DNA of 64,000 bases from Candidatus Gastranaerophilales bacterium (lineage in GTDB: Bacteria; Cyanobacteriota; Vampirovibrionia; Gastranaerophilales; Gastranaerophilaceae): positions 1 through 64,000 of the forward strand of contig CALURU010000013.1 of the NCBI GenBank assembly GCA_944323255.1. Direction: 5' to 3'. The notes under the pieces were generated by a model. The model had not been told where the DNA came from, made no database searches, and saw nothing but the letters and a program-made list of their open reading frames with translations. A program made the translations under genes and the position numbers. Positions 1 through 64,000 of this stretch are shown here, piece after piece. How positions within the stretch are numbered: the stretch's first letter is position 1; the number at the start of each line of letters is the position of its first letter.

Positions 1-1
1 C

Positions 2-124
2 AAACAAAATATTGCGCAGACGGGTATATACAGGCAGTTGAAGTATAGATGGGTACCAGGTAATAAATCCAGCGAATCAGGATATAGACCAATTCCATCA
101 CAGAACTTCAATTTAGGAATTTGA
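2..124 (+). CDS. C-terminal end of an unidentified protein (partial at window edge)
   Basis: One frame is open from the window edge to a TGA at 122-124, giving 40 residues ending in SQNFNLGI. The start lies outside the window, so family and length cannot be judged. It ends 11 bases before tRNA-Leu. The residue mix (Ser, Pro, Asn and aromatic) is plausible for a real C-terminus, but a second frame is also open for 15 codons and ends at 48. Coding status is therefore uncertain. Confidence 0.35.
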   Translation, partial: KQNIAQTGIYRQLKYRWVPGNKSSESGYRPIPSQNFNLGI

Positions 125-135
125 AAACTAAATAT

Positions 136-219
136 GCCGATGTGATGGAATTGGTAGACGTGCCAGACTCAAAATCTGGTGTAGGCAACTACGTGCCGGT
201 TCGACCCCGGCCATCGGCA
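136..219 (+). tRNA. tRNA-Leu (anticodon CAA)
   Basis: A complete class II tRNA can be folded by eye. The acceptor stem is GCCGATG with CATCGGC. The anticodon stem is CCAGA/TCTGG around loop CTCAAAA, so the anticodon is CAA and reads UUG. The long variable arm (GTAG-GCAA-CTAC) is typical of leucine tRNAs, and the T-arm is GCCGG-TTCGACC-CCGGC. CCA is not encoded. A terminator follows directly. Confidence 0.97.
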
Positions 220-226
220 ATTTTAA

Positions 227-256
227 AAAATACCTGATATGTCAGGTATTTTTTAT
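227..256 (+). terminator. Rho-independent terminator after tRNA-Leu
   Basis: A stem of AATACCTGA paired with TCAGGTATT around a TATG loop is followed by a T run. It sits 8 bases after the tRNA and is well placed to end its transcript. Confidence 0.85.
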
Positions 257-306
257 TGTAAATACAATTAACGCTAATATTAAATGTCGAAGCAAAAAAT
301 ATAAAT

Positions 307-585
307 ATGCGAATACAAAATATACAAAATACTCAGAGGCTGCATTTTTGTGCGGCAAATTCAAAATCTGCAATGCAGAAACAGGCTGTTAATCCTATGA
401 AGGACGGATTAACTACGGCAGGTGCTTGGTTCGGTTTCGGTGTTGCATTGGATCTTGTATCCAGAAAAATGCAATTTTTTAAATCGCCAATGAAAAATTC
501 ACTTGCAGTTAACGGGATTATAGGCGGAAGCGCCGGCATTGTAACCGGTATTATGGGTTTACGTAAAAAAAATGACGGGGATTAA
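307..585 (+). CDS. small hypothetical protein with a Gly-rich hydrophobic segment
   Basis: This 92-residue protein is not one I recognise. It starts MRIQNIQNTQ and has a phenylalanine near residue 14 (HFCA). The same M-x-[IV]-[NQ]...N...F layout opens three other small proteins in this window (16423-16749, 23260-23691, 27118-27402). The second half has two hydrophobic, glycine-rich stretches (about residues 38-50 and 66-84) that could be membrane segments, followed by a basic/acidic tail. There is no clear Shine-Dalgarno sequence. It stands alone between tRNA-Leu and the convergent SEC-C gene. Confidence 0.6.
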   Translation: MRIQNIQNTQRLHFCAANSKSAMQKQAVNPMKDGLTTAGAWFGFGVALDLVSRKMQFFKSPMKNSLAVNGIIGGSAGIVTGIMGLRKKNDGD

Positions 586-648
586 TCTTTAAATTTTTAA
601 TTTTAACCCTGTCATTTTTATTTCTTATAATTTTTTTTGATTTATATT

Positions 649-700
649 GCAGTTTACATTATAAAAGCTAAAATTTGTGTAAAGTTGTATATAAGTCCCA
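649..700. repeat. dispersed repeat, intact copy (partner at 36425-36565)
   Basis: The left part (GCAGTTTACATTATAAAAGC) and the right part (TGTGTAAAGTTGTATATAAG, then TCCCA) recur upstream of mutS2 at 36425-36565. There the two parts are separated by about 90 bases of unrelated palindromic sequence. Both copies are intergenic. Here the copy overlaps nothing and lies just downstream of the SEC-C gene. Confidence 0.6.
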
Positions 701-714
701 TTTTCTTATATTTT

Positions 715-1959
715 TTATCTTCCGCAGCAATTTTTGAATTTCTTGCCGCTGCCGCAAGGACAAGGATCATTCCTGCCGACTTTTTCTGTTATTACAGGTT
801 TTTGCGGCTGTGGAAGCGAAATGTAATCAAAGATTTCAGAAAATGCTTTGGAACAAAATAATATTGTAGCAGATGAATAAATCCTGTTATTCAAATAATC
901 TGATTTATATTTTTTGATTAGTTCTTCATAAGTATAATTTGTTTCCATAATCTCGTTTAAAGTTGCCATAAAATTCGGGTACATGCTGGAAACTTTATCC
1001 AGTATTATGTTTGGAATTGAATCATTTGTAAGGAAGTACTCTATACAATTTTTTGCATTTTCAACTTTCGATTTGTCCTCAAAAATTGTACAAAAAGTTT
1101 TATAAAAAGGTATTGCATACAATCCGTTTTTCTCATCAAAGATTACAGCAACGTCATAAACCTCATTGTGGGAAGAAAATCCGCCCATAGAATTTTCCAG
1201 AAAGTTTGAATAGTTGTTATCAAGCTCTTTTACGTGGAAAAATTTAAATTCGGTTATGTCGCAGCCTTTGTCTGATAAATCGATTTCCTCACCCTCATTA
1301 AAAGCTCCGATTATATCATCAGCATGCTTATTAGTTGTAAGAATAATGTCTTTATCAAAAGTTTTAATAAATTTTTGATACATTTCTGCAATAGTCTTTT
1401 TGATTTCTTTTTCTTTGTCAGGATTGTCAAAATATAGCATTCTCGGAGTGTGAACAAGTTTCATTACTGCATATCTGTATGCTTCTTCTTTTTGTGAATG
1501 TGAAAGTACGCTTGAAATTTCTATAACATAATGTTCGCCATCCAGCTCAAAGATTCTTGCAACAATATACTGACCTGCATAAATCCCGCGGAAATTTGTC
1601 ATTTTAGTTAGTGAAAGAACAGTGTATGTTTTTTCATTTACGAGGTTATATAGTTCAAACCCGGTTTTGAGAATCTTTTTAATTTCAAAAATAGAAGCCT
1701 GTGCATTAATAAAACTGTCAATAATAGGCTGTGCACCTTTTTCTTCCCTGAACATTTCCAGAACAGATTTATTATCGATTTTGCGTTCAAAAATATAAGG
1801 AAGGAAGATTTTCTCCATCTGGTTTAGTGAAATATTTCTGGCTCCTATTGTTGCCAGATATTCATCAAAATCGGCTTTGATTTTTTCATTAGCCTGTGTA
1901 AAGTCAAAAATTTCTTTAACAACGTCATTAATACTATTAATCTTATCTATTACAGTCAT
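715..1959 (-). CDS. SEC-C motif-containing protein
   Basis: The 414-residue product ends in a SEC-C zinc-binding motif (about residues 394-414; [18 protein letters not shown]), the small zinc knuckle first known from SecA C-termini and also found on many unrelated proteins. The rest, mostly acidic and alpha-helical, matches no family I know. I chose the ATG at 1959 because GGAG lies about 8 bases upstream; an in-frame ATG at 2022 would add 21 residues without a better site. The role is unknown; the motif suggests binding to SecB-like or ribosomal partners, but that is inference. Confidence 0.8.
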
Positions 1960-2271
1960 TGCTTTCTCCTCAAAAACTTGTATATATAGAATAGCGTAAG
2001 CATGGTTATTTATCAATAACACTGGTTGGGGGTAAGTATATCTATCTGAGGAAAAACATAGGCGGCTACTAAAAAGCTAAAAAACTGATTCCAAATTCTG
2101 AAAAGCAGTTTTTTGCCGGTAATATATTTATTTTTTGCATTAGAGATTTTGTATCATACTAAAGTTATAGGTATTATGTAGAAAATAATCATCTATTCTA
2201 ATGATTTATTTTATTTCTAATATTGTTAAGCTATAAATGTAAAAGAGTCTGAGAATAAAGAAAGGAATAGT

Positions 2272-2922
2272 ATGGCAAAAATTAACAATGTAGGTTTGAA
2301 CCTCGGTCAGAAAATTGCTAATCCATTCAAGACATCTCGCAATTCAACAACAAATCCGTTCAAATACTCAAATTTTGAAGGAAACACTTTGCAATTTGCT
2401 GATGTTTTTGAGGGATTTGAACCAAAGAAAACAAGCAAATTGAAGATGATAACATCTTCTGTTGCCGGCAGTATGACAAAACTTCGCTCAAGTATTACTG
2501 AGCCTATCGTAAACTTTGTAAAAAGAATTGGAGAAGGACTTTCTAACGCATGGACTTATGCCAAGAACAAAAATGTTTCTGACATTTCCGTAGTAAAGTC
2601 TTTCAATGAAGCTATGAGCACGGATATTGTTGATTTTGGCAAAAGTCTCTCAAACTCTATATCCGATGTCGGCAAGGGTATTTCAGATAAATTAAATACT
2701 GATATAGTAGATATAGGCAAAGGAATTTCTAAAAAAATGGCATTCCTCAATACCGATGTAACAGATATCGGAAAAAGTCTTGGTCTTGCCGAAAAATGGA
2801 ACTCTTTAATCAGCAAAGTAAATATTAATAGCCATAAAATTAACAAAGATACACCTGTAGCAGAATTAAAGTCAATGTGGGAAAATGAAATCAAGCTTGC
2901 TGAAGAAAGTGAGGCTGCATAA
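2272..2922 (+). CDS. hypothetical protein with internal VDIGKGIS-type repeats
   Basis: I do not recognise this 216-residue protein. It begins MAKINNVGLNLGQKIANPFK and carries three imperfect internal repeats (about residues 117-168) built on T-D-[IV]-[VT]-D-[IF]-G-K-[SG]-[IL]. These look like amphipathic helical units. There is no signal peptide or transmembrane segment. It has a good ribosome site (AAAGGAA, 7 bases upstream) and its stop overlaps the next start by one base (TAATG), so the pair is translationally coupled. The helical repeats could bind membrane or polymerise; neither is shown. Confidence 0.75.
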   Translation: MAKINNVGLNLGQKIANPFKTSRNSTTNPFKYSNFEGNTLQFADVFEGFEPKKTSKLKMITSSVAGSMTKLRSSITEPIVNFVKRIGEGLSNAWTYAKNKNVSDISVVKSFNEAMSTDIVDFGKSLSNSISDVGKGISDKLNTDIVDIGKGISKKMAFLNTDVTDIGKSLGLAEKWNSLISKVNINSHKINKDTPVAELKSMWENEIKLAEESEAA

Positions 2923-3278
2923 TGAATAAAAATGTAGCAGAAATTATTGACGCTCTTGCAGCTCATCAAGATAATGCTTCTATTGAAGTATTGGAAGAGC
3001 TAGGCACAAATTCTCCTGATAACGAAGTCAGAGAATATACTTCACGTGCTCTTGTAAGAAAAAATGTCCATGATTCTTTGAAAATTGTTATTGTAAATCA
3101 AGGGAAAGGAATAAATGACCTTTCTCCGGCAGTAGCAATGAGCACTATAAATGAAATACTTGCTCTTAAAGACAAGTCAGAAGTATTGAAGATTTTGGAT
3201 GATACAATCAATATGCATTCTGATGAAGCGGTAAAAGAGAATGCCCGCTCAGTAAAATCTTTATTAGCTTTAAGTTAA
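2922..3278 (+). CDS. small helical (HEAT-like) hypothetical protein
   Basis: The 118-residue product is all-helical and acidic. It has short repeats (EVLEELGTNSPDNEVREYTSRAL; VKENARSVKSLLAL) that resemble HEAT/armadillo-type helical hairpins. Its start overlaps the stop of the upstream gene (TAATG), so the two form one operon closed by a terminator at 3298-3340. Such repeats usually mediate protein binding, so it may act with its operon partner. That is inference, and the family is not known to me. Confidence 0.7.
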   Translation: MNKNVAEIIDALAAHQDNASIEVLEELGTNSPDNEVREYTSRALVRKNVHDSLKIVIVNQGKGINDLSPAVAMSTINEILALKDKSEVLKILDDTINMHSDEAVKENARSVKSLLALS

Positions 3279-3297
3279 TCTAATATAAATTCAAAAT

Positions 3298-3340
3298 AAA
3301 AAGAGAAGTGTAACATAAAGACACTTCTCTTTTTATTTTG
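3298..3340. terminator. bidirectional terminator
   Basis: AAAAGAGAAGTGT pairs with ACACTTCTCTTTTT across a 9-base loop. With A and T runs on either side it can serve both the 2272-3278 operon and the converging amidase gene. Confidence 0.85.
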
Positions 3341-4147
3341 TTAATCAATTGATGATATTGGATAAACAGATTTCCAATGTTTAACTACATTTAAATCTAA
3401 TTGGGCATACAATGTGCAGGGTTTATTATCAGCTTTTGCAATAATTTCTCCGGTAGGGGCTACAATTACAGATGAGCCGATTGCAGCAATTCTATCATTT
3501 ATTTTTCCTATTTGATTGCATGAAACCGTATACACCAAATTATCAAATGCTCTTACTTTATTTAACGCCAGCCACATTTCCTGTTCTATTTTTAGCGATT
3601 TCTTAAATTTTTCGAGTGGAATTACCCAGGCGGTTGGAAGGACAATAATTTCGGCACCTTGCTGTACAAGTTTCTTATAATGTAAAGGGTATCTGATATC
3701 ATAACAAATACCTAAGCCGACTTTTCCAAAATCGAAATTACAAATTACTAGTTTATCGCCGGCGGTAATTCTTTCCCCTTCTGTGCCGCCCATGTAATTA
3801 AATAAGTGAATTTTGCGATATTTTGCTAGTATTTTCCCTTCACGGTTTAAAGCAAAAGTTGTATTATATAATTTGTCCCGATCCTTTTCAATTACTGTTC
3901 CTGCTATAATATTGGTTTGGTATTTCATTGCTATTTCTTGAATTTTTGCAATAGTACTGCCACCAATTGTATCCTCAGGTTCATTTAAAAATATTGCATG
4001 ATTAATTCCGGTTGAAAAAAATTCAGGCAGCACAACCAAGTCTAATTCTTTTTTTATGTTTTCATTTATAAATTCTTCAATGATTTTGATATTTAAATCT
4101 TTATTACCAATTACAGGTTGTGACTGAATACATAAAATGCCTGCCAT
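3341..4147 (-). CDS. carbon-nitrogen hydrolase (nitrilase superfamily; omega-amidase-like)
   Basis: A 268-residue nitrilase-superfamily amidase. The catalytic triad is visible: E42 (LPEFFSTG), K112 (KYRKIHLF) and C148 (GLGICYDIRYP). The YRKIHLF and GICYDIRYP contexts are those of Nit2/omega-amidase, which hydrolyses alpha-keto acid omega-amides, or of the deaminated-glutathione amidase Nit1. Substrate cannot be fixed from sequence. Length is normal and the start has a strong GAGGAGGTAA ribosome site. It is transcribed alone, convergent with the preceding operon. Confidence 0.9.
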   Translation of the reverse strand: MAGILCIQSQPVIGNKDLNIKIIEEFINENIKKELDLVVLPEFFSTGINHAIFLNEPEDTIGGSTIAKIQEIAMKYQTNIIAGTVIEKDRDKLYNTTFALNREGKILAKYRKIHLFNYMGGTEGERITAGDKLVICNFDFGKVGLGICYDIRYPLHYKKLVQQGAEIIVLPTAWVIPLEKFKKSLKIEQEMWLALNKVRAFDNLVYTVSCNQIGKINDRIAAIGSSVIVAPTGEIIAKADNKPCTLYAQLDLNVVKHWKSVYPISSID

Positions 4148-4336
4148 TAGTTACCTCCTCTTTTTATTCTGTAAAATTCTTTCGATATTATATTCTGTAA
4201 AAAAGATGACGCAAGAATGCTGCAGGGTTGTGTTAATTTCAAAACTCAAAGAATGTTTTATACAAAGTCAAAAAAAGTATATGCTAAATGTATTTTAGCT
4301 ATAAGAAAATAGGGAGATGTATAAATTTAATTTGAG

Positions 4337-4764
4337 ATGAATGGCGGGGGTAAGAAGAAATTTATAAGCTTGTTTAGCGGATGCGGGGGTGGGCTGGATT
4401 TAGGCTTTGAAATGGCAGGATTCGAAATTCCAATAGCAAATGAATTTGATAAAACAATTTATGAAACTTTTAAAACAAACCATCCCAAAATAAAACTTAT
4501 AAAAGGATATATAAGGCAAATAGACAGTTCTGTTTTTGCAAAATTTGGCGAAATCGGCGGAATACTTGGGGGCTTCTTGTTAGTCTTGGAGTGTGACAGG
4601 TTCTTTGTGCGGTATTAATAATGAGAGGGGCAAATTGTTTTTTGAATATATAAGAATTCTAAAAGCAGTAAAACACAAGTTTTTCTTGCCGAAAATGTTT
4701 CGGAAATGCTGTCCCTATAGACCTTGCATACGAGATAGCCTTAGCAATAAGGAAACAATTATAA
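4337..4764 (+). pseudogene. wrecked C5-cytosine DNA methyltransferase (M.HaeIII-like)
   Basis: The first 80 codons encode a methyltransferase N-terminus: SAM motif I ([18 protein letters not shown]), then [19 protein letters not shown]. At the catalytic PCQ motif the frame breaks: bases are lost and the Gln codon reads TAG, giving S-C-stop-SWS. Another frame continues with [20 protein letters not shown], a further shift leads to LAENVS, and then it jumps directly to [19 protein letters not shown] and a stop, which is the family's C-terminus. About 200 residues, including the target-recognition domain, are missing. From memory the pieces match M.HaeIII (GGCC). Confidence 0.85.
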
Positions 4765-4774
4765 GGTAATATTC

Positions 4775-4981
4775 ATGACTAATAGGTCAAATGATAATGG
4801 CAGAGCTTTTGAAAATGCTTCTATAAAAGAATTAGATAAGAGCATATCTGCTTATAGATCTGTTATAGTGAATGAAAAATTAATTCTTCCCAAATGATTA
4901 TCCTTTGTTTAGAAGTAGAAAATTATCTTAATGAGGTTGAAAATTATAATGCAATAATTTACAATAAAAACACAGGGTGAT
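4775..4981 (+). pseudogene. remnant of a HaeIII-like restriction endonuclease
   Basis: Ten bases after the methyltransferase remnant, with AAGG in front, an ATG opens MTNRSNDNGRAFENASIKEL and runs 40 codons to a TGA at 4895-4897. The NDxGRA[FY]E start resembles R.HaeIII as I remember it. A second frame starting at 4894 continues with coding-like sequence (LEVENYLNEVENYNAIIYNK) to 4981, suggesting a frameshift. A full enzyme would be over 300 residues, so only a fragment survives. The match rests on a short motif and on the methyltransferase next door. Confidence 0.55.
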
Positions 4982-5017
4982 AGTTTCTCAAGCTACCAAT
5001 AAGCCTTGTAGAGGTCT

Positions 5018-5054
5018 AACGGTTCTTATCTATTAAGATGAGAGCCGTTTTTTA
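5018..5054 (+). terminator. terminator after the restriction-modification remnant
   Basis: AACGGTTCT pairs with AGAGCCGTT and is followed by six T. The loop of about 14 bases is long. It may be the original end of the restriction-modification operon. Confidence 0.6.
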
Positions 5055-5109
5055 ATACGCATACAATCAAAAAGATTAAAAATAAACTTAAATTGAAATC
5101 CCTCATATA

Positions 5110-5137
5110 GTAGAGTGCGCTCATCAGCGCACCCTAC
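5110..5137. repeat. short dispersed palindrome (second copy at 34515-34540)
   Basis: GTGCGCT-CATC-AGCGCAC flanked by GTAG and CCTAC. The same palindrome with one loop change recurs at 34515-34540, also intergenic. Confidence 0.6.
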
Positions 5138-5159
5138 ACATTTCAATAAAGACAACAAA

Positions 5160-5184
5160 AAAAGACGTTTTAAAAACGTCTTTT
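5160..5184. terminator. AT-rich hairpin, possible bidirectional terminator
   Basis: AAAAGACGTTT pairs with AAACGTCTTTT with A and T runs on both sides. It lies just before the tRNA-like remnant at 5188. Confidence 0.6.
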
Positions 5185-5187
5185 GTA

Positions 5188-5200
5188 AATGGGGCGGATA
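5188..5200. other. partial duplicate of the tRNA-His 3' end (possible attachment-site remnant)
   Basis: AATGGGGCGGATA is identical to 6030-6042, which covers the 3' acceptor end of tRNA-His on the minus strand. Similarity continues loosely (TTCCGAACCC here, TTCGAACCC in the tRNA T-arm). The two copies bracket the toxin-antitoxin module. Integration at a tRNA 3' end leaves such duplications, but 13 identical bases are too few to prove it and there is no integrase. Confidence 0.4.
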
Positions 5201-5309
5201 ATGGTACTATTTCCGAACCCGAAATAAATATATTGCAAATACTTGAGACAGAAGAAACAATACAATTAACAGAAAAAATTGTAAAAATTATAACGTTATA
5301 ATTTACCAC

Positions 5310-5338
5310 TTGACTCGCTGTATCTTTTTCGATACAAT
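5310..5338 (+). promoter_or_regulatory. sigma-70 promoter with overlapping palindromic operator for the toxin-antitoxin operon
   Basis: TTGACT (5310-5315) and TACAAT (5333-5338) are 17 bases apart, near consensus. A palindrome, TGTATC-6-GATACA (5319-5336), covers the spacer and the -10 box. That is where the HTH antitoxin would be expected to bind for autoregulation. The predicted start of transcription (about 5345) coincides with the ATG of the toxin gene. Confidence 0.7.
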
Positions 5339-5344
5339 ATAAAT

Positions 5345-5662
5345 ATGAAAGAAATAATTTATTACAAAACAATCAATGGGAAGTGTCCTTATCTTGAGTG
5401 GTATAATTCCTTAGATAAAAGTGTTAGGTTGATTATTGATAGAAGGCTTGACCGTATAAAACTTGGAAATTTAGGTAAATATCGTAAATTTGATAATTTA
5501 ACAGAGATAAAATTCACAGAAGGTGCAGGTTATAGAATATATGCTTATGAATTTGATGATGTAATAATAGTTTTATTATCTGCAGGTGATAAATCAAAGC
5601 AATCGAAAGATATCAATCTGGCAAAGACATATTTACAAGAATTTAAAGAAAGGTATAAATAA
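5345..5662 (+). CDS. RelE/ParE-superfamily toxin (HigB-like addiction module killer)
   Basis: A 105-residue protein of the RelE/ParE fold, subfamily 'putative addiction module killer protein': YYKTINGKCPYLEWYNSLD near the N-terminus, then IDRRLDRIKLGNLGKYRKF, EIKFTEGAGYRIYAYEF and a Lys-rich end (GDKSKQSKDINLAKTY). Family members cleave mRNA on the ribosome. It is followed 1 base later by its antitoxin; toxin-first order is typical of HigBA-type modules. No Shine-Dalgarno sequence precedes the ATG, and the promoter places transcription start at or next to it, so translation may be leaderless. Confidence 0.85.
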   Translation: MKEIIYYKTINGKCPYLEWYNSLDKSVRLIIDRRLDRIKLGNLGKYRKFDNLTEIKFTEGAGYRIYAYEFDDVIIVLLSAGDKSKQSKDINLAKTYLQEFKERYK

Positions 5663-5663
5663 A

Positions 5664-5978
5664 ATGGATATTGATAAAATAAAATCTGAAAATATTACAC
5701 ATGAAGAACATCTGAATAATGTTCTTATGGATGAAGAGTATCAAAAAATGTATTTAAATGCTGCAATACAAGAATTTATTACAGATGGTGATTATGATTT
5801 GTTCTTTCAATCTTTGGAACAAGTAATAAAAGCACGTATGAGCATAAGTGAATTTTCACAAAAAACAGGTATAACAAGAGCGGCATTATACGAAATGTTT
5901 AAAGGTGAACGTGTGCCAAGATTAGATACAATCGGAAAGTTATTAAAAGAACTTGGTTATACATTACAGGTTGCATAA
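5664..5978 (+). CDS. HTH antitoxin of the HigA-like addiction module
   Basis: The 104-residue partner of the toxin. The C-terminal half is a helix-turn-helix (ARMSISEFSQKTGITRAALYEMFKGERVPRLDTIGKLLKELGY) of the type annotated 'putative addiction module antidote protein'. The N-terminal half (MDIDKIKSENITHEEHLNNV) is the probable toxin-binding part. I chose the ATG at 5664, preceded by AAAGG at the end of the toxin gene; an earlier in-frame ATG at 5586 lies inside the toxin gene. A terminator follows. It probably represses the palindromic promoter at 5310-5338. Confidence 0.85.
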   Translation: MDIDKIKSENITHEEHLNNVLMDEEYQKMYLNAAIQEFITDGDYDLFFQSLEQVIKARMSISEFSQKTGITRAALYEMFKGERVPRLDTIGKLLKELGYTLQVA

Positions 5979-5998
5979 TTAATTCAAATAGATAGGCT

Positions 5999-6023
5999 AA
6001 AACCCTCTCATAGAGAGGGTTTT
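5999..6023. terminator. terminator of the toxin-antitoxin operon
   Basis: AAAACCCTCTC pairs with GAGAGGGTTTT around a very short loop. It is symmetrical, so it could also act on minus-strand transcription from tRNA-His. Confidence 0.8.
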
Positions 6024-6033
6024 AGATTTAATG

Positions 6034-6108
6034 GGGCGGATAGTGGGATTCGAACCCACGTATATCGGAACCACAATCCGAGGTCTTAACCACTTGACGA
6101 TATCCGCC
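6034..6108 (-). tRNA. tRNA-His (anticodon GTG)
   Basis: Read on the minus strand: acceptor GGCGGAT with ATCCGCC, anticodon stem TCGGA/TCCGA around TTGTGGT giving anticodon GTG, and T-arm GTGGG-TTCGAAT-CCCAC. The base after the acceptor is C, the discriminator expected for tRNA-His. The encoded -1 base is T, so G-1 would have to be added after transcription. It lies between the toxin-antitoxin module and rpaB. Confidence 0.95.
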
Positions 6109-6164
6109 ATAATGTTGACATTCTTAGTATAGCAAATAAAGATTTTTACGCAAGTAGAAATAAG

Positions 6165-6195
6165 AAAGGCGCCGCAATTTCATTGCGGCGCCTTT
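6165..6195 (-). terminator. GC-rich terminator after rpaB
   Basis: AAGGCGCCGCAAT pairs with ATTGCGGCGCCTT around a three-base loop, with A and T runs outside. It follows the rpaB stop by 16 bases. Confidence 0.85.
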
Positions 6196-6210
6196 TATAA
6201 ACTTATATAA

Positions 6211-6999
6211 TTAATTTATCCTCTGGAACATATATCCGATTCCTCTGGCTGTAAGAATTAATTCAGGATTTGTCGGATCAGTTTCAAGTTTAGAACGTAA
6301 TCTTGAAATATGAACGTCTACAACTCTTGTATCTATTCTATGGTCAGCCGGATAAGACCAAACGTGTTGAAGAATTTCGTTTCTTGAGTATGCTTGACCA
6401 GAGTTGTTGACAAGAAGTTCAAGCAAGCTGAATTCCATTCCTGTTAAACGGATACGTTCACCTTTTCTATAAACTTGGCGTCTAGCTGTATCAATTTTTA
6501 TTGCACCTGTAGTAATTATATTTTTGCTGTTTTTGCCGCTTGTAGTAGTGCCGGCAGCAGAAGATGATGCAGGTATTATAACGTCCTTATTAATTGTTCT
6601 TCTCAATACTGCTTTTACACGTGCTTCTAATTCCTTAGGACTGAACGGTTTAATTACATAATCATCTGCACCCAGCTCCAGGCCGGTAATTCTTTCAGAA
6701 ACATCTCCTAATGCTGTAAGTATAATTATCGGAACATCTGAGGTTCTTCGAATTTCTCTTGTTACGCCGTATCCATCCATCTTCGGCATCATAACGTCCA
6801 GTACTACTAAGTCCGGATTTGTCTTATTAAAGACTTCGACTGCTTCTTCTCCATCTTCAGCAGTAACAACATCATAACCAACCATTTTAAGACGTGTCTC
6901 AAGAATCCTTCTGATACTAGCTTCATCATCTGCTACTAAAATCTTTTGACGAGTCTCTTCTTCCGTTCCTGCTTCATTCAATTCTTCATTTTCTGCCAT
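6211..6999 (-). CDS. rpaB: OmpR-family response regulator, RpaB/Ycf27-like
   Basis: A 262-residue two-component regulator. The receiver domain (about 18-133) has acidic D24/D25, phosphoacceptor D68 (VLDVMMPK), T95 and K117. An unusual Ser/Thr/Ala-rich linker (about 138-160) leads to an OmpR-type winged helix (about 165-262). The wing region (RIRLTGMEFSLLELLV, DTRVVDVHISRLRSKLE, ELILTARGIGYMFQ) is nearly the cyanobacterial RpaB sequence as I recall it. In Cyanobacteria RpaB, with kinase NblS, controls high-light and cell-envelope or redox genes; here, without photosynthesis, the regulon must differ. No kinase gene is adjacent. Ribosome site is GGTGA. Confidence 0.92.
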   Translation of the reverse strand: MAENEELNEAGTEEETRQKILVADDEASIRRILETRLKMVGYDVVTAEDGEEAVEVFNKTNPDLVVLDVMMPKMDGYGVTREIRRTSDVPIIILTALGDVSERITGLELGADDYVIKPFSPKELEARVKAVLRRTINKDVIIPASSSAAGTTTSGKNSKNIITTGAIKIDTARRQVYRKGERIRLTGMEFSLLELLVNNSGQAYSRNEILQHVWSYPADHRIDTRVVDVHISRLRSKLETDPTNPELILTARGIGYMFQRIN

Positions 7000-7440
7000 T
7001 AGTTCACCTTTTACCTTGTATTTACAAAAATTTGAAATTCTTAATATTAATACATATATCTTAATAGAATTTCATCAATTTTGCAAGGGGGAAAATAGGG
7101 GTAAATGTATTTTGTTGACAAAAGGAACTACAGGCTTGAGCCTATATGTAAATTTACCGGTTTGCCGTCATTCTTTGGGCGTGAGTCCGGAGAATCTTAA
7201 TAAAGTTAAAGCGATTCTTGCCCCCTCAAATTGATATCGGGTTCAGAATGACAGGAGGGCTTGGCGTGACATCTACCAGAGTGCAGTCATTCTGAGGGTG
7301 TAAGCCCGAAGAATCTCTAATAAAATTATATGCAGAATATGAGTTTGCACGCTTAGTTAAAATTATCCCGAATATTTACCAGGTTGGAGAATTTTTTGTA
7401 TTTTCTCTCTTAATTAATATAATCCGTGGAGGATTCAATT
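7000..7440. repeat. intergenic region with dispersed repeats
   Basis: No convincing gene. It holds a copy of the GGGGTAAATGTATT...AACTACAGG repeat (7096-7134; other copies at 42581-42673). Two copies of a GTCATTCT...GAAGAATCT element lie at 7167-7197 and 7286-7316, with an inverted version between them (7213-7252). Relatives occur at 50773-50860. The promoter of the next gene should lie near 7380-7425 but I cannot define it. Confidence 0.6.
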
Positions 7441-8139
7441 ATGTATCGTTTTTTTATTGCATTTCTCATGTTTGCTTTTATTTTTCCATTTGTATTGCAA
7501 GCAGAAGCTGCTACTATTGTAACGAGGCGTCCTGTATATAATAGTGGTTTTAACAGAGGTTTCAATCACAATAGAAGGCTGCACAACTATAACAACAGAA
7601 ATATTCGCAGACCATACAGGAGAGCCCCACGCCGGATTATAAACAGATACAATAATCCATATATTTATAACAGGTTTAATAATTTTAACAACAGACGCTA
7701 TTATACACCAGGGTTTACAACTTCTTTTTCTGATATAGGTGCATTGGAAAACTATACGTTGAATAGAAATTATAAAAACGAAAGTGATTTAGAACGTTTA
7801 GAAAGACTGGAGATGCAGGCGTTTGGTGCAATACAGAGCGGGGATATAAATCAAAGATATGATAATGTAAGAAGTGCAATACTTTCCCGCCCCCAGCCGG
7901 ATAGGACAAGGAATTCTTTATTTAGGACAATCGGGAACTTCTTTGGAGGACAATTAACCGGTGCAACTCCGTCATTTGACAATGATCCGTTTTTTGCAGA
8001 TTCATTTTTTAACCAAAACCCTTACCCGTCAACATTTGGGAATCAAACGGCAGAAACTTTTTCAAGACCCTTTGGCGGTGGATCAAGGATACAAAATTAT
8101 GGTACCGGCTCAAATTGCGGAGTTCAGCTTCTGGACTAA
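7441..8139 (+). CDS. secreted Asn/Arg/Phe-rich protein
   Basis: The 232-residue product begins with a clear Sec signal peptide (MYRFFIAFLMFAFIFPFVLQAEA, cleavage near residue 23). A strongly basic Asn/Arg/Tyr-rich region follows (about 25-90; many N-R, RRPYRR and NNR motifs), then a short helical segment (LERLERLEMQAFGAIQSGDINQRYDNV) and a Gly/Phe/Asn tail with one Cys. The LERLE...FG...QRYDN segment resembles a repeat I have seen in exported proteins of Cyanobacteria relatives. I start at 7441, after GGAGG; an ATG at 7426 has no such site. It is probably a cell-surface or polyanion-binding protein; function unknown. Confidence 0.75.
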   Translation: MYRFFIAFLMFAFIFPFVLQAEAATIVTRRPVYNSGFNRGFNHNRRLHNYNNRNIRRPYRRAPRRIINRYNNPYIYNRFNNFNNRRYYTPGFTTSFSDIGALENYTLNRNYKNESDLERLERLEMQAFGAIQSGDINQRYDNVRSAILSRPQPDRTRNSLFRTIGNFFGGQLTGATPSFDNDPFFADSFFNQNPYPSTFGNQTAETFSRPFGGGSRIQNYGTGSNCGVQLLD

Positions 8140-8281
8140 TTACAAACCCTGCTCTGGATGAGCGGAATTAGATAATTTAATCTCGTAATACTCATTTTTG
8201 TCAACATTAACTCCCATCTTGTTAATATCAATAACAAACTTCTTTTTTTTCTTTTTCTTTTTCTTTTTGGGAGTTAAATTA

Positions 8282-8635
8282 TTATTGCCTGACAATTGTG
8301 TTATCTTCTCCAACCTGAACAATAGTAGGCTTATGCGTCCTAATTTCTTCCGGTGTAAGATCAGCGTAAGTTACAATAATAATCTTGTCTCCAGGCTGTG
8401 CTTTTCTTGCAGCAGCACCGTTCAGACAAAAACATTTTGAGCCTCTTTCGCCTTTTATTGCATAAGTTTGGAATCTTTCCCCGTTATTTATATTTAATAT
8501 TTCGACTTTTTCCCACTCTAAGATATCGGCTGCATCAAGAAAATCTTCATCTATAGTAATTGAACCTACATAGTTTAGATTTGCATCCGTAACAGTGGCT
8601 CTATGTATTTTTGAACGTAAAAATTGTCTTAACAT
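8282..8635 (-). CDS. panD: aspartate 1-decarboxylase
   Basis: PanD converts L-aspartate to beta-alanine for pantothenate and CoA. The 117-residue pro-enzyme shows the self-cleavage site G24-S25 (NYVGSIT), which produces the pyruvoyl group. It also shows K9 and Y22, and the typical [16 protein letters not shown] and [17 protein letters not shown] segments. Length is normal. The ATG at 8635 has GAGG 6 bases upstream; an upstream ATG at 8662 would add 9 residues. It is transcribed alone, convergent with the secreted protein gene. CoaE, the last enzyme of CoA synthesis, is encoded at 40443-41009. Confidence 0.95.
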
Positions 8636-8750
8636 ATTTACCTCGCCTACTAATATTATCACACGGAAAAATAGAAATCCATGTTAATGTAAATACTCAG
8701 GCGATGAAATTTACACAGGAATTAATAAAATTTTAGTAAAAGGAGGTAAT

Positions 8751-8981
8751 ATGTTAGATTTGTTTATTTTAGAAACTTGTCCTTATTGTAAAAAAGTTAT
8801 GTCATTTATGGATGATCGAGATATCAAGTATCATAAAGTTGATATAACGGATAAAGCTTCGGAAGATGCATTAATCCAAATGGGCGGAAAGCGTCAGGTT
8901 CCGTTTCTTGTAGATACAGACAGAAACATTCAAATGTATGAGTCGAATGATATCATTGAATATCTAAAAACCATAATATAA
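8751..8981 (+). CDS. glutaredoxin-like thiol-disulfide oxidoreductase
   Basis: A 76-residue single-domain thioredoxin-fold protein. The active site is C10-P-Y-C13, the classic dithiol glutaredoxin motif; the cis-proline is P51 (RQVPFLV), and YESNDIIEYL matches the family C-terminus. It reduces protein disulfides or supplies electrons to reductases, usually with glutathione, in the cytosol. A perfect ribosome site (AAAGGAGGTAAT) precedes the ATG. It stands alone. Confidence 0.93.
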   Translation: MLDLFILETCPYCKKVMSFMDDRDIKYHKVDITDKASEDALIQMGGKRQVPFLVDTDRNIQMYESNDIIEYLKTII

Positions 8982-9076
8982 TCTTCAAAAGGCAAACCCT
9001 CAAAGCGCAAGACTTTGAGGGTCATTGAAAGGACCTTTATTATCTCTGTTATTATTTTTTTGTTTTTACGACGTTA

Positions 9077-10165
9077 TTAGATTAAGTTCAAAGCGATTGA
9101 CGGCATCTGGTTAGCAGTTGCTAACAGAGTTGCTGTTGACTGCTGCAGAATCTGGTATTTTATGTAGTTAGAAGATTCTGTTGCAACGTCTGCGTCTTTG
9201 ATTGTAGAATTAGCTTCTGTTAAGTTTTCTCTCTGAACATCTGTTGATTCAATTGCAGAATCCAATCTATTCATATAAGCACCGATTTTTGTTGATCTTA
9301 AAGAGACGTTATCAATTGCTTTATCTATAAAATCAATAAATTCACGAGCAGAACTGTCATTTCTGTAGATAGCTGCACACATTGCAGTTATTGTAAATTG
9401 ACCGTTTACTGTTGCATCACCGTCTGCGGCTGTAATAACTCCGTTTTCTGCAAGAGCTGCCGCAAGGGCTGATTCATAAGAACCTGTCTGGTATTGTATG
9501 TTACCTGCAGCATCTGTAACAGGAGTTCCGTCTGCTTTCATTTGTCTTGCTCTGTATTCATAAGTATCATCTGCCGTGCTTGAAGTCAGGTTAATATATC
9601 CGCCATTTGTTGTAGAATTAAATCCCATAAGTGAAGTACTTTCCGCACTTGCAAATAAGAATGCATCCAGTTTAATAACGCATCTTTTGTCTGAATACAG
9701 ACCTACCTGCAAATTAATAGGTTCCGTTCTTGAACCGTCAAGTAGGTAAGTATCATTAAAATCTGTAATCTGACATAAACGGTTAATTTCATCCATTCTT
9801 TGAACAACTTCTGTTGCGATAGCATCTAAAGAAGCAGAACCGTAAGTTCCGTTTGCTGCCTGCATGGTTAAGTCTCTGATTCTCTGGAGGTAATCATTGA
9901 TAATGTCTAAGATACCTTCCTGGGTTGTTAACATGTCTAAACCCATTTGAGCGTTAGTTTCAATGATATCATAACCGTTAATTTTGGCTTCCATGCCTGC
10001 GGATACAGCGTATCCTGCTGCGTCATCAGCTGCGGAGTTGATACGGAAGCCGGTAGATAATCTCTCCATTGCTGTGTTCATACCTTTGGTTGCATCTCTA
10101 AGGTAAGTTTGACAGGTTAATGACGCCAAGTTCGTGTTAATTGTGATTGTTGATGTCGCACCCAT
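9077..10165 (-). CDS. fliC: flagellin
   Basis: A 362-residue flagellin. The conserved N-terminal D0/D1 helices are clear (TINTNLASLTCQTYLRDA, MERLSTGFRINSAADDAAGYAVS) and the C-terminal D1/D0 pair ends in NQMPSIALNLI. The variable middle (about 150-270) is short and Thr/Ala/Asp-rich. Filament subunit, exported by the flagellar type III apparatus. No other flagellar gene is in this window, so the rest of the machinery must be elsewhere. Two Cys in conserved parts (SLTCQT, RLCQIT) are unusual for a flagellin. Expression is probably sigma-28 dependent (promoter 10209-10235). The ribosome site is AAAGGAA. Confidence 0.95.
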   Translation of the reverse strand: MGATSTITINTNLASLTCQTYLRDATKGMNTAMERLSTGFRINSAADDAAGYAVSAGMEAKINGYDIIETNAQMGLDMLTTQEGILDIINDYLQRIRDLTMQAANGTYGSASLDAIATEVVQRMDEINRLCQITDFNDTYLLDGSRTEPINLQVGLYSDKRCVIKLDAFLFASAESTSLMGFNSTTNGGYINLTSSTADDTYEYRARQMKADGTPVTDAAGNIQYQTGSYESALAAALAENGVITAADGDATVNGQFTITAMCAAIYRNDSSAREFIDFIDKAIDNVSLRSTKIGAYMNRLDSAIESTDVQRENLTEANSTIKDADVATESSNYIKYQILQQSTATLLATANQMPSIALNLI

Positions 10166-10208
10166 AATAAATTCCTTTCAATAAATTTACTTTTGCCTTT
10201 CTTCATGG

Positions 10209-10235
10209 TTTACGGCATGAAAAATAAGAACTTTA
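10209..10235 (-). promoter_or_regulatory. sigma-28 (FliA-type) promoter of flagellin
   Basis: On the minus strand, TAAA and GCCGTAAA are separated by exactly 15 bases; the flagellar sigma factor consensus is TAAA-N15-GCCGATAA. It lies 44 bases upstream of the flagellin start. Confidence 0.8.
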
Positions 10236-10429
10236 CAACTTTAGTTGGATAATCATACAAATGGTGGAGATGAATCTTAAAGACTCAATATTAGCGGGCT
10301 TACACAGACATTAAATATAAAAAACTTCTCTAACTAAAGTTATAGAATTACCCGCCTGTCATACCATATCAGCTAATATTCAGAGCGCAAACTATATAGT
10401 ATTTATTAAATAGACAGGGAGGAGTATTT

Positions 10430-11002
10430 ATGAATTTAGATAAATCAAGAACATTGCAGAATTTAGTAAATGCATTTGCGGGCGAATCGCAGGCGAGAAA
10501 CAGGTATACATTTTTTGCAAAGGTTGCAAAACAGGAAGGGTATGAGCAGATAAGTGCTGTTTTTCTAGAGACGGCAGGCAATGAAGAGGAACATGCCAAA
10601 TTATTTTATAAACACATACCAAATGCCAAGCATCTTGGAGTAACAGGTTCTTATCCGTTCTTTTTCGGCAGCACATTTGATAACCTGCTTTCTGCAGCAG
10701 AAGGCGAAAGAGAAGAGTGGGAATCTTTGTATAAAGAATCCGCTTTAATTGCAAAGGATGAAGGTTTTGACGAGATTTCTTTATTGTTTTCCAATATTGT
10801 GGAGATAGAAAAAAGACATGCACATAGATTTGAGTCACTAGCGGGAATACTTAAGGACGATGCTCTGTTTAAGAAGCCTGAAGTTACGCAGTGGGTTTGC
10901 AGAAAATGCGGTCATACCCAGATAGGAAAAGAAGCTCCATGTGTTTGTCCTGTCTGTAAGCACCCGCAGGGGTATTTTGAGCTATTTATTGAGAAATTTT
11001 AA
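10430..11002 (+). CDS. rbr: rubrerythrin
   Basis: A 190-residue rubrerythrin. The N-terminal ferritin-like four-helix domain carries the di-iron ligands (AGESQARNRY, ETAGNEEEHAK, AAEGEREEW, EIEKRHAHRF). The C-terminal rubredoxin-like domain has C157xxC160 and C173xxC176 (WVCRKCGH, CVCPVCKHPQGYFEL). It reduces hydrogen peroxide in anaerobes. An AGGAGG-type site precedes the ATG. The inter-cysteine region contains an extra Cys (C171). An inverted repeat pair (about 10236-10248 and 10331-10343) upstream might be regulatory. It suggests an anaerobic life style. Confidence 0.95.
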   Translation: MNLDKSRTLQNLVNAFAGESQARNRYTFFAKVAKQEGYEQISAVFLETAGNEEEHAKLFYKHIPNAKHLGVTGSYPFFFGSTFDNLLSAAEGEREEWESLYKESALIAKDEGFDEISLLFSNIVEIEKRHAHRFESLAGILKDDALFKKPEVTQWVCRKCGHTQIGKEAPCVCPVCKHPQGYFELFIEKF

Positions 11003-11021
11003 TTATTATATTATTAATATC

Positions 11022-11051
11022 TTGACACATAATAACTGATGGGAGTACACT
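11022..11051 (+). promoter_or_regulatory. possible promoter of the autotransporter gene
   Basis: TTGACA (11022-11027) is a perfect -35 box. TACACT, 18 bases further, is a weak -10. A GGGAGTA...TACTCCC hairpin (11041-11080) overlaps the expected start of transcription, so it may instead belong to the end of the rubrerythrin transcript. Confidence 0.35.
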
Positions 11052-11116
11052 TAACAATATATTATATGATTGGGTACTCCCTTCTTTGAAGGGATGAATT
11101 AAGGGAAAAGGAATTT

Positions 11117-14100
11117 ATGGAAAAGAAGAAGCTTATTACTGCACTAATGGTCGGTTGTATGGTGTTTTTGCCTGCCGGTGCGGCAGAGAGAACAATATCA
11201 GGAGTAATAGAGAATCAGATTGGTACGGGCACTACTCCGGGTGTAGCTACTGTCAATGCCGGTGATACACTTATTATAGATAATGCAACTATACAGAATA
11301 ACTCCGGATACGGCGGAGCTTTTGTAAACCATGGCACTATTCACATTAATGACGGAAAAGAAGGTTCACATACGACTTTTTCAGGAAACAGCAATAACAA
11401 TCCTACGATGGGCGGCGGAGCGATTTACAGTTACGCTTCCGGTACGAACATTTATATCGGAGATTACACTTCCTTTATAGATAATAATAAAGGTGTAAAT
11501 GTACCGGCTGCCGGTGCGGTATATGTGGGGAATGCAACTCAATTAGCAATAGGAGAACACGTAAACTTTTCCGGTAATTCTGCAGGCCAGGGAAATTCAC
11601 CGGGAATTGGCGGCGCTATGTATATTGAAAACAGCGCTACCACAATTGGTCAGGCTATTAATGTAGAAAGCAACACAGCAGCTTCAGGCGGCGGATTGTT
11701 TATATCAAATCCAAACGGCTCTACAGCTACAATCGGAGCCGGAGCTGTATTTACGAAAAATGAGGCATTAACCGGCGACGGTGGTGCTTTAGTAAGTGAT
11801 ATGACAAACCTTACAATAGGTTCAGGGGCTAGATTTGAAGATAATATTGCAGCAGGAAACGGCGGAGCAATTTCTACGGCTCAAACATTTACTTATGAGC
11901 AGGCAGGTAAGGTTACAATAGGAAGCGGTGCTCGATTTACAGACAATGAAGCAGCAGGTAATGGCGGAGCAATCTATAATATTACAGAAGTTGAAATTCA
12001 GGGTGCAACTTTTGAAGGAAATTCTGCAGTTACTGGCGGGGCGATTTACAATACAGCGACTGTTAATGTAAACGGTGCAACTTTTACAGGCAACAAAGCT
12101 AATAAAGGCGGAGCTTTATATAATGCCCAAAATGCAACTGCAACATTGCAGGATGTAACTTTCTCCGCAAAAAGCGGCGACGCCTCAAACAGTATTTATA
12201 ACGCAGGTTCTGTCGTGACTTCATCAAGTGCCGGTAAAACAAATACCTTTAACAGTGATATTTACGGAGACGGAACAATTACAAATACGGGCTCTTCTTC
12301 TTTTGGCGGTGATAATTCCAAATTTGTGGGAACATTTACCCAGCAAGTTGCAGGTGCAGAGACAACAGTTACGGGAACTTTCTTCGGCGGAACTTCTAAG
12401 GTATCAAACGGTACGCTTAACTGGGAAACTCAAACAGGTATTCCGTCGGGCGGAAGCCTAAATATTACCGGCGGGAATTTGAATATCGGAAGTGCCGACG
12501 GTCAAACAACAGGTAAATTTACTGTCGGAGCGAACTCTGTTATCGGAAATGCTGTAAATGTACAAGTTAATAAAAATTCTGTACTTGCGAATGATAATAC
12601 TCTGACTATCGGTCAGGGGCAGGAATTTACTAACGCCGGTAAGGTTGAAGGTTCCGGCAATTTAACGGTTTCAGACGGCAGTAACTCCGGAACTATAGAA
12701 CAGGGTTCTGTAACTATAGCATCAGGTGGAAGTAACGCATTTGAAAATTCAGGATCTATAGAAACAGGTACATTAAAGAATCAGGGTTCTTTGACGACTA
12801 CAACTACCGGTTCAGTTATTGCAGATACAATAACAAATGAAAAAGATGCAACATTTACAAACAATTCTAATAATGTTCAGGCAGGACAGTTTGATAATGC
12901 AGGAAAAGTCAAAGGTGCAGGTTCTTTAAATCTCAGAAGCGGAACTAATACAGGCTCTATAACACAAGAGGCTATTACAATTGCTTCCGGCGGAACTTAC
13001 AACAACGGTTCAGAAACTTCAACAGGAGCAGAAATTAATGTTGATAGCCTTATAATTGACGGAACATTGAACAATTATGGCTCTATCGGAAACGATAAGG
13101 CTGTTACAAGTATTACAAACAACGGTACTTTTGAAAATAAAGGTTCAGGCTCAATTGTTGCAGATACAATAACAAATAATGAAGGAGCAAGCTTTAAAAC
13201 AGAAAATGAAAATGTTGTTGCTGATACATTTAATAACTATGGTAATTATGAAGGTTCAGGCACTACAACAGTAGATATAGATGGTGAAAACAGCAGTTCA
13301 ATTACTGACAAGGTTGTAAATATATCCGGAACCTATGATAACAGAGGTTCAATAACAGCGACAGAAAAATTTAATAATACCGGAACTATTACTGATTCAA
13401 ATACTGCTTCTTCAAATAACAGCAGCATTACAACTGTTGGCGGTTCAAACAGCGGAAGTATTACACAGGATTCCGTAACTATTAAGGTTAAGGGTACTTT
13501 TGAAAATACGGGCTCAATAACGACCGGTAATAATTTTAGCAATAGCGGAACAATTACCGGTAATGGCGGGAGTATTACTATTAATAATTCCGGAACTAAT
13601 ACCGGTTCGATTACCCAGGATGCAATTACAATTGCTTCAGACGGAAGCTTTACTTCCGGTGACGGGGGAACAAATCAAGCTTCTGTAACCGTCAATAATT
13701 TAACAAATAACGGTATTGTAACACTTAATAAGTCTATATTAAGCGTTATAACAGGTCCTGTAACTACAGGTACAATAAATGCAATTAATTCCGGTAACCA
13801 GCTTAGTGCAAATCTAACGGGCGGAACTTTAAACATAGGTAATGGAAGTACTGCAGGTTCTCTCCAGCAAACAGGCGGAAGTGTTGCTGCGAATGCAATT
13901 GTAGATGTTACTGACGGAAGTATTTATGATATTCATGCAGGAAGTGTCACTATAGACAATGGTGACAATTGGGAAGGTAAAATTACTTTAACCGGCGGTT
14001 CTCTGACTACAGATGGATTTACGGAAAAGCATGGCGTTCTGGATGCTGATACTGGTTCATTAAGTATAACAAATGGCAGTGATATTACTGTTGGAAAAGA

Positions 14101-16375
14101 CAGTTCAATAGCTGGAGATGTCACTACAACAATTGACAAAACTTCTACATTAAATATCAATAACGGCGGCAGTGTTGTCTTAAATAGCGGAGATGGCTGG
14201 TCAGGTACAATTGTTCTCGGAACTCACGATTCAGCTGAAACAAACTCAAAACTTGATATAAGCGGTCTTTCCAAAAACGGAACCTTGCAGGCTAACCGCG
14301 GAACATTAAATGTCGGTACCGGAGATTTGAATATCGGAACGGGAAGCTATATCAAGAATGCAGTTAAAATTGAAACAAAAGGTGATATAAATATTTCCGG
14401 TGAAGGTGTTGTCGGAGTCGATGACAATGATACCCTTGATGCTAATTCTGTAATAACATTAAAGGATCAAGGTACATTAAACTACGGAAATACAACTGAT
14501 CCAAACTTTAAGATTGAAGCTGATTCAGGTAACTTAAATCTTCTTGGCGGCTCTAAGCTTACTATTGACGGGAGCAGCTCTATATCAGATGCTGTAGCTC
14601 TTGATATTCAGCAAAATTCGCAGCTTACCCTTGATGCTGCTACATTAAATCTTGATAATGCAGATAAATGGGATGGTAAGATTATAAATGAGCAGGGTAC
14701 AATCAATGCTAACGGATTGATTAATGATTCTCAAACAGCTTCTTTGGAACAAACCGGCGGTGTGTTGAATGTTTATAATGATGCTCAGGTAACACTCGGT
14801 GAAAATAGTTTTATTCAGGCTGGTGTAATAAATATTTATACCGGTGATGATGGTAAAAACGGTTCAACATTTACACTTACAAACGGTTCTGTCACCGGCG
14901 GAGATATGACCATTGATGAAAATTCAGCATTCATCGTTAAAAACGGTACATTCTCATTAAACAGTATCAATGGTAAAGGTGTTGTTGATCAGGACGGAAT
15001 AATGCACGCATCACTGGTTGATGTTGCAAACGGTCAGAGAGTTCAGCACAATATTAAAGAACTTGCAATAAACGGTCAAACTAATTTCAACATGGATATT
15101 CACGCACGCGGAAATCATTACACAAGCAACGATCAGTTTGTTGTCAAAAACCTGACCGGTAATGGTACCGCAAGAATTGATAACTGGAGCTTAAACGGAG
15201 ATATCTTCGGTTGGGATGCTCCGATTGACAGACATATTGTTTTAGATCATATATTCGTTGACGAAAACGGAAATCCGCTTCAAGGTAATATTGAAATTAC
15301 CAGAAAAACCGAATTCACTCCAATCGGTTATTATCAGCTTAATCAGAAAGGAAGCGGAACCGGCTTACACTACACTCTTGACCTTGTAGACTTTAACCCG
15401 CAAGTATTCAGAGGTCAGGTTGCAACTGTTGCACAATGGATGAACCAGTTAGCAATTGATGATATGTTATTCACTCATTCAATGGTTCTTCCAAGCTTCA
15501 AAGATGAGGACGGCGGAATTGCATATTCAGGAATGATGGCAAACAGATACGCATCATCAAATCCGCTCTTTGCACCGTATCAATATTCCCGTAAAGACGG
15601 CGGTCTCTGGTACAAAATGTACGGAACATTTGAAAATCTGAATATGAACGTAAGCGGCCTCGGAAGAGTAGGAAACAATGCTTACGGCGCATTAATCGGT
15701 GCTGACTTCGGATTAAAAGAACTGAAAAATGGCTGGAAATTCATGCCGACAGCTTACGTAGGTTATAATGGTGCTCACCAGGCTTACCCGGGAATTGGTG
15801 CATACCAGAACGGCGGTCAGGCAGGTTTCTTAGGAACTTGGTATAAAAATAACTTTATCTTAGGCGGTTTGGTATACGGCGGTGTCTATGAAAACAGCAT
15901 GGACGTTGGCGGACATACTGATAATGCATTCAACTACTTTGCTGGTGCTGCAACAAAATTCGCTTACAACTGGAGATTCCACAGAGACTGGGTATTACAG
16001 CCTAACTTAATGGCTGCATACAACTTCTTTGGTCAGCAAAACTGGCATTCAGACTATGGTCAGATGGGCATGATGGCAGGAATGCTGAACGGTGTTAACC
16101 TTGCTCCTGGTGTAAACTTAATCTGGGAAAAAGAAACTTTCAGCATCTACGGTACATTACAGTATATGTATAACTTAAATGGTGCTGTAGGCGGTCGTGC
16201 AGGAAACGTCGGTCTTCCACAGGTTGAAATGGAAAGAGGCTACATTCAGTACGGTCTTGGTTTCACGAAGAAATGGGGCGACAGATTCTCCGGATATCTA
16301 CAAGCTGTTCTTAGAAATGCAGGCAGAACCGGTGTAGGCTTCCAGCTCGGATTTAATTTCCTTCTCGGAAAATAG
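11117..16375 (+). CDS. autotransporter adhesin with chlamydial Pmp-like GGA/FxxN repeats
   Basis: A 1752-residue type V secretion protein. A signal peptide (1-23; cleavage near PAGAA) is followed by a Gly/Asn-rich beta-helical passenger. Residues about 60-350 hold some eight paired motifs FxxN and GGA[ILMF] (FEDN...GGAIST, FTDN...GGAIYN, FTGN...GGALYN), the hallmark of Chlamydia polymorphic membrane proteins. Residues about 500-900 hold N-rich repeats with SGSIT-Q-[DE]-[AS]-[IV]-TI units. The last 270 residues (from about 1480, GGLWYKMYGTFENL...) are an autotransporter beta-barrel. It ends FNFLLGK, not in an aromatic residue. Probable surface adhesin or display protein. RBS is AAGGAA; a terminator follows. 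Confidence 0.9.
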   Translation: MEKKKLITALMVGCMVFLPAGAAERTISGVIENQIGTGTTPGVATVNAGDTLIIDNATIQNNSGYGGAFVNHGTIHINDGKEGSHTTFSGNSNNNPTMGGGAIYSYASGTNIYIGDYTSFIDNNKGVNVPAAGAVYVGNATQLAIGEHVNFSGNSAGQGNSPGIGGAMYIENSATTIGQAINVESNTAASGGGLFISNPNGSTATIGAGAVFTKNEALTGDGGALVSDMTNLTIGSGARFEDNIAAGNGGAISTAQTFTYEQAGKVTIGSGARFTDNEAAGNGGAIYNITEVEIQGATFEGNSAVTGGAIYNTATVNVNGATFTGNKANKGGALYNAQNATATLQDVTFSAKSGDASNSIYNAGSVVTSSSAGKTNTFNSDIYGDGTITNTGSSSFGGDNSKFVGTFTQQVAGAETTVTGTFFGGTSKVSNGTLNWETQTGIPSGGSLNITGGNLNIGSADGQTTGKFTVGANSVIGNAVNVQVNKNSVLANDNTLTIGQGQEFTNAGKVEGSGNLTVSDGSNSGTIEQGSVTIASGGSNAFENSGSIETGTLKNQGSLTTTTTGSVIADTITNEKDATFTNNSNNVQAGQFDNAGKVKGAGSLNLRSGTNTGSITQEAITIASGGTYNNGSETSTGAEINVDSLIIDGTLNNYGSIGNDKAVTSITNNGTFENKGSGSIVADTITNNEGASFKTENENVVADTFNNYGNYEGSGTTTVDIDGENSSSITDKVVNISGTYDNRGSITATEKFNNTGTITDSNTASSNNSSITTVGGSNSGSITQDSVTIKVKGTFENTGSITTGNNFSNSGTITGNGGSITINNSGTNTGSITQDAITIASDGSFTSGDGGTNQASVTVNNLTNNGIVTLNKSILSVITGPVTTGTINAINSGNQLSANLTGGTLNIGNGSTAGSLQQTGGSVAANAIVDVTDGSIYDIHAGSVTIDNGDNWEGKITLTGGSLTTDGFTEKHGVLDADTGSLSITNGSDITVGKDSSIAGDVTTTIDKTSTLNINNGGSVVLNSGDGWSGTIVLGTHDSAETNSKLDISGLSKNGTLQANRGTLNVGTGDLNIGTGSYIKNAVKIETKGDINISGEGVVGVDDNDTLDANSVITLKDQGTLNYGNTTDPNFKIEADSGNLNLLGGSKLTIDGSSSISDAVALDIQQNSQLTLDAATLNLDNADKWDGKIINEQGTINANGLINDSQTASLEQTGGVLNVYNDAQVTLGENSFIQAGVINIYTGDDGKNGSTFTLTNGSVTGGDMTIDENSAFIVKNGTFSLNSINGKGVVDQDGIMHASLVDVANGQRVQHNIKELAINGQTNFNMDIHARGNHYTSNDQFVVKNLTGNGTARIDNWSLNGDIFGWDAPIDRHIVLDHIFVDENGNPLQGNIEITRKTEFTPIGYYQLNQKGSGTGLHYTLDLVDFNPQVFRGQVATVAQWMNQLAIDDMLFTHSMVLPSFKDEDGGIAYSGMMANRYASSNPLFAPYQYSRKDGGLWYKMYGTFENLNMNVSGLGRVGNNAYGALIGADFGLKELKNGWKFMPTAYVGYNGAHQAYPGIGAYQNGGQAGFLGTWYKNNFILGGLVYGGVYENSMDVGGHTDNAFNYFAGAATKFAYNWRFHRDWVLQPNLMAAYNFFGQQNWHSDYGQMGMMAGMLNGVNLAPGVNLIWEKETFSIYGTLQYMYNLNGAVGGRAGNVGLPQVEMERGYIQYGLGFTKKWGDRFSGYLQAVLRNAGRTGVGFQLGFNFLLGK

Positions 16376-16388
16376 AATTTATTTAATA

Positions 16389-16419
16389 AAGGGCGGCGAT
16401 TGAAAATCGCCGCCCTTTA
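16389..16419. terminator. terminator after the autotransporter gene
   Basis: AAGGGCGGCGATT pairs with AATCGCCGCCCTT around a short GAA(A) loop and is followed by TTTATTTC. It is symmetrical enough to serve the convergent gene too. Confidence 0.85.
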
Positions 16420-16422
16420 TTT

Positions 16423-16749
16423 CTAAATTAAAATATCTTGTTTTAACTGTTTCTTTGCATCCTTGATGCTTATTTTTTGTGGTTTTTTATTCATAAATTT
16501 TGTTGGATTTGTTCTTATTTCCCAAAAGCACGGATTTTTTTGAGAAATATCTATCAGTTTATCAAAATCTTTTCCGCTGAAAATGTATAAATAAGATTTA
16601 TGTCTGTTTTTGCGGGTAATAATAGAGATAAAATCATCAGACGGGTATTCTTTGAGTTCTTGCTTAAATTCTTTGATTTTGTGACGATGACCTTTGACTC
16701 TGATAAATTTACCAAAATTCGGGGTATTTGTTTGAAGATTTACTTGCAT
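16423..16749 (-). CDS. small hypothetical protein with M-x-V-N...N-F-G start
   Basis: This 108-residue basic protein is unknown to me. It opens MQVNLQTNTPNFGKFIRVKG, sharing the N-terminal pattern M-x-[IV]-N...N...F with the proteins at 307, 23260 and 27118. The rest is Lys-rich with a predicted alpha/beta mix (HKIKEFKQELKEYPSDDFIS, SYLYIFSGKDFDKLIDIS). No signal peptide or membrane segment. It has a modest ribosome site (AAAGGAAT). It lies 19 bases downstream of the TPR gene, perhaps cotranscribed. Confidence 0.7.
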   Translation of the reverse strand: MQVNLQTNTPNFGKFIRVKGHRHKIKEFKQELKEYPSDDFISIITRKNRHKSYLYIFSGKDFDKLIDISQKNPCFWEIRTNPTKFMNKKPQKISIKDAKKQLKQDILI

Positions 16750-16768
16750 TTTTATTCCTTTATTTTAT

Positions 16769-18220
16769 TTAGCCGCTAATTAAGGATAGGCAATTTGAGT
16801 CATTGAATGCCTGTAATGACGGATTTATTTGTATAGCGGTAGAGTAATCTTTTCTGAAGCCTTCAGTGTCGCCCAGTTCTTTTCTTATTGCAGCACGATA
16901 GAAATAAGCATCAGCATACTTGGAATTATTTTCTATAGCTTTATTCAAATCTGAAATTGCCCCCTGCAAATCTCTAAGCACACATTTTTGAAGCCCTCTT
17001 ATGTAATAGCTTTCCGCAAGTTTGATATTTGTTGTCGGGTTCTTTTTAATTGCCGTTGTTGTGATTACCGGAGCATTAGGAGCTTGTACAGTCGCAACGC
17101 CAGCGCTTATAGTATTTGCAGCAAGTTTCGGCTCTTCAGTCTGCTTAGGTGTAACGATTGTTGTTACTTTTGCCTGTTGTTGAACCGGCTGTTTTGCAAT
17201 TACTGGTTCTTTCTTTGGAGCAGGATTGTATGCTATCTGCGGTTTGATTTCCTGTTGTTTTGCAACCGGTTTTATTTCTTCCCTTAATTCCGGTTTTTTT
17301 TCTACCTGCTGCGTAACTTGTTTTACAGGATTTTTAATCTCTGCACTTGCGACCTGAACTGTTTCTGATTTTGCAGCCGGCGCAGTCTGGGTAAATTCAG
17401 GAACAACCCCTCTAACGGTAGGAATTGCTGCTATGTAGCTTTCATTAGACAATAGCGGTTTTACATTCTTGATAAATGTTTGTGTTTCTGCAAGCGCAAT
17501 TGCCTGATCCAAATCTATTGCTGCACCTTCGTTATCAAAATAAAGTTTTTTCAAACGACCTCTGTTTGCATATGCAATACTGTCTTTCGGGTTTAGTGCA
17601 ATTGCCTGTGTATAATCGCTCAGCGCACCTACGTTAAAATTCATTCTCTTTTTAACAACACCTCTGTTGTTAAAAGCTTCGGCGTCTTTAGGATTTAGCT
17701 CAATTGCGATATTGTAATCTTCCAGTGCACCTTTGTTATCATCAAGCATATATTTTAAATTCGCACGGTTGTAATAAACGTCAGAATAATTTTTGTTAAT
17801 AGAAATTGCCTTGGCATAATCTTCCATAGCACCTTCTATATCATTGAGTGCAACTTTTAAAACGCCTCTGTTATTATATGCGTATGCAAAGTTTTTATTA
17901 ATTGCAATCGCCTTGTTATAGTCTGCCATTGCGCCATTAAGATCATTGACGAGCTGTTTTATATATCCTCTGTTTAAGTACAGTTCCGGATTATTAGGAC
18001 TAAGTTCAATTGCCTTATCAAAATCCTGAATAGCCCCCTGTATATCCTGCTTCAAAAACTTCATAGAAGCCCTGTTAGAGTATGCCAGAGATGCATTCGG
18101 GTTCTCCTGAATTTGTCTTGAGTAGCTTTCTATAGATTTATCGATAGGAGTTTCAGCAAAAGCAGAACTGTTAATGCTTAACAGTACTATTGCTGCAAGT
18201 ATCAAACCAATTTTTTTCAC
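16769..18220 (-). CDS. exported tetratricopeptide-repeat protein
   Basis: A 483-residue TPR protein. It has a signal peptide (1-22, AFA-E cleavage), then seven or so consecutive TPR units (about 30-245; AYNNRGVLKVALNDIEGAMEDY type), a Pro/Gln/Lys-rich disordered linker (about 275-385), and one or two further TPR units (about 395-470). The start is GTG with AAGGAGT 7 bases upstream; no ATG is nearby. Such proteins act as periplasmic or outer-membrane scaffolds. The linker could span peptidoglycan. Partners are unknown. Confidence 0.88.
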   Translation of the reverse strand: MKKIGLILAAIVLLSINSSAFAETPIDKSIESYSRQIQENPNASLAYSNRASMKFLKQDIQGAIQDFDKAIELSPNNPELYLNRGYIKQLVNDLNGAMADYNKAIAINKNFAYAYNNRGVLKVALNDIEGAMEDYAKAISINKNYSDVYYNRANLKYMLDDNKGALEDYNIAIELNPKDAEAFNNRGVVKKRMNFNVGALSDYTQAIALNPKDSIAYANRGRLKKLYFDNEGAAIDLDQAIALAETQTFIKNVKPLLSNESYIAAIPTVRGVVPEFTQTAPAAKSETVQVASAEIKNPVKQVTQQVEKKPELREEIKPVAKQQEIKPQIAYNPAPKKEPVIAKQPVQQQAKVTTIVTPKQTEEPKLAANTISAGVATVQAPNAPVITTTAIKKNPTTNIKLAESYYIRGLQKCVLRDLQGAISDLNKAIENNSKYADAYFYRAAIRKELGDTEGFRKDYSTAIQINPSLQAFNDSNCLSLISG

Positions 18221-18373
18221 GATACGTACTCCTTCATCAAGTTGGGTTCAGATAAATTTTAACACATAATAAATCTATATCAACAGAATGTAAATAAATA
18301 TATACACACGGTTATATCTGAAAGAATTAAGTTTATTTTTGATAATTTTGTGCTATATTAAAAAAGGATTCAA

Positions 18374-18446
18374 GCCGATGTGGCTCAGGTGGTAGAGCAA
18401 TTGATTCGTAATCAATAGGTCGGGAGTTCGAGTCTCCCCATCGGCA
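18374..18446 (+). tRNA. tRNA-Thr (anticodon CGT)
   Basis: Acceptor GCCGATG/CATCGGC, D-arm GCTC-AGGTGGTA-GAGC, anticodon arm ATTGA-TTCGTAA-TCAAT (anticodon CGT, reading ACG), T-arm GGGAG-TTCGAGT-CTCCC. All stems pair fully. CCA is not encoded. Confidence 0.96.
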
Positions 18447-18480
18447 GTTACTTTTTCTTTACTAAAAAGAAAAAGTAACC
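18447..18480 (+). terminator. long AT-rich hairpin after tRNA-Thr
   Basis: GTTACTTTTTCTTT pairs with AAGAAAAAGTAAC, starting right after the tRNA. No T run follows, so it may act in 3' processing rather than classical termination. Similar CTTTTTCTTT hairpins form part of the 372 bp repeat units at 33369-34486. Confidence 0.5.
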
Positions 18481-18546
18481 AAAAAGAAAAGAATCACTTT
18501 TTCATTAGTATTAAAACTACAAGTTTACTGTAAACAGTTTTAAAAA

Positions 18547-18578
18547 ATGTCGGTCGGGTTTTCCAACCCGACAATAAC
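18547..18578. repeat. solo arm of the GTCGG...CCGAC palindrome family
   Basis: GTCGGTCGGGTTTTCCAACC followed by CGACAATAAC matches one arm of the paired elements at 21956-22091, 40302-40437 and 45451-45583. Here it stands alone upstream of the flavoprotein gene. Confidence 0.65.
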
Positions 18579-18595
18579 TTAAATCGGGAGGGTGT

Positions 18596-19225
18596 ATGAA
18601 GGTTTTATTAGTTAACGGAAGTTCTCACAAAAATGGCTGCACATTTACTGCTTTGAGTGAAGCTGCTAAAACATTAAATGAAGAAGGAATTGAAACAGAA
18701 ATTTTTCAGTTAGGCAACTGCGAAATCCGTGATTGCTGCGGCTGCGGTGCATGCAGAAACGGACTCGGAAAATGTGTTTTTGAAGACGGATTGGTTAACG
18801 AGTTTATTGAAAAGGCTAAATCTTCAGACGGATTTATTTTCGGGACACCTGTTTATTTTGCGCATCCGTCCGGAAGAATTCTTTCATTCCTTGACAGGGC
18901 TTTTTATGCCGGCGGTTATGCATTCGCTTATAAACCAGGTGCTGCCGTAGCTTCTGCAAGACGCTCCGGTACAACTGCAAGCTTTGATGTTTTAAATAAG
19001 TATTTTACAATCTGCAACATGCCGGTAGTTTCTTCATTTTATTGGAATAACATTCACGGGAAAGCTGCCGAAGAGGCAAAACAGGATTTGGAAGGTTTGC
19101 AGACAATGAGAACTTTAGGCAGAAATATGGCGTGGATGCTTAAATGTATTGAATCCGGTAAGAATAATGGAATAAATAAGCCGGAGCAGACGGAAGATCG
19201 AATTTATACAAATTTTATCAGATGA
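18596..19225 (+). CDS. flavodoxin-fold NAD(P)H-dependent oxidoreductase
   Basis: A 209-residue FMN-binding protein of the NADPH-dependent FMN reductase / iron-sulfur flavoprotein type. The phosphate-binding loop is LVNGSSHKNGCTFTAL (6-21). A cysteine cluster (CEIRDCCGCGACRNGLGKC, about 47-65) resembles the compact motif of iron-sulfur flavoproteins. GTPVYFAHPSGRILSFLDR follows. It probably reduces quinones, nitro compounds or metals; substrate unknown. GGGAGG precedes the ATG. Nine bases separate it from the Lrp-family gene, so it is probably the first gene of a three-gene operon. Confidence 0.88.
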   Translation: MKVLLVNGSSHKNGCTFTALSEAAKTLNEEGIETEIFQLGNCEIRDCCGCGACRNGLGKCVFEDGLVNEFIEKAKSSDGFIFGTPVYFAHPSGRILSFLDRAFYAGGYAFAYKPGAAVASARRSGTTASFDVLNKYFTICNMPVVSSFYWNNIHGKAAEEAKQDLEGLQTMRTLGRNMAWMLKCIESGKNNGINKPEQTEDRIYTNFIR

Positions 19226-19233
19226 GGTGAAGC

Positions 19234-19716
19234 GTGAGAGAAGAATTATTATCAATTTTAGAAAAGAATAGCCGCATTGATTTGAAAGAACTTGCAGTTC
19301 TTCTGGGTGCGGAAGAAATTGATGTTGCAAATGAGATTAAAAAACTTGAAGAAGAAGGAATAATTTGCGGGTATCACACGCTTATAAACTGGGATAAAAC
19401 TTCAATTGATAAAGTCTCAGCTCTTATTGAAGTTAAAGTTACGCCGCAAAGGGGACAGGGGTTTGACAAGATTGCAGAGCGAATTTACAATTACCCTGAA
19501 GTAAGAGCGGTTTATCTGATTTCAGGCGGGTATGACCTGCTTGTTACACTTGAAGAAAAAACATTGAGAGAGATTGCGAATTTTGTGTCAGATAAACTTT
19601 CCACACTGGATAGTGTTTTGAGTACTGCAACTCATTTTGTTCTCAAAAAATACAAAGACCACGGTACTGTATTTGATAAAAAGCATGAAGATGAAAGGGA
19701 GATTATTACACCATGA
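19234..19716 (+). CDS. Lrp/AsnC-family transcriptional regulator
   Basis: 160 residues: an N-terminal helix-turn-helix (SRIDLKELAVLLGAEEIDVANEIKKLEEEGIICGYH) and a C-terminal RAM/AsnC ligand-binding domain (ALIEVKVTPQRGQGF, EVRAVYLISGGYDLLVTLE). Start is GTG after GAGGTGAAGC. Its end overlaps the aminotransferase gene by 4 bases (ATGA). The pairing resembles alaR-alaT of Bacillus, where the regulator controls the alanine-synthesising transaminase, so an amino-acid-responsive local regulator is likely. Effector not shown. Confidence 0.9.
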   Translation: MREELLSILEKNSRIDLKELAVLLGAEEIDVANEIKKLEEEGIICGYHTLINWDKTSIDKVSALIEVKVTPQRGQGFDKIAERIYNYPEVRAVYLISGGYDLLVTLEEKTLREIANFVSDKLSTLDSVLSTATHFVLKKYKDHGTVFDKKHEDEREIITP

Positions 19717-20876
19717 CAAAACCTCTTTCAGATGCGGTTCAAAGTTTAAAACCCTCAGGAATCCGTAAGTTTTTTGATATTGTAAGCGAGATGAAAGATG
19801 CGATTTCTCTTGGGGTAGGAGAGCCTGATTTCGATACACCTTGGCATATAAGAGATGAAGGTATTTTTGCGCTTGAAAAAGGCAAAACTTTTTATACTTC
19901 TAACTCCGGATTAAAAGAATTAAGGGAAGAAATATGTAATTACTTAAAGCGCAAGCAGAATATTAAGTATGATCCGCAAAGTGAAGTGATTGTTACAGTG
20001 GGCGGCTCGGAAGCTATTGATATCGGGCTTAGAGCACTGATTAATCCCGGCGATGAAGTGATTATTCCGCAACCTTCTTATGTATCGTATGAGCCTTGCG
20101 CAATTTTAGCCGGCGCAAAACCGGTAATAATTAATCTTAAAGCAGAAAACGAGTTCAGACTTACTGCGGAAGAGCTCAAAAATGCAATTACTGATAAAAC
20201 AAAAGTTTTGATTCTTCCATATCCGAACAATCCGACGGGCGCTATTATGGAGCAAAAAGATCTGGAAGAAATCGCAAAAATTATTATTGAAAAAGATATT
20301 TATGTAATGTCTGATGAAATTTATGCGGAATTAACGTACAAGGGTGAGCATGTTTCAATTGCATCACTAGACGGAATGAAAGAGCGTACAATTCTTATTA
20401 ACGGTTTTTCAAAGGCATATGCAATGACAGGCTGGAGACTGGGGTATGCTTGTGCACCGAAAGAAATTATAAAACAGATGACAAAGATTCATCAGTTTGC
20501 AATAATGTGTGCGCCTACAACTAGCCAATATGCAGCGGTTGAGGCATTAAAACACGGAGACGAAGATATAAAGATGATGCGTCAGGCATATAATCAGCGC
20601 AGAAGATTCCTTCTGAACGCTTTTAAGGAAATGAACTTAGAATGCTTTGAACCGTATGGAGCTTTTTACGTTTTTCCTTGCATAAAAGAATTTGGTATGA
20701 CAAGCGAAGAATTTGCAACAAGATTTCTTGAGGAAGAGAAAGTTGCTGCCGTTCCGGGGAATGCTTTCGGAGATAGCGGCGAAGGGTATTTAAGAATTTC
20801 TTATGCTTATTCTCTCGACAATCTTAAAATTGCAATGGAGAGATTAAAACGGTTTGTACAAAATCTTCGAAAATAG
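19713..20876 (+). CDS. class I PLP-dependent aminotransferase (AlaT/PatA-like)
   Basis: 387 residues, fold type I aminotransferase. PLP lysine K234 (NGFSKAYAMTGWRLGY), N173 and P174 (PYPNNPTGAI), D201 (VMSDEIYAEL) and the GEPDF start of the family are all present. Overlap with the upstream Lrp-family gene suggests an amino-acid transaminase, perhaps alanine or aspartate as in AlaT/PatA; the exact amino donor cannot be read from sequence. Length normal. It is the last gene of the operon starting at 18596. Confidence 0.92.
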   Translation: MTKPLSDAVQSLKPSGIRKFFDIVSEMKDAISLGVGEPDFDTPWHIRDEGIFALEKGKTFYTSNSGLKELREEICNYLKRKQNIKYDPQSEVIVTVGGSEAIDIGLRALINPGDEVIIPQPSYVSYEPCAILAGAKPVIINLKAENEFRLTAEELKNAITDKTKVLILPYPNNPTGAIMEQKDLEEIAKIIIEKDIYVMSDEIYAELTYKGEHVSIASLDGMKERTILINGFSKAYAMTGWRLGYACAPKEIIKQMTKIHQFAIMCAPTTSQYAAVEALKHGDEDIKMMRQAYNQRRRFLLNAFKEMNLECFEPYGAFYVFPCIKEFGMTSEEFATRFLEEEKVAAVPGNAFGDSGEGYLRISYAYSLDNLKIAMERLKRFVQNLRK

Positions 20877-20906
20877 TTTTTATTTTTTGTTTAAGTTTGT
20901 GTAAAA

Positions 20907-21914
20907 CTATTTTACAAGAACTGCTAATCTGTCAATTACAGCCTGCGTAAATTCGCTGCAAGAGGCATTACCGTTTAAATCAGCCGTTTTGATTCCTGCA
21001 TTTAAGGTCTCAAAGAGTGCAAGCTTTATTCTGCTTGCGGCTTCGGTTTCGCCTATGTAATTTAACATTTCTATTGCAGACATAAGCATTGCTGTAGGGT
21101 TTGCCTTATCCTGACCGGTGATATCTGGAGCAGAGCCGTGAACAGGTTCAAACACCGCATAATTTTTTCCGATATTTGCGCCTTGGGCAATTCCAAGTCC
21201 TCCGACAAGTCCGGCACAAAGGTCAGAGACAATATCACCGTACAAATTCGGAAGCAGAAGAACATCAAATTGATTAGGATTTTGAACAAGCTGCATGCAG
21301 CAGTTATCAACAAGGATTTCCCTGAATTTTATATCAGGATATTTTGCGGCAATTTTTCTTGCACATTCCAAGAACAGTCCGTCAGACAGCTTGCAAATAT
21401 TAGCTTTTGTTACAACACAAACTTCTTTTCTGTTGTTTTTTACAGCATAGTCAAAAGCAAATTCCGCAATACGTTCAGAAGCGTTTCTTGTAATAATTTT
21501 TATGCTTTCTGCCGTATCTTCGTCAACCTGACGCTCAATTCCGGCGTATAAATCTTCCGTATTTTCTCTTACAACGACAATATCAACCTTGTCATACCTT
21601 GTTTTTATGTTTGGTAAATTGTAGCACGGTCTCAGGTTTGCATATAAATCAAGTTCTTTTCTTAATTGAACATTAACAGATCTGAACCCTTTTCCTATTG
21701 GTGTTGTAACCGGTGATTTCAGGGCAATTTTATTCTTTTTAACAGAGTCAATAACCCTCTTTGGAAGCGGAGTCCCTTCTTCTTCAATTACGCCAGCACC
21801 TGCAGTTTGTATATCCCAGTCTATTGCAACACCGGCTGCATTGATTATTTTTATTACAGCATCCGTAATTTCCGGTCCTATTCCGTCTCCTTTTATTAAT
21901 GTTATTGATTTCAT
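20907..21914 (-). CDS. isocitrate dehydrogenase, NAD-type (isocitrate/isopropylmalate dehydrogenase family)
   Basis: 335 residues of the beta-decarboxylating dehydrogenase family. LIKGDGIGPEI (7-17), the substrate loop SVNVQLRKELDLYANLRPC, VVRENTEDLYAGIE, VTKANICKLSDGLF and VFEPVHGSAPDI are all present. The short length and the SVNVQLRKELDLYANLRP loop fit the NAD-dependent isocitrate dehydrogenases rather than isopropylmalate dehydrogenase; homoisocitrate dehydrogenase is the other alternative. No other TCA gene is near. RBS AAAGGGGCG. Convergent with the aminotransferase operon. Confidence 0.88.
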   Translation of the reverse strand: MKSITLIKGDGIGPEITDAVIKIINAAGVAIDWDIQTAGAGVIEEEGTPLPKRVIDSVKKNKIALKSPVTTPIGKGFRSVNVQLRKELDLYANLRPCYNLPNIKTRYDKVDIVVVRENTEDLYAGIERQVDEDTAESIKIITRNASERIAEFAFDYAVKNNRKEVCVVTKANICKLSDGLFLECARKIAAKYPDIKFREILVDNCCMQLVQNPNQFDVLLLPNLYGDIVSDLCAGLVGGLGIAQGANIGKNYAVFEPVHGSAPDITGQDKANPTAMLMSAIEMLNYIGETEAASRIKLALFETLNAGIKTADLNGNASCSEFTQAVIDRLAVLVK

Positions 21915-21955
21915 TTTCGCCCCTTTTTATTATTAAATCAATTCTACATATTAAA

Positions 21956-22091
21956 GTTAATGTCGGATTGGTAAATCCGACCTACTTTTTATATTGTATG
22001 GATTTGTTAATATAACGTCAATCTATAATTTTATTTAATTAACAAATTTTGTTTTCTCAATGTAGGTTGGGTTTACTAACCCAACATTAAC
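21956..22091. repeat. 136 bp paired-palindrome element, copy 1
   Basis: Two imperfect palindromic arms of 30 bases (21956-21985, GTTAATGTCGGATTGGTAAA...; 22062-22091) face each other across about 76 bases of AT-rich DNA. The arms here carry compensatory changes (TCGGATTGG...CCGA left; GGTTGGG...CCCAAC right). Same layout and length as 40302-40437. Confidence 0.75.
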
Positions 22092-22104
22092 ATTTCCTGC
22101 CAAA

Positions 22105-22413
22105 CTAGCTGACAGTTGCTGCTTGTTTTGCTTCAATATATGCTTGAATTCCCTGTGTAAGCTGATCCGGACAGCTTGTCGGTCTGCTTCCGCAAGGAAG
22201 TCCGCTAAGTTTCGGAATAATATCATGAATATTCATACCACGGATTAAAATTCCGATTCCTTTAAGGTTTCCATTGCAGCCGCCTACAAATTCAACATCT
22301 TCTATAATATCGTCTTTAATTCTCATCTGCATAAGTTTGCAGCAGACGCCTTTTGGCTGAAATCGAACAAAATCGACTCCGTTAACTTCTTTTATTTCTA
22401 TATTCTCACTCAT
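22105..22413 (-). CDS. TSCPD domain-containing protein (TIGR03905 type)
   Basis: 102 residues. The signature PCGSRPTSCPDQL near the C-terminus and FQPKGVCCKLMQM near the N-terminus define the TSCPD domain, a small cysteine-rich fold otherwise found at the C-terminus of some class II ribonucleotide reductases. Stand-alone copies have no established function; metal binding through the Cys pairs is likely. I start at the ATG at 22413, 8 bases after GGAGG; ATGs at 22419 and 22503 are poorer. Confidence 0.82.
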   Translation of the reverse strand: MSENIEIKEVNGVDFVRFQPKGVCCKLMQMRIKDDIIEDVEFVGGCNGNLKGIGILIRGMNIHDIIPKLSGLPCGSRPTSCPDQLTQGIQAYIEAKQAATVS

Positions 22414-22533
22414 TTTCATATCCTCCGCTACATTGGTCTTGTAGTCGGGCTTTAGCCCTATATCATTTACCCCTATTATATCATTTTGTTTTATCATAAT
22501 CAAATTTTCTCCTGTTTATTGTAATATAAGATT

Positions 22534-23253
22534 ATGGCAAGTATAACAAAAATTGGGTTCTGGGGCTATCCCGACCCTGACATAGTAAGAAAAGTTAAGG
22601 AAGATTATCCTTTCGCAGAATGGATTGATCTGGATATAGATTTTTATTACCCAAAGACAAATATTCTTCCTGAATCTTATTGTAAAATTATAAGAAATAT
22701 TATTGATAATACACTTTATCTCAAGCCGGATTTAATAGTAGCACCTATCGGGAAAGACAAATGCGACAGCGGCTGGTTTGCCTCAAAAATCCTTGCTGAT
22801 ATGGGTTATAATGTAATTCAGACAATTTACGAAAAACTTGAACCTAAAAGAGAGTTGCAAATAAGTACGAGTAATCTGCCTTTATATGACAAAATAACAA
22901 TGATTACGGCTGATATTATAACGCCCCGCAAGCATTCTTTAACCCAAATCCCTGCGGAATTTGGGTTCTGGGGTGTTCCGCCGAATGATTTGGAAATATT
23001 GAGATTGTTTCCTGATACAACACATGTTTATGGCTGGACAAGGTGTGTAGAAGCCGGAACTCCTGCCGATTTAGAGCTGGAAATGTATGTAGACGAAAAT
23101 GTTCCTACTGTTTTTTATGCGCAGGCATTCTGTGCAAAAGCGCAGCTTGCAAAATATTTAGCCGATAAATACAACGGGCTTTATATTGATATTGATGATT
23201 ATGCCTCAAATTCAATTAAGGCAAAGGTTGAAGCGTTTTTAAGATTAAGTTAA
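22534..23253 (+). CDS. hypothetical protein with duplicated FWG[YV]P motif
   Basis: I do not recognise this 239-residue soluble protein. It has two similar halves: KIGFWGYPDPDIVRKVKEDYP near residue 6 and EFGFWGVPPNDLEILRLFPD near residue 142. Each is followed by an acidic beta strand (WIDLDIDFYY; VYGWTRCVEAG). It contains PDLIVAPIGKDKCDSGWFASK and ends with YIDIDDYASNSIKAKVEAFL. The pattern suggests an ancient duplication of an alpha/beta domain. There is no good ribosome site and a TATAAG-like box just before the ATG, so the message may be leaderless. Divergent from the TSCPD gene. Confidence 0.75.
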   Translation: MASITKIGFWGYPDPDIVRKVKEDYPFAEWIDLDIDFYYPKTNILPESYCKIIRNIIDNTLYLKPDLIVAPIGKDKCDSGWFASKILADMGYNVIQTIYEKLEPKRELQISTSNLPLYDKITMITADIITPRKHSLTQIPAEFGFWGVPPNDLEILRLFPDTTHVYGWTRCVEAGTPADLELEMYVDENVPTVFYAQAFCAKAQLAKYLADKYNGLYIDIDDYASNSIKAKVEAFLRLS

Positions 23254-23259
23254 CCTATA

Positions 23260-23691
23260 ATGACAAAAAATATTTTTACGGTTTTTAATACGGATATGAA
23301 TATTAACTCGCAAAACAATGTTTTAAGTTTTAGAGCAAGATTCTTTAATAGCGAATCATTGAGAAGTGTTGCAAACTACGCCGCAGAACACGGAAAATTT
23401 GAAAAGCTCAACAACTCCCGCAAAAATATTGAAAAGTATTACTTTAACCGTCGTCTATTGGTTGATATCGGTGAAAAAGAGGGTAAACCTTATATTACTT
23501 TTACAAGGTTTGTACAAAAGCCGGAGGTTATTGTGCCAAAAACAATGCTGGATTTTAAGCAGGATAAAGTTGTCACTATTCAAAGCGAAAAGCGTATGAA
23601 TCCTCTAAAATTTGCATTTGAAAAACTCGTTAAATTAGGAAATGAAGCCCCTAAGAATAATATGTTTAAGAACATTGTTATAAACAAGTAA
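23260..23691 (+). CDS. small hypothetical protein (M-N-I-N...N...F family)
   Basis: 143 residues from the first ATG; a second in-frame ATG at 23296 opens MNINSQNNVLSFRARFF, matching the N-terminal pattern of the small proteins at 307, 16423 and 27118, and may be the true start (131 residues). Neither ATG has a clear ribosome site. The protein is basic, without membrane segments: YAAEHGKFEKLNNSRKNIEK, LVDIGEKEGKPYITFTRF. It follows the unknown gene at 22534 by 6 bases, suggesting cotranscription, and ends 3 bases before the convergent pyrG. Confidence 0.65.
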   Translation: MTKNIFTVFNTDMNINSQNNVLSFRARFFNSESLRSVANYAAEHGKFEKLNNSRKNIEKYYFNRRLLVDIGEKEGKPYITFTRFVQKPEVIVPKTMLDFKQDKVVTIQSEKRMNPLKFAFEKLVKLGNEAPKNNMFKNIVINK

Positions 23692-23694
23692 TGT

Positions 23695-25305
<1,611 letters not shown>

Positions 25306-25431
25306 TTATACTCCTTGATAATGCTTTTATTACTCAATAGAAAATCTAACTTGTTAAACTTTTATATTATGAATTGCTTTAGGCTATTTTGATTATTCCC
25401 TCGCAATGACGAAAATTTTCTAATAATTCAA

Positions 25432-25466
25432 TTCACTACTCACTATTCACTATTCACTATTCACTA
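25432..25466. repeat. iterated TTCACTA repeat
   Basis: Five tandem near-copies of the heptamer TTCACTA or CTCACTA. Related heptamers occur in the mlaE-mlaF spacer at 29796-29879, there in inverted arrangement. Confidence 0.65.
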
Positions 25467-25493
25467 AAAAAGAGGGCAGTTAACCCTCTTTTC
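25466..25493 (-). terminator. terminator after gatC
   Basis: AAAAGAGGG pairs with CCCTCTTTT around CAGTTAA, directly downstream of the gatC stop. Confidence 0.8.
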
Positions 25494-25775
25494 TTAGTTA
25501 ATTTTCGGAACTCTGAAAAATCCGTTTTCTTCATCCGGAGCATTCTTCATTAGTTCCTCTTTTGTTTGTTCGTAATAGACTTCATCGTCTCTCATAACGT
25601 TTACAAAATCAATTGCGTGCGCCATTGGTTCTACATTTGAAGTATCAACTTCGTTCATGGCATCAACGTGTTTGAGTACGTCACCCAGTTGTTTTGTAAA
25701 CTTCTCTTTTTCTTCTTCCGTTAATTCCAAACGAGCCAGTTTTGCTACGTGTTCTACGTCTTTGATTGTAATCAT
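25494..25775 (-). CDS. gatC: aspartyl/glutamyl-tRNA(Asn/Gln) amidotransferase subunit C
   Basis: 93 residues, normal for GatC. The family start ITIKDVEHVAKLARLELTEEE, LGDVLKHVDAMNEVDTSNVEPMAH and the C-terminal RDDEV...APDEENGFFRVPKI are all clear. GatC stabilises the GatA-GatB amidotransferase that converts Glu-tRNA(Gln) or Asp-tRNA(Asn) to the amides. gatA and gatB are not here. It lies 27 bases after mtaB and is probably cotranscribed. Confidence 0.96.
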   Translation of the reverse strand: MITIKDVEHVAKLARLELTEEEKEKFTKQLGDVLKHVDAMNEVDTSNVEPMAHAIDFVNVMRDDEVYYEQTKEELMKNAPDEENGFFRVPKIN

Positions 25776-25802
25776 AGTTTTTCTTACTCCAATATATTTA
25801 TG

Positions 25803-27068
25803 TTAGCATAAACTATTTTTAGGGTAAATAATATTTTTTTCTGATAATGTAACAAATTTTAGAGTATTAAATTCGCCCTCATCAAGCCTGACATTTATAT
25901 AATTTCTGCTGACACCTTTGTATTTGCCGGTTTTGTCAGGTCGTTTTTCTATCAAAACTTCTTGCTCGCATCCGATATTTGATTTTAAAAATGCATCATA
26001 TTTTTCTCTGGAAATCTGTTTAATAATACCGGCTCTTTCTTCTTTTACCTTCTCCGGCAAATGTCCGTCAAGTTTTTCTGCAATCGTACCTTTTCTTATG
26101 GAATACGGAAAAGTGTGAATCTGACTGAGTTTTGATTTCTTTAAATTCTCAACAGTAATCTCAAAATCTTCCTCTGTTTCTCCGGCAAAGCCTGCAATAA
26201 TATCACTTCCCAGAAACGGTCTATTGAAGCGTGAATCAATATCTTCAATCTGGTCAAGATAATATTCAACCATATAATGCCTGTTCATGCGCTTTAACGT
26301 CTTATTACAAGCAGACTGTAAGGAAAGATGAAAATGCGGGCAGAACTTTTCGCTTCTCTGAAGGAAATTAAGCATCTGAGGTGTAATTTCAAGCGGGTTT
26401 AATGAGCCGAGACGATATCTTGGAATTGTCGTTTTCTCTTCTATTTCAACAAGCAAATCCAATAATTCTTTTCCAAAATCTCTGCCCCACAAGCCGATAT
26501 GGATGCCCGTGAGGATGACTTCTTTGTAGCCGGATTCTGCGTATTTGTTAATTTCTCTTATAATAAAATCAGAATCCGCACTTCTAGATTTTCCTCTTCC
26601 ATAGGGAATTATGCAGTAAGAACATCTGTTATCGCAGCCGTCTTGTATTTTAAGACTTATTCTGGTCTTTGTTGTATCCTCAAGCGTTACTTTGCAAAAC
26701 TCATTTTCTGACATCAGGTCTTTTATCGCAAAATGTTCGTCTTTTGCAAGAAGTTCCGGAAGATTAAATTTGTCCTCATTTCCGAATACATAATCAATAA
26801 AAGGCTCGGATAGCAGTTTTTCCTTTTTAATCTGTGCAATACAGCCGGTTAAGATTGTTGTTAGTCCGAGATTGTGAGCATGTCTTAGAAGATACATTCC
26901 CTCATTGTCACTGGTTTGAGTGACAGAACAAGAATTTAGAATATAAATTTCTGAATCTTCCGGCTTTTTAACTTGTATATATCCGGCTTCAAGAAGTTTT
27001 TGAGCGACAATCTGACCCTCAAACTGGTTTGATTTACAGCCCATTGATTTGAGATAAAACTTTTTCAT
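25803..27068 (-). CDS. mtaB: tRNA (N6-threonylcarbamoyladenosine37-C2)-methylthiotransferase
   Basis: 421 residues. The N-terminal methylthiotransferase domain has cluster cysteines C11, C47 and C76. The radical SAM domain has C145xxxC149xxC152 (DGCDNRCSYCIIPYGRG), and a C-terminal TRAM-like domain follows (about 360-421). GCKSNQFEG at the start and CSYCIIPYGRGKSRS are typical of MtaB rather than MiaB or RimO. It converts t6A37 to ms2t6A in tRNAs reading ANN codons, a fitting operon mate for gatC. No good ribosome site is seen before the ATG. Confidence 0.92.
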   Translation of the reverse strand: MKKFYLKSMGCKSNQFEGQIVAQKLLEAGYIQVKKPEDSEIYILNSCSVTQTSDNEGMYLLRHAHNLGLTTILTGCIAQIKKEKLLSEPFIDYVFGNEDKFNLPELLAKDEHFAIKDLMSENEFCKVTLEDTTKTRISLKIQDGCDNRCSYCIIPYGRGKSRSADSDFIIREINKYAESGYKEVILTGIHIGLWGRDFGKELLDLLVEIEEKTTIPRYRLGSLNPLEITPQMLNFLQRSEKFCPHFHLSLQSACNKTLKRMNRHYMVEYYLDQIEDIDSRFNRPFLGSDIIAGFAGETEEDFEITVENLKKSKLSQIHTFPYSIRKGTIAEKLDGHLPEKVKEERAGIIKQISREKYDAFLKSNIGCEQEVLIEKRPDKTGKYKGVSRNYINVRLDEGEFNTLKFVTLSEKNIIYPKNSLC

Positions 27069-27117
27069 AGTTTTAAATATATACTAAAAATTATTGTTGT
27101 AAAAGTTATTGTCGGCT

Positions 27118-27402
27118 TTATTCTTTTTCGTTTTTTTCGTTATCCTTGTCCATAGCGTAGCCGACTCCTGTACATGTTGCAGCAAATCCAAGTGCCGGAA
27201 GAATAACAGCTGCTGCGCCGCCGGTTCCTATAATCGCAACTGCTGCCGTTAATACACCAAGCCCCCCGCAAATTTTAGTAAGCGGTCCTTTAAATGACGG
27301 AGCTGTTGCTTTTGGTGCAGAAACTTCTGAAGTATTTTTTACAGCTTTACTTCTTGTTTGATAGTTAGAATAATGAATATTACAAATCGGATTAATTCTC
27401 AT
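27118..27402 (-). CDS. small hypothetical membrane protein with M-x-I-N start
   Basis: 94 residues, unknown family. It begins MRINPICNIHYSNYQTRSKA, again the M-x-I-N...N...[FY] pattern, and has a second APSFKG motif near residue 35. Two Gly/Ala-rich hydrophobic stretches (about 45-60 and 63-82) look like a membrane hairpin, followed by a charged tail (DKDNEKNEKE). It resembles the 307-585 protein in layout. The ribosome site AGGAG lies about 9 bases upstream. It lies downstream of manC. Confidence 0.68.
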   Translation of the reverse strand: MRINPICNIHYSNYQTRSKAVKNTSEVSAPKATAPSFKGPLTKICGGLGVLTAAVAIIGTGGAAAVILPALGFAATCTGVGYAMDKDNEKNEKE

Positions 27403-27493
27403 ATGTTAGAACTCCTATTAATAAACACGTTTAAAATTTAGCAGAAATATTATAAGAAATCAAGTTAAAATATCGTCTCAACGAACTCTCAGC

Positions 27494-28885
27494 TTATACT
27501 CTTCCATACATATCTTCGTATCTGATGATATCTTCTTCAATCAACGGATCGCCCTTTTGAACCTCTACCACCTTGACGCTTTCTTTATAAGGATTTTGAA
27601 GCGAGTGAATTGCTTTCAGAGGGATATCAATACTATGTCCCGGGCTTAATATCAATTCTTTGCCTTCAAGTATAACTTTTGCTGTCCCCTCCAGAACAAC
27701 CCAGTGTTCGCTGCGGAAATTATGTGACTGAACGGATAATTTTTGCCCGGGATTTACGTGTATCATTTTTGTTAAAAATCCGTGTCCTTCTGCTAAAACC
27801 GTATAATACCCCCAAGGTCTGTACACGGTTTTGTGGATAAGATGAGTGTTGTCATTTTGTTTCTTTAAGGTTTCAAAAATCTTTTTTACATCCTGGGTTC
27901 TATCGGCTCTGCAGGCAAGAATTGCATCTTCTGTTTCGACTACAACCATATTTTCAAGCCCTATTGTAGCAACAAGCTTTGAAGAAGAATACATCAGAGA
28001 ATTTTTAGAGCCTTCATCAAGAACGTGACCTATTTTAACATTGCCGTCTTTGTCTTTTTCGCTCACGTCATAAATAGATTTCCAGCTTCCTAAATCATTC
28101 CATCCGCTTTCCAGTTTAAGAAGTGCAATTTTATCTGACTTTTCCATAACTGCGTAGTCAATAGAAATAGATGGCATTTTATCATAAGCCGTAAACGGAA
28201 TTTCGTCGGAGTCGGAAAAATCAAATTCATCTAATACTTTGGAAATTTCAGACGAGTATTTTTCGACTTCGTCTAAAAGAGTTGAAGCTTTAAACATAAA
28301 TATACCGCTGTTCCAGTAATAATTACCATCTGCAATATATTTTTCCGCAAGTTTTTCGTCAGGTTTTTCTACAAACCTGTTAACCTTGACTCCATTTAGA
28401 ATCGGAATAGAGGTAACATTAATATACCCATACCCTGTTTCGGGATAAGTCGGTTTTATACCAAATGTAACAATGTACCCTTTTTCTGCTATTTTTTCAC
28501 CTTCTTTTACAGTGGAAGCAAAAACTTCCGTATCTGTAATTAAATGGTCGGAAGGAACAACTAAGATTACCGGATCAACTTTAAACTTATCAAGAATGTA
28601 TTTGGAGGCTAAAGCAATTGCAGGTGCCGTATTTTTAGAAATAGGTTCGGATAAAACTATTGCATTTTTATTCAAAGAAGAAAGCTGATATTTTACATTA
28701 GAAAAATGCTTAACTCCGGTCATACTGATAATATTTTCTTCCGGCATGCATTTTGCGATCCGTTCAAAAGTTGATTGAAGCAAACTGTCTTTTGTCTGGA
28801 GATTAATAAGCTGCTTAGGGTATAATTCTCTTGATAATGGCCATAACCTGCTCCCTGAACCGCCTGCTAAAATTAATCCGTACAT
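27494..28885 (-). CDS. manC: mannose-1-phosphate guanylyltransferase / mannose-6-phosphate isomerase
   Basis: 463 residues. The N-terminal nucleotidyltransferase domain has the pyrophosphorylase signature (LILAGGSGSRLWPLSRELYPKQ) and FVEKPDEKLA. The C-terminal cupin domain (about 345-463; RPWGYYTVL, PGQKLSVQSHNFRSEHWVVLEG, PLKAIHSLQN) is the type II phosphomannose isomerase part. It makes GDP-mannose for surface glycans. The usual partner manB and glycan genes are not adjacent. Ribosome site AGAGGGAA. Divergent from the mla operon, sharing an intergenic region of about 110 bases. Confidence 0.95.
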   Translation of the reverse strand: MYGLILAGGSGSRLWPLSRELYPKQLINLQTKDSLLQSTFERIAKCMPEENIISMTGVKHFSNVKYQLSSLNKNAIVLSEPISKNTAPAIALASKYILDKFKVDPVILVVPSDHLITDTEVFASTVKEGEKIAEKGYIVTFGIKPTYPETGYGYINVTSIPILNGVKVNRFVEKPDEKLAEKYIADGNYYWNSGIFMFKASTLLDEVEKYSSEISKVLDEFDFSDSDEIPFTAYDKMPSISIDYAVMEKSDKIALLKLESGWNDLGSWKSIYDVSEKDKDGNVKIGHVLDEGSKNSLMYSSSKLVATIGLENMVVVETEDAILACRADRTQDVKKIFETLKKQNDNTHLIHKTVYRPWGYYTVLAEGHGFLTKMIHVNPGQKLSVQSHNFRSEHWVVLEGTAKVILEGKELILSPGHSIDIPLKAIHSLQNPYKESVKVVEVQKGDPLIEEDIIRYEDMYGRV

Positions 28886-28944
28886 TCTTATTCCCTCTTA
28901 AATATATAACTCCCTTGCTAAATTTTAACATGAATAAAAAATAT

Positions 28945-28974
28945 TTGTAAAATAAATTAAATGTGTGGTAAAAT
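28945..28974 (+). promoter_or_regulatory. extended -10 promoter of the mlaEFD operon
   Basis: TTGTAA (28945-28950), 18-base spacer, TG-G-TAAAAT (extended -10, 28966-28974). The -10 box covers an in-frame GTG at 28965, which argues that translation starts further down, at the ATG at 28998. Confidence 0.55.
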
Positions 28975-28997
28975 ACAACACAGGACAAATTTGTTTT

Positions 28998-29798
28998 ATG
29001 AGAGTTTACTACAAAGCGACATATACGTATAAAATATACAGAATGTTTATTCAGGAACTTGAGAGTTTTGTTACAACTCTCGGTAATATTGCGCTTTTGG
29101 GACTCGAGTTTTTAAGGGGAGTAAGACATTTCCCTACTACATTTAAGTCAGTTATGTATCAGGCGTCAAGATTTGGCGTTTCATCACTTCCGATTACACT
29201 CTCAATTGTCGGCATGACATCCGTAATCATAGCCATGCAGGTTGCAGGAGAGATGGTCAAGCAAGGGGCTGGAAATTATGTAGGTATGCTGGTTGCAATA
29301 CTTATGGTAAGAGAAGAAGGCGTTATTATGGCAGGATTTGCCATAATTTCAATGATAGGATCTTCTCTGGCTTCAGAAATTGCTACTATGAAAGTAACGG
29401 AACAAATTGATGCAATAAGAGTATTGAAAGTCAATCCTGTGCATTATCTGTTTACTCCGAGAATTATAGCCGGAACTCTTATGATGCCGCTTGTTGTAAT
29501 TGTTGCTTCGGTTTTCGGAATATTAGGCGGAGCAGTTGCTTCTAATCTCGTTTCAGGTCTGACTTACAAAGCTTATTTTGACTCTGTATGGTTTGGTTTA
29601 TATATGAAAGACTTAAATGTCTGCCTTCTAAAGTCTTTGACTTTCGGGTTTGTGATTTCGCTTATAAGCTGTTCCTGTGGAATGGAAGCAAAAGACGGTG
29701 CAAAAGGGGTTGGTGTTGCAACCACCAAAGCAGTAGTCTGGTCTTTTGTTTCGATAGTTGTATTAGACCTGCTGTTTGCAGCAATGTTTTTTTATTAG
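28998..29798 (+). CDS. mlaE: MlaE-family ABC transporter permease
   Basis: 266 residues with about five or six membrane segments; PF02405 (MlaE) family. LGLEFLRGVRHFP, RFGVSSLPITLSIVGMTSVIIAMQV, LVREEGVIMAGFAI-like motif (MVREEGVI), ASEIATMKVTEQIDAIRVLKVNP (the coupling helix) and GMEAKDGAKGVGVATTKAVV are diagnostic. It forms the inner-membrane channel of a lipid transporter with the next two genes. The reading frame is open from a GTG at 28965, but the promoter's -10 box overlaps that codon. I prefer the ATG at 28998 with AGGA upstream. Confidence 0.9.
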   Translation: MRVYYKATYTYKIYRMFIQELESFVTTLGNIALLGLEFLRGVRHFPTTFKSVMYQASRFGVSSLPITLSIVGMTSVIIAMQVAGEMVKQGAGNYVGMLVAILMVREEGVIMAGFAIISMIGSSLASEIATMKVTEQIDAIRVLKVNPVHYLFTPRIIAGTLMMPLVVIVASVFGILGGAVASNLVSGLTYKAYFDSVWFGLYMKDLNVCLLKSLTFGFVISLISCSCGMEAKDGAKGVGVATTKAVVWSFVSIVVLDLLFAAMFFY

Positions 29799-29879
29799 TG
29801 AATAGTGAGGAGTGAGTAGTGAATAGAGGTTTAAAACAACGTTACTTACTATTCACGATTCACAAGTCACTATTCACTA
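29796..29879. repeat. inverted heptamer repeats inside the mla operon
   Basis: TAGTGAATAGTGAGGAGTGA and following (29796-29826) face TTACTATTCACGATTCACAA and following (29845-29879). The two halves are built from TAGTGAA / TTCACTA heptamers and can pair into a long intercistronic stem. The mlaE stop codon TAG is itself part of the repeat. Confidence 0.7.
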
Positions 29880-29897
29880 ACCAAAAAAGGAAACAAT

Positions 29898-30617
29898 ATG
29901 GGAATTGAAGTTAAAAATCTGGTAAAATCATTTGATAAAAAAGTTATATTAGAGGATCTGTCGTTTAAAGTAGACGACGGAAAAATCCTTTCGATAATAG
30001 GTTTTAGCGGCTCCGGTAAAAGTACCGTACTGAAACTTATCAGCGGACTTATTGAAAAAGATTCCGGCGAGATTATAACCTCCGGCGGTGATATTGCGAT
30101 GGTTTTCCAGTATTCGGCGCTTTTTGATTCTCTTAATGTCTTTGATAATATTTCTTTTGCTCTTCAGGAGAGAAAAGATTTAAGAGGCAAGTATACAAGA
30201 AAAGAATTGGAAAAAATTGTTGCGGAAAAATTGGATCTTGTTGGTTTATCGGGAATAGAGGATAAATATCCTTCCGAGCTTTCAGGTGGTATGCAGAAGC
30301 GTGTAAGCTTTGCGCGCGCTATTGTAACCGAGCCTAAAATTATTTTGTATGATGAGCCGACGGCAGGGTTAGATCCGATATCATCTACGCTTATCGAAGA
30401 TTATATAGTAAGATTAAAAAATGAAACAAATGCCGCTTCTATTGTTGTAACCCACCAGATGTCAACCATTAGAAGGACTGCTGATTCGGTATTAATGTTA
30501 TATAATGGACATGCGGTATTTGAAGGAACTCCTGAGGAACTTATGGAACAGAAAACTCCTTATACAAAACAGTTTGTAACAGCTTCAATAGAAGGTCCGA
30601 TGAATATGAAGGGATGA
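29898..30617 (+). CDS. mlaF: MlaF-family ABC transporter ATP-binding protein
   Basis: 239 residues, cytosolic ATPase of the lipid transporter. Walker A GFSGSGKS (35-42), signature LSGGMQKR (128-135), Walker B IILYDEP (148-154), switch histidine in VVTHQMS, and the Mla-type sequence DEPTAGLDPISSTLIEDYI. AAAGGAA precedes the ATG. It sits between permease and substrate-binding genes, separated from mlaE by the inverted heptamer repeats. Confidence 0.95.
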   Translation: MGIEVKNLVKSFDKKVILEDLSFKVDDGKILSIIGFSGSGKSTVLKLISGLIEKDSGEIITSGGDIAMVFQYSALFDSLNVFDNISFALQERKDLRGKYTRKELEKIVAEKLDLVGLSGIEDKYPSELSGGMQKRVSFARAIVTEPKIILYDEPTAGLDPISSTLIEDYIVRLKNETNAASIVVTHQMSTIRRTADSVLMLYNGHAVFEGTPEELMEQKTPYTKQFVTASIEGPMNMKG

Positions 30618-30680
30618 AAAGAGTTTATGAGCGGATAAGTTTAGAAGTTTAGGAGAGAAATACAGAGGAAATATAGAAAT

Positions 30681-32036
30681 ATGAAAATGTCACCATCGTT
30701 TAAAGTAGGAATATTAACACTTGTAGCACTTGTAATACTTTTATTTACGGTTTTGTGGATAAAGGGGCGTTCTTTTTCTTCGGCAGAAAGAATAGAAGTA
30801 CATTTTAAAGACGTAAATGGTATGAGACCAGGCTCCGGTGTGCAGATGATGGGGCTTAGAGTCGGGCAGGTAGAAGAAATTTCTCCTGTAGTAGATGGTG
30901 AATCAAGCTATGTAAAAATGAAATTTGTTATAACAGAGCCCGGAATAACTATCCCTAAGGCTTCGATGCTTTCTATACAGCAGTCGGGCTTAATTGGCGA
31001 ACAATTCTTAGAAATTACTCCGCCGAGAGTTCGTGCGGTTTATATTCCTGCAGTAAGCAAAGACTTGTTGTCTAATAATGCGCCGGTTGAAATTAAGCTG
31101 GATGACAAGTACTATGACGTCGGCGTTGTTAAAAAATCTCAAATTATGACTTCAAAACTTGTACCGGATGAATTAAAAGATTTTGTTAATACAAACTATG
31201 CGTACAAAGTTGACTATGTTGTAAACCTTCCGGGCTTAATTTTGCCGCACTTTATGACCGGTAAAATTGTTACGGAAAATGGGGTTAAGAAATTAAGAAT
31301 TGCGCCTCTTGACAATACTGCACTTCCTTATCCTAACCAGACATCGCCTTATACAATAGTAGAACCGATGAGAATTGCAGATTTTATGGACTTGCAGTAC
31401 AAGGCTGCAGAATCTCTTACAGAGACAAACAGAATTGTAAATGAGCTTTTAAATGACAGTATGATTGCGGAATTAAGACAATCAGTTACAAACTTTAAAG
31501 AACTTACTGCTCAAGCTACTTCAACTCTGGCTAAGACGGAAAAACTGGTTGAAACTTCAAGAAACGATATAGATGCAATGCTATGGATGCTTAGTGACGT
31601 TTCTAATAACTTTAATAAACTTGCAACGAATATTAACGGTATAATCGGTGATGAGAAATTCAAGCCTATGATGTATGATACTGCTGACGCAATTACTAAT
31701 CTGTCAAAACAACTAACTCCTATTGTAGGCGCAATTGATGCGGAAGAGTTTGGCGAAGATTTGAATGCAGTTATGAAGAATTTGAACGAAATTTCAACCT
31801 CTGTCAATGATATGACAAAAGATGAAAACCTTAAAACAAAAATTGAAACTTCAATTGATAATTTGAACGTTACAATGTGCGAAGTTTCAAATGCCTTAGA
31901 AACAATTAACGGTGAAGACGGTGATAAAGAAGGCTTGAAACAGATAGTTGAGGATACTTCCGCAACGGTCGCAAACCTTAAGAAATTCTCTGAAAAGTTG
32001 AACAAGAGATTCCTGTTGTTCAGGCTTATGTTTTAA
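30681..32036 (+). CDS. mlaD: MlaD-family (MCE domain) lipid-binding protein
   Basis: 451 residues. A single N-terminal membrane anchor (about 9-26) is followed by an MCE domain (about 36-115; IEVHFKDVNGMRPGSGVQMMGLRVGQVEEI, LIGEQFLEITPP). A long helical region (about 230-440) with coiled-coil character ends in LNKRFLLFRLMF. MCE proteins form hexameric rings that carry phospholipids across the periplasm. The long C-terminal helix is more like the tunnel-forming helices of larger MCE proteins than E. coli MlaD (183 residues). mlaB and mlaC are not seen here. A second ATG two codons on is possible. Confidence 0.93.
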   Translation: MKMSPSFKVGILTLVALVILLFTVLWIKGRSFSSAERIEVHFKDVNGMRPGSGVQMMGLRVGQVEEISPVVDGESSYVKMKFVITEPGITIPKASMLSIQQSGLIGEQFLEITPPRVRAVYIPAVSKDLLSNNAPVEIKLDDKYYDVGVVKKSQIMTSKLVPDELKDFVNTNYAYKVDYVVNLPGLILPHFMTGKIVTENGVKKLRIAPLDNTALPYPNQTSPYTIVEPMRIADFMDLQYKAAESLTETNRIVNELLNDSMIAELRQSVTNFKELTAQATSTLAKTEKLVETSRNDIDAMLWMLSDVSNNFNKLATNINGIIGDEKFKPMMYDTADAITNLSKQLTPIVGAIDAEEFGEDLNAVMKNLNEISTSVNDMTKDENLKTKIETSIDNLNVTMCEVSNALETINGEDGDKEGLKQIVEDTSATVANLKKFSEKLNKRFLLFRLMF

Positions 32037-32070
32037 GGAAAGGCGCTTTTAGGCAGACAAAAATAAAAAG

Positions 32071-32130
32071 TTTTGTAAAAATCCCTGTACAATTTCTGTA
32101 CAGGGGTTTTGTTTATTGTAAAATACTTTT
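32071..32130 (+). terminator. terminator of the mla operon within a duplicated cassette
   Basis: AATCCCTGTAC pairs with GTACAGGGGTT (about 32080-32108) followed by TTTTG. The surrounding 60 bases (TTTTGTAAAAATCCCTG...TTTATTGTAAAATACTTTTT) recur at 34656-34717 in front of yjbQ. The cassette thus ends one transcript and, with a TAAAAT box at its end, may start the next. Confidence 0.7.
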
Positions 32131-32147
32131 TGGGAGATTTTAGTGTT

Positions 32148-32951
32148 ATGGTTAATAGTGCAGTAGAGTTTATTAAAGGAAAGATTGGCAATTTTAAGCC
32201 GGAAATCGGAATTATTCTCGGCTCGGGTCTTGGAGAACTTGCGGATGAATATTGCAAGATTGCAATTCCTTATTCTGAAATTCCGGGGTTTGAAGCTTCT
32301 ACGATATCAGGACATAAAAGCCGTTTGGTTTTTGCGGAAATTAACGGCAAAAATGTTGTAATGATGCAGGGAAGATTCCATTTTTACGAAGGGCATCCGA
32401 TACAAAAGGTAGTTTTTCCGGTAAAAGTTATGAAAAAACTCGGAGTAGAAACTCTTATCGTTACTAATGCCGCAGGCGGTGTAAATCCTGATTTTAAGCC
32501 GGCAGATTTGATGATAATAACTGATCATATAAATCACATGGGGGTAAATCCTCTTATCGGTGCAAATGATGATGAAATGGGCGTTCGTTTCCCTGATATG
32601 AGCAATATTTACACAAAAGAGTATGTCGAACTTATTGAAAAAATCGGCAAAAATATTGACCTTGAATTGCGAAAAGGTGTATATATAGCTTTTACCGGAC
32701 CTTCTTATGAAACTCCTGCAGAGGTTAAGATGGCAAGAATTCTCGGCGCTGATGCTGTCGGTATGTCAACTGTACCGGAGGCTATTACTGCTTGCTGGGC
32801 GGGAATGAAGGTTATAGGGCTGAGCTGCATTTGTAACTCTGCAGCCGGTGTTTCTCCGGTCGGGCTTTCGCACGCTGATGTTATAAAAGCGGCAGGTGAA
32901 GCTAAGGATAAATTTAAAAAGCTTGTGAAAGAAATTGTTAAAAGTATATAG
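32148..32951 (+). CDS. purine nucleoside phosphorylase (trimeric, type I)
   Basis: 267 residues. The family motifs are complete: IGIILGSGLGELA, TISGHKSRLVF, MMQGRFHFYEGH, LIVTNAAGGVNPDFKPADLM, DHIN, TGPSYETPAEVKMAR, GADAVGMSTVPEAI and SCICNSAAG. This is the low-molecular-mass trimeric class (PunA/DeoD2-like), cleaving inosine and guanosine to bases and ribose-1-phosphate. I start at ATG 32148 after GGGAG; an ATG at 32109 lies inside the upstream terminator and is unlikely. Confidence 0.94.
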   Translation: MVNSAVEFIKGKIGNFKPEIGIILGSGLGELADEYCKIAIPYSEIPGFEASTISGHKSRLVFAEINGKNVVMMQGRFHFYEGHPIQKVVFPVKVMKKLGVETLIVTNAAGGVNPDFKPADLMIITDHINHMGVNPLIGANDDEMGVRFPDMSNIYTKEYVELIEKIGKNIDLELRKGVYIAFTGPSYETPAEVKMARILGADAVGMSTVPEAITACWAGMKVIGLSCICNSAAGVSPVGLSHADVIKAAGEAKDKFKKLVKEIVKSI

Positions 32952-32956
32952 TGGAG

Positions 32957-33036
32957 TACATTTGATATATTTGTTTCGAAACGATAGCGGGAGACGGAGT
33001 TGGGAGCGTGTTTGAGAAATAAATATATCAAATGTA
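32957..33036. repeat. 80 bp inverted repeat upstream of rqcP
   Basis: TACATTTGATATATTTGTTT (32957-32976) faces its reverse complement with one mismatch at 33017-33036. The 40 bases between (CGAAACGATAGCGGGAG...GAGCGTGTTTGAG) resemble, in reverse orientation, 50643-50675. It looks like a miniature inverted-repeat element or a repeat-derived hairpin between the phosphorylase gene and rqcP. Confidence 0.6.
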
Positions 33037-33050
33037 TCGGAAAGCAAATT

Positions 33051-33296
33051 ATGCGTTTGGATAAATTTTTAAAAGTATCAAGATTAATAAAGCGAAGAAC
33101 TGTGGCAAATACGGTTTCAGAGATGGGGCGGATTCTTGTTAACGGAAATGCTGCAAAGCCGGCAAAACAGTTAAAAGTTGGAGATATTATAGAGATAGAG
33201 TATTCAAACAGGGTTGAAAAAGTTGAAGTCTTAATAATTCCGACAGGAAACGTCAGCGTACAGGAAGCCGGAAGTTTGTATAAGGTAATTTCTTAA
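33051..33296 (+). CDS. rqcP: RqcP/YabO-like S4-domain RNA-binding protein
   Basis: 81 residues, a single S4 domain. It opens MRLDKFLKVSRLIKRRTVAN, essentially the start of Bacillus YabO (RqcP), followed by GRILVNGNAAKPAKQLKVGDIIEI. RqcP works with RqcH in ribosome-associated quality control, helping C-terminal alanine tailing of stalled peptides. The Hsp15 (HslR) heat-shock protein is the alternative but is usually longer. I start at ATG 33051 with GGAAAG upstream; an ATG at 33000 is inside the inverted repeat. Confidence 0.88.
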   Translation: MRLDKFLKVSRLIKRRTVANTVSEMGRILVNGNAAKPAKQLKVGDIIEIEYSNRVEKVEVLIIPTGNVSVQEAGSLYKVIS

Positions 33297-33333
33297 ATAG
33301 AGTCCTAAGTAAATTTCTTTATGCTTTGTTAAA

Positions 33334-33360
33334 GTTAATGTCAGGCAAAGCCTGACCTAC
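33334..33360. repeat. solo arm of the GTCGG...CCGAC palindrome family
   Basis: GTTAATGTCAGGCAAAGCCT followed by GACCTAC, just before the 372 bp tandem repeats. A partial arm (GGCTAAGCCTGACCTA, 34619-34635) lies after them. Confidence 0.55.
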
Positions 33361-33368
33361 AAATTTTT

Positions 33369-34486
33369 AACAAGTCCTGCGCCGCGAGCGTGTTATGCGT
33401 GAGCATAACAATAGCGAGCGAAAGAGTGCAGGCTCTGCCTGCAACAGCCATTCAATCCCACGCTCGTAAGAGCGTAGAAAACAATTGTGTTGTTTCTCTT
33501 TCTTTTGGTATCTTTTCTTTCTCTTTATTTTTGCAACAAAAGAGAAAGAAAAGTACAACTAAATTATCTCTTCATTTTTTCTTCTTTAAAAACAAAAGAA
33601 GAAAAAACGAAGCAAAAAAGAAGAAACTTTGTTGCTTACAATGCTCTTACTAGCATAAAATCAAATGGTTGTAGCGGGTGAACCCGTGCTCTAACCCTCG
33701 CTAAAAGACGCTCGTGAGGGCTCCGCCACTGTGAGAACTAACAAATCCTTGCGTTGCGAGCGTGTTATGCGTGAGCACAACAATAGCGAGCGAAAGAGTG
33801 CAGGCTCTGCCTGCAACAGCCATTCAATCCCACGCTTGCAAGAGCGTTGAAAACAATTGCGTTGTTTCTCTTTCTTTTGGTACCTTTTCTTTCTCTTTAT
33901 TTTCGCAATAAAAGAGAAAGAAAAGTACAACTAAATTATCTCTTCATTTTTTCTTCTTTAAAAACAAAAGAAGAAAAAACGAAGCAAAAAAGAAGAAACC
34001 TTGTTGTTTACAATGCTCTTACGAGCATAAAATCAAATGGATGTTGCGGGTGAACCCGCACTCTGACCCTCGCTAAAAGACGCTCGTGAGGGCTCCGCCA
34101 CTGTGAGAACTAACAAATACTTGCGCCGCAAGCGTGTTATGCGTGAGCATAACAATAGCGAGCGGAAGAGTGCAGGCTTCGCCTGCAACAGCCATTCAAT
34201 TCTACGCTTGCAAGAGCGTTGAAAACAATTGCGTTATTTCTCTTTCTTTTGGTACCTTTTCTTTCTCTTTATTTTCGCAATAAAAGAGAAAGAAAAGTAC
34301 AACTAAATTATCTCTTCATTTTTTCTTCTTTAAAAACAAAAGAAGAAAAAATGAAGCAAAAAAGAAGAAATTTTGATTGTTTACGATGCTCTTACGAGCA
34401 TAAAATCAAATGGCTGTTTGCGGGTAAATCCGCACTCTGCCCCTCGCTAAGAAACGCTCGGGAAGGCTTTTCCGCTGTCACTTTAG
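33369..34486. repeat. three tandem copies of a ~372 bp hairpin-rich unit
   Basis: Units start at 33369, 33740 and 34112 (spacing 371 and 372), the last slightly shorter. Each holds the same series of hairpins: GTTATG-CGTGAG-CATAAC, TGCAGGC-TCT-GCCTGCA, a long pyrimidine/purine hairpin (CTTTTCTTTCTCTTTA with TAAAAGAGAAAGAAAAG), a second one (CTTCATTTTTTCTTCTTT with AAAAGAAGAAAAAACGAAG) and CCCTC...GAGGG. Each also keeps open a short frame starting TTG/ATG that would encode a hydrophobic then Lys/Arg-rich peptide of 64-99 residues (about 33487-33681, 33847-34053, 34219-34518). I treat these as repeat DNA, not genes. This 1.4 kb gap has no other gene. Confidence 0.85.
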
Positions 34487-34514
34487 AAAAATGTATGTTT
34501 TATAAAAAAGAATT

Positions 34515-34540
34515 GTAGGGTGCGCTCACCAGCGCACCTA
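34515..34540. repeat. short dispersed palindrome, second copy
   Basis: GTAGGGTGCGCTCACCAGCG followed by CACCTA; same palindrome as 5110-5137. Confidence 0.6.
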
Positions 34541-34655
34541 TTCCATTGCGCCCCAAAAAGGTACGAAAATATGCACACCCTAATCTCTGCCGTTATTAGA
34601 AAAACAGAGTTTTTCTCTGGCTAAGCCTGACCTAAATGATATATTAAAAGTTTAG

Positions 34656-34717
34656 TTTTGTAAAAATCTCTGTTTATATGATGAACAGGGATTTTGTTTA
34701 TTGTAAAATGCTTTTTA
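34656..34717 (+). terminator. second copy of the terminator cassette, upstream of yjbQ
   Basis: TTTTGTAAAAATCTCTGTTT...AACAGGGATTTTGTTTATTG matches 32071-32130. Here no gene ends just upstream, so its role as terminator is doubtful and a promoter or leader role is possible. The stem (AATCTCTGTT/AACAGGGATT) is kept although its loop differs. Confidence 0.5.
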
Positions 34718-34753
34718 AGAAAATAAGAGTTTTTGGTTAGCGAGGAGTGAAAA

Positions 34754-35170
34754 ATGCCTGTAATTAATGAACATTTTACAATAAATACGAGGGGTAATAA
34801 TGATATCATTAACATTACAAAACATGTGCAAAATTGTGTGTATCAGCACGAATTAAAAGACGGGCTTGTATGTGTGTCTATTCAGGGAAGTACATCTGCT
34901 GTTACGACGATAGAATACGAAGAGGGGCTGGTTAAGGATTTAAAAGAGGCTCTGGAGAGGATTGCGCCTACTGAAGGAGAGTATCATCACGATGAAATCT
35001 GGCACGATGGTAATGGTTATGCGCATGTAAGAGCTGCAATTATCGGAAGCTCCGTAAATATTGCACTCAAAGACGGGCTTTTGAACCTCGGAACTTGGCA
35101 GCAGGTTGTCTTATTGGATTTTGATAACAAACAGCGTTCAAGAAATATTACTGTACAGATTGTGTACTAA
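34754..35170 (+). CDS. YjbQ/UPF0047 family protein (secondary thiamine-phosphate synthase enzyme)
   Basis: 138 residues covering the whole UPF0047 fold: FTINTRGNNDIINITKHVQ, GLVCVSIQGSTSAVTTIEYE, HHDEIWHDGNGYAHVRAAIIGSS, LNLGTWQQVVLLDFDNKQRSRNITVQI. Conserved His (HHDEIWHD, AHVRA) and Glu probably form the active site. The family rescues thiamine auxotrophs weakly, hence the name; the true substrate is unsettled. GAGGAG precedes the ATG. It is followed closely by the bioD-like and rsmD genes, probably one operon. Confidence 0.9.
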   Translation: MPVINEHFTINTRGNNDIINITKHVQNCVYQHELKDGLVCVSIQGSTSAVTTIEYEEGLVKDLKEALERIAPTEGEYHHDEIWHDGNGYAHVRAAIIGSSVNIALKDGLLNLGTWQQVVLLDFDNKQRSRNITVQIVY

Positions 35171-35187
35171 TGTGTTAATATGATTTT

Positions 35188-35901
35188 ATGTTAAATTTAT
35201 ACGTCACATCATCAAACCGCAGAGAAGGAAAAACTTTTCTTGCAGCAGGATTAGCTGCTACAATGCAAAGTTTAGGATATTCTACGAGTGTTTATAAACC
35301 TATTCAAACAAACGGGATTGAACATAACGGTTTTATGCAGTCTCCGGATTTAACTTATGTTAAGACGATTGACCCTTATATAAATACACATTTTTCATAT
35401 TTATATAAATCCGATATGGAACCTTTGATTGCTTCCGAGCTTGAAAATGAGCCTATTGATATAGAACTTATTGCACGAGAGTATCAGAGGATAGCGGCAA
35501 CATCTGACTGTACTATAATTGATGGTGATTGCGGACTTTTGAGTCCAATCGCTCCTGCTGTTCAAACGGTTGATCTGGTAAAGAAATTACAGCTTCCAAG
35601 TGTTTTTGTAGTGACTCCGAGAGAAGATTCGATTAATGATACACTGCTTTCAATTTATACCGCACAGGAAAAGGGGCTTGAAATAAGAGGAGTAGTTATA
35701 AATAATATTAAGGAAGATTGTCCGAAGCATTTGTTAAATGCAATACCAAGAGTTATAGAAGAATACACTAATATAAAAATACTGGGTTTGATTTCACACC
35801 TTGATGGCAAATTCTCACCGGAAGATTTAATTACAAATGTTTTAAACGGGGTTGATATTGAAAGTATTTTTAATGTAAAGATAGAAAAACTGGAATTATG
35901 A
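35188..35901 (+). CDS. dethiobiotin synthetase-like P-loop ATPase
   Basis: 237 residues of the BioD/CobB-type P-loop family. SSNRREGKTFLAAGLAATMQSLGY (P-loop around 9-18) and YKPIQTNG are BioD-like; TIIDGDCGLLSPI replaces the usual EGAGG motif; VVTPREDSINDTLLSIYTAQEKGLEIRGVVINNI is typical. A dethiobiotin synthetase role is plausible, but no other biotin gene is adjacent and the P-loop (REGKTF) is short, so a related amidoligase is possible. No Shine-Dalgarno site. Its stop overlaps rsmD by 4 bases. Confidence 0.75.
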   Translation: MLNLYVTSSNRREGKTFLAAGLAATMQSLGYSTSVYKPIQTNGIEHNGFMQSPDLTYVKTIDPYINTHFSYLYKSDMEPLIASELENEPIDIELIAREYQRIAATSDCTIIDGDCGLLSPIAPAVQTVDLVKKLQLPSVFVVTPREDSINDTLLSIYTAQEKGLEIRGVVINNIKEDCPKHLLNAIPRVIEEYTNIKILGLISHLDGKFSPEDLITNVLNGVDIESIFNVKIEKLEL

Positions 35902-36404
35902 TAATAACGGCAGGAAAATATAAAGGACGCAAGCTTGCCGTACCGGATGAAAGTATTACAAGACCAACGCTTTCCAAGGTAAGGATGGGGGTTTTTAATA
36001 CGCTCTATTCTATGATTGGTGATTTTGAGGGAAAAACTTTTCTTGATGTATTCGGCGGTTCGGGGGTGATGGGGCTGGAAGCTTTGTCAAGAGGCTTTTT
36101 TAGTGTAAAGGTGTTTGAGAAAAATCCTAAAGCTGTAGAGGTCATTAAAAAAAACTATAATCAACTAGGCTTGAAGCCGGATTTGCAGGTCGGAGACAGT
36201 GAGAGACTTGCAAAAAAACTGGATGAGTGTTTTGATGTCGTATATATTGACCCCCCTTATATGAGTGATTTATATGAGAAAATTTTGGAGTCAGTAAATG
36301 GCAGAATTATTGTTGTAGAAGGAATAAAAGATATCGATTTTAGAGGATATGAATTAATAAAGACAAAAAATTACGGTGGCAAGATGGTTAGTTTTTTGAG
36401 ATAA
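35898..36404 (+). CDS. rsmD: 16S rRNA (guanine966-N2)-methyltransferase
   Basis: 168 residues. The RsmD start (MIITAGKYKGRKLAVPDESITRPTLSKVRMGVFN), SAM motif DVFGGSGVMGLEALSRG (50-66) and catalytic DPPY (118-121) are all present. It methylates G966 in helix 31 of 16S rRNA. Slightly short of the usual 180-200 residues at the C-terminus. ATGA overlap with the upstream gene. Last gene of the 34754-36404 operon; rsmD is often followed by coaD, which is absent here. Confidence 0.94.
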   Translation: MIITAGKYKGRKLAVPDESITRPTLSKVRMGVFNTLYSMIGDFEGKTFLDVFGGSGVMGLEALSRGFFSVKVFEKNPKAVEVIKKNYNQLGLKPDLQVGDSERLAKKLDECFDVVYIDPPYMSDLYEKILESVNGRIIVVEGIKDIDFRGYELIKTKNYGGKMVSFLR

Positions 36405-36424
36405 AAATTTTAGGGATTTATAAC

Positions 36425-36565
36425 GCAGTTTACACTTAAAAAGCTGAAATCGTCACCCTGAACTTGTTTCAGGGTCTTACCACCGGCAAGATTCCGAAAC
36501 AAGTTCGGAATGACATTATGGCTATATTTCAAGCATATTTTGTGTAAAGTTGTATATAAGTCCCA
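36425..36565. repeat. dispersed repeat interrupted by a palindromic insert
   Basis: The left part (GCAGTTTACACTTAAAAAGC) and right part (TGTGTAAAGTTGTATATAAG, then TCCCA, 36541-36565) match the compact copy at 649-700. Between them sit about 90 bases, including a CACCCTGAACTTGTTTCAGG / CCGAAACAAGTTCGGAATGA palindrome set (36451-36514) related to the widespread TCATTCTGA-type intergenic repeat. Confidence 0.6.
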
Positions 36566-36614
36566 AATTTTATGTATTGCTTTGAAATTTTGTTCTCATT
36601 ATAATCAACTTAGA

Positions 36615-38981
36615 ATGAGTATTGTCCAAAAATCACAAAAAGCACTAGAATACGATAAAATATTAGCCGAATTAGCAAAGTTTGCAAAGACAGAACAGTC
36701 TAAAAAACTCTGTTTGGAGCTAACACCTTATGTTACGCCGGAGGATATTCAAGCGCAGGTTATTTTGACCCGTGAGGCAAAAGATGTTCTTGATTTAGCA
36801 AGGGATATTCCGGTAGAAAAGGTTCCTGATTTTCTAAAATTGAGAGAAAAAAGTGAGTATTTTGTAGAGGAAGAACTTGTAGATATTGCTAAGGCTATGA
36901 GAACTTCAAGAATTGTGAGAAATTTCTTGAAAGAAAATCTTCCATTTGATGCTTCAATGCAGAATCTGGCTGATAAGTTATTTTCTGATAAGCAGTTTGA
37001 AGAGAAGATTCTTAATACTTTTGATGAAAATTGTACTGTAAAACAGAATGCGAATCCTGAACTAAAGGGGTTGTATTCATCCCTAAAAGATACGGAATCA
37101 AATTTGAAACAGAAGGTTCAAGAGCTTATGAACTCTCCTGAATTTCAGAAACATTTGCAGGAAAATATTTACACAATGCGTGATGACAGAATTGTTTTTC
37201 AGGTAAAAGCATCATCCAAAAGTAAGGTTGGCGGTATTGTGCACGATGTTTCCGCTACAAATAAAACTTTTTATATTGAGCCGGCACAAATAGTTCCGAT
37301 AAATAATAAAATTCGTGAGTTAAAATCGAAAATTTATGCAGAAATTATTCGTATATTAACAGCATTAAGTTTTGAAGTCCGAAAAGAGATGGATAATTTA
37401 ATAAGGATGGAAAAAATTCTGGCAGAGATAGATTTCCATTTCGCTAAAGCAAGATATGCGGTAAAAATTCAGGCAGTTGAGCCTGTAGTTAGCAGAGAAA
37501 AAAGTATCAAGATTGATTTAATGCGTCATCCTCTTTTAATCGGTCGGGTAGAAAATATTGTAGAAAATGATTTTGAAATAGGCAGAGGTTATAAATCTGT
37601 TATAATTACAGGTTCAAATACGGGCGGTAAAACTGTTGCATTAAAGACAGTAGGCTTATTCATACTGATGATGAAGTCCGGAATGTTTCTACCTTGTGCA
37701 GAAGCGCATATTTACCCTTTTGAAAAAGTGCTTGCTGATATTGGTGACGAACAGAGTATTTTGCAGAATTTATCAACATTTTCATCGCATATGACAAATG
37801 TTATAGACATTATGGAACAGGCTGATAGTGAAACTTTTGTATTAATAGATGAGTTGTGTGCCGGAACTGATCCGCAAGAAGGTGCTGTTCTTGCAGAAGT
37901 TATTTTGAAAGATCTTGCATCCAAACAGGCTCAATCTATTATAACTACGCATTATGGTGAATTAAAAACCTTAGAGTATACTGATCCATATTTTAAGAAT
38001 GCAAGTGTAGAATTTGATGTTGAATCTCTTTCTCCTACCTATAAGTTAATAATAGGCATTCCAGGGTTAAGCAACGCAATAGCAATTGCGTCAAACCTCG
38101 GTATGGCAGAAGATTTGGTCTGGAAGGCAAAAGAATTACTGATTACACAAAGAGATACATCAAGTCTTGTTGTGGAAAGACTTCAGGATACGCAGCAGAG
38201 ATTGGATGTAAATTTAAAAGAGGCTGAGGTCAGAAATGCTGAGGCAGATGAGCTGAAAAAACATTATGAGAAAGAATTAAGCGAACATAAAAAAGAAAAG
38301 AAAAAGGCTTTAAAAGTTATAAAGGATAGATTTGAAGATCAGCTTGAAGGGGCTAAAACTGAAATAAAAGAAATTTTGAGCGAATTAAGGCAGGAAAAGT
38401 CAGAGAAGATAGCAAGAAGATCTTACGCAAGATTAGCCCAGCTGGAGCAAAATTTCCGTGCAGATATGCATTCTCTGGAGGAAAAAGAGCAGTATGCCGA
38501 ACTAGATTGGGATCAGGTTCAAATTAATGACAAGGTTATGATTAAAGATTTGAACCAGCAGGTTACGGTACTCTCATTACCGGATAAGAATGACACGCTC
38601 TATATTCAGATGGGAATGATAAAGACCAAGGTAAAGAAGGATAAATTGGCTGTATATAATCCGCAGCTTGCAAAAAAAGTTAATTTACCGCTCGGAGCTG
38701 TAAAAAAGGAATCCTCTTTTACATTAAAGAAGTATGATATTTCTAATACCCTTGACTTGAGAGGCGAGAGAGTGGAAGAGGCTCTGGATAATTTGGAGGC
38801 TTATCTGGATAAGGCAAGTCTTGCAAACCTTTCACCTGTTTATATAATACACGGTCACGGAACAGGGGCACTTAAATCTGCAGTAAGGGATTTTATTGCG
38901 ACCTCACCTTATGTGGCAAAATATCGTGTAGGAGAAGAAGCAGAGGGTGGCGACGGTGTCAGTGTTATAGACATAAAGTAG
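36615..38981 (+). CDS. mutS2: MutS2 / Rqc2-associated ribosome-rescue ATPase
   Basis: 788 residues. A MutS-type ABC ATPase core with Walker A (GSNTGGKTVALKT, about 333-345), Walker B region FVLIDELCAGTDPQEGAVLAE and TTHYGELK. A long coiled coil follows (about 500-620), then a KOW-like segment and a C-terminal Smr nuclease domain (TLDLRGERVEEAL...IIHGHGTGALKSAVRDF). MutS2 splits collided ribosomes in bacteria with RqcH/RqcP, and has also been tied to suppression of recombination. rqcP is nearby at 33051. The start at ATG 36615 is the first with the family's N-terminus; an earlier ATG at 36510 lies in the repeat. Confidence 0.94.
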   Translation: MSIVQKSQKALEYDKILAELAKFAKTEQSKKLCLELTPYVTPEDIQAQVILTREAKDVLDLARDIPVEKVPDFLKLREKSEYFVEEELVDIAKAMRTSRIVRNFLKENLPFDASMQNLADKLFSDKQFEEKILNTFDENCTVKQNANPELKGLYSSLKDTESNLKQKVQELMNSPEFQKHLQENIYTMRDDRIVFQVKASSKSKVGGIVHDVSATNKTFYIEPAQIVPINNKIRELKSKIYAEIIRILTALSFEVRKEMDNLIRMEKILAEIDFHFAKARYAVKIQAVEPVVSREKSIKIDLMRHPLLIGRVENIVENDFEIGRGYKSVIITGSNTGGKTVALKTVGLFILMMKSGMFLPCAEAHIYPFEKVLADIGDEQSILQNLSTFSSHMTNVIDIMEQADSETFVLIDELCAGTDPQEGAVLAEVILKDLASKQAQSIITTHYGELKTLEYTDPYFKNASVEFDVESLSPTYKLIIGIPGLSNAIAIASNLGMAEDLVWKAKELLITQRDTSSLVVERLQDTQQRLDVNLKEAEVRNAEADELKKHYEKELSEHKKEKKKALKVIKDRFEDQLEGAKTEIKEILSELRQEKSEKIARRSYARLAQLEQNFRADMHSLEEKEQYAELDWDQVQINDKVMIKDLNQQVTVLSLPDKNDTLYIQMGMIKTKVKKDKLAVYNPQLAKKVNLPLGAVKKESSFTLKKYDISNTLDLRGERVEEALDNLEAYLDKASLANLSPVYIIHGHGTGALKSAVRDFIATSPYVAKYRVGEEAEGGDGVSVIDIK

Positions 38982-39065
38982 TTTGACATAAACATTTATT
39001 GGCGATAAGTTAGTGAATAATTTTGCAAAAAATTAAAAATGGATATTAAGGGCAATTAAAAAATA

Positions 39066-40298
39066 ATGAATAATAAATGGGTAAGATTTACACTGATATT
39101 TATTGGCGCAATGTTTTATTTCTTTGCGAATTTCCAAAGGATTGCAATCCCGGGAGCCGTATTTGATGTTCTTCAGCACGAACTCAGAGTTAGCGCTCCT
39201 TATATTACCGCATTTGGCGCAATTTTTATGTACATTTATGCTTTCAGCCAGCTAGTGAATGGTGTTTTGGTTGACAGATACGGCGGCTTGAGGGTAATGA
39301 TGGCGGGGGGTGTTGTTCTTGCGCTCGGCTGTCTTTTGTTCCCTGCGACATCTAACCTTGCTTTAATGTATTTTTCACGTGCGCTTGTGGGGCTTGGCGG
39401 AAGTATGTTTTATCTGAGTTTGATAAGAGAATTGAGAGAATGTTTTTCAGATAAAAATTTTGGTATTGCAATTTCAGTAATGCTTTGTATCGGCTATTCC
39501 GGAGGAATTGTTGCAAATGCTCCTTTTGTTTTTGCTATGAAATATCTCGCTTGGCGTGAAATCTTGTTTATTTTAGCAGGAGTTGTTGTTGCAGCTCTTT
39601 TGATTTTTATTCTTTTGTCTGCAAAAATTAAGTTTCCTGAAATTAATAAAAACGTTAAGTTAAGAATACTGCCATTTAGGCTTGTATTACACAAAAGACA
39701 TAATAGAAATTTGTTTAGTTTTGCTTGCTGTAATTTTGGAATTTCATATGCAATACAGGCAATTCTGGGCAAAAAGTTTCTTGAAGATTTCTGTTTAATG
39801 TCATCTTCAAAAGCTGCTATGGTGCTTTCCGGCATGGCGGTTATTGCGGCTGTTTTTAATATAGTAAATGCCGCCTTCTGCAGAATGTGCCATAATCATA
39901 GAGTTATTTTTCTAAAAAATGCTTCAGTCATAACTTTCGTTTCGCTTTTATTAATTTGTATATTTTTGATATTTAATATTAGAACAGATGCAATTGCAAT
40001 AATCTTTTGTATTCTTGCAGCCAATGCAAGCTTAACTTCACTTCTTGTTCCGGTTCTTCATCTTACTAACAGAAAAATGATATCGGGTACAGCAGTGAGC
40101 ATAATGAATTTCTGTTTCTTTATGATGGTTGGTATTCTAGGTACTGCTGCAGGATTTTTGCTTAATGTTTTTGCTCCGCAAAAGATTGGAAATGTCCTTG
40201 TTTATTCAAATAAGTCTTACCTGCTTGTTTTCGGACTGTTCTTTATAATTAGTGTTTTTGAAATGTACAAAGCAATGAAGCTTTCTAATAAATATTAA
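39066..40298 (+). CDS. major facilitator superfamily transporter
   Basis: 410 residues with about 12 hydrophobic segments. The MFS loop 2-3 motif is seen as LVNGVLVDRYGGLRVMM (about 60-76); YFSRALVGLGGSMFYLSLIRELRE is the following helix. It ends with a short basic tail. Substrate not deducible; no linked regulator or pathway gene. The ribosome site is weak (AAGGG, about 13 bases upstream). It is followed by a paired-palindrome repeat. Confidence 0.88.
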   Translation: MNNKWVRFTLIFIGAMFYFFANFQRIAIPGAVFDVLQHELRVSAPYITAFGAIFMYIYAFSQLVNGVLVDRYGGLRVMMAGGVVLALGCLLFPATSNLALMYFSRALVGLGGSMFYLSLIRELRECFSDKNFGIAISVMLCIGYSGGIVANAPFVFAMKYLAWREILFILAGVVVAALLIFILLSAKIKFPEINKNVKLRILPFRLVLHKRHNRNLFSFACCNFGISYAIQAILGKKFLEDFCLMSSSKAAMVLSGMAVIAAVFNIVNAAFCRMCHNHRVIFLKNASVITFVSLLLICIFLIFNIRTDAIAIIFCILAANASLTSLLVPVLHLTNRKMISGTAVSIMNFCFFMMVGILGTAAGFLLNVFAPQKIGNVLVYSNKSYLLVFGLFFIISVFEMYKAMKLSNKY

Positions 40299-40301
40299 TA
40301 T

Positions 40302-40437
40302 GTTATTGTCGGCTTGGTAAAGCCGACCTACATTATTTTTTGTCAAATATACAAATAGATATTGCATCATATATTTTTAAATTAACAAAGCATACATTAA
40401 TAAATGTGTAGGTCGGCTTTACCAAGCCGACAATAAC
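40302..40437. repeat. 136 bp paired-palindrome element, copy 2
   Basis: Arm 40302-40331 (GTTATTGTCGGCTTGGTAAA...CCGACCTAC) and its exact reverse complement at 40408-40437 enclose about 76 AT-rich bases. The two 30-base arms are perfect inverted copies. It lies between the convergent MFS and coaE genes. Confidence 0.85.
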
Positions 40438-40442
40438 TAAAA

Positions 40443-41009
40443 TTAAGAGTTAATTATGCCGGAAATATTATTGAGGACTAAATCCGTTTGTGTTTTTAAA
40501 TCAGTGAGAGTTAAGTTATTGTATATCACAAAGTCGGATTTCTGTATTTTTTCTTCCTCTGCTCCCTGTGATTGAATCCTTCTTAGGGCTTCTTCTTTTG
40601 TAAAATTATTCCTTTTCATAAGGCGTTCAAGCCGGATATTTGAGTCAGCCGAAACAAAAATAATCCTGTCGAAAAGTTTGTCAAACCCTGTTTCAAACAG
40701 AAGCGGTACTGATATAAAGACAATGGGCTGATTTTGTTCAAAAATCTTTAAAATTTCTTGTTTAACCTGAGGGTGAATGATTTTTTCCAGCTTCTTTTTT
40801 AAATCAGGATTTAAAAAAACTAATTCTCCAAGCTTTTTCCTGTCGATTTTTCCGTCTGTAAAAACATCATATCCGTAGAAATCCTTTAGGTTTTCAAGAA
40901 TTTTATGAGCAATTTTGTCGGTATCATACACGGGATATTTTTCGGAAATTATTTTTTCCACCTGAGATTTGCCGGAAGCTATATTACCCGTTATTGCTAC
41001 TTTGAGCAT
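40443..41009 (-). CDS. coaE: dephospho-CoA kinase
   Basis: 188 residues. P-loop GNIASGKS (8-15), YDTDKIAHKIL (the DxD-AHxL motif), IHPQVKQEI, VPLLFETGFDKLFDRIIFVSA and RRIQSQG are all CoaE signatures. It catalyses the last step of CoA synthesis. Its start lies 26 bases inside the 3' end of the pseudouridine synthase gene, with GAGGGAA as ribosome site, so the two are coupled. Confidence 0.95.
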   Translation of the reverse strand: MLKVAITGNIASGKSQVEKIISEKYPVYDTDKIAHKILENLKDFYGYDVFTDGKIDRKKLGELVFLNPDLKKKLEKIIHPQVKQEILKIFEQNQPIVFISVPLLFETGFDKLFDRIIFVSADSNIRLERLMKRNNFTKEEALRRIQSQGAEEEKIQKSDFVIYNNLTLTDLKTQTDLVLNNISGIINS

Positions 41010-41745
41010 ATTCCCTCTTTATTTTTGCAATGTAGTTTTTGAGTTCCTTAACCTGTTTGGGTTTGAGCGCTTTGACCTGACCTCTTTTCATACCCTCAAG
41101 TGTAATTGTTGCGTGCTGTATACGCTTGAGGCTTTCAACTTCAAACCCCAGTTTTGCAAACATTTTTCTAATCTGACGGTTTATTCCCTGATAAAGCGTT
41201 ACCTGAATTGCAGAAGAATTTGTGCCAATCTCGACCGGTAAAGTCTCTGCGTAAGCTGTTTTCTTTTCACCGGTGTCAGTTTCAATTTCTATACCCTCAA
41301 ACATTTTTTTTGCATCATCTGGTGTAAATTTCCCGTTAATATGCACCAAATATACTTTTGGGACTTTTATGGACGGGTGCGTCATATCGTTTATAAGCTC
41401 GCCGTCATTTGTAAGTATAATAAGCCCTGTAGAGTCTTTATCAAGGCGTCCTACCGGTTTGAGGTGTTTTAATTCAGCAGGAATTATGTCATAAATAGTT
41501 TTTCTGTTTTTCTCATCGTCAGAAGTTGTAATATATCCTGCTGGTTTGAAGAATTTGTAATACTCAAGGTTTTGCGGTCTTACAAGTTTATTATCCACAT
41601 AAACCTTGTCTTTTTCTCTTACGTGAAATCCGAGTTCTTCAACAACTCTATCGTTAACACGCACTCTGCCCGCCAGAATAAGTTCATCGGCTTTCCTTCT
41701 GGAACAAATTCCGGTTGATGCTATGTATTTGTTTAAACGGGGCAT
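40984..41745 (-). CDS. RluB/RsuA-family pseudouridine synthase
   Basis: 253 residues. An N-terminal S4 domain (2-60; RLNKYIASTGICSRRKADELI) and the catalytic domain with D102 in GRLDKDSTGLIILTNDG; INRQIRKMFAKLG is the conserved C-terminal motif. It modifies a uridine in 23S rRNA (RluB, U2605) or 16S rRNA (RsuA); the S4-linked TSTGICSRRKADELI form favours RluB. It overlaps coaE at its end and the thioesterase gene at its start (13 bases), forming a tight three-gene operon. Confidence 0.93.
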   Translation of the reverse strand: MPRLNKYIASTGICSRRKADELILAGRVRVNDRVVEELGFHVREKDKVYVDNKLVRPQNLEYYKFFKPAGYITTSDDEKNRKTIYDIIPAELKHLKPVGRLDKDSTGLIILTNDGELINDMTHPSIKVPKVYLVHINGKFTPDDAKKMFEGIEIETDTGEKKTAYAETLPVEIGTNSSAIQVTLYQGINRQIRKMFAKLGFEVESLKRIQHATITLEGMKRGQVKALKPKQVKELKNYIAKIKREYAQSSNNG

Positions 41746-42149
41746 GATAAAACCTTTTCAAATGCATTTTTCAAAACTTCAGGCATTCTTCTATGCAGCC
41801 TGCCGTCGTTATGAACCGCCACAACTTCAAATTCTGCCTGTAAAAATAATTTGTTGCTTTCTTTGTTTCTGATTGTCTGTTCAAAAACAATTGTAACAGG
41901 AGTTATTTTTTTAACTTCAGTCTCAACTATAACAATATCATTAAGTTTTCCCGATGCTTTGTATCTGATGTTCATATTTGTAACCGGAAGAACAATGTCC
42001 TGTTTTTCCAGATCAAGCATATTTAATCCTGCGGATTCGCAAAGGTCAACTCTTCCCATCTCAAGCCATCTTAAATATGAACCGTGCCAGACTATTCCGA
42101 AAGAATCGGTATCAGAATAATAAACTTTTTGTTCAAATGTATGTTTCAT
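41733..42149 (-). CDS. hotdog-fold acyl-CoA thioesterase (YbgC/4HBT type)
   Basis: 138 residues. The 4-hydroxybenzoyl-CoA thioesterase signature YYSDTDSFGIVWHGSYLRWLEMGRVDL (10-36) includes the catalytic Asp (D15). It hydrolyses short or medium acyl-CoA or acyl-ACP. In many bacteria ybgC lies with Tol-Pal genes; here it heads an operon with the pseudouridine synthase and coaE. No clear ribosome site. Divergent from gloA. Confidence 0.9.
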   Translation of the reverse strand: MKHTFEQKVYYSDTDSFGIVWHGSYLRWLEMGRVDLCESAGLNMLDLEKQDIVLPVTNMNIRYKASGKLNDIVIVETEVKKITPVTIVFEQTIRNKESNKLFLQAEFEVVAVHNDGRLHRRMPEVLKNAFEKVLSCPV

Positions 42150-42164
42150 AAGATTATTCTACCA

Positions 42165-42173
42165 TGATATAAT
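42165..42173 (+). promoter_or_regulatory. extended -10 promoter of gloA
   Basis: TG-A-TATAAT, a perfect extended -10 element, 22 bases upstream of the gloA ATG. No good -35 is visible, as is common for this promoter type. Confidence 0.6.
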
Positions 42174-42194
42174 CAAGAATGTAAGGAGGGCAAT

Positions 42195-42578
42195 ATGAAA
42201 TTTTTACATACGATGATTAGAGTTAAAAACATTGATGAGTCTTTAAAATTTTATACAGAAGTTTTAAACATGAAGCTAGATCACAAAAAGAGATTGGATG
42301 ATTGCTGGTTGTACTTTTTAACTGACGAATCCGGCTGCACACAAATAGAATTAACTTATAACGACGAAACTCCCGAGGATGGTTATGATATCGGAAGCGG
42401 CTTTGGTCACTTTGCTTTTTGCGTAGAGTCTCTGGATGATTTTACCGCAAAAATAAATAAGCTAGGCTATTCCTATCTTTATCCCCCGTTTGATTTAACC
42501 GGCAAAGGTTCAAAAATTGCGTTCATAAAAGATCCCGACGGATATGAAATAGAATTAATTGAACAGGTAAAATGGTAG
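42195..42578 (+). CDS. gloA: lactoylglutathione lyase (glyoxalase I)
   Basis: 127 residues. Metal ligands H5 (LHTMIRV), E52 (QIELTYN), H72 (FGHFAFCV) and E120 (DGYEIELIE) sit where E. coli GloA has H5, E56, H74 and E122. KNIDESLKFYTEVLNMKL and KDPDGYEIELIE are family signatures. It converts the methylglyoxal-thiol hemithioacetal to the lactoyl thioester. AAGGAGGGC precedes the ATG. Confidence 0.93.
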   Translation: MKFLHTMIRVKNIDESLKFYTEVLNMKLDHKKRLDDCWLYFLTDESGCTQIELTYNDETPEDGYDIGSGFGHFAFCVESLDDFTAKINKLGYSYLYPPFDLTGKGSKIAFIKDPDGYEIELIEQVKW

Positions 42579-42580
42579 GG

Positions 42581-42673
42581 GTAGGGGTAAATGTATTGGG
42601 TTATTAAGTGAAACTACAGGTTTTGCGTCATCGTAGGGGTAAATGTATTGGGTTGTTAAGTGAAACTACAGGT
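42581..42673. repeat. two direct repeats, period 52 bp
   Basis: GTAGGGGTAAATGTATTGGG...AAGTGAAACTACAGGT (41 bases) occurs at 42581-42621 and 42633-42673 with a single difference. Related sequence is at 7096-7134 and a degenerate piece near 50481. Confidence 0.75.
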
Positions 42674-42708
42674 CTACCGTTAAAATACGCTGCAATTTCT
42701 AAAAACTT

Positions 42709-42744
42709 AAAAAAGGCTGTGCGCAACCGTTACAGTCTTTTTTT
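42709..42744 (+). terminator. terminator downstream of gloA
   Basis: AAGGCTGT pairs with ACAGTCTT (one G-T) around GCGCAACCGTT and is followed by eight or more T. It ends the gloA transcript about 130 bases past the stop. Confidence 0.75.
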
Positions 42745-42845
42745 TTGTTTTGTAATATTTCTTAACAGAAAGGCAATTCTTAAAGAAAAATTGACTTTAT
42801 ATATATGTATGGTTGAGAAATAAGGTAAGTAGATAGGAGGTTATC

Positions 42846-42995
42846 ATGAATATTGCATTGAGAAAATTAGCCATGATTGAAAAAGATATGATTCAGAGGG
42901 AAGAATCTGCAAGATTGGATGGATTTACCTGTCCAATTGATCACGCTTTAAAAGATAGAATTACAAAATTAATGGACAAAGTAAGAGCTCTATAA
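42846..42995 (+). CDS. 49-residue hypothetical protein
   Basis: A short gene with a near-perfect ribosome site (TAGGAGGTTATC, 6 bases before the ATG) and its own terminator at 43027-43060. The product (MNIALRKLAMIEKDMIQREE ... ending DRITKLMDKVRAL) is charged and almost wholly helical except for a central GFTCPIDH turn with a single Cys. The good signals on both sides argue for a real gene. Function unknown; a coiled-coil or regulatory peptide is possible. Confidence 0.7.
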   Translation: MNIALRKLAMIEKDMIQREESARLDGFTCPIDHALKDRITKLMDKVRAL

Positions 42996-43026
42996 TAAAG
43001 GCTCATAAAATACGAAATATAATAGT

Positions 43027-43060
43027 GCTGAGATACAAAAAATATCTTAGCTTTTTTTTT
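43027..43060 (+). terminator. terminator of the 49-residue gene
   Basis: GCTGAGATA pairs with TATCTTAGC (one G-T) around a 7-base A-rich loop, then ten T (43051-43060 region). Confidence 0.85.
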
Positions 43061-43102
43061 GTAATATATATGTTACATAACAAAATAATTAATCAGGTTT
43101 TA

Positions 43103-43111
43103 TGCTAAAAT
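43103..43111 (+). promoter_or_regulatory. extended -10 promoter of rsgA
   Basis: TG-C-TAAAAT, 7 bases before the rsgA ATG. Transcription would start at or within a few bases of the ATG, so the message would be almost leaderless, and no Shine-Dalgarno sequence is present in front of the ATG. Confidence 0.5.
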
Positions 43112-43117
43112 TATTTT

Positions 43118-44119
43118 ATGCAGAAAGGACAAATTTTTAAAATACATTCGGATTTTTATTATGTGCATTCTGACAGACAGGATTATGAGTGCAAAGTCCG
43201 TGAGGTTTTGAAAAAACAAAAACAAAAAATCTATGTGGGTGATTATGTGGAATTTGAAAGCGGAGCTATAGAGAAAATTCTTCCGAGAAAAAACTTTATA
43301 ACCCGCCCTACTGTTGCAAATGTGGATCAGGTCATAATAATATCAGCAGTCAAAGAACCTGATTTAAATTTTGTTCAGCTTAATCGATATGTCTCTTTTG
43401 CAAAATATCATAATCTTCCTGCTGTACTATGTTTTAATAAAAATGACTTGTCGGAAGATGACAGAACCATCGAGAAAGTATTTTCTATATATCAGCCCCT
43501 AGGATATGATATTTTATTTACGTCTGCTCTGGAAGGCTACGGGGTAGAAGATTTTAGGGAAATTTTAAACGGTAAAACTTCTGTTCTCTGCGGTGCTTCC
43601 GGAGTCGGGAAGTCAAGCTTGATCAATGCAGCCGCTCCAGGAAAGAATTTGAGAACTAAAAATGTTAGTGATAAAACAGGTAGAGGTGTGCATACAACCA
43701 GACATTGCGAAATTATTTCTCTGGATGAAGATTCCAGAATTGTTGATACACCGGGATTTAGCCATTTGAAATTTGATTTTTTAATGCCGGCGGAGGTAGG
43801 GAATTTGTTTCCGGAGATTGCTAAGTATAAACCGTTTTGCAAATTTCAGGACTGTTTGCACCTTACAGAAACAGGTTGTGCTGTAAAAGAACATATCAAT
43901 GAGATTGATGAGACAAGGTATAAAAGTTATGCCGAATTTGTTGAAGAAGCAAAAGAGTATAAAGAAAAAATAAAATATCAAGGCGTTAAGACTGAAGCTT
44001 TACACAAACAGCATTATAATAAGACAGCTGTAAAAATAAGTTCCAGAAAAAGAGAAGGCGCAAGAAATACAAAAAAACAAAATATTTATAAGGATGTCGA
44101 AAATGAAAGAATTGATTGA
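43118..44119 (+). CDS. rsgA: small ribosomal subunit biogenesis GTPase
   Basis: 333 residues. An OB domain (1-65) is followed by a circularly permuted GTPase: G4 (NKND) precedes G1 (GASGVGKSS) and G3 (DTPGF). The C-terminal zinc domain has CKFQDCLHLTETGCAV. It checks late 30S assembly. The C-terminus is a long Lys/Arg tail (about 285-333) that overlaps the next gene by 17 bases. No ribosome site precedes the ATG, and the promoter's -10 box lies just upstream. Confidence 0.95.
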   Translation: MQKGQIFKIHSDFYYVHSDRQDYECKVREVLKKQKQKIYVGDYVEFESGAIEKILPRKNFITRPTVANVDQVIIISAVKEPDLNFVQLNRYVSFAKYHNLPAVLCFNKNDLSEDDRTIEKVFSIYQPLGYDILFTSALEGYGVEDFREILNGKTSVLCGASGVGKSSLINAAAPGKNLRTKNVSDKTGRGVHTTRHCEIISLDEDSRIVDTPGFSHLKFDFLMPAEVGNLFPEIAKYKPFCKFQDCLHLTETGCAVKEHINEIDETRYKSYAEFVEEAKEYKEKIKYQGVKTEALHKQHYNKTAVKISSRKREGARNTKKQNIYKDVENERID

Positions 44120-44975
44120 TTTAGTTGATAAATCTCTGGACAAATATATGCCGGTATGCTATCCGGAAGATATTTTTAAAGCTATGAAATATACCCTTAT
44201 GCTTCCGGGAAAACGCTTGCGTCCGGTTATGTGTTTGGAAACGGCAAGAATATTGGGAGCTGATATAAATAACGTTCTTCCTTCGGCGTGTGCTATTGAA
44301 ATGCTTCACGTACAGAGTTTAATTCATGATGATCTTCCGTGTATGGATAATGATGATTTTAGGCGTGGTAAACCCTCTAATCACAAAGTTTTTGGTGAAG
44401 CAAATGCAGTTCTTGCAGGCGATGCTCTTTTGACATTTGCTCCTCAGTTAATAATTGAAAAATCAACAGGGCTTTCTGTAGAACAAGTTGTAAGGATTTT
44501 GCATGAATATACAAAATTTGCAGGAGCGTACGGACTTATAGCCGGTCAGGTTGTGGATATAGAATCAGAAGGGGGAAAGTTTGTAAAATCGCCGGAAGAA
44601 ACACTGGATTTTATTCATTTGAATAAAACCGCAGTTTTGTTCCGTCTTGCTGTCAGAATTGGTGCAATTGCAGCAAATGCAGATGAAGAAACAATAGAAG
44701 AGTTTGATAACTTTGCAAAAAAATTCGGACTGGCATTCCAAATTTATGACGATATTATGGATGAAATATCTTCTTTTGAAGAGCTCGGAAAAACTGTAGG
44801 CAAAGATAAAAATAGCGGAAAGTTGACTTATGTTTCGCTTTACGGCTTAGGCGAAGCTGAAAAAAGGTTCGAGAATTTGATAAAAGAATGTTATGGTATA
44901 ATAGAAAAGTACCATTCAAGAGTATTAGAAGAGATACTAGAAAAGTTGGACAACAGAATTAGGAGTGATAAATGA
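44103..44975 (+). CDS. polyprenyl (probably geranylgeranyl) diphosphate synthase
   Basis: 290 residues of the IspA/CrtE family. First Asp-rich motif D76-D77-LPCM-D82 within LIHDDLPCMDNDDFRRGKPSN; second YDDIMDE. The residue five before the first motif is Gln (HVQSLIHDD), not the aromatic residue that limits farnesyl synthases to C15, and the stretch RRGKPSNHKVFGEANAVLAG resembles cyanobacterial CrtE; a C20 product is therefore inferred. It supplies precursors for isoprenoid chains. Start ATG 44103 has AAGGA 8 bases upstream; ATG 44094 is less well placed. Confidence 0.9.
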   Translation: MKELIDLVDKSLDKYMPVCYPEDIFKAMKYTLMLPGKRLRPVMCLETARILGADINNVLPSACAIEMLHVQSLIHDDLPCMDNDDFRRGKPSNHKVFGEANAVLAGDALLTFAPQLIIEKSTGLSVEQVVRILHEYTKFAGAYGLIAGQVVDIESEGGKFVKSPEETLDFIHLNKTAVLFRLAVRIGAIAANADEETIEEFDNFAKKFGLAFQIYDDIMDEISSFEELGKTVGKDKNSGKLTYVSLYGLGEAEKRFENLIKECYGIIEKYHSRVLEEILEKLDNRIRSDK

Positions 44976-45436
44976 ACCTGGGAGAAATATACGGAACCGG
45001 ATATGAAGTTATATTTATAGCTTTTTCGGGAATTGTAGTAGCTCAAATAGTAAAATGTTTTTTACATCTTATCGTAAAAAGAAGTTTAGATTTGAGGCTG
45101 TTTACGACAACCGGTGGTATGCCGAGTTCTCATTCTGCCGGTGTTATGGGGCTTTCAACTGCTGTAGGTTTAATTCGAGGGTTTGATTCAATAGAATTTG
45201 CGATAGCCCTCGGGTATGCATTTATTGTAATGTATGATGCTGCAGGTGTGAGGCGTGCAGCAGGTAAACAGGCCGCTTGCTTAAATAAAATCATAATGGA
45301 TTTATACAAACAGGATCTGGCAGAAGCCGGAGGAAAATTAAAAGAACTTTTGGGGCATACGCCTATGCAGGTTTTCGTAGGTGCAATTTTCGGTGTTTTG
45401 TACGCTTTCTTTATTCACTACAAGGTTTTGTGTTAA
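44972..45436 (+). CDS. divergent PAP2-family membrane protein (DUF212)
   Basis: 154 residues with about four membrane segments. GGMPSSHSAGVMGLSTAVGL and YAFIVMYDAAGVRRAAGKQA are the DUF212 hallmarks; SSHS and the Asp/Arg pair echo the phosphatase motifs of PAP2 enzymes. It overlaps the prenyl synthase gene by 4 bases, which supports action on a prenyl diphosphate; this is inference. Confidence 0.9.
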   Translation: MNLGEIYGTGYEVIFIAFSGIVVAQIVKCFLHLIVKRSLDLRLFTTTGGMPSSHSAGVMGLSTAVGLIRGFDSIEFAIALGYAFIVMYDAAGVRRAAGKQAACLNKIIMDLYKQDLAEAGGKLKELLGHTPMQVFVGAIFGVLYAFFIHYKVLC

Positions 45437-45450
45437 TCTCGCAGGTTTTA

Positions 45451-45583
45451 GTCAATGTCGGCTTGGTAAAGCCGACCTACTACTATTTATTATTTTATAA
45501 ATTGTTTATGTTTATATAAAAACAATTAATAAACAAATGTTATATTAAACAATATAGGTCGGCTTTAGTAAGCCGACATTAAC
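45451..45583. repeat. 133 bp paired-palindrome element, copy 3
   Basis: Left arm 45451-45480 (GTCAATGTCGGCTTGGTAAA...CCGACCTAC), right arm 45554-45583 (ATAGGTCGGCTTTAGTAAGC...GACATTAAC), AT-rich centre of 73 bases. Same layout as 21956-22091 and 40302-40437. Confidence 0.8.
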
Positions 45584-45795
45584 TAAAAACTATTTTATCT
45601 CTTTACAAAAATTTACACAACTTATCCGGTCATGCTTGCAATTAAAACAAATTTGTATTAATATTTTTATGTCAGAAAGTAACCCACAATTAAATATTCT
45701 GTAAATGCCTGAAAAGGTGTTTTTAAGTGTTAGATATTTAATTGTTTAAATAAAAAAAGTAGAACTAGTTATATGTAAACAAAGAAAGGTTTAAC

Positions 45796-46440
45796 ATGTC
45801 AGAAGAAAAATTAGAGACACAAGTCGAAGAAACAGTAGAAACTGCTGCAGAAGAAGTTGTTGCAGAAACAGAGGCGGCAGCTGAAGAAGTTGTAACAGAA
45901 GTTCCTGCAAAAAAACAACGCAGCAGAAAGAAAAAAGTAGAAACACAGGAAGCAAAACCTGAATCAGAATGGAAAGAACAGGTTGTTCAAATCCGTCGTG
46001 TAACAAAAGTTGTAAAGGGCGGTAAGAAATTAAGCTTTAGAGCAATTGTTATTGTAGGAAACCAAAAAGGACAGGTTGGTGTAGGCTGTGCTAAAGCTTC
46101 AGAAGTTATTATTGCTATACAAAAAGCAATTGCAGATGGGAGAAAGAATCTTATTACAGTACCTATTTTCAAAACAACAATTCCTCACCCGATTACGGGA
46201 CGTTCAGGTGCAGGTGCTGTAATGTTAAGACCGGCATCTCAAGGTACGGGTATTATTGCAGGTGGTGCTGTTCGTTCAGTTCTTGAACTTGCAGGTATTG
46301 AAAACATACTTTCAAAATCTTTAGGTTCAAAATCACCTCTTAACGCTGCAAATGCTACATTAGAAGCTCTTAAATCTTTAAGACCTTTCAATGAAGTTGC
46401 TAAAAAACGCGGCTTAACAATGGCTGAATTATTAAACTAG
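45796..46440 (+). CDS. rpsE: 30S ribosomal protein S5 with N-terminal acidic extension
   Basis: 214 residues against 167 in E. coli. The S5 fold starts near residue 56 ([21 protein letters not shown]) and includes [42 protein letters not shown] and [14 protein letters not shown]. The extra 55 residues are Glu/Ala/Val-rich then basic (KKQRSRKKK). First gene of a four-gene piece of the spc operon, here detached from rplR and the upstream genes. Ribosome site AAAGAAAGG. Confidence 0.96.
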
Positions 46441-46506
46441 TAGGCTATTCAAGTTATTAGCTTAAAATGAAATAATAAAATAATAAATTATAAAAAGGAT
46501 AAAAAA

Positions 46507-46692
46507 ATGGCAGAAACAAAACAAATAAAAATAAAACTTGTAAGAAGTTTAATCGGCTGTTCAGAAGCACAGCGTAAAGTTGCCCAGGCATTGGGTTTAA
46601 AGAAAACTGATCAGATTGTAGAACACCACAATACTCCTACAATTATGGGTATGGTAAACAAGATTTCTCATCTTGTAAAAGTAGTTGATTAG
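46507..46692 (+). CDS. rpmD: 50S ribosomal protein L30
   Basis: 61 residues, the normal size of bacterial L30. IKIKLVRSLIGCSEAQRKVAQALGLKKTDQIVEHHNTPTIMGMVNKISHLVKVV matches the family over its whole length. It sits between rpsE and rplO as in the standard spc operon, with AAAAGGAT as ribosome site. The spacer to rplO holds an inverted GTGACTRA repeat. Confidence 0.96.
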   Translation: MAETKQIKIKLVRSLIGCSEAQRKVAQALGLKKTDQIVEHHNTPTIMGMVNKISHLVKVVD

Positions 46693-46693
46693 A

Positions 46694-46768
46694 AGTGACT
46701 GAGTGACTAAGTGACAAAGTGACTGAGTTAATTACTTAATCACTTATTCACCTAATCACTTAGTCACC
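46694..46768. repeat. inverted GTGACTRA-type repeat between rpmD and rplO
   Basis: GTGACTGAGTGACTAAGTGA (46695 on) and further iterations face AATCACTTAGTCACC (to 46768). The halves can form a long stem inside the polycistronic message. The layout resembles 29796-29879 in the mla operon, though the repeated octamer is different. Confidence 0.75.
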
Positions 46769-46792
46769 TTCGGAATGAAAGGAATAATAAAA

Positions 46793-47242
46793 ATGACAAA
46801 TATAACATTAGAAGATTTGAGACCTGCAGAAGGTGCAACCGGCAAGTCAAAAAGAGTAGGCAGAGGCCGTTCATCAGGACATGGAAAAACATCTTGTCGT
46901 GGTCATAACGGTGAAGGACAACGTTCAGGCAGAACTTCAAAGAGAGGTTTTGAAGGCGGTCAGATGCCAGCATACAGAAGATTACCTAAATTAAAAGGTT
47001 TTCAGGTTATTAATAAGAGAAATTATGCTCAATTTAATGTTGGCAGATTAGCTGATTTGAAAGTTGATGTAATTTCTCTTGAATCATTAAAGGAAATCAA
47101 GAAGGTTCATCCTTCCTGCGATGGCTTGAGAATATTGGGCGGTGGAGAAATCAAAAAAGCAGTTACAGTAAAAGCTTGCTATGTAACTCCATCAGCAAAA
47201 GAAAAAATCGAAGCAGCAGGCGGAAAGGTTGAATTAGTATAA
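46793..47242 (+). CDS. rplO: 50S ribosomal protein L15
   Basis: 149 residues, normal for L15. ITLEDLRPAEGATGKSKRVGRGRSSGHGKTSCRGHNGEGQRSG, then RRLPKLKGF and the C-terminal VKACYVTPSAKEKIEAAGGKVELV. I start at ATG 46793 after AAAGGA; an ATG at 46775 would put that site inside the gene. Its stop overlaps the secY start by one base (TAATG). Confidence 0.97.
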   Translation: MTNITLEDLRPAEGATGKSKRVGRGRSSGHGKTSCRGHNGEGQRSGRTSKRGFEGGQMPAYRRLPKLKGFQVINKRNYAQFNVGRLADLKVDVISLESLKEIKKVHPSCDGLRILGGGEIKKAVTVKACYVTPSAKEKIEAAGGKVELV

Positions 47243-48579
47243 TGACAGGCGGAATGAGAATGCCAACAACGGCAGATTTAATGTCTATGTGGAATGCATC
47301 AGGTTTAAAAGAAAAGATGATTTTTACTTTTCTAATGCTTGTTCTATTCCGTCTGGGCATTCATTTGCCGGTATATGGAATAAATAATGAAATCTTCTCA
47401 AATATAGCATCCGGAAATAATATTTTAGGATTCTTAGATTTATTTGCCGGTGGCGCATTAAGAAAGGTTTCAATTTTTGCACTGGGTATCGGACCATATA
47501 TTACTTCCTCAATTATTATGCAGTTGATGGCGGTAATAATACCGGCACTGGAGAAATTGCAGAAAGAAGATGGTGAAGCTGGACGCCGTAAACTTTCACA
47601 GTATACGAGAATATTTACTGTAGTTTTGGCAGCTTTTCAGGGTATTATCTTTATGACATACCTTGCGCATCTTCCGGGTTCAATAGCTCCCGGGCTTAGT
47701 CACACAATGTTTTATGTTTCATCTGTAATAACATTAACAGCAGGTTCAGTGCTTGTAATGTGGATGTCAGAGCTGATAACGGAAAAAGGTATTGGAAACG
47801 GAGGTTCTTTAATAATTTTTGTAGGTATATTATCAGGGATTCCTCTTTATTCTGCAAATACCTGGCAGATGGTGGCGCATGATACGATGCTTATGTGGGG
47901 ACTTGTACTTTTGCTTACAATTTTCTTTGTTACAATGATATTTATTGTAATTATGCAGGAAGCTGTAAGAAAAGTTATTATAGTTAACCCTAAAAGACAG
48001 GTAGGCAATAAGGTCTATGGCGGGGTAAATACATTTATTCCGTTTAAGCTGAACCCGGGTGGTGTAATGCCTATTATCTTTGCGGTTGCAATTCTTTTAT
48101 TCCCATCCACTATATTGAGTCTAGTCGGTCAGGCAAATCTACCGGCAGGCTGGGTACAGGATATGGTTCTGGTTTTGAATAAAATTTTCAATCCGAGCGG
48201 TTTGACGTATTATGCTATATATTTTGTGATGATTGTTGGTTTAACATTCTTCTATGCATCAATTATGCCTAATATGCAGCCACGGGAAATTGCAGATAAC
48301 TTAAAGAAGTATGGCTCATCAATTCCGGGTATTAAACCAGGTAAACCGACTGCCGATGCTCTCGATAATATTTTGACTAAAACAACCTTTATCGGAGCTT
48401 TGGGACTTGGTATAATTGCACTGGTTCCGGCTTTTGCAAGTTATATAACAAGAATTACCACTCTGCAAGGTATTGGAGCAACTTCTCTTATAATCATGGT
48501 TGGTGTTGCGCTTGATTTAATTAATCAGGTCAGAACGCACTTGCTTGCAAGAAACTACGAAACATTCCTAAAAGAGTAA
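47242..48579 (+). CDS. secY: preprotein translocase subunit SecY
   Basis: 445 residues with ten membrane segments. MIFTFLMLVLFRLGIHLPVYGI, LDLFAGGALRKVSIFALGIGPYITSSIIMQL (plug and TM2), ERKDGEAGRRKLSQYTR-type loop (KEDGEAGRRKLSQYTR) and PGGVMPIIFAVAILLFP are typical. It is the channel for Sec export, which the signal-peptide proteins in this window would use. Standard position after rplO, but no adk, map or infA follows; a terminator ends the operon. Confidence 0.98.
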   Translation: MTGGMRMPTTADLMSMWNASGLKEKMIFTFLMLVLFRLGIHLPVYGINNEIFSNIASGNNILGFLDLFAGGALRKVSIFALGIGPYITSSIIMQLMAVIIPALEKLQKEDGEAGRRKLSQYTRIFTVVLAAFQGIIFMTYLAHLPGSIAPGLSHTMFYVSSVITLTAGSVLVMWMSELITEKGIGNGGSLIIFVGILSGIPLYSANTWQMVAHDTMLMWGLVLLLTIFFVTMIFIVIMQEAVRKVIIVNPKRQVGNKVYGGVNTFIPFKLNPGGVMPIIFAVAILLFPSTILSLVGQANLPAGWVQDMVLVLNKIFNPSGLTYYAIYFVMIVGLTFFYASIMPNMQPREIADNLKKYGSSIPGIKPGKPTADALDNILTKTTFIGALGLGIIALVPAFASYITRITTLQGIGATSLIIMVGVALDLINQVRTHLLARNYETFLKE

Positions 48580-48599
48580 TGATATTATGTTTAATAAAA

Positions 48600-48633
48600 T
48601 AAAAACCCTTTAGAAATAATCTAAAGGGTTTTT
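48600..48633. terminator. terminator after secY
   Basis: AAAAACCCTTTAGA pairs with TCTAAAGGGTTTTT around AATAA; symmetrical, so it also ends the convergent YkgJ-family gene. Confidence 0.9.
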
Positions 48634-49127
48634 ATTTTTATCCAGTCATAGAGATTTCTTATTTCTCCGTAGTCAAAATCTTTCAGTACATTAGGAGTAT
48701 CAAGATTTTCAAGAACCGGATTAATTGTAATTTCACCATTATTATAGCAATCCGAGTAGTTTTTATTAAAATTTACACAATAAGGTACTTTAACTTTATT
48801 GTCATTACACAGATATGCAAGTCCGTGAACTCTGCAAACAATAGGACGATAAGGATAAATAGAACATTGATTTTGTATAAGAAACGGGCATTTTTCGCCT
48901 CTGGTAAATGATTTTATATTATTTTGAACCATTTTTTTAATATCATTATCCAGCTTTATGTACCCTTGCATCACGTATTCAAGTTCAATCTGGGAAAGCG
49001 GATAATCTCCCTTTTCGCAGCAAGATGAACAGCCAATAATGCAGTGGATATGTTTTTTATGAGAATTAAAGTAATTTTCTAATTTTAAATCAAAGTTTTT
49101 CAGGAAATCTTTATAATTTTGATTCAT
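48621..49127 (-). CDS. YkgJ-family cysteine cluster protein
   Basis: 168 residues. Cys pattern C-x3-C-x2-CC (CIIGCSSCCEKG) near residue 30 with later CPFLIQNQCSIYPYRPIVCRVHG is the YkgJ/UPF0153 signature, a putative zinc- or iron-chelating domain. Function of the family is unknown. I start at ATG 49127, 7 bases after the stop of the upstream gene; an ATG at 49196 would overlap that gene by 62 bases. Its 3' end runs into the terminator stem. Confidence 0.82.
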   Translation of the reverse strand: MNQNYKDFLKNFDLKLENYFNSHKKHIHCIIGCSSCCEKGDYPLSQIELEYVMQGYIKLDNDIKKMVQNNIKSFTRGEKCPFLIQNQCSIYPYRPIVCRVHGLAYLCNDNKVKVPYCVNFNKNYSDCYNNGEITINPVLENLDTPNVLKDFDYGEIRNLYDWIKIKTL

Positions 49128-49134
49128 AATAAAA

Positions 49135-49761
49135 TTAACGTTTGCTTCTAAATCTTGCCCAGAAGCTTTTAGAAGCATGACTTTCAAGTTGTTCAATTCT
49201 TTGAGAAAGTTCTTTGTTATGTTCTAAAAGTTCTTTTACCTGTTTTGCAAGAATTTCATTATCTCTCTTGTAGCCTCCAGCTTCAATTAGTCTGGTTGCC
49301 ATATCCGAGTTTGTAATATCATCACTGATTTTTTTAGCAACGGCTTCTGCTAGCATTTGCAATGTTTGGCTTGAAACATCCAGAGTAAAGCTTTTGCCTT
49401 GAGGAATAATTTCAGGGGAAGCTTCTTCTTTAAGAGTTATCTCTGTTGAGTTGTGATTTTCATTTGTAGTGTCATTTAGAATAACCGGCTGTATAGGTTT
49501 AACAGGTTCTTCGTTTTTTTCAACCTTTGCTTCCATTCTGGAGAGTTTGGCAATAATTTGGTCGTCACTATATCCTTGTGCTTTTAGTGAGATTCCTTTT
49601 TTAATTTTTTCAAGAGCGAGGTCATCATAGAATTCAAGTCCGTCCTCATCTTCGTAGATTGATTCAATCTTCCAATCTTCAAGAAACAAATCAAGCGAAT
49701 GATTATCTATATAATAATTTTCAGCATTTAAATTTTTTAAAATTGATTCTCTGTTAAACAT
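49135..49761 (-). CDS. MerR-like HTH protein with C-terminal coiled coil
   Basis: 208 residues. The N-terminal 75 residues (LDLFLEDWKIESIYEDEDGLEFYDDLALEKIKKGISLKAQGYSDDQIIAKL) look like a degenerate MerR-type winged helix. A Glu/Asn/Pro-rich linker follows (about 78-125), then helical VSSQTLQMLAEAVAKKI and a coiled coil (about 165-200; VKELLEHNKELSQRIEQLE). I do not know the family. A DNA-binding adaptor is inferred. It lies 39 bases after smpB on the same strand, with GAGGAA before the ATG. Confidence 0.7.
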   Translation of the reverse strand: MFNRESILKNLNAENYYIDNHSLDLFLEDWKIESIYEDEDGLEFYDDLALEKIKKGISLKAQGYSDDQIIAKLSRMEAKVEKNEEPVKPIQPVILNDTTNENHNSTEITLKEEASPEIIPQGKSFTLDVSSQTLQMLAEAVAKKISDDITNSDMATRLIEAGGYKRDNEILAKQVKELLEHNKELSQRIEQLESHASKSFWARFRSKR

Positions 49762-49800
49762 CCGCCATTCCTCTTTCTATAATAAATACACCATAACATT

Positions 49801-50247
49801 TTATCTTTTCATCAATCGGGCAATATCTCTGTCTTGCGTTTTCTTGGTAATAGTTTCTCTTTTGTCATAAAGTTTTTTACCTTTAGCCAACCCCAGCTCT
49901 ATTTTAGCAAAACCATGCGTCAAAAACAATTCTAAAGGAACAATTGTTACACCGTCTTTTTTTACTTTGTCTTGAATTTTAAGTATTTCTCTTTTTTGCA
50001 GAAGGAGTTTTCTCACCCTGTCCGGCTTGTGGTTAAAGCGGTTTCCCTGTTCATATGGTGAGATATGCATTCCGTATAAAAAGACTTCATTATCTTCAAC
50101 TTTCGCAAAAGAGTCTTTAAGGTTAATAGTACCTTTACGTATGGATTTAATTTCAGTTCCGGTTAAAACTATCCCTGCGATAAATTTGTCGAAGATTAAG
50201 AAATCGTGAAAAGCTTTTCTGTTTGTAGAGATTACTTTTTTGTCCAT
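49801..50247 (-). CDS. smpB: SsrA-binding protein
   Basis: 148 residues, complete SmpB. ISTNRKAFHDFLIFDKFIAGIVLTGTEIKSIRKGTINLKDSFAKVEDNEVFLYGMHISPYEQG and the basic C-terminal tail (YDKRETITKKTQDRDIARLMKR) that reads the empty mRNA channel. It works with tmRNA in trans-translation; I saw no ssrA gene in the window. First gene of an apparent operon with the two following genes. Confidence 0.96.
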   Translation of the reverse strand: MDKKVISTNRKAFHDFLIFDKFIAGIVLTGTEIKSIRKGTINLKDSFAKVEDNEVFLYGMHISPYEQGNRFNHKPDRVRKLLLQKREILKIQDKVKKDGVTIVPLELFLTHGFAKIELGLAKGKKLYDKRETITKKTQDRDIARLMKR

Positions 50248-50940
50248 AAGTGTATTATAGTTGAAAATTTGGCTCTTGTATAGTCTATGAACGAGAATTA
50301 GTTGTACATAAGTGTGAAGTTTTGTAAATTTTTTTTAGAAAAAGGTGTTACTGGAATAGCTGCATGTGGAATATATACTATATAATAGTACAAGGATATG
50401 TTATCAGAATGGAATTAATGGTAGACTTGGCGGAAAATAAAAGTGCTTCAATGCATTCCCCGCAAGGTTTTCAGCTATTAGGGGGGGGGGTAAATGTCTT
50501 GGTTTGGTTGGTCGCCATCCCTCACCCCTTGAGGGAGAGGGAGCAGTCGTGCTCGAGCCGTGCGGCGAAAGCTACGAATGCGGGTGTGGGGGTAACTCAA
50601 GAACACCTTCAATCCGCTCCACTTTGCTCAGGCAAGCTTTTCTCAGACACGCTCCCGCTATCGCTTCGAAAATCTTCCCCCCGCTCCGCTTCGCTTAAAC
50701 CTGACAAGCGTTACTTCCCCTCGCCCATTGAGTATACAATTGCGCAAAGACCATTCACGCCCAATGTGCTACGTCATTCTGAGTCCGATATCCATACAGG
50801 GGCGAAGAATCCCTAAAACTTTACAAAAAGGTGATTCTTCGGACTCATGCCCTCAAATAACGGTACGTTGGGAAGTCTTGCTACCCATCTCCCACAAAGA
50901 GCGAGGGGAAGAATTAACCAATCCAAAATATTTACCCCCC
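50248..50940. repeat. gene-free region with dispersed repeats and a G10 tract
   Basis: No supportable gene; the open frames here are repeat DNA. It holds a run of ten G (50481-50490) before TAAATGTCTTGG (degenerate GGGGTAAATGTATT repeat). A CCCTCACCCCTTGAGGGAGA-type element lies at 50518-50593 (second copy 58839-58914). An ACGCTCCCGCTATCGCTTCG stretch (50652-50671) resembles the core of 32957-33036. A TCATTCTGAG / GATTCTTCGGACTCA pair lies at 50773-50860. Confidence 0.65.
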
Positions 50941-51732
50941 TTAAAGAATTTTTCTCAAATTTTCGACCATTTTATCCGCTGTCGGGAGGCGTTTTTCGAT
51001 ATCGCCTACGGCGAGAGTTTTTACATCCTGCTCAAAATCTGACGGTAAAATTTTACAATTTTTGAGAGCGAATGGTATAAGTTTCTTTTCTCCAGGATTC
51101 AAAACTCTGTTTTTTGCAAAAATTGCATCAAAATAACTTGCAAGAAATGCTGCGCATCTGTGATTAATGCTTACAAAATCGAGGCGTTCTACAGCAGATG
51201 CTATCTGATCTCGATACGAAAACATAGCATCTTTAAGATACGCAAAATTCTTTTTGATGATATTTTCTGCCAATTTCTCCGGATAAGGAGTGTTAACTCT
51301 TTCTTTCACATCCTTTAACCAGCCGTTTTTGTCATAGAGAATTTCTGTTTTTTTAATATTATCCACAAAGCAGGTTGTGTAGCCTAAAGAAGCATTGTGT
51401 CCTTCCCAAACCCATTTTATATTTCCCTCTATAAACTCCGGATTGCGGTACATAATATCAATTGGTTTACCGGTTTCCCTTAGCCTGAAAGTGTCGCCGG
51501 TTTCAAAGTAGTGGTTATCAATCTCCGGTTTATCCGCATATTTTTCGGCAATTTTGCGTCTTTCTTCTACCGGAGGTTCAGATTTTCCATAAATGTAAAT
51601 GTCGTAGTCGGATTTATTATCTGCCGTTTGTGCGGTGGATGAACCGCCTAAGCCTATTGATTCGACCTCTTTAAACTTTTTATAATGTTCTACCATTTCC
51701 ATTAGGATTTCATGATTACGGTTGATTTGCAT
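50941..51732 (-). CDS. DUF4037-type nucleotidyltransferase
   Basis: 263 residues. The Pol-beta-type nucleotidyltransferase motif GGSSTAQTADNKSDYDIYIY has GGSS at 29-32 and metal-binding D42 and D44. The C-terminal half is helical (about 150-260) as in DUF4037 proteins. It could adenylylate an antibiotic, protein or small molecule, but no substrate is known. Its 3' end abuts the repeat region. Divergent from polA. No strong ribosome site beyond AAAGGAG. Confidence 0.82.
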   Translation of the reverse strand: MQINRNHEILMEMVEHYKKFKEVESIGLGGSSTAQTADNKSDYDIYIYGKSEPPVEERRKIAEKYADKPEIDNHYFETGDTFRLRETGKPIDIMYRNPEFIEGNIKWVWEGHNASLGYTTCFVDNIKKTEILYDKNGWLKDVKERVNTPYPEKLAENIIKKNFAYLKDAMFSYRDQIASAVERLDFVSINHRCAAFLASYFDAIFAKNRVLNPGEKKLIPFALKNCKILPSDFEQDVKTLAVGDIEKRLPTADKMVENLRKIL

Positions 51733-51764
51733 ATATACTCCTTTTTATTATTTTAACACAATCA

Positions 51765-51773
51765 TGGTATAAT
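51765..51773 (+). promoter_or_regulatory. extended -10 promoter of polA
   Basis: TG-G-TATAAT, a perfect extended -10 element, 25 bases upstream of the polA ATG; GGGAG ribosome site lies between. Confidence 0.65.
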
Positions 51774-51798
51774 ACTGTTTAACAGATGGGAGTATTAT

Positions 51799-54486
51799 AT
51801 GTCAAAAACTTTGATTTTAATAGATGGTCACGCTTTAGCATACAGACAGTTTTTTGCACTGGAACGAACGGCTATGAAGAATGCTGATAACCAGCCAACC
51901 TGGGCAGTTTATGGTTTCTTTAAAGCTGTGTTTGATCTTTTATCAAAAATTCATCCGGATTTTATTGCGGTAGCTTTTGATGTAGGAAGAAGAACTTTTA
52001 GAACTGAAAAGTTTGAAGAATACAAAGCAAATAGAGAGGCAATGCCGGACACGTTAAGAAGCCAGATTGGAGTAATCTGTGACGGATTAAAAGCGTTTGA
52101 TATACCTATTATTACTAAAGAAGGTTTTGAGGCTGACGATATTATTGGAACAATTTCTAAAATCGCTTCTGAAAAGGGACATAAGACTCTTATTCTAACA
52201 GGTGATCAGGATAGTTTCCAACTTATTGATACAGATGGTATGGTAAAAGTTCTAATCCCTTCTAAGGGTGAACTTGTTGAATACGACTGGAGTAAGGTTT
52301 ATGAAAAACTGGGTGTTTATCCGAATCAGGTAACGGATTATAAAGGTCTAAGAGGGGATAGTTCTGATAATATTCCTGGTATAAAGGGGATTGGAGAAAA
52401 GACTGCGCAAAAGCTTCTGAACAGATATCCACACCTGGAGGAGGTTTTGGCAGATTGTGAAAATATTCCGGAAAAGGCTGTGAGACAAAAAATTTGTGAC
52501 GGAAAAGAAATTGCGATTCTTTCAAAAGATCTTGCAACAATTATCAGAGACGTTGATATCGATTTTGATATCGACAAAGCTTCTGTTACCCTTCCTAAAA
52601 TAGAAAATGTTTCGGTTTTTTTGAGGAATATGCAGTTCTATACCTTTATAAAAAATATAGATAAAATTCTCTCATCATTTAATGTAAATGTAAGTGTTGA
52701 TGAAGTGCAGAATTTAAGTTTATTTTCTCAAAATGAGAATAAGGAAAAAGAACCTGTTCAGCAAAACCTGTTTTCAAAGGCAATAAAAAAGACCGTTGAT
52801 AAAAAAGCTCTGGAATTTGAAGTAGTTGATGCCTCTAATATTGATAGAATTATTAAAGATGTAGAAAATTCCGAACGAATCGGGATGAAGTGGTATGCTG
52901 ATGAAGATGGTTCGTTTGCGGGATGCTCTGTTTCTAACGGAAATAACTACTATTTCCCTAAAGAATTTGTGTTGAGATTGAAGGAGATAGTGGAAAATCC
53001 TGAGATTAAAAAGGTTGGTTATGATGCAAAATCTGACTATCGTTTATTATTAGATAACGGAATAGTTTCTGCGGGTTGGGAATATGACGTTTTGCTAGCC
53101 AGCTATGTAAAAGATCCAAATCGAAAACATATAATAGAAGCTCTGGCTCTGGATTTTTTAAACCACATGATGGCAGATGATGATGAAGGTCCTAAGCGCT
53201 ATTGTGATGAGGCTTATACAATCTTTCACATGTATGATTACTGGACGATACATTTGAAAGATAAAGAACAAAAACTGGTAAATGATATTGAAATGCCGCT
53301 AACAATCGTTCTTGCAAAAATGGAGCATACAGGAGTTGCAATTGATGTTGAGTATCTGAAGGAACTTTCTGCGTATATGACTGAAAGACTTGCAGAACTT
53401 GAGGATTTAATTTATCAGCTCGCAGGCGAACCATTTAATATAAATTCTCCAAAACAGGTTGCGGAAGTTCTTTTTGATAAATTAGGGGTCAAACAGAAAA
53501 AGAAAAAATCACGTTCTACAAGTGCAGAAGTTTTGGAGGAATTGGCGCAGGAATATGAAATCTGTGATTATATTCTCCAGCATAGAAAGTTCTCAAAATT
53601 AAAATCAACATATACAGATGTTTTGCCGACCTTGATAAGTAAGCGGGATGGAAGAATCCATACTACTTACAATCAGGCGCTTACGGTAACAGGACGTCTC
53701 TCTTCTTCAAATCCGAATTTACAGAATATTCCGATTAGGACCGAGGAGGGGAATAAAATTCGTGCAGCTTTTTGTGCTATGGATAAAGAAAAATCTTTGA
53801 TATTATCAGCAGATTATTCGCAGATAGAATTGAGACTACTGGCGCATATTTCAGATGATGAGCACCTAATTCATGCATTTACCTCCGGTGAGGATGTTCA
53901 TACTATGACAGCTTCTAAAATATTTGGTGTAAAAATTGATAACGTTACTAAAGAAATGCGAAGGAGAGCAAAAGCGGTTAACTTTGGAATTGTTTACGGG
54001 CAGACAAAGTATGGGCTTGCAAAGGTATTGGGAATAAAGAATAATGAGGCGCAGGATTTTATTGATAAATATTTCCAAACTTATCCGAATGTAAAAAATT
54101 ATATGAATAAAGAAATTGATTTTGTAAATAAATACGGGTATGTGGAGACATTATTCGGGCGCAGAAGGTATTTGTCATCAGAACTTAAAAGCTCAAATTA
54201 TTTAATAAGAGAATATGCGCTTCGTGCTGCTATCAATCAGCCATTGCAGGGTACGGCAGCGGATTTAATAAAGATGGCAATGATAGAGGTTGAAAAAGAA
54301 TTGGAAGAAAGGAATTTAAAAACAAAAATGATTATGCAGGTGCACGATGAACTTGTTTTTGAAGTTCCAAAAGAAGAGTTGGAAGAAATCAAAGAGCTTG
54401 CGGTAAGATGCATGACGCTTAATCAGCCGTTTAAAGTTCCTCTTGTTGTTGACATAAATTATGGTACAAGCTGGAGGGAAGGATAG
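51799..54486 (+). CDS. polA: DNA polymerase I (proofreading site apparently lost)
   Basis: 895 residues. The 5'-3' exonuclease domain (1 to about 290; LILIDGHALAYRQFFAL, EADDIIGTISK, DSSDNIPGIKGIGEKTA) and polymerase domain are complete: motif A SADYSQIELRLLAH (D near 670), motif B RRRAKAVNFGIVYG (about 720-733) and motif C QVHDELVFEV (near 850). The middle 3'-5' exonuclease domain is present but its metal ligands look lost: motif I reads GMKWYADED where E. coli has FDTET, motif II is GYDAKSDYRLL, and motif III lacks the expected Tyr-x3-Asp. It acts in replication primer removal and repair. A terminator follows. Confidence 0.96.
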   Translation: MSKTLILIDGHALAYRQFFALERTAMKNADNQPTWAVYGFFKAVFDLLSKIHPDFIAVAFDVGRRTFRTEKFEEYKANREAMPDTLRSQIGVICDGLKAFDIPIITKEGFEADDIIGTISKIASEKGHKTLILTGDQDSFQLIDTDGMVKVLIPSKGELVEYDWSKVYEKLGVYPNQVTDYKGLRGDSSDNIPGIKGIGEKTAQKLLNRYPHLEEVLADCENIPEKAVRQKICDGKEIAILSKDLATIIRDVDIDFDIDKASVTLPKIENVSVFLRNMQFYTFIKNIDKILSSFNVNVSVDEVQNLSLFSQNENKEKEPVQQNLFSKAIKKTVDKKALEFEVVDASNIDRIIKDVENSERIGMKWYADEDGSFAGCSVSNGNNYYFPKEFVLRLKEIVENPEIKKVGYDAKSDYRLLLDNGIVSAGWEYDVLLASYVKDPNRKHIIEALALDFLNHMMADDDEGPKRYCDEAYTIFHMYDYWTIHLKDKEQKLVNDIEMPLTIVLAKMEHTGVAIDVEYLKELSAYMTERLAELEDLIYQLAGEPFNINSPKQVAEVLFDKLGVKQKKKKSRSTSAEVLEELAQEYEICDYILQHRKFSKLKSTYTDVLPTLISKRDGRIHTTYNQALTVTGRLSSSNPNLQNIPIRTEEGNKIRAAFCAMDKEKSLILSADYSQIELRLLAHISDDEHLIHAFTSGEDVHTMTASKIFGVKIDNVTKEMRRRAKAVNFGIVYGQTKYGLAKVLGIKNNEAQDFIDKYFQTYPNVKNYMNKEIDFVNKYGYVETLFGRRRYLSSELKSSNYLIREYALRAAINQPLQGTAADLIKMAMIEVEKELEERNLKTKMIMQVHDELVFEVPKEELEEIKELAVRCMTLNQPFKVPLVVDINYGTSWREG

Positions 54487-54490
54487 TTTA

Positions 54491-54529
54491 GCAATAAAAA
54501 GCCGGTTATAAAAACCGGCTTTTTATTGC
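54491..54529. terminator. bidirectional terminator between polA and the DUF378 gene
   Basis: GCAATAAAAAGCCGGTT pairs with AACCGGCTTTTTATTGC around a short AT loop. Confidence 0.92.
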
Positions 54530-54549
54530 TAAAAAGTATTTAGTTTTAA

Positions 54550-54765
54550 CTATTCCTGTATACAGTATTTTTTCTCATAAATATGACCGGCAACAGCTGC
54601 AACAACCGCACTGATACCTATAAGGCTATATACGATACGTGCTAACAGTGTCATATCTCCGAACATAAATTCAACAAGGTTAAAGTCGAATAAACCAACA
54701 AGTCCCCAGTTTAGCGCACCTACAAGAACCAGGATGTAAGAAGTGATTTTCAAAAACTTATGCAT
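54550..54765 (-). CDS. DUF378 small membrane protein
   Basis: 71 residues with two membrane segments. YILVLVGALNWGLVGLFDFNLVEFMFG and ARIVYSLIGISAVVAAVA are the DUF378 signature (NWGLVGLF). Widespread in bacteria, role unknown. ATG 54765 follows AAAGGAGGGCATAAA, an ideal ribosome site; an ATG at 54789 lies upstream of it. It stands alone, convergent with polA. Confidence 0.9.
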   Translation of the reverse strand: MHKFLKITSYILVLVGALNWGLVGLFDFNLVEFMFGDMTLLARIVYSLIGISAVVAAVAGHIYEKKYCIQE

Positions 54766-54870
54766 TTTATGCCCTCCTTTCGGGTACATTTTTATTATTA
54801 AACTTTTTTCAAAAATTAAATTACCCGTATGGGCAGGTACTTTTGTCCAATTTAATAATAAAATAACCCT

Positions 54871-55518
54871 TTACCCCTCTTCTTTTAATAACAGGATTGT
54901 TGTAGTGAGCTCTTCAACAAGATATTCCAGCTGCTGCGCTATATTTTCGGGATTATAGATAGAACCGCTGGTTGAGTATGCAAGATATCTTTGATATGTA
55001 ACGGCTTCCCGTCTAAGTGTTGCAATGGATTTTATGTAATTATTCACTTCCTGCAATTTCTTGAACGAGGTGTAATAGCTCTCGGGTTTGCCATCGTATT
55101 TTTCTGCAAGGTTATCAATATTTAGAGTTAAGAGGTTTGCTTTTGTTATAAAAAGCTGCAGACTTTCATTATCTTCAATGCAATCAACGAGTTTTTCCAG
55201 CATTGGAATAATTTCTCCCGCATCATTTGCATAATTTGAAGTTTCATCTTTTTTTTGAATAATATTGATAAAGGCGGGATTGTCTTTTGGTACCGGTTTT
55301 AGATCGGAAGGATCATTGAAACCTTCCTGAGATTCAAATATCGGGGTTGTAACTTTTGTTTTAGATTTTTCTATTTTTTCTCCAAGACTCGGAAGTGTGC
55401 CGGCATAACCCTTGCCTTGCAGCTCTTTTTCCAAAGCTTTATCTTTTCTGTTCCAGAAAAAAGCTTGGGAAGGCAGTGCAATATTTAATAAAATAAAACA
55501 TATTAAAAACTTTTTCAT
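54871..55518 (-). CDS. exported hypothetical protein
   Basis: 215 residues with a signal peptide (MKKFLICFILLNIALPSQA, cleavage after residue 19). The mature part starts FFWNRKDKALEKELQGKGYAG, has an acidic low-complexity middle, and then helices (about 105-215; LEKLVDCIEDNESLQLFITKANLL, YLAYSTSGSIYNPENIAQQLEYLVEELTT). The single mature Cys sits mid-protein, so it is not a lipoprotein. Family unknown; likely periplasmic. No clear ribosome site; transcribed after the EF-hand gene on the same strand, beyond a hairpin. Confidence 0.7.
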   Translation of the reverse strand: MKKFLICFILLNIALPSQAFFWNRKDKALEKELQGKGYAGTLPSLGEKIEKSKTKVTTPIFESQEGFNDPSDLKPVPKDNPAFINIIQKKDETSNYANDAGEIIPMLEKLVDCIEDNESLQLFITKANLLTLNIDNLAEKYDGKPESYYTSFKKLQEVNNYIKSIATLRREAVTYQRYLAYSTSGSIYNPENIAQQLEYLVEELTTTILLLKEEG

Positions 55519-55576
55519 AATAATATTATATTAATTTAATCTTAAAAGGCAAAGATAAATTATAAAAAGCATTAAT

Positions 55577-55606
55577 CTAGGCGGGCGGCATTTGCCGCCC
55601 GCCTAG
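55577..55606 (-). terminator. GC-rich hairpin after the EF-hand gene
   Basis: CTAGGCGGGCGGCA pairs with TGCCGCCCGCCTAG around a two-base loop. No T run follows on the minus strand, so it may be a strong RNA stabiliser as much as a terminator. Confidence 0.6.
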
Positions 55607-55619
55607 ATATCTAAACAAC

Positions 55620-55904
55620 TTATTCATTTTTTGATTTTTCTGTATTAACCCAGGTTGTATAATCTGTTTGGAAGGTTGTTACAAGGGTCTGGGTAAGTAA
55701 TGGTGTTTTAAGGTTTGCAATTGTGCTAAAGCCCAGCTCAATTGTACTTATACTTGCAGCTTTGGCGGTAGCGCTTGCGTTATTAAAGATTGTTGTAAAT
55801 GCTGTCATGTCAAATTCTATGCCGTTTGCTTCGCACATAGCCTTTGCTTTTCTGAGTAATTGAGATTGCATTCTCTGACACGCTTTATCAGCCTGTTCTT
55901 CCAT
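55620..55904 (-). CDS. continuation of the EF-hand protein in the -1 frame
   Basis: This frame continues the 55817-56998 protein after an A8 run at 55927-55934. Read through the shift, the join gives YSKKNGDLAKEQMEEQADKA, which is smoother than the in-frame end. The segment (KACQRMQSQLLRKAKAMCEANGIEF, then Thr/Ala-rich helices ending TEKSKNE) would bring the whole protein to about 459 residues. The listed start (ATG 55904) is just the first Met in the frame and has no ribosome site; it is probably not an independent gene. Confidence 0.55.
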   Translation of the reverse strand: MEEQADKACQRMQSQLLRKAKAMCEANGIEFDMTAFTTIFNNASATAKAASISTIELGFSTIANLKTPLLTQTLVTTFQTDYTTWVNTEKSKNE

Positions 55905-56998
55905 TTGTTCTTTGGCAAGATCACCATTTTTTTTGAATAGTCAATCAAGGCACTGTTAATTTGATATTCGGAACCGCTAATTTTTGAAAAAGCTTTGTCG
56001 GCAGCTTCATCCGCTTTTTCCTCTTCTTCTGCAATTATGGTTGCTTTTAATGCTGTTGTATTAAGTCCTGCGATGATTTCGTCTATTGCGGCTTTTAGTT
56101 CATCACCGTCAGTGAATTTTTTCAGTGCTGTTGTAATAGCAGCTTCTGTTTTAATCGTTGTTCCTCCGAGTTTTACAGTAACTCCGGCATCCAGTGCTGC
56201 CAGTAAAAATTCTTTGGCGTATTCTTTCAAATTTGTTAAATCAGCACCGTTATCAATCATTGCTCCGAGTGAGTCAACTCTTTTGTTAAATATATATGAA
56301 GCGTCCTGTAACTTTTCCGCATCAGATTCATTCATAAAATCTTCTAAGTGAGTTTTTAAATCTTCAGCCAGATTATTGCCTGTATATCCTTTAATAAATT
56401 TATCGGCTTCTGCTTCAAGTTCTTTAGCTATTCTTTTTGCTGTTGCTTTTGGTAAAGCTTCGCCCTCAATTACTTCTCCGTTGGTACCAGTTGTTTTCTG
56501 GGGTGTAATCATGTCACTATATATAATATCAAGCACGTCGGATTTTATTGTGTCGGGATCTTCTGCTAAGATATTATTTTTAATCTCTGCATATTTTTCA
56601 GGTAGCTGTGCTTCGAAATCTTTAGCCATATTTTCAATTTCGCATGTGTAACTTGCTGCAAAATCGTTTATTAAGTCTTTAAGAGCGGAATTAAGCTGTG
56701 TAAGATATTCACTTTTTCCTGAAAAATCTAAACTTATAGTTTTTGACATATTATTGATGTCATCTTGCATTTGTGATTTTTGATCGTAAATTGCAAGTTC
56801 ATCTTCTGATATGACATTATCTTGATTTTTATCAACAGTAGAAAACTCAACAGAATCTAATTCAACTTTTTTAAGCAGCTCATTGTATTCTTTTTGTGTA
56901 ACATCTCCGTTTTTGTCTATGTCAAAATCTTCAAATTTAAGTTTCTGACCATTAACCGTTAAACTCCCAAATTGATTAATCCCATTAAATCCGCTCAT
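55817..56998 (-). CDS. EF-hand calcium-binding protein, frame broken near the C-terminus
   Basis: 393 residues as read. Two canonical EF-hand loops near the start: D26-x-D28-x-N30-G-D32...E37 and D56-x-N58-x-D60...I63...E67. The remainder is acidic and helical (several EEEEKADEAADKAF-type stretches), with no signal peptide. From residue about 357 the frame gives an unlike, basic ending (ILPKNKWKNRLIKRVRECN). The -1 frame carries on sensibly to 55620. Cause: an A8 run (55927-55934 on the other strand as T8) that is one base short, or a programmed or transcriptional slip. AAAGGAG ribosome site. Confidence 0.75.
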   Translation of the reverse strand: MSGFNGINQFGSLTVNGQKLKFEDFDIDKNGDVTQKEYNELLKKVELDSVEFSTVDKNQDNVISEDELAIYDQKSQMQDDINNMSKTISLDFSGKSEYLTQLNSALKDLINDFAASYTCEIENMAKDFEAQLPEKYAEIKNNILAEDPDTIKSDVLDIIYSDMITPQKTTGTNGEVIEGEALPKATAKRIAKELEAEADKFIKGYTGNNLAEDLKTHLEDFMNESDAEKLQDASYIFNKRVDSLGAMIDNGADLTNLKEYAKEFLLAALDAGVTVKLGGTTIKTEAAITTALKKFTDGDELKAAIDEIIAGLNTTALKATIIAEEEEKADEAADKAFSKISGSEYQINSALIDYSKKMVILPKNKWKNRLIKRVRECNLNYSEKQRLCAKQTA

Positions 56999-58640
<1,642 letters not shown>

Positions 58641-58838
58641 TTTATCCTCTCCTTGAATTACGGCAGGGTGACAGTCAATCACAATAAATAATTGCACCAG
58701 CCTCCCAAGATGGGCAGGTTGCTGTTGTGCGAGCATCAGCGAACTGCAAATGCGTGTGGGATACAAGCCGAGGAAAATCTCCATCCTAACTTTCCCCAAC
58801 CGGGGAAGGAATGCACAAGGTCGTTCAGTTACCGCAAA

Positions 58839-58914
58839 TCCCCTCGCCCCTTGTGGGAGAGGGAGCAGATGTGCTTGAGCCGTCAGGCGAAAGCTACAGA
58901 TGCGGGTGAGGGGT
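58839..58914. repeat. dispersed CCCTCGCCCCTT-type repeat, copy 2
   Basis: CCCCTCGCCCCTTGTGGGAG, then AGGGAGCAG...GCTTGAGCCGT, CAGGCGAAAGCTACAGATGC and GGGTGAGGGG match 50518-50593. The ends (CCCCTC / GAGGGG) are inverted. The 310-base gap between eno and the next gene holds nothing else I recognise. Confidence 0.7.
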
Positions 58915-58952
58915 TAAATGTAGTAATGTGGAGCAAGCTACACGCTGCTTAG

Positions 58953-59192
58953 CTATTTGCGGATAAAATATGCTCTTAAAAGATCTGCACTAGGAAAAGA
59001 ATCTTTTTTCTCTGCCAATTTAGCAATTCCAAAGTAATAATCCCTTAAAGAATCTGCTTTACGGCAGATAGAATTGTTACCGTCTTTAAGAATATGACTC
59101 TTTAAAACTCCTTCCGTAGCTTTTGCAGGCGGATTCTTTGCAAAAGCATTCCCAACCGTTAATCTCACAACATTGTTTCCTAAATTTGGCAT
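58953..59192 (-). CDS. small hypothetical protein
   Basis: 79 residues, unknown family, basic, no membrane segment: GNNVVRLTVGNAFAKNPPAKATEG then SICRKADSLRDYYFGIAKLAEKKDSFPSADLLRAYF. A strong ribosome site (GAAGGAG, 6 bases before the ATG) supports it. It lies 95 bases downstream of recR on the same strand. Its 3' end borders the repeat region after eno. Confidence 0.65.
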   Translation of the reverse strand: MPNLGNNVVRLTVGNAFAKNPPAKATEGVLKSHILKDGNNSICRKADSLRDYYFGIAKLAEKKDSFPSADLLRAYFIRK

Positions 59193-59287
59193 AAAGCACT
59201 CCTTCCTTCACACTTCCATATATTATAAAAGTATAAATTAAATAGCAAATTGATTACATTTTGTAATAATGTTACAAAATGTAATAA

Positions 59288-59884
59288 TTACAACTCTCTT
59301 CTGCCTTCTATAGCTCTTGCAAGGGTAACTTCATCTGCATATTCCAGATCTGCACCGACAGGAAGCCCGAATGCGATTCTTGAAATTTTTATACCAAAAG
59401 GTTTTATTAGCTTTGTTAAGTACAGGCTTGTAGCTTCGCCTTCAACTGAAGGTGAGAGTGCCAGAATTACTTCTTGGACTTCTTCGTTTGTAAGCCTGGT
59501 TAGAAGTTCTTTAATTCTGATATCTTCAGCACCAATTCCGTCCATGGGGGAAATTAGACCTTGTAAAACGTGATACAAACCTCTGTATTCGTTGGTTTTT
59601 TCTATTGCGATAAGATCTTTTGTTTCAGCAACGACACAGATTACAGAACGGTTACGGCTTCTGGATTCGCAAATTTCGCAAGGGCTCTGGGTGGAGATGT
59701 TGAAACAAATTTCGCAGGTCTTGGCGCTTCTTTTTGCTTCAATAATAGCATTTGCGAATTTTTCTACTTCGTTCACAGGCATTTTAAGTATCTGAAATGC
59801 CATCCGTTGAGCCGATTTCGGTCCAACGGACGGAAATTTTTGAAATTGTTCTATTAATGCTGCTATACTTTTTGGATAAATCAT
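59288..59884 (-). CDS. recR: recombination protein RecR
   Basis: 198 residues. Helix-hairpin-helix ([18 protein letters not shown]), zinc cluster [16 protein letters not shown] (residues about 57-72), Toprim domain with [16 protein letters not shown] and the C-terminal Walker-B-like region ([22 protein letters not shown]-type: [16 protein letters not shown]). Works with RecO/RecF in gap repair. Downstream of ybaB, as is usual, but separated from it by a 107 bp tandem repeat array. Confidence 0.96.
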   Translation of the reverse strand: [198 protein letters not shown]

Positions 59885-59937
59885 ATTAATGCCGCCTGAC
59901 CCGATGTTTAGGTGCGTCTCTTTGTAATCTTATAACC

Positions 59938-60346
59938 TGTAGTTTTATCATTGAGGACGGCTTGTAGTTTTAATACAATCCGGTTGTTAAGAGGATGCCG
60001 TCCAACCAATGGCCTACGTGCGTAGTTTTGGACTCTTATAATCCTGTAGTTTTATCATTGAGGATGGTTTGTAGTTTCAATACAATCCGGTTGTTAAGAG
60101 GATGCCGTCCAACCAATGGTCTACGTGCGTAGTTTTGGACTCTTATAATCCTGTAGTTTTATCATTGAGGACGGCTTGTAGTTTTAATACAATCCGGTTG
60201 TTAAGAGGATGCCGTCCGACCAATGGTCTATGTGCGTAGTTTTGGACTCTTATAATCCTGTAGTTTTATCATTGAGGACGGCTTGTAGTTTTAATACAAT
60301 CCGGTTGTTAAGAGGATGCCGTCCGACCAATGGTCTACGTGCGTAG
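59938..60346. repeat. four tandem copies of a 107 bp repeat between ybaB and recR
   Basis: Copies start at 59938, 60045, 60152 and 60259, exactly 107 bases apart, differing by only a few substitutions; the last copy is truncated at 60346. Each contains GAGGACGGC...GATGCCGTCC, an inverted pair, and TGTAGTTTT repeated internally. 107 is not a multiple of 3 and no frame is shared, so it is non-coding. It stretches the intercistronic spacer to 464 bases in what is normally a compact operon. Confidence 0.9.
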
Positions 60347-60348
60347 CA

Positions 60349-60684
60349 CTAAAACAAGCCTGGGATGGATATTCCGCCGGTTACGGCCTTCATTTTTTCT
60401 TCCATAACTTTAATAGCTTTATTTGAGGTCTGATTAATAGCTGCAGTAATCAAGTCCTCCAGCATTTCAATTGAATCTTGAGATACTGAAGAAGGATTAT
60501 CCGGATTGATAGCTTCAGGAGAAAGCTTAATTGATTTGAATAACCCTTTGCCGTCGCAGATAACTTTTACAGCTCCGTTCGCAGCTTCGCCTGATATATC
60601 CATTTTATTAAGTTCGTCTTGAGTTTCTTTTAATTTTTTCTGAATATTTTGAGCTTGTTTCATCATATTCATCATGTTCATCAT
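60349..60684 (-). CDS. ybaB: YbaB/EbfC nucleoid-associated protein
   Basis: 111 residues. MNMMKQAQNIQKKLKETQDELNKMDISGEAANGAVKVICDGKG and MLEDLITAAINQTSNKAIKVMEEKMKAVTGGISIPGLF span the family. Dimeric DNA-binding protein. AGGAGGAAACAAC precedes the start. Usual partner of recR. It lies 42 bases after yebC on the same strand. Confidence 0.96.
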   Translation of the reverse strand: MMNMMNMMKQAQNIQKKLKETQDELNKMDISGEAANGAVKVICDGKGLFKSIKLSPEAINPDNPSSVSQDSIEMLEDLITAAINQTSNKAIKVMEEKMKAVTGGISIPGLF

Positions 60685-60726
60685 AAGTTGTTTCCTCCTG
60701 TTATTAGCATTTATTAATTGATTTTT

Positions 60727-61485
60727 TTATATTTGATTTTCGATTTTAGCCATTAAATCGTCATCGATATCGAAGTTTGCATAAACATTTTGAACATCGT
60801 CGTGTTCTTCAAGCCTGCCGAGCAGCCTCATAATATTTATGGCAGTTTTTTCGTCTGTAACTTCGATTGTGTTTTGCGGAACTCGTGTAAATTCAGCGGT
60901 TACTGATTTAAACCCTTCTTTTTCCAAGCCTTCCGCTACTGGCTGAAGGTTTGGAACGGAAGTGTAGACTTTGTATTCGTCCTCTTCTTCAACAATATCA
61001 TCTGCATCGAGATTGATGGCGGCTTCGAATAATTTTTCATAATCAATATCATCTTTGTTAAAGGTAATACAGCCTTTTTTGTCAAACATCCAGCCTACAC
61101 AGCCTGTTTCACCCAAGTTTCCGTTGAATTTTGTAAAATAGCTTCTGATATCGCCAGCGGTACGGTTTTTGTTATCAGTCATTGCCTCTATAACAACGGC
61201 AACGCCGCCTGCTGCGTATCCTTCATATGTCATTTCATCATAGTTTTCGCTGTTACCGGAGCCGGAGCCTTTTTCAATAGCTCTTTTAATATTGTCATTC
61301 GGAAGTCCAGCTGCTTTTGCTTTTTCGATTGCTGTTCTAAGACGGAAATTGCCTGCAGGATCAGGTCCTCCGAGTTTTGATGCTACAATAATTTCTCTTG
61401 AAAATTTCTGAAATTCTGCAGCTCTAAGTGAATCTGTTTTAGCCTTTTTATGTTTAATGGTTGACCATTTTGAGTGTCCGCTCAT
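60727..61485 (-). CDS. YebC/PmpR-family regulator (TACO1-like)
   Basis: 252 residues, normal size. The start GHSKWSTIKHKKAKTDSLRAAEFQKFSREIIVASKLGG and GGPDPAGNFRLRTAIEKAKAAGLPNDNIKRAIEKGSG are diagnostic; acidic DEEDEYKVYT-type centre and C-terminal VTDEKTAINIMRLLGRLEEHDDVQNVYANFD. Members were described as transcription regulators and more recently as translation factors that relieve stalling, like human TACO1. First gene of the yebC-ybaB-recR operon. Ribosome site AAAGGGGA. Confidence 0.95.
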   Translation of the reverse strand: MSGHSKWSTIKHKKAKTDSLRAAEFQKFSREIIVASKLGGPDPAGNFRLRTAIEKAKAAGLPNDNIKRAIEKGSGSGNSENYDEMTYEGYAAGGVAVVIEAMTDNKNRTAGDIRSYFTKFNGNLGETGCVGWMFDKKGCITFNKDDIDYEKLFEAAINLDADDIVEEEDEYKVYTSVPNLQPVAEGLEKEGFKSVTAEFTRVPQNTIEVTDEKTAINIMRLLGRLEEHDDVQNVYANFDIDDDLMAKIENQI

Positions 61486-61650
61486 TATATATCCCCTTTT
61501 TTAATTACCTCATAGTCTGTAACCATTATGATACCCGAAACGAACTTCTATAGCAAGTATTTATTCACTGCTGCTTGCAGTTTTATATTTATTCAAAATA
61601 ATATTGTTTAATATTTTGATTTTTTCAGAAATTTATATTATTATAAGACA

Positions 61651-62946
61651 ATGCTAATAATTAATGTATTAACAATAGCTGTACTTTTATTTTTTAACGG
61701 TTTTTTTGTGGCGGCGGAGTTTGCGCTTGTTGGTGTAAGAAAAACCCGCATTCAGCAATTGGCTAATGAAGGGAATTTTAACGCAAAACTTGCGCTAGAT
61801 GCTGTAAAAAATATTGACAGATATATTGCAGCTGTTCAGCTGGGAATTACGATTGCGAGCTTAGGTATCGGCTGGGTTGGGGAATCTACTCTTGCAACGC
61901 TTATTCATCCGATATTTTCATTTCTTCCGGGAAACTGGGATTCTATTGCAACTCACACAGTTTCTGTTTCAATTGCTTTTGCGCTTATAACTGTATTGCA
62001 CGTTGTAATAGGAGAATTGATGCCAAAATCTATAGCGCTTCAGTTTCCTGAAAAAACAACGCTATGGGTAGCGAAACCTATGTTTGTAATAACAAAACTT
62101 TTTGCGCCGATGATTTTTCTCTTGAACGGACTCGGAAATTTTTTGCTTCGTCTTTGCAGAATAGAACCTGCAACAACGCATCATATGGTGCACACTTCAG
62201 AAGAACTTAATATGCTTATTGATGCAAGTTTTAAGGGCGGTGCCCTGAACGAAAAAGAGGCGGAAATCCTGCAAAATGTGTTTAAGTTCTCTGATCTTAC
62301 TGCTGCGCAGGTTATGATTCCGCGTCCGGATATGGTTTGTCTGCCGCTTGAAATTTCAGTGGACGAATTAAATAATGTAATGATTGAAAACCAGTATACA
62401 CGTTATCCTGTCTACGACAACGATCTGGATCATATTGTCGGATTTATTCATATAAAAGATGTTTATCCACTGATTGTAAAGAATGAAGATTTTAAATTAA
62501 AGTCACTTTTAAGAGACATAATATTTGTTCCTGAAACAATAACAATTGATAAATTGGCGCTTGAGTTTAAAAAGCATAAATCCCAAATTGCAGTTGTCAT
62601 TGATGAATTTGGCGGAACGAGTGGACTGATTACCCATGAAGATGTTATGGAAGAAATTTTAGGCGAAGTACAGGACGAATTTGACGAAGAGGAAGAGTCT
62701 GTTGTAAAAAAACTAAGCGACGGAAGCTTTGAAGTCTGCGGGAAAATGAGGGTTGATGAATTTTGTGACTTCTTTAACGTTGCAATTAGTGATGAAGATG
62801 TAACAACTCTTGGCGGATATTTCTTGAAAAAGTTCGGGAAAATTGCAGAAAAAAATGATACAGTTTCTGATGAGTATTTTTCATACTGCGTAACCGAAAC
62901 AGACTCAACAAGAATTGTAAAATTAAGAATTAAAAGGGCGGATTAA
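61651..62946 (+). CDS. CNNM/CBS-pair membrane protein (hemolysin C/CorC family)
   Basis: 431 residues. DUF21/CNNM membrane domain (1 to about 195; FFVAAEFALVGVRKTRIQQLANEGN, ASLGIGWVGESTLATLIHP, ELMPKSIALQFPE), a CBS pair (about 215-335; VMIPRPDMVCLP, YPVYDNDLDHIVGFIHIKDV, FGGTSGLITHEDVMEEILGEVQDEFDEE) and a C-terminal CorC/HlyC domain. Probably magnesium efflux or homeostasis. Overlaps the convergent dehydrogenase gene by 24 bases. Confidence 0.93.
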   Translation: MLIINVLTIAVLLFFNGFFVAAEFALVGVRKTRIQQLANEGNFNAKLALDAVKNIDRYIAAVQLGITIASLGIGWVGESTLATLIHPIFSFLPGNWDSIATHTVSVSIAFALITVLHVVIGELMPKSIALQFPEKTTLWVAKPMFVITKLFAPMIFLLNGLGNFLLRLCRIEPATTHHMVHTSEELNMLIDASFKGGALNEKEAEILQNVFKFSDLTAAQVMIPRPDMVCLPLEISVDELNNVMIENQYTRYPVYDNDLDHIVGFIHIKDVYPLIVKNEDFKLKSLLRDIIFVPETITIDKLALEFKKHKSQIAVVIDEFGGTSGLITHEDVMEEILGEVQDEFDEEEESVVKKLSDGSFEVCGKMRVDEFCDFFNVAISDEDVTTLGGYFLKKFGKIAEKNDTVSDEYFSYCVTETDSTRIVKLRIKRAD

Positions 62947-63963
62947 GAATTTTATTGCATTCCCTGCTATATGCTGCTGCATAGCGTATTCGACCTTATC
63001 AAGCGGTAATTCATCAGTTATAAGTTTTTCAACTTCAATATCACCTGTCGAGATTAAATCAAGCGCCTGTCTGAAATATTTTGGAGTGTGATGAAAAACG
63101 CTCATTAGCCTCATGTCTCCATAATGCATTTTCGTCGTATCAAAACAGACTTTTGAGCCTGATTTGCATCCGCCAAAGAAATGCACCGTGCCGCCCGGAC
63201 GTACAGTTGAGAATACCAGTTCCCAGATTTCAGGCATTCCAACGCATTCTATTGCAACATCCAGACCTTTTTTCTCAGTAGAAAAATCCTTGAAAATTCT
63301 TTCCGGATTTGAATATTTTTTCAAATCAACAATTTCGTCAACGTGAGCAAATTCGTCTGCTAATTTTAATTTTATCGGATTTCTTCCGGCTACAATAACT
63401 CTTGCACCTTTTAGTTTACACAATCTTGCAAACATAAGCCCGATAGGACCTATTCCGATAATTCCGACACTGTCCCCCGGATTAATTCCTGTTCTTTCTA
63501 CCCCGTGAACAACATTTGCAAGAGGTTCCGAGAATGCTGCCTTTTCAAACGGAAGACTCGGCGGTAAAAGCAGGGTATTTTTTCTTACAATTCTTTCCGG
63601 AACAACAATATACTCTGCATAAGCACCGTTCAATAAGTCAAGATTCTCGCAGAGATTGTACTCTCCTTTTCTGCAATAAAAACACTCGCCACAAGGTGCA
63701 GAATTAGCACAAACTACTCTGTCACCAACTTTAACGTTTTTAACATCATCTGCAACTTTTTCTACAATACCGGAAAATTCATGCCCGAAACCGGATGGAA
63801 TGTTTTTAATCAGTACAGGATGCCCGCGTCTGAAAGTTTTAACATCAGTTCCGCAGGTTAGTGCTGCTTGAATTTTAACCAGAATCTCCCCCTTGGCTAA
63901 AGGTTTGATCCTGGTTTCTTCATATCTTATATCCTGAGGTCCGTAAAATAATACTGCTTTCAT
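62923..63963 (-). CDS. zinc-dependent medium-chain dehydrogenase (sorbitol/threonine dehydrogenase-like)
   Basis: 346 residues. Catalytic zinc ligands C37 (ALTCGTDV), H61 and E62 (GFGHEF); structural zinc C91, C94, C97 and C105; Rossmann motif GIIGIGPIGLMFARL. Sequence is nearest L-threonine 3-dehydrogenase, sorbitol dehydrogenase and related polyol enzymes; the substrate is unknown. Only weak GTAAGT before the ATG. No pathway genes are in view; the window ends 37 bases upstream. Confidence 0.9.
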   Translation of the reverse strand: MKAVLFYGPQDIRYEETRIKPLAKGEILVKIQAALTCGTDVKTFRRGHPVLIKNIPSGFGHEFSGIVEKVADDVKNVKVGDRVVCANSAPCGECFYCRKGEYNLCENLDLLNGAYAEYIVVPERIVRKNTLLLPPSLPFEKAAFSEPLANVVHGVERTGINPGDSVGIIGIGPIGLMFARLCKLKGARVIVAGRNPIKLKLADEFAHVDEIVDLKKYSNPERIFKDFSTEKKGLDVAIECVGMPEIWELVFSTVRPGGTVHFFGGCKSGSKVCFDTTKMHYGDMRLMSVFHHTPKYFRQALDLISTGDIEVEKLITDELPLDKVEYAMQQHIAGNAIKFLIRPFNS

Positions 63964-64000
63964 TTTACTTACTTAATAGATTTCAATACCGTAGCTGTAA

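Follow-up and report, generated by a model that had tools for sequence, protein, structure and literature searches.

The 64,000-nucleotide stretch of DNA analyzed here (the window) comes from a 2.2-Mb genome that is 98% complete, and it encodes a protein that we judge, with a probability of about 0.75, to be a type Va autotransporter of gut Gastranaerophilales that bears a Pmp-type beta-helix at its tip, most likely serves as an adhesin, and has a head diversified by recombination while its barrel is kept constant. The gene is a single intact frame of 1,752 amino acids on the forward strand (positions 11117 to 16375). Most of its nearest matches among named records are metagenome genomes titled "Candidatus Gastranaerophilales," with an "uncultured bacterium" nearest of all, in agreement with the initial annotation, which had assigned the protein to a cyanobacterial relative; the lineage is a non-photosynthetic one.

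Residues 60 to 345 contain nine FxxN and eight GGA[ILMF] motifs, bearing out the earlier claim of about eight of each alternating in the N-terminal part. Between residues 25 and 400, nine FxxN motifs, eight GGA[ILVMFY] motifs, and 14 alternations between the two types were counted; 20,000 shuffles of the same residues averaged 1.7, 0.3, and 0.3, respectively, and never reached any of these counts. The FISN at residue 195 is off-register; the other eight FxxN motifs are aligned with a subsequent GGA or a close variant. As a control, eight full-length passengers joined to this type of barrel contained no GGA[ILVMFY] at all. With the variant pairs included (IQNN/GGAF at residues 59/66, FIDN/AGAV at 120/132, and VESN/GGGL at 183/191), a count by eye gives about ten predicted beta-helix rungs, each pairing FxxN or a variant with GGA[ILMF] or a variant, in a Pmp-like repeat region that spans residues 59 to 345 (positions 11291 to 12151, forward strand). 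A search with profile models, as the initial annotation had proposed, found the repeat above threshold: NCBIfam TIGR01376 (POMP_repeat) scored 23.8 bits on the window protein, where the cut-off is 15. The Pfam model Chlam_PMP (PF02415) scored 19.1 bits on the N-terminal fragment, just below its cut-off of 20.6, and a whole-protein Pfam scan at E values up to 1 returned no match of any kind, Chlam_PMP included. Of 13 N-termini taken from homologs, 12 matched this model (best E value, 7.6e-20), and the syntenic ortholog L005 cleared the cut-off at 22.9 bits.

A second, degenerate repeat of the GSIT type occupies residues ~500 to 870 (positions 12614 to 13726, forward strand, as delimited by motif positions), with units near residues 524, 613, 726, 744, 780, 799, 818, and 830. 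The initial annotation had described this repeat as SGSIT-Q-[DE] and as filling the center of the protein; GSIT-type units do recur there, but the literal SGSIT occurs once and the units do not extend over the whole center. A tandem-repeat search at the DNA level found no array, no homopolymer tract of 7 or more nucleotides of the kind seen in phase-variable genes is present in positions 10900 to 16400, and a sequence search of solved structures with the window protein gave no match.

The first 838 residues of the mature protein were modeled by AlphaFold as one continuous all-beta helix (pLDDT, 91.6; pTM, 0.81), so that the structure prediction suggested in the initial annotation returned a beta-helical and not some other passenger fold. 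In the remaining passenger, residues 346 to 1392 (positions 12152 to 15292, forward strand), a beta-helix was modeled in residues 346 to 860 and from residue 1221 onward. In eight modeled rungs, the F of FxxN lies in a strand, the xxN forms the turn, a short strand follows, and GGA[ILM] stands directly before the next strand. This placement was read from the secondary structure of the model, and the FxxN and GGA motifs are presumably buried. In chlamydial Pmps, the motifs are described as lying in the interior of the rungs, with variable loops protruding between them (PMC10715098), and the motif placement in the window protein is the arrangement described there. Relative to the window protein, 12 homologs carry 49 insertions over the 68 positions of the FxxN-to-GGA loops and 37 over 217 core positions, an approximately 4-fold-higher density in the loops, and identity to these homologs is 38% in the FxxN-GGA loops and 52% elsewhere. 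When the passenger was compared with solved structures by VIA-align, pertactin was the best match (Z, 24.5; rmsd, 4.4; 409 residues); Foldseek alone gave no match with an E value under 0.001. Proteins with a generic beta-helix head the list of structures that resemble the passenger, and some of them are enzymes, for example a PL6 alginate lyase, so that the fold alone does not indicate an adhesin; Ag43 and pertactin are also in the list. The Pfam scan recognized no catalytic domain in the protein.

Residues 1 to 22, MEKKKLITALMVGCMVFLPAGA (positions 11117 to 11182, forward strand), read as a Sec signal peptide, with a basic n-region, a hydrophobic core, and an A-x-A end as judged by eye. The AlphaFold model of the C-terminal 532 residues (pLDDT, 83) starts in the last part of the beta-helix, continues through a helix of 29 residues and a linker predicted with low confidence, and finishes with 12 long strands. 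The helix, residues 1428 to 1456 (positions 15398 to 15484, forward strand; residues 208 to 236 of the model), is expected to plug the pore of the barrel, and the strands, residues 1496 to 1749 (positions 15602 to 16363, forward strand), are predicted from the model and from fold comparison to form a 12-strand outer membrane translocator barrel. The closest folds are the translocators of NalP (Z, 31.5; rmsd, 1.8; 268 residues), AIDA-I (Z, 30.2), and EspP (Z, 30.1), with rmsd values of about 2 over 268 to 286 residues in alignments that extend over the 29-residue helix. By its predicted fold, the window protein is thus a type Va autotransporter, having a 12-strand barrel, a pore helix, and a beta-helix passenger in common with these proteins and with the passengers of pertactin and Ag43, and the C-terminal autotransporter barrel named in the initial annotation is present even though Pfam is blind to it. 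In contrast to this agreement in fold, sequence identity to NalP, AIDA-I, and EspP is 11 to 16%, the NCBIfam autotransporter barrel models did not detect the barrel, and PF03797 found no match in the window protein, in 28 family members, or in the genome. The C-terminus is ...GFNFLLGK, and LGK or IGK is the usual ending among the orthologs; because PF03797 fails and the last residue is Lys and not Phe, recognition by the assembly machinery would have to be argued from the fold alone. The genome does contain a BamA-family gene (PF01103; E value, 2.8e-42), and Gastranaerophilales are diderm with an LPS-type envelope as judged by gene content (PMC4040986), which fits the assignment to type Va.

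Chlamydial Pmps such as PmpD and PmpE likewise combine N-terminal beta-helix rungs built of FxxN and GGA[ILV] with a C-terminal autotransporter barrel, and they resemble the window family in being multigene and highly variable between species. They differ in ending in Phe and matching PF03797. In the window protein, moreover, a second long beta-helix, made of a different type of repeat, comes after the roughly ten rungs, and the repeat module is optional at its locus. In chlamydial Pmps, a conserved Asp at rung 0 caps the Asn ladder. The Pmp middle domain (ChlamPMP_M) had no Pfam match in the whole protein at E values up to 1, in 13 N-terminal fragments of the family, or in 28 C-terminal ones. 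With the middle domain, the PF03797 barrel, and the terminal Phe all failing, the window protein is not a true Pmp; the Pmp-adhesin pattern claimed in the initial annotation holds for the repeats, the beta-helix, and the barrel fold and does not extend to membership in the Pmp family.

The barrel defines a family of its own. Three further proteins with the same barrel are encoded in the window genome, on contigs C10, C36, and C2; all four barrel proteins have POMP-type repeats, and the POMP-repeat matches of the genome, among the matches listed, all lie within these four. Of the 192 genomes sampled from the order, which record titles identify as Gastranaerophilales, 148 contain the family, representing 32 of 45 genera, and the barrel is 53 to 98% identical across 28 loci of named records. 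Among the matches listed for a sample of the class, all but one (genome G290, of the same class) are in the same taxonomic family as the window, and of 244 genomes sampled across the phylum, the 91 that matched all belong to the window's family or order. The barrel family is an order-level trait that is scarcely found outside Gastranaerophilales. A genus sample of 58 genomes had the barrel in 39 and POMP repeats in 26. The survey of related genomes called for in the initial annotation thus revealed a barrel that is widespread in the order and passengers that vary strongly. Several further sequences are of note. The paralogs on C36 (L034, 5182 to 8580) and C2 (L035, 4794 to 8803) are 94 to 99% identical in their 5' DNA and 96% identical in barrel DNA; both lie near contig ends, where the assembly may be interrupted as a result of recent duplication or of gene conversion. 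The model for the passenger-associated transport repeat (PATR) scores 21.2 bits on the paralog on C10 (L033), short of its cut-off of 27. In sibling genomes, L064 and L065 are POMP-rich frames of more than 3,200 amino acids with 33 and 23 GGA[ILVMFY] motifs in the parts covered; their apparent lack of a barrel is uninformative because both frames run past the stretch covered.

The position of the gene is also conserved. A rubrerythrin-like gene (positions 10430 to 11002, forward strand) and a flagellin-like gene (positions 9077 to 10165, reverse strand), both named from reading the sequence, serve as markers of the locus. In 16 loci of other genomes, which form the syntenic set, the autotransporter lies immediately 3' of the rubrerythrin-like gene (65 to 94% identical); the flagellin-like gene is present in 15 of them, the record of L006 ending short of its position. 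No counterparts of the next two genes on the downstream side (positions 16423 to 18220) were found in the 28 related loci, including the one that is 98% identical; the upstream side is syntenic, and many of these loci end early. Pmp repeats were found in the passengers of 10 of the 16 syntenic loci (L005, L006, L009, L012, L014, L018, L020, L021, L031, and L032, the last two with similar motif positions and possibly near-copies) and were not found in the other six (L007, L008, L013, L024, L025, and L030, whose barrel is truncated where the contig stops). The passengers of L007, L008, L024, and L025 are filled by GSIT-related units. Syntenic barrels are 74 to 98% identical to that of the window, whereas the first 60 residues of the Pmp-type passengers are only 18 to 56% identical, and complete frames range from 836 to 2,526 amino acids. 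On a barrel tree that also takes in nonsyntenic loci and has many weakly supported branches, the Pmp label requires six changes over 24 labeled rows, at least three of which follow from branches with good support; grouping of the Pmp rows in one clade is rejected. The Pmp module thus appears, as judged from these sequences, to be optional or exchangeable at a fixed locus at which the barrel stays constant.

Patterns within the passenger point to recombination. Codons for the same residue differ between the window and L005, its closest ortholog, at 35 to 65% up to about residue 333 and at 0 to 38% beyond it, and none of 5,000 permutations clustered synonymous differences as strongly along the passenger; in the comparison with L006, blocks of low synonymous difference at residues 132 to 172 and 274 to 344 are set within a high background. 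Recombination is the best reading of such clustering because protein-level selection alone is not expected to vary synonymous differences so sharply. L005 additionally lacks about 490 central residues of the window protein. The 114-nucleotide gap before the gene is 99% and 96% identical to the window in L005 and L006, respectively, compared with 88% and 86% for the rubrerythrin-like neighbor, and the DNA of the signal peptide is 86% and 82% identical, followed by an immediate drop to 55 to 60% (55% over the 300 nucleotides after the signal peptide in L005). Where the locus carries a non-Pmp allele, the upstream sequence is unlike that of the window, and in L007 and L008 the signal peptide differs as well, which suggests that the exchanged unit may begin upstream of the gene. 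The upstream region includes a promoter-like TTGACA-18-TACACT (positions 11022 to 11051, forward strand; 10 of 12 consensus matches), although promoter-like sites show no excess over shuffles across the region, and an inverted repeat, GGGAGTAC-N25-GTACTCCC (positions 11041 to 11081, forward strand), that overlaps the -10-like box. The inverted repeat has one match in the window with 0 expected by shuffling, is kept in the two closest orthologs (L005 and L006), and may be an operator. Rfam gave no match in the upstream region, and the hairpin predicted there is no more stable than those of shuffled sequences.

Head exchange has to be weighed against an alternative in which paralogous loci homogenize their barrels and the passengers diverge by vertical descent, an explanation that we regard as somewhat unlikely. 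It gains from one genome with two barrels 80% identical to that of the window, of which L010 has Pmp repeats and L013 does not, and from the 96% DNA identity of the C36 and C2 barrels; it would not account for the joint change of signal peptide, upstream region, and passenger at a given locus, nor for the alternation of low and high synonymous blocks inside the passenger itself. Both processes may be at work. A broader proposal, which we entertain tentatively, is a cassette system in which the fixed flagellin-rubrerythrin locus and the lineage-specific barrel form a socket, and Pmp or non-Pmp heads are recombined with their own promoter and signal peptide.

Acquisition of a true chlamydial Pmp by horizontal transfer would explain the matches to POMP_repeat and Chlam_PMP, but it is highly improbable given that neither the Pmp middle domain nor a PF03797 barrel was found, that only the short repeat is common to both proteins, and that the barrel family, distributed as it is over the order, is joined to Pmp-type and non-Pmp passengers alike. 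It is also unlikely, though less so, that the Pmp-type helix is a mere stalk or surface coat with no specific ligand, acting in shielding from phage or immunity or in Ag43-like self-aggregation. Pmp-type repeats are found in many unrelated proteins and lineages (PMC10715098), the module can be missing at the same locus while the rest persists and is thus not essential, and the proteins of matching fold include Ag43 and pertactin, all of which would suit such a role; the gathering of insertions in the FxxN-GGA loops, as if selected for variation, argues weakly against it, since unconstrained loops would look alike.

If the protein is instead an adhesin with a Pmp-type tip, as we favor, the signal peptide would direct it through Sec, and the C-terminal barrel with its pore helix would insert with the help of BamA and bring the long beta-helical passenger outside for display at the surface. 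The outer tip would be the helix of about ten Pmp-type rungs, in which a buried pair of FxxN and GGA[ILM] lies at the base of each loop; these loops, rather than the motifs, would be the likely ligand-binding surface. By analogy with Pmps and other autotransporter adhesins, attachment to the host or to bacteria is plausible, with host mucosa, mucus, or neighboring microbes as possible targets. The head would be varied by recombination at the fixed locus and the barrel held constant.

PF02415 has been recorded in over 100 species, and Pmp-like repeats are described in Phycisphaerae, Methanobrevibacter, and Trichomonas in the available parts of two reports (PMC10715098 and PMC6701047), so the repeat itself is not new. 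The Pmp-like proteins outside Chlamydia share with the window protein the same tetrapeptide pairing in predicted beta-helices; unlike the window family, they have no tie to a conserved lineage-specific barrel described in those parts, and the trichomonad proteins, as presented there, lack the autotransporter domain that the window protein has. What is new is a lineage-wide barrel invisible to domain models and an optional Pmp head at a fixed locus. A literature search, which has little bearing on subscription journals, found no paper linking Gastranaerophilales with an autotransporter and no Melainabacteria counterpart.

Gastranaerophilales dwell in animal guts, and no description of their attachment was found in the papers retrieved; the barrel proteins provide a concrete family of surface proteins for study in this order, one whose barrel is overlooked by standard domain models. 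With a single anchor that bears a Pmp-type head in some genomes and not in others, the family also allows the function of the Pmp repeat to be studied in organisms other than Chlamydia. Should the cassette proposal be true, swaps of the head would alter what the bacterium binds or how it appears to host immunity.
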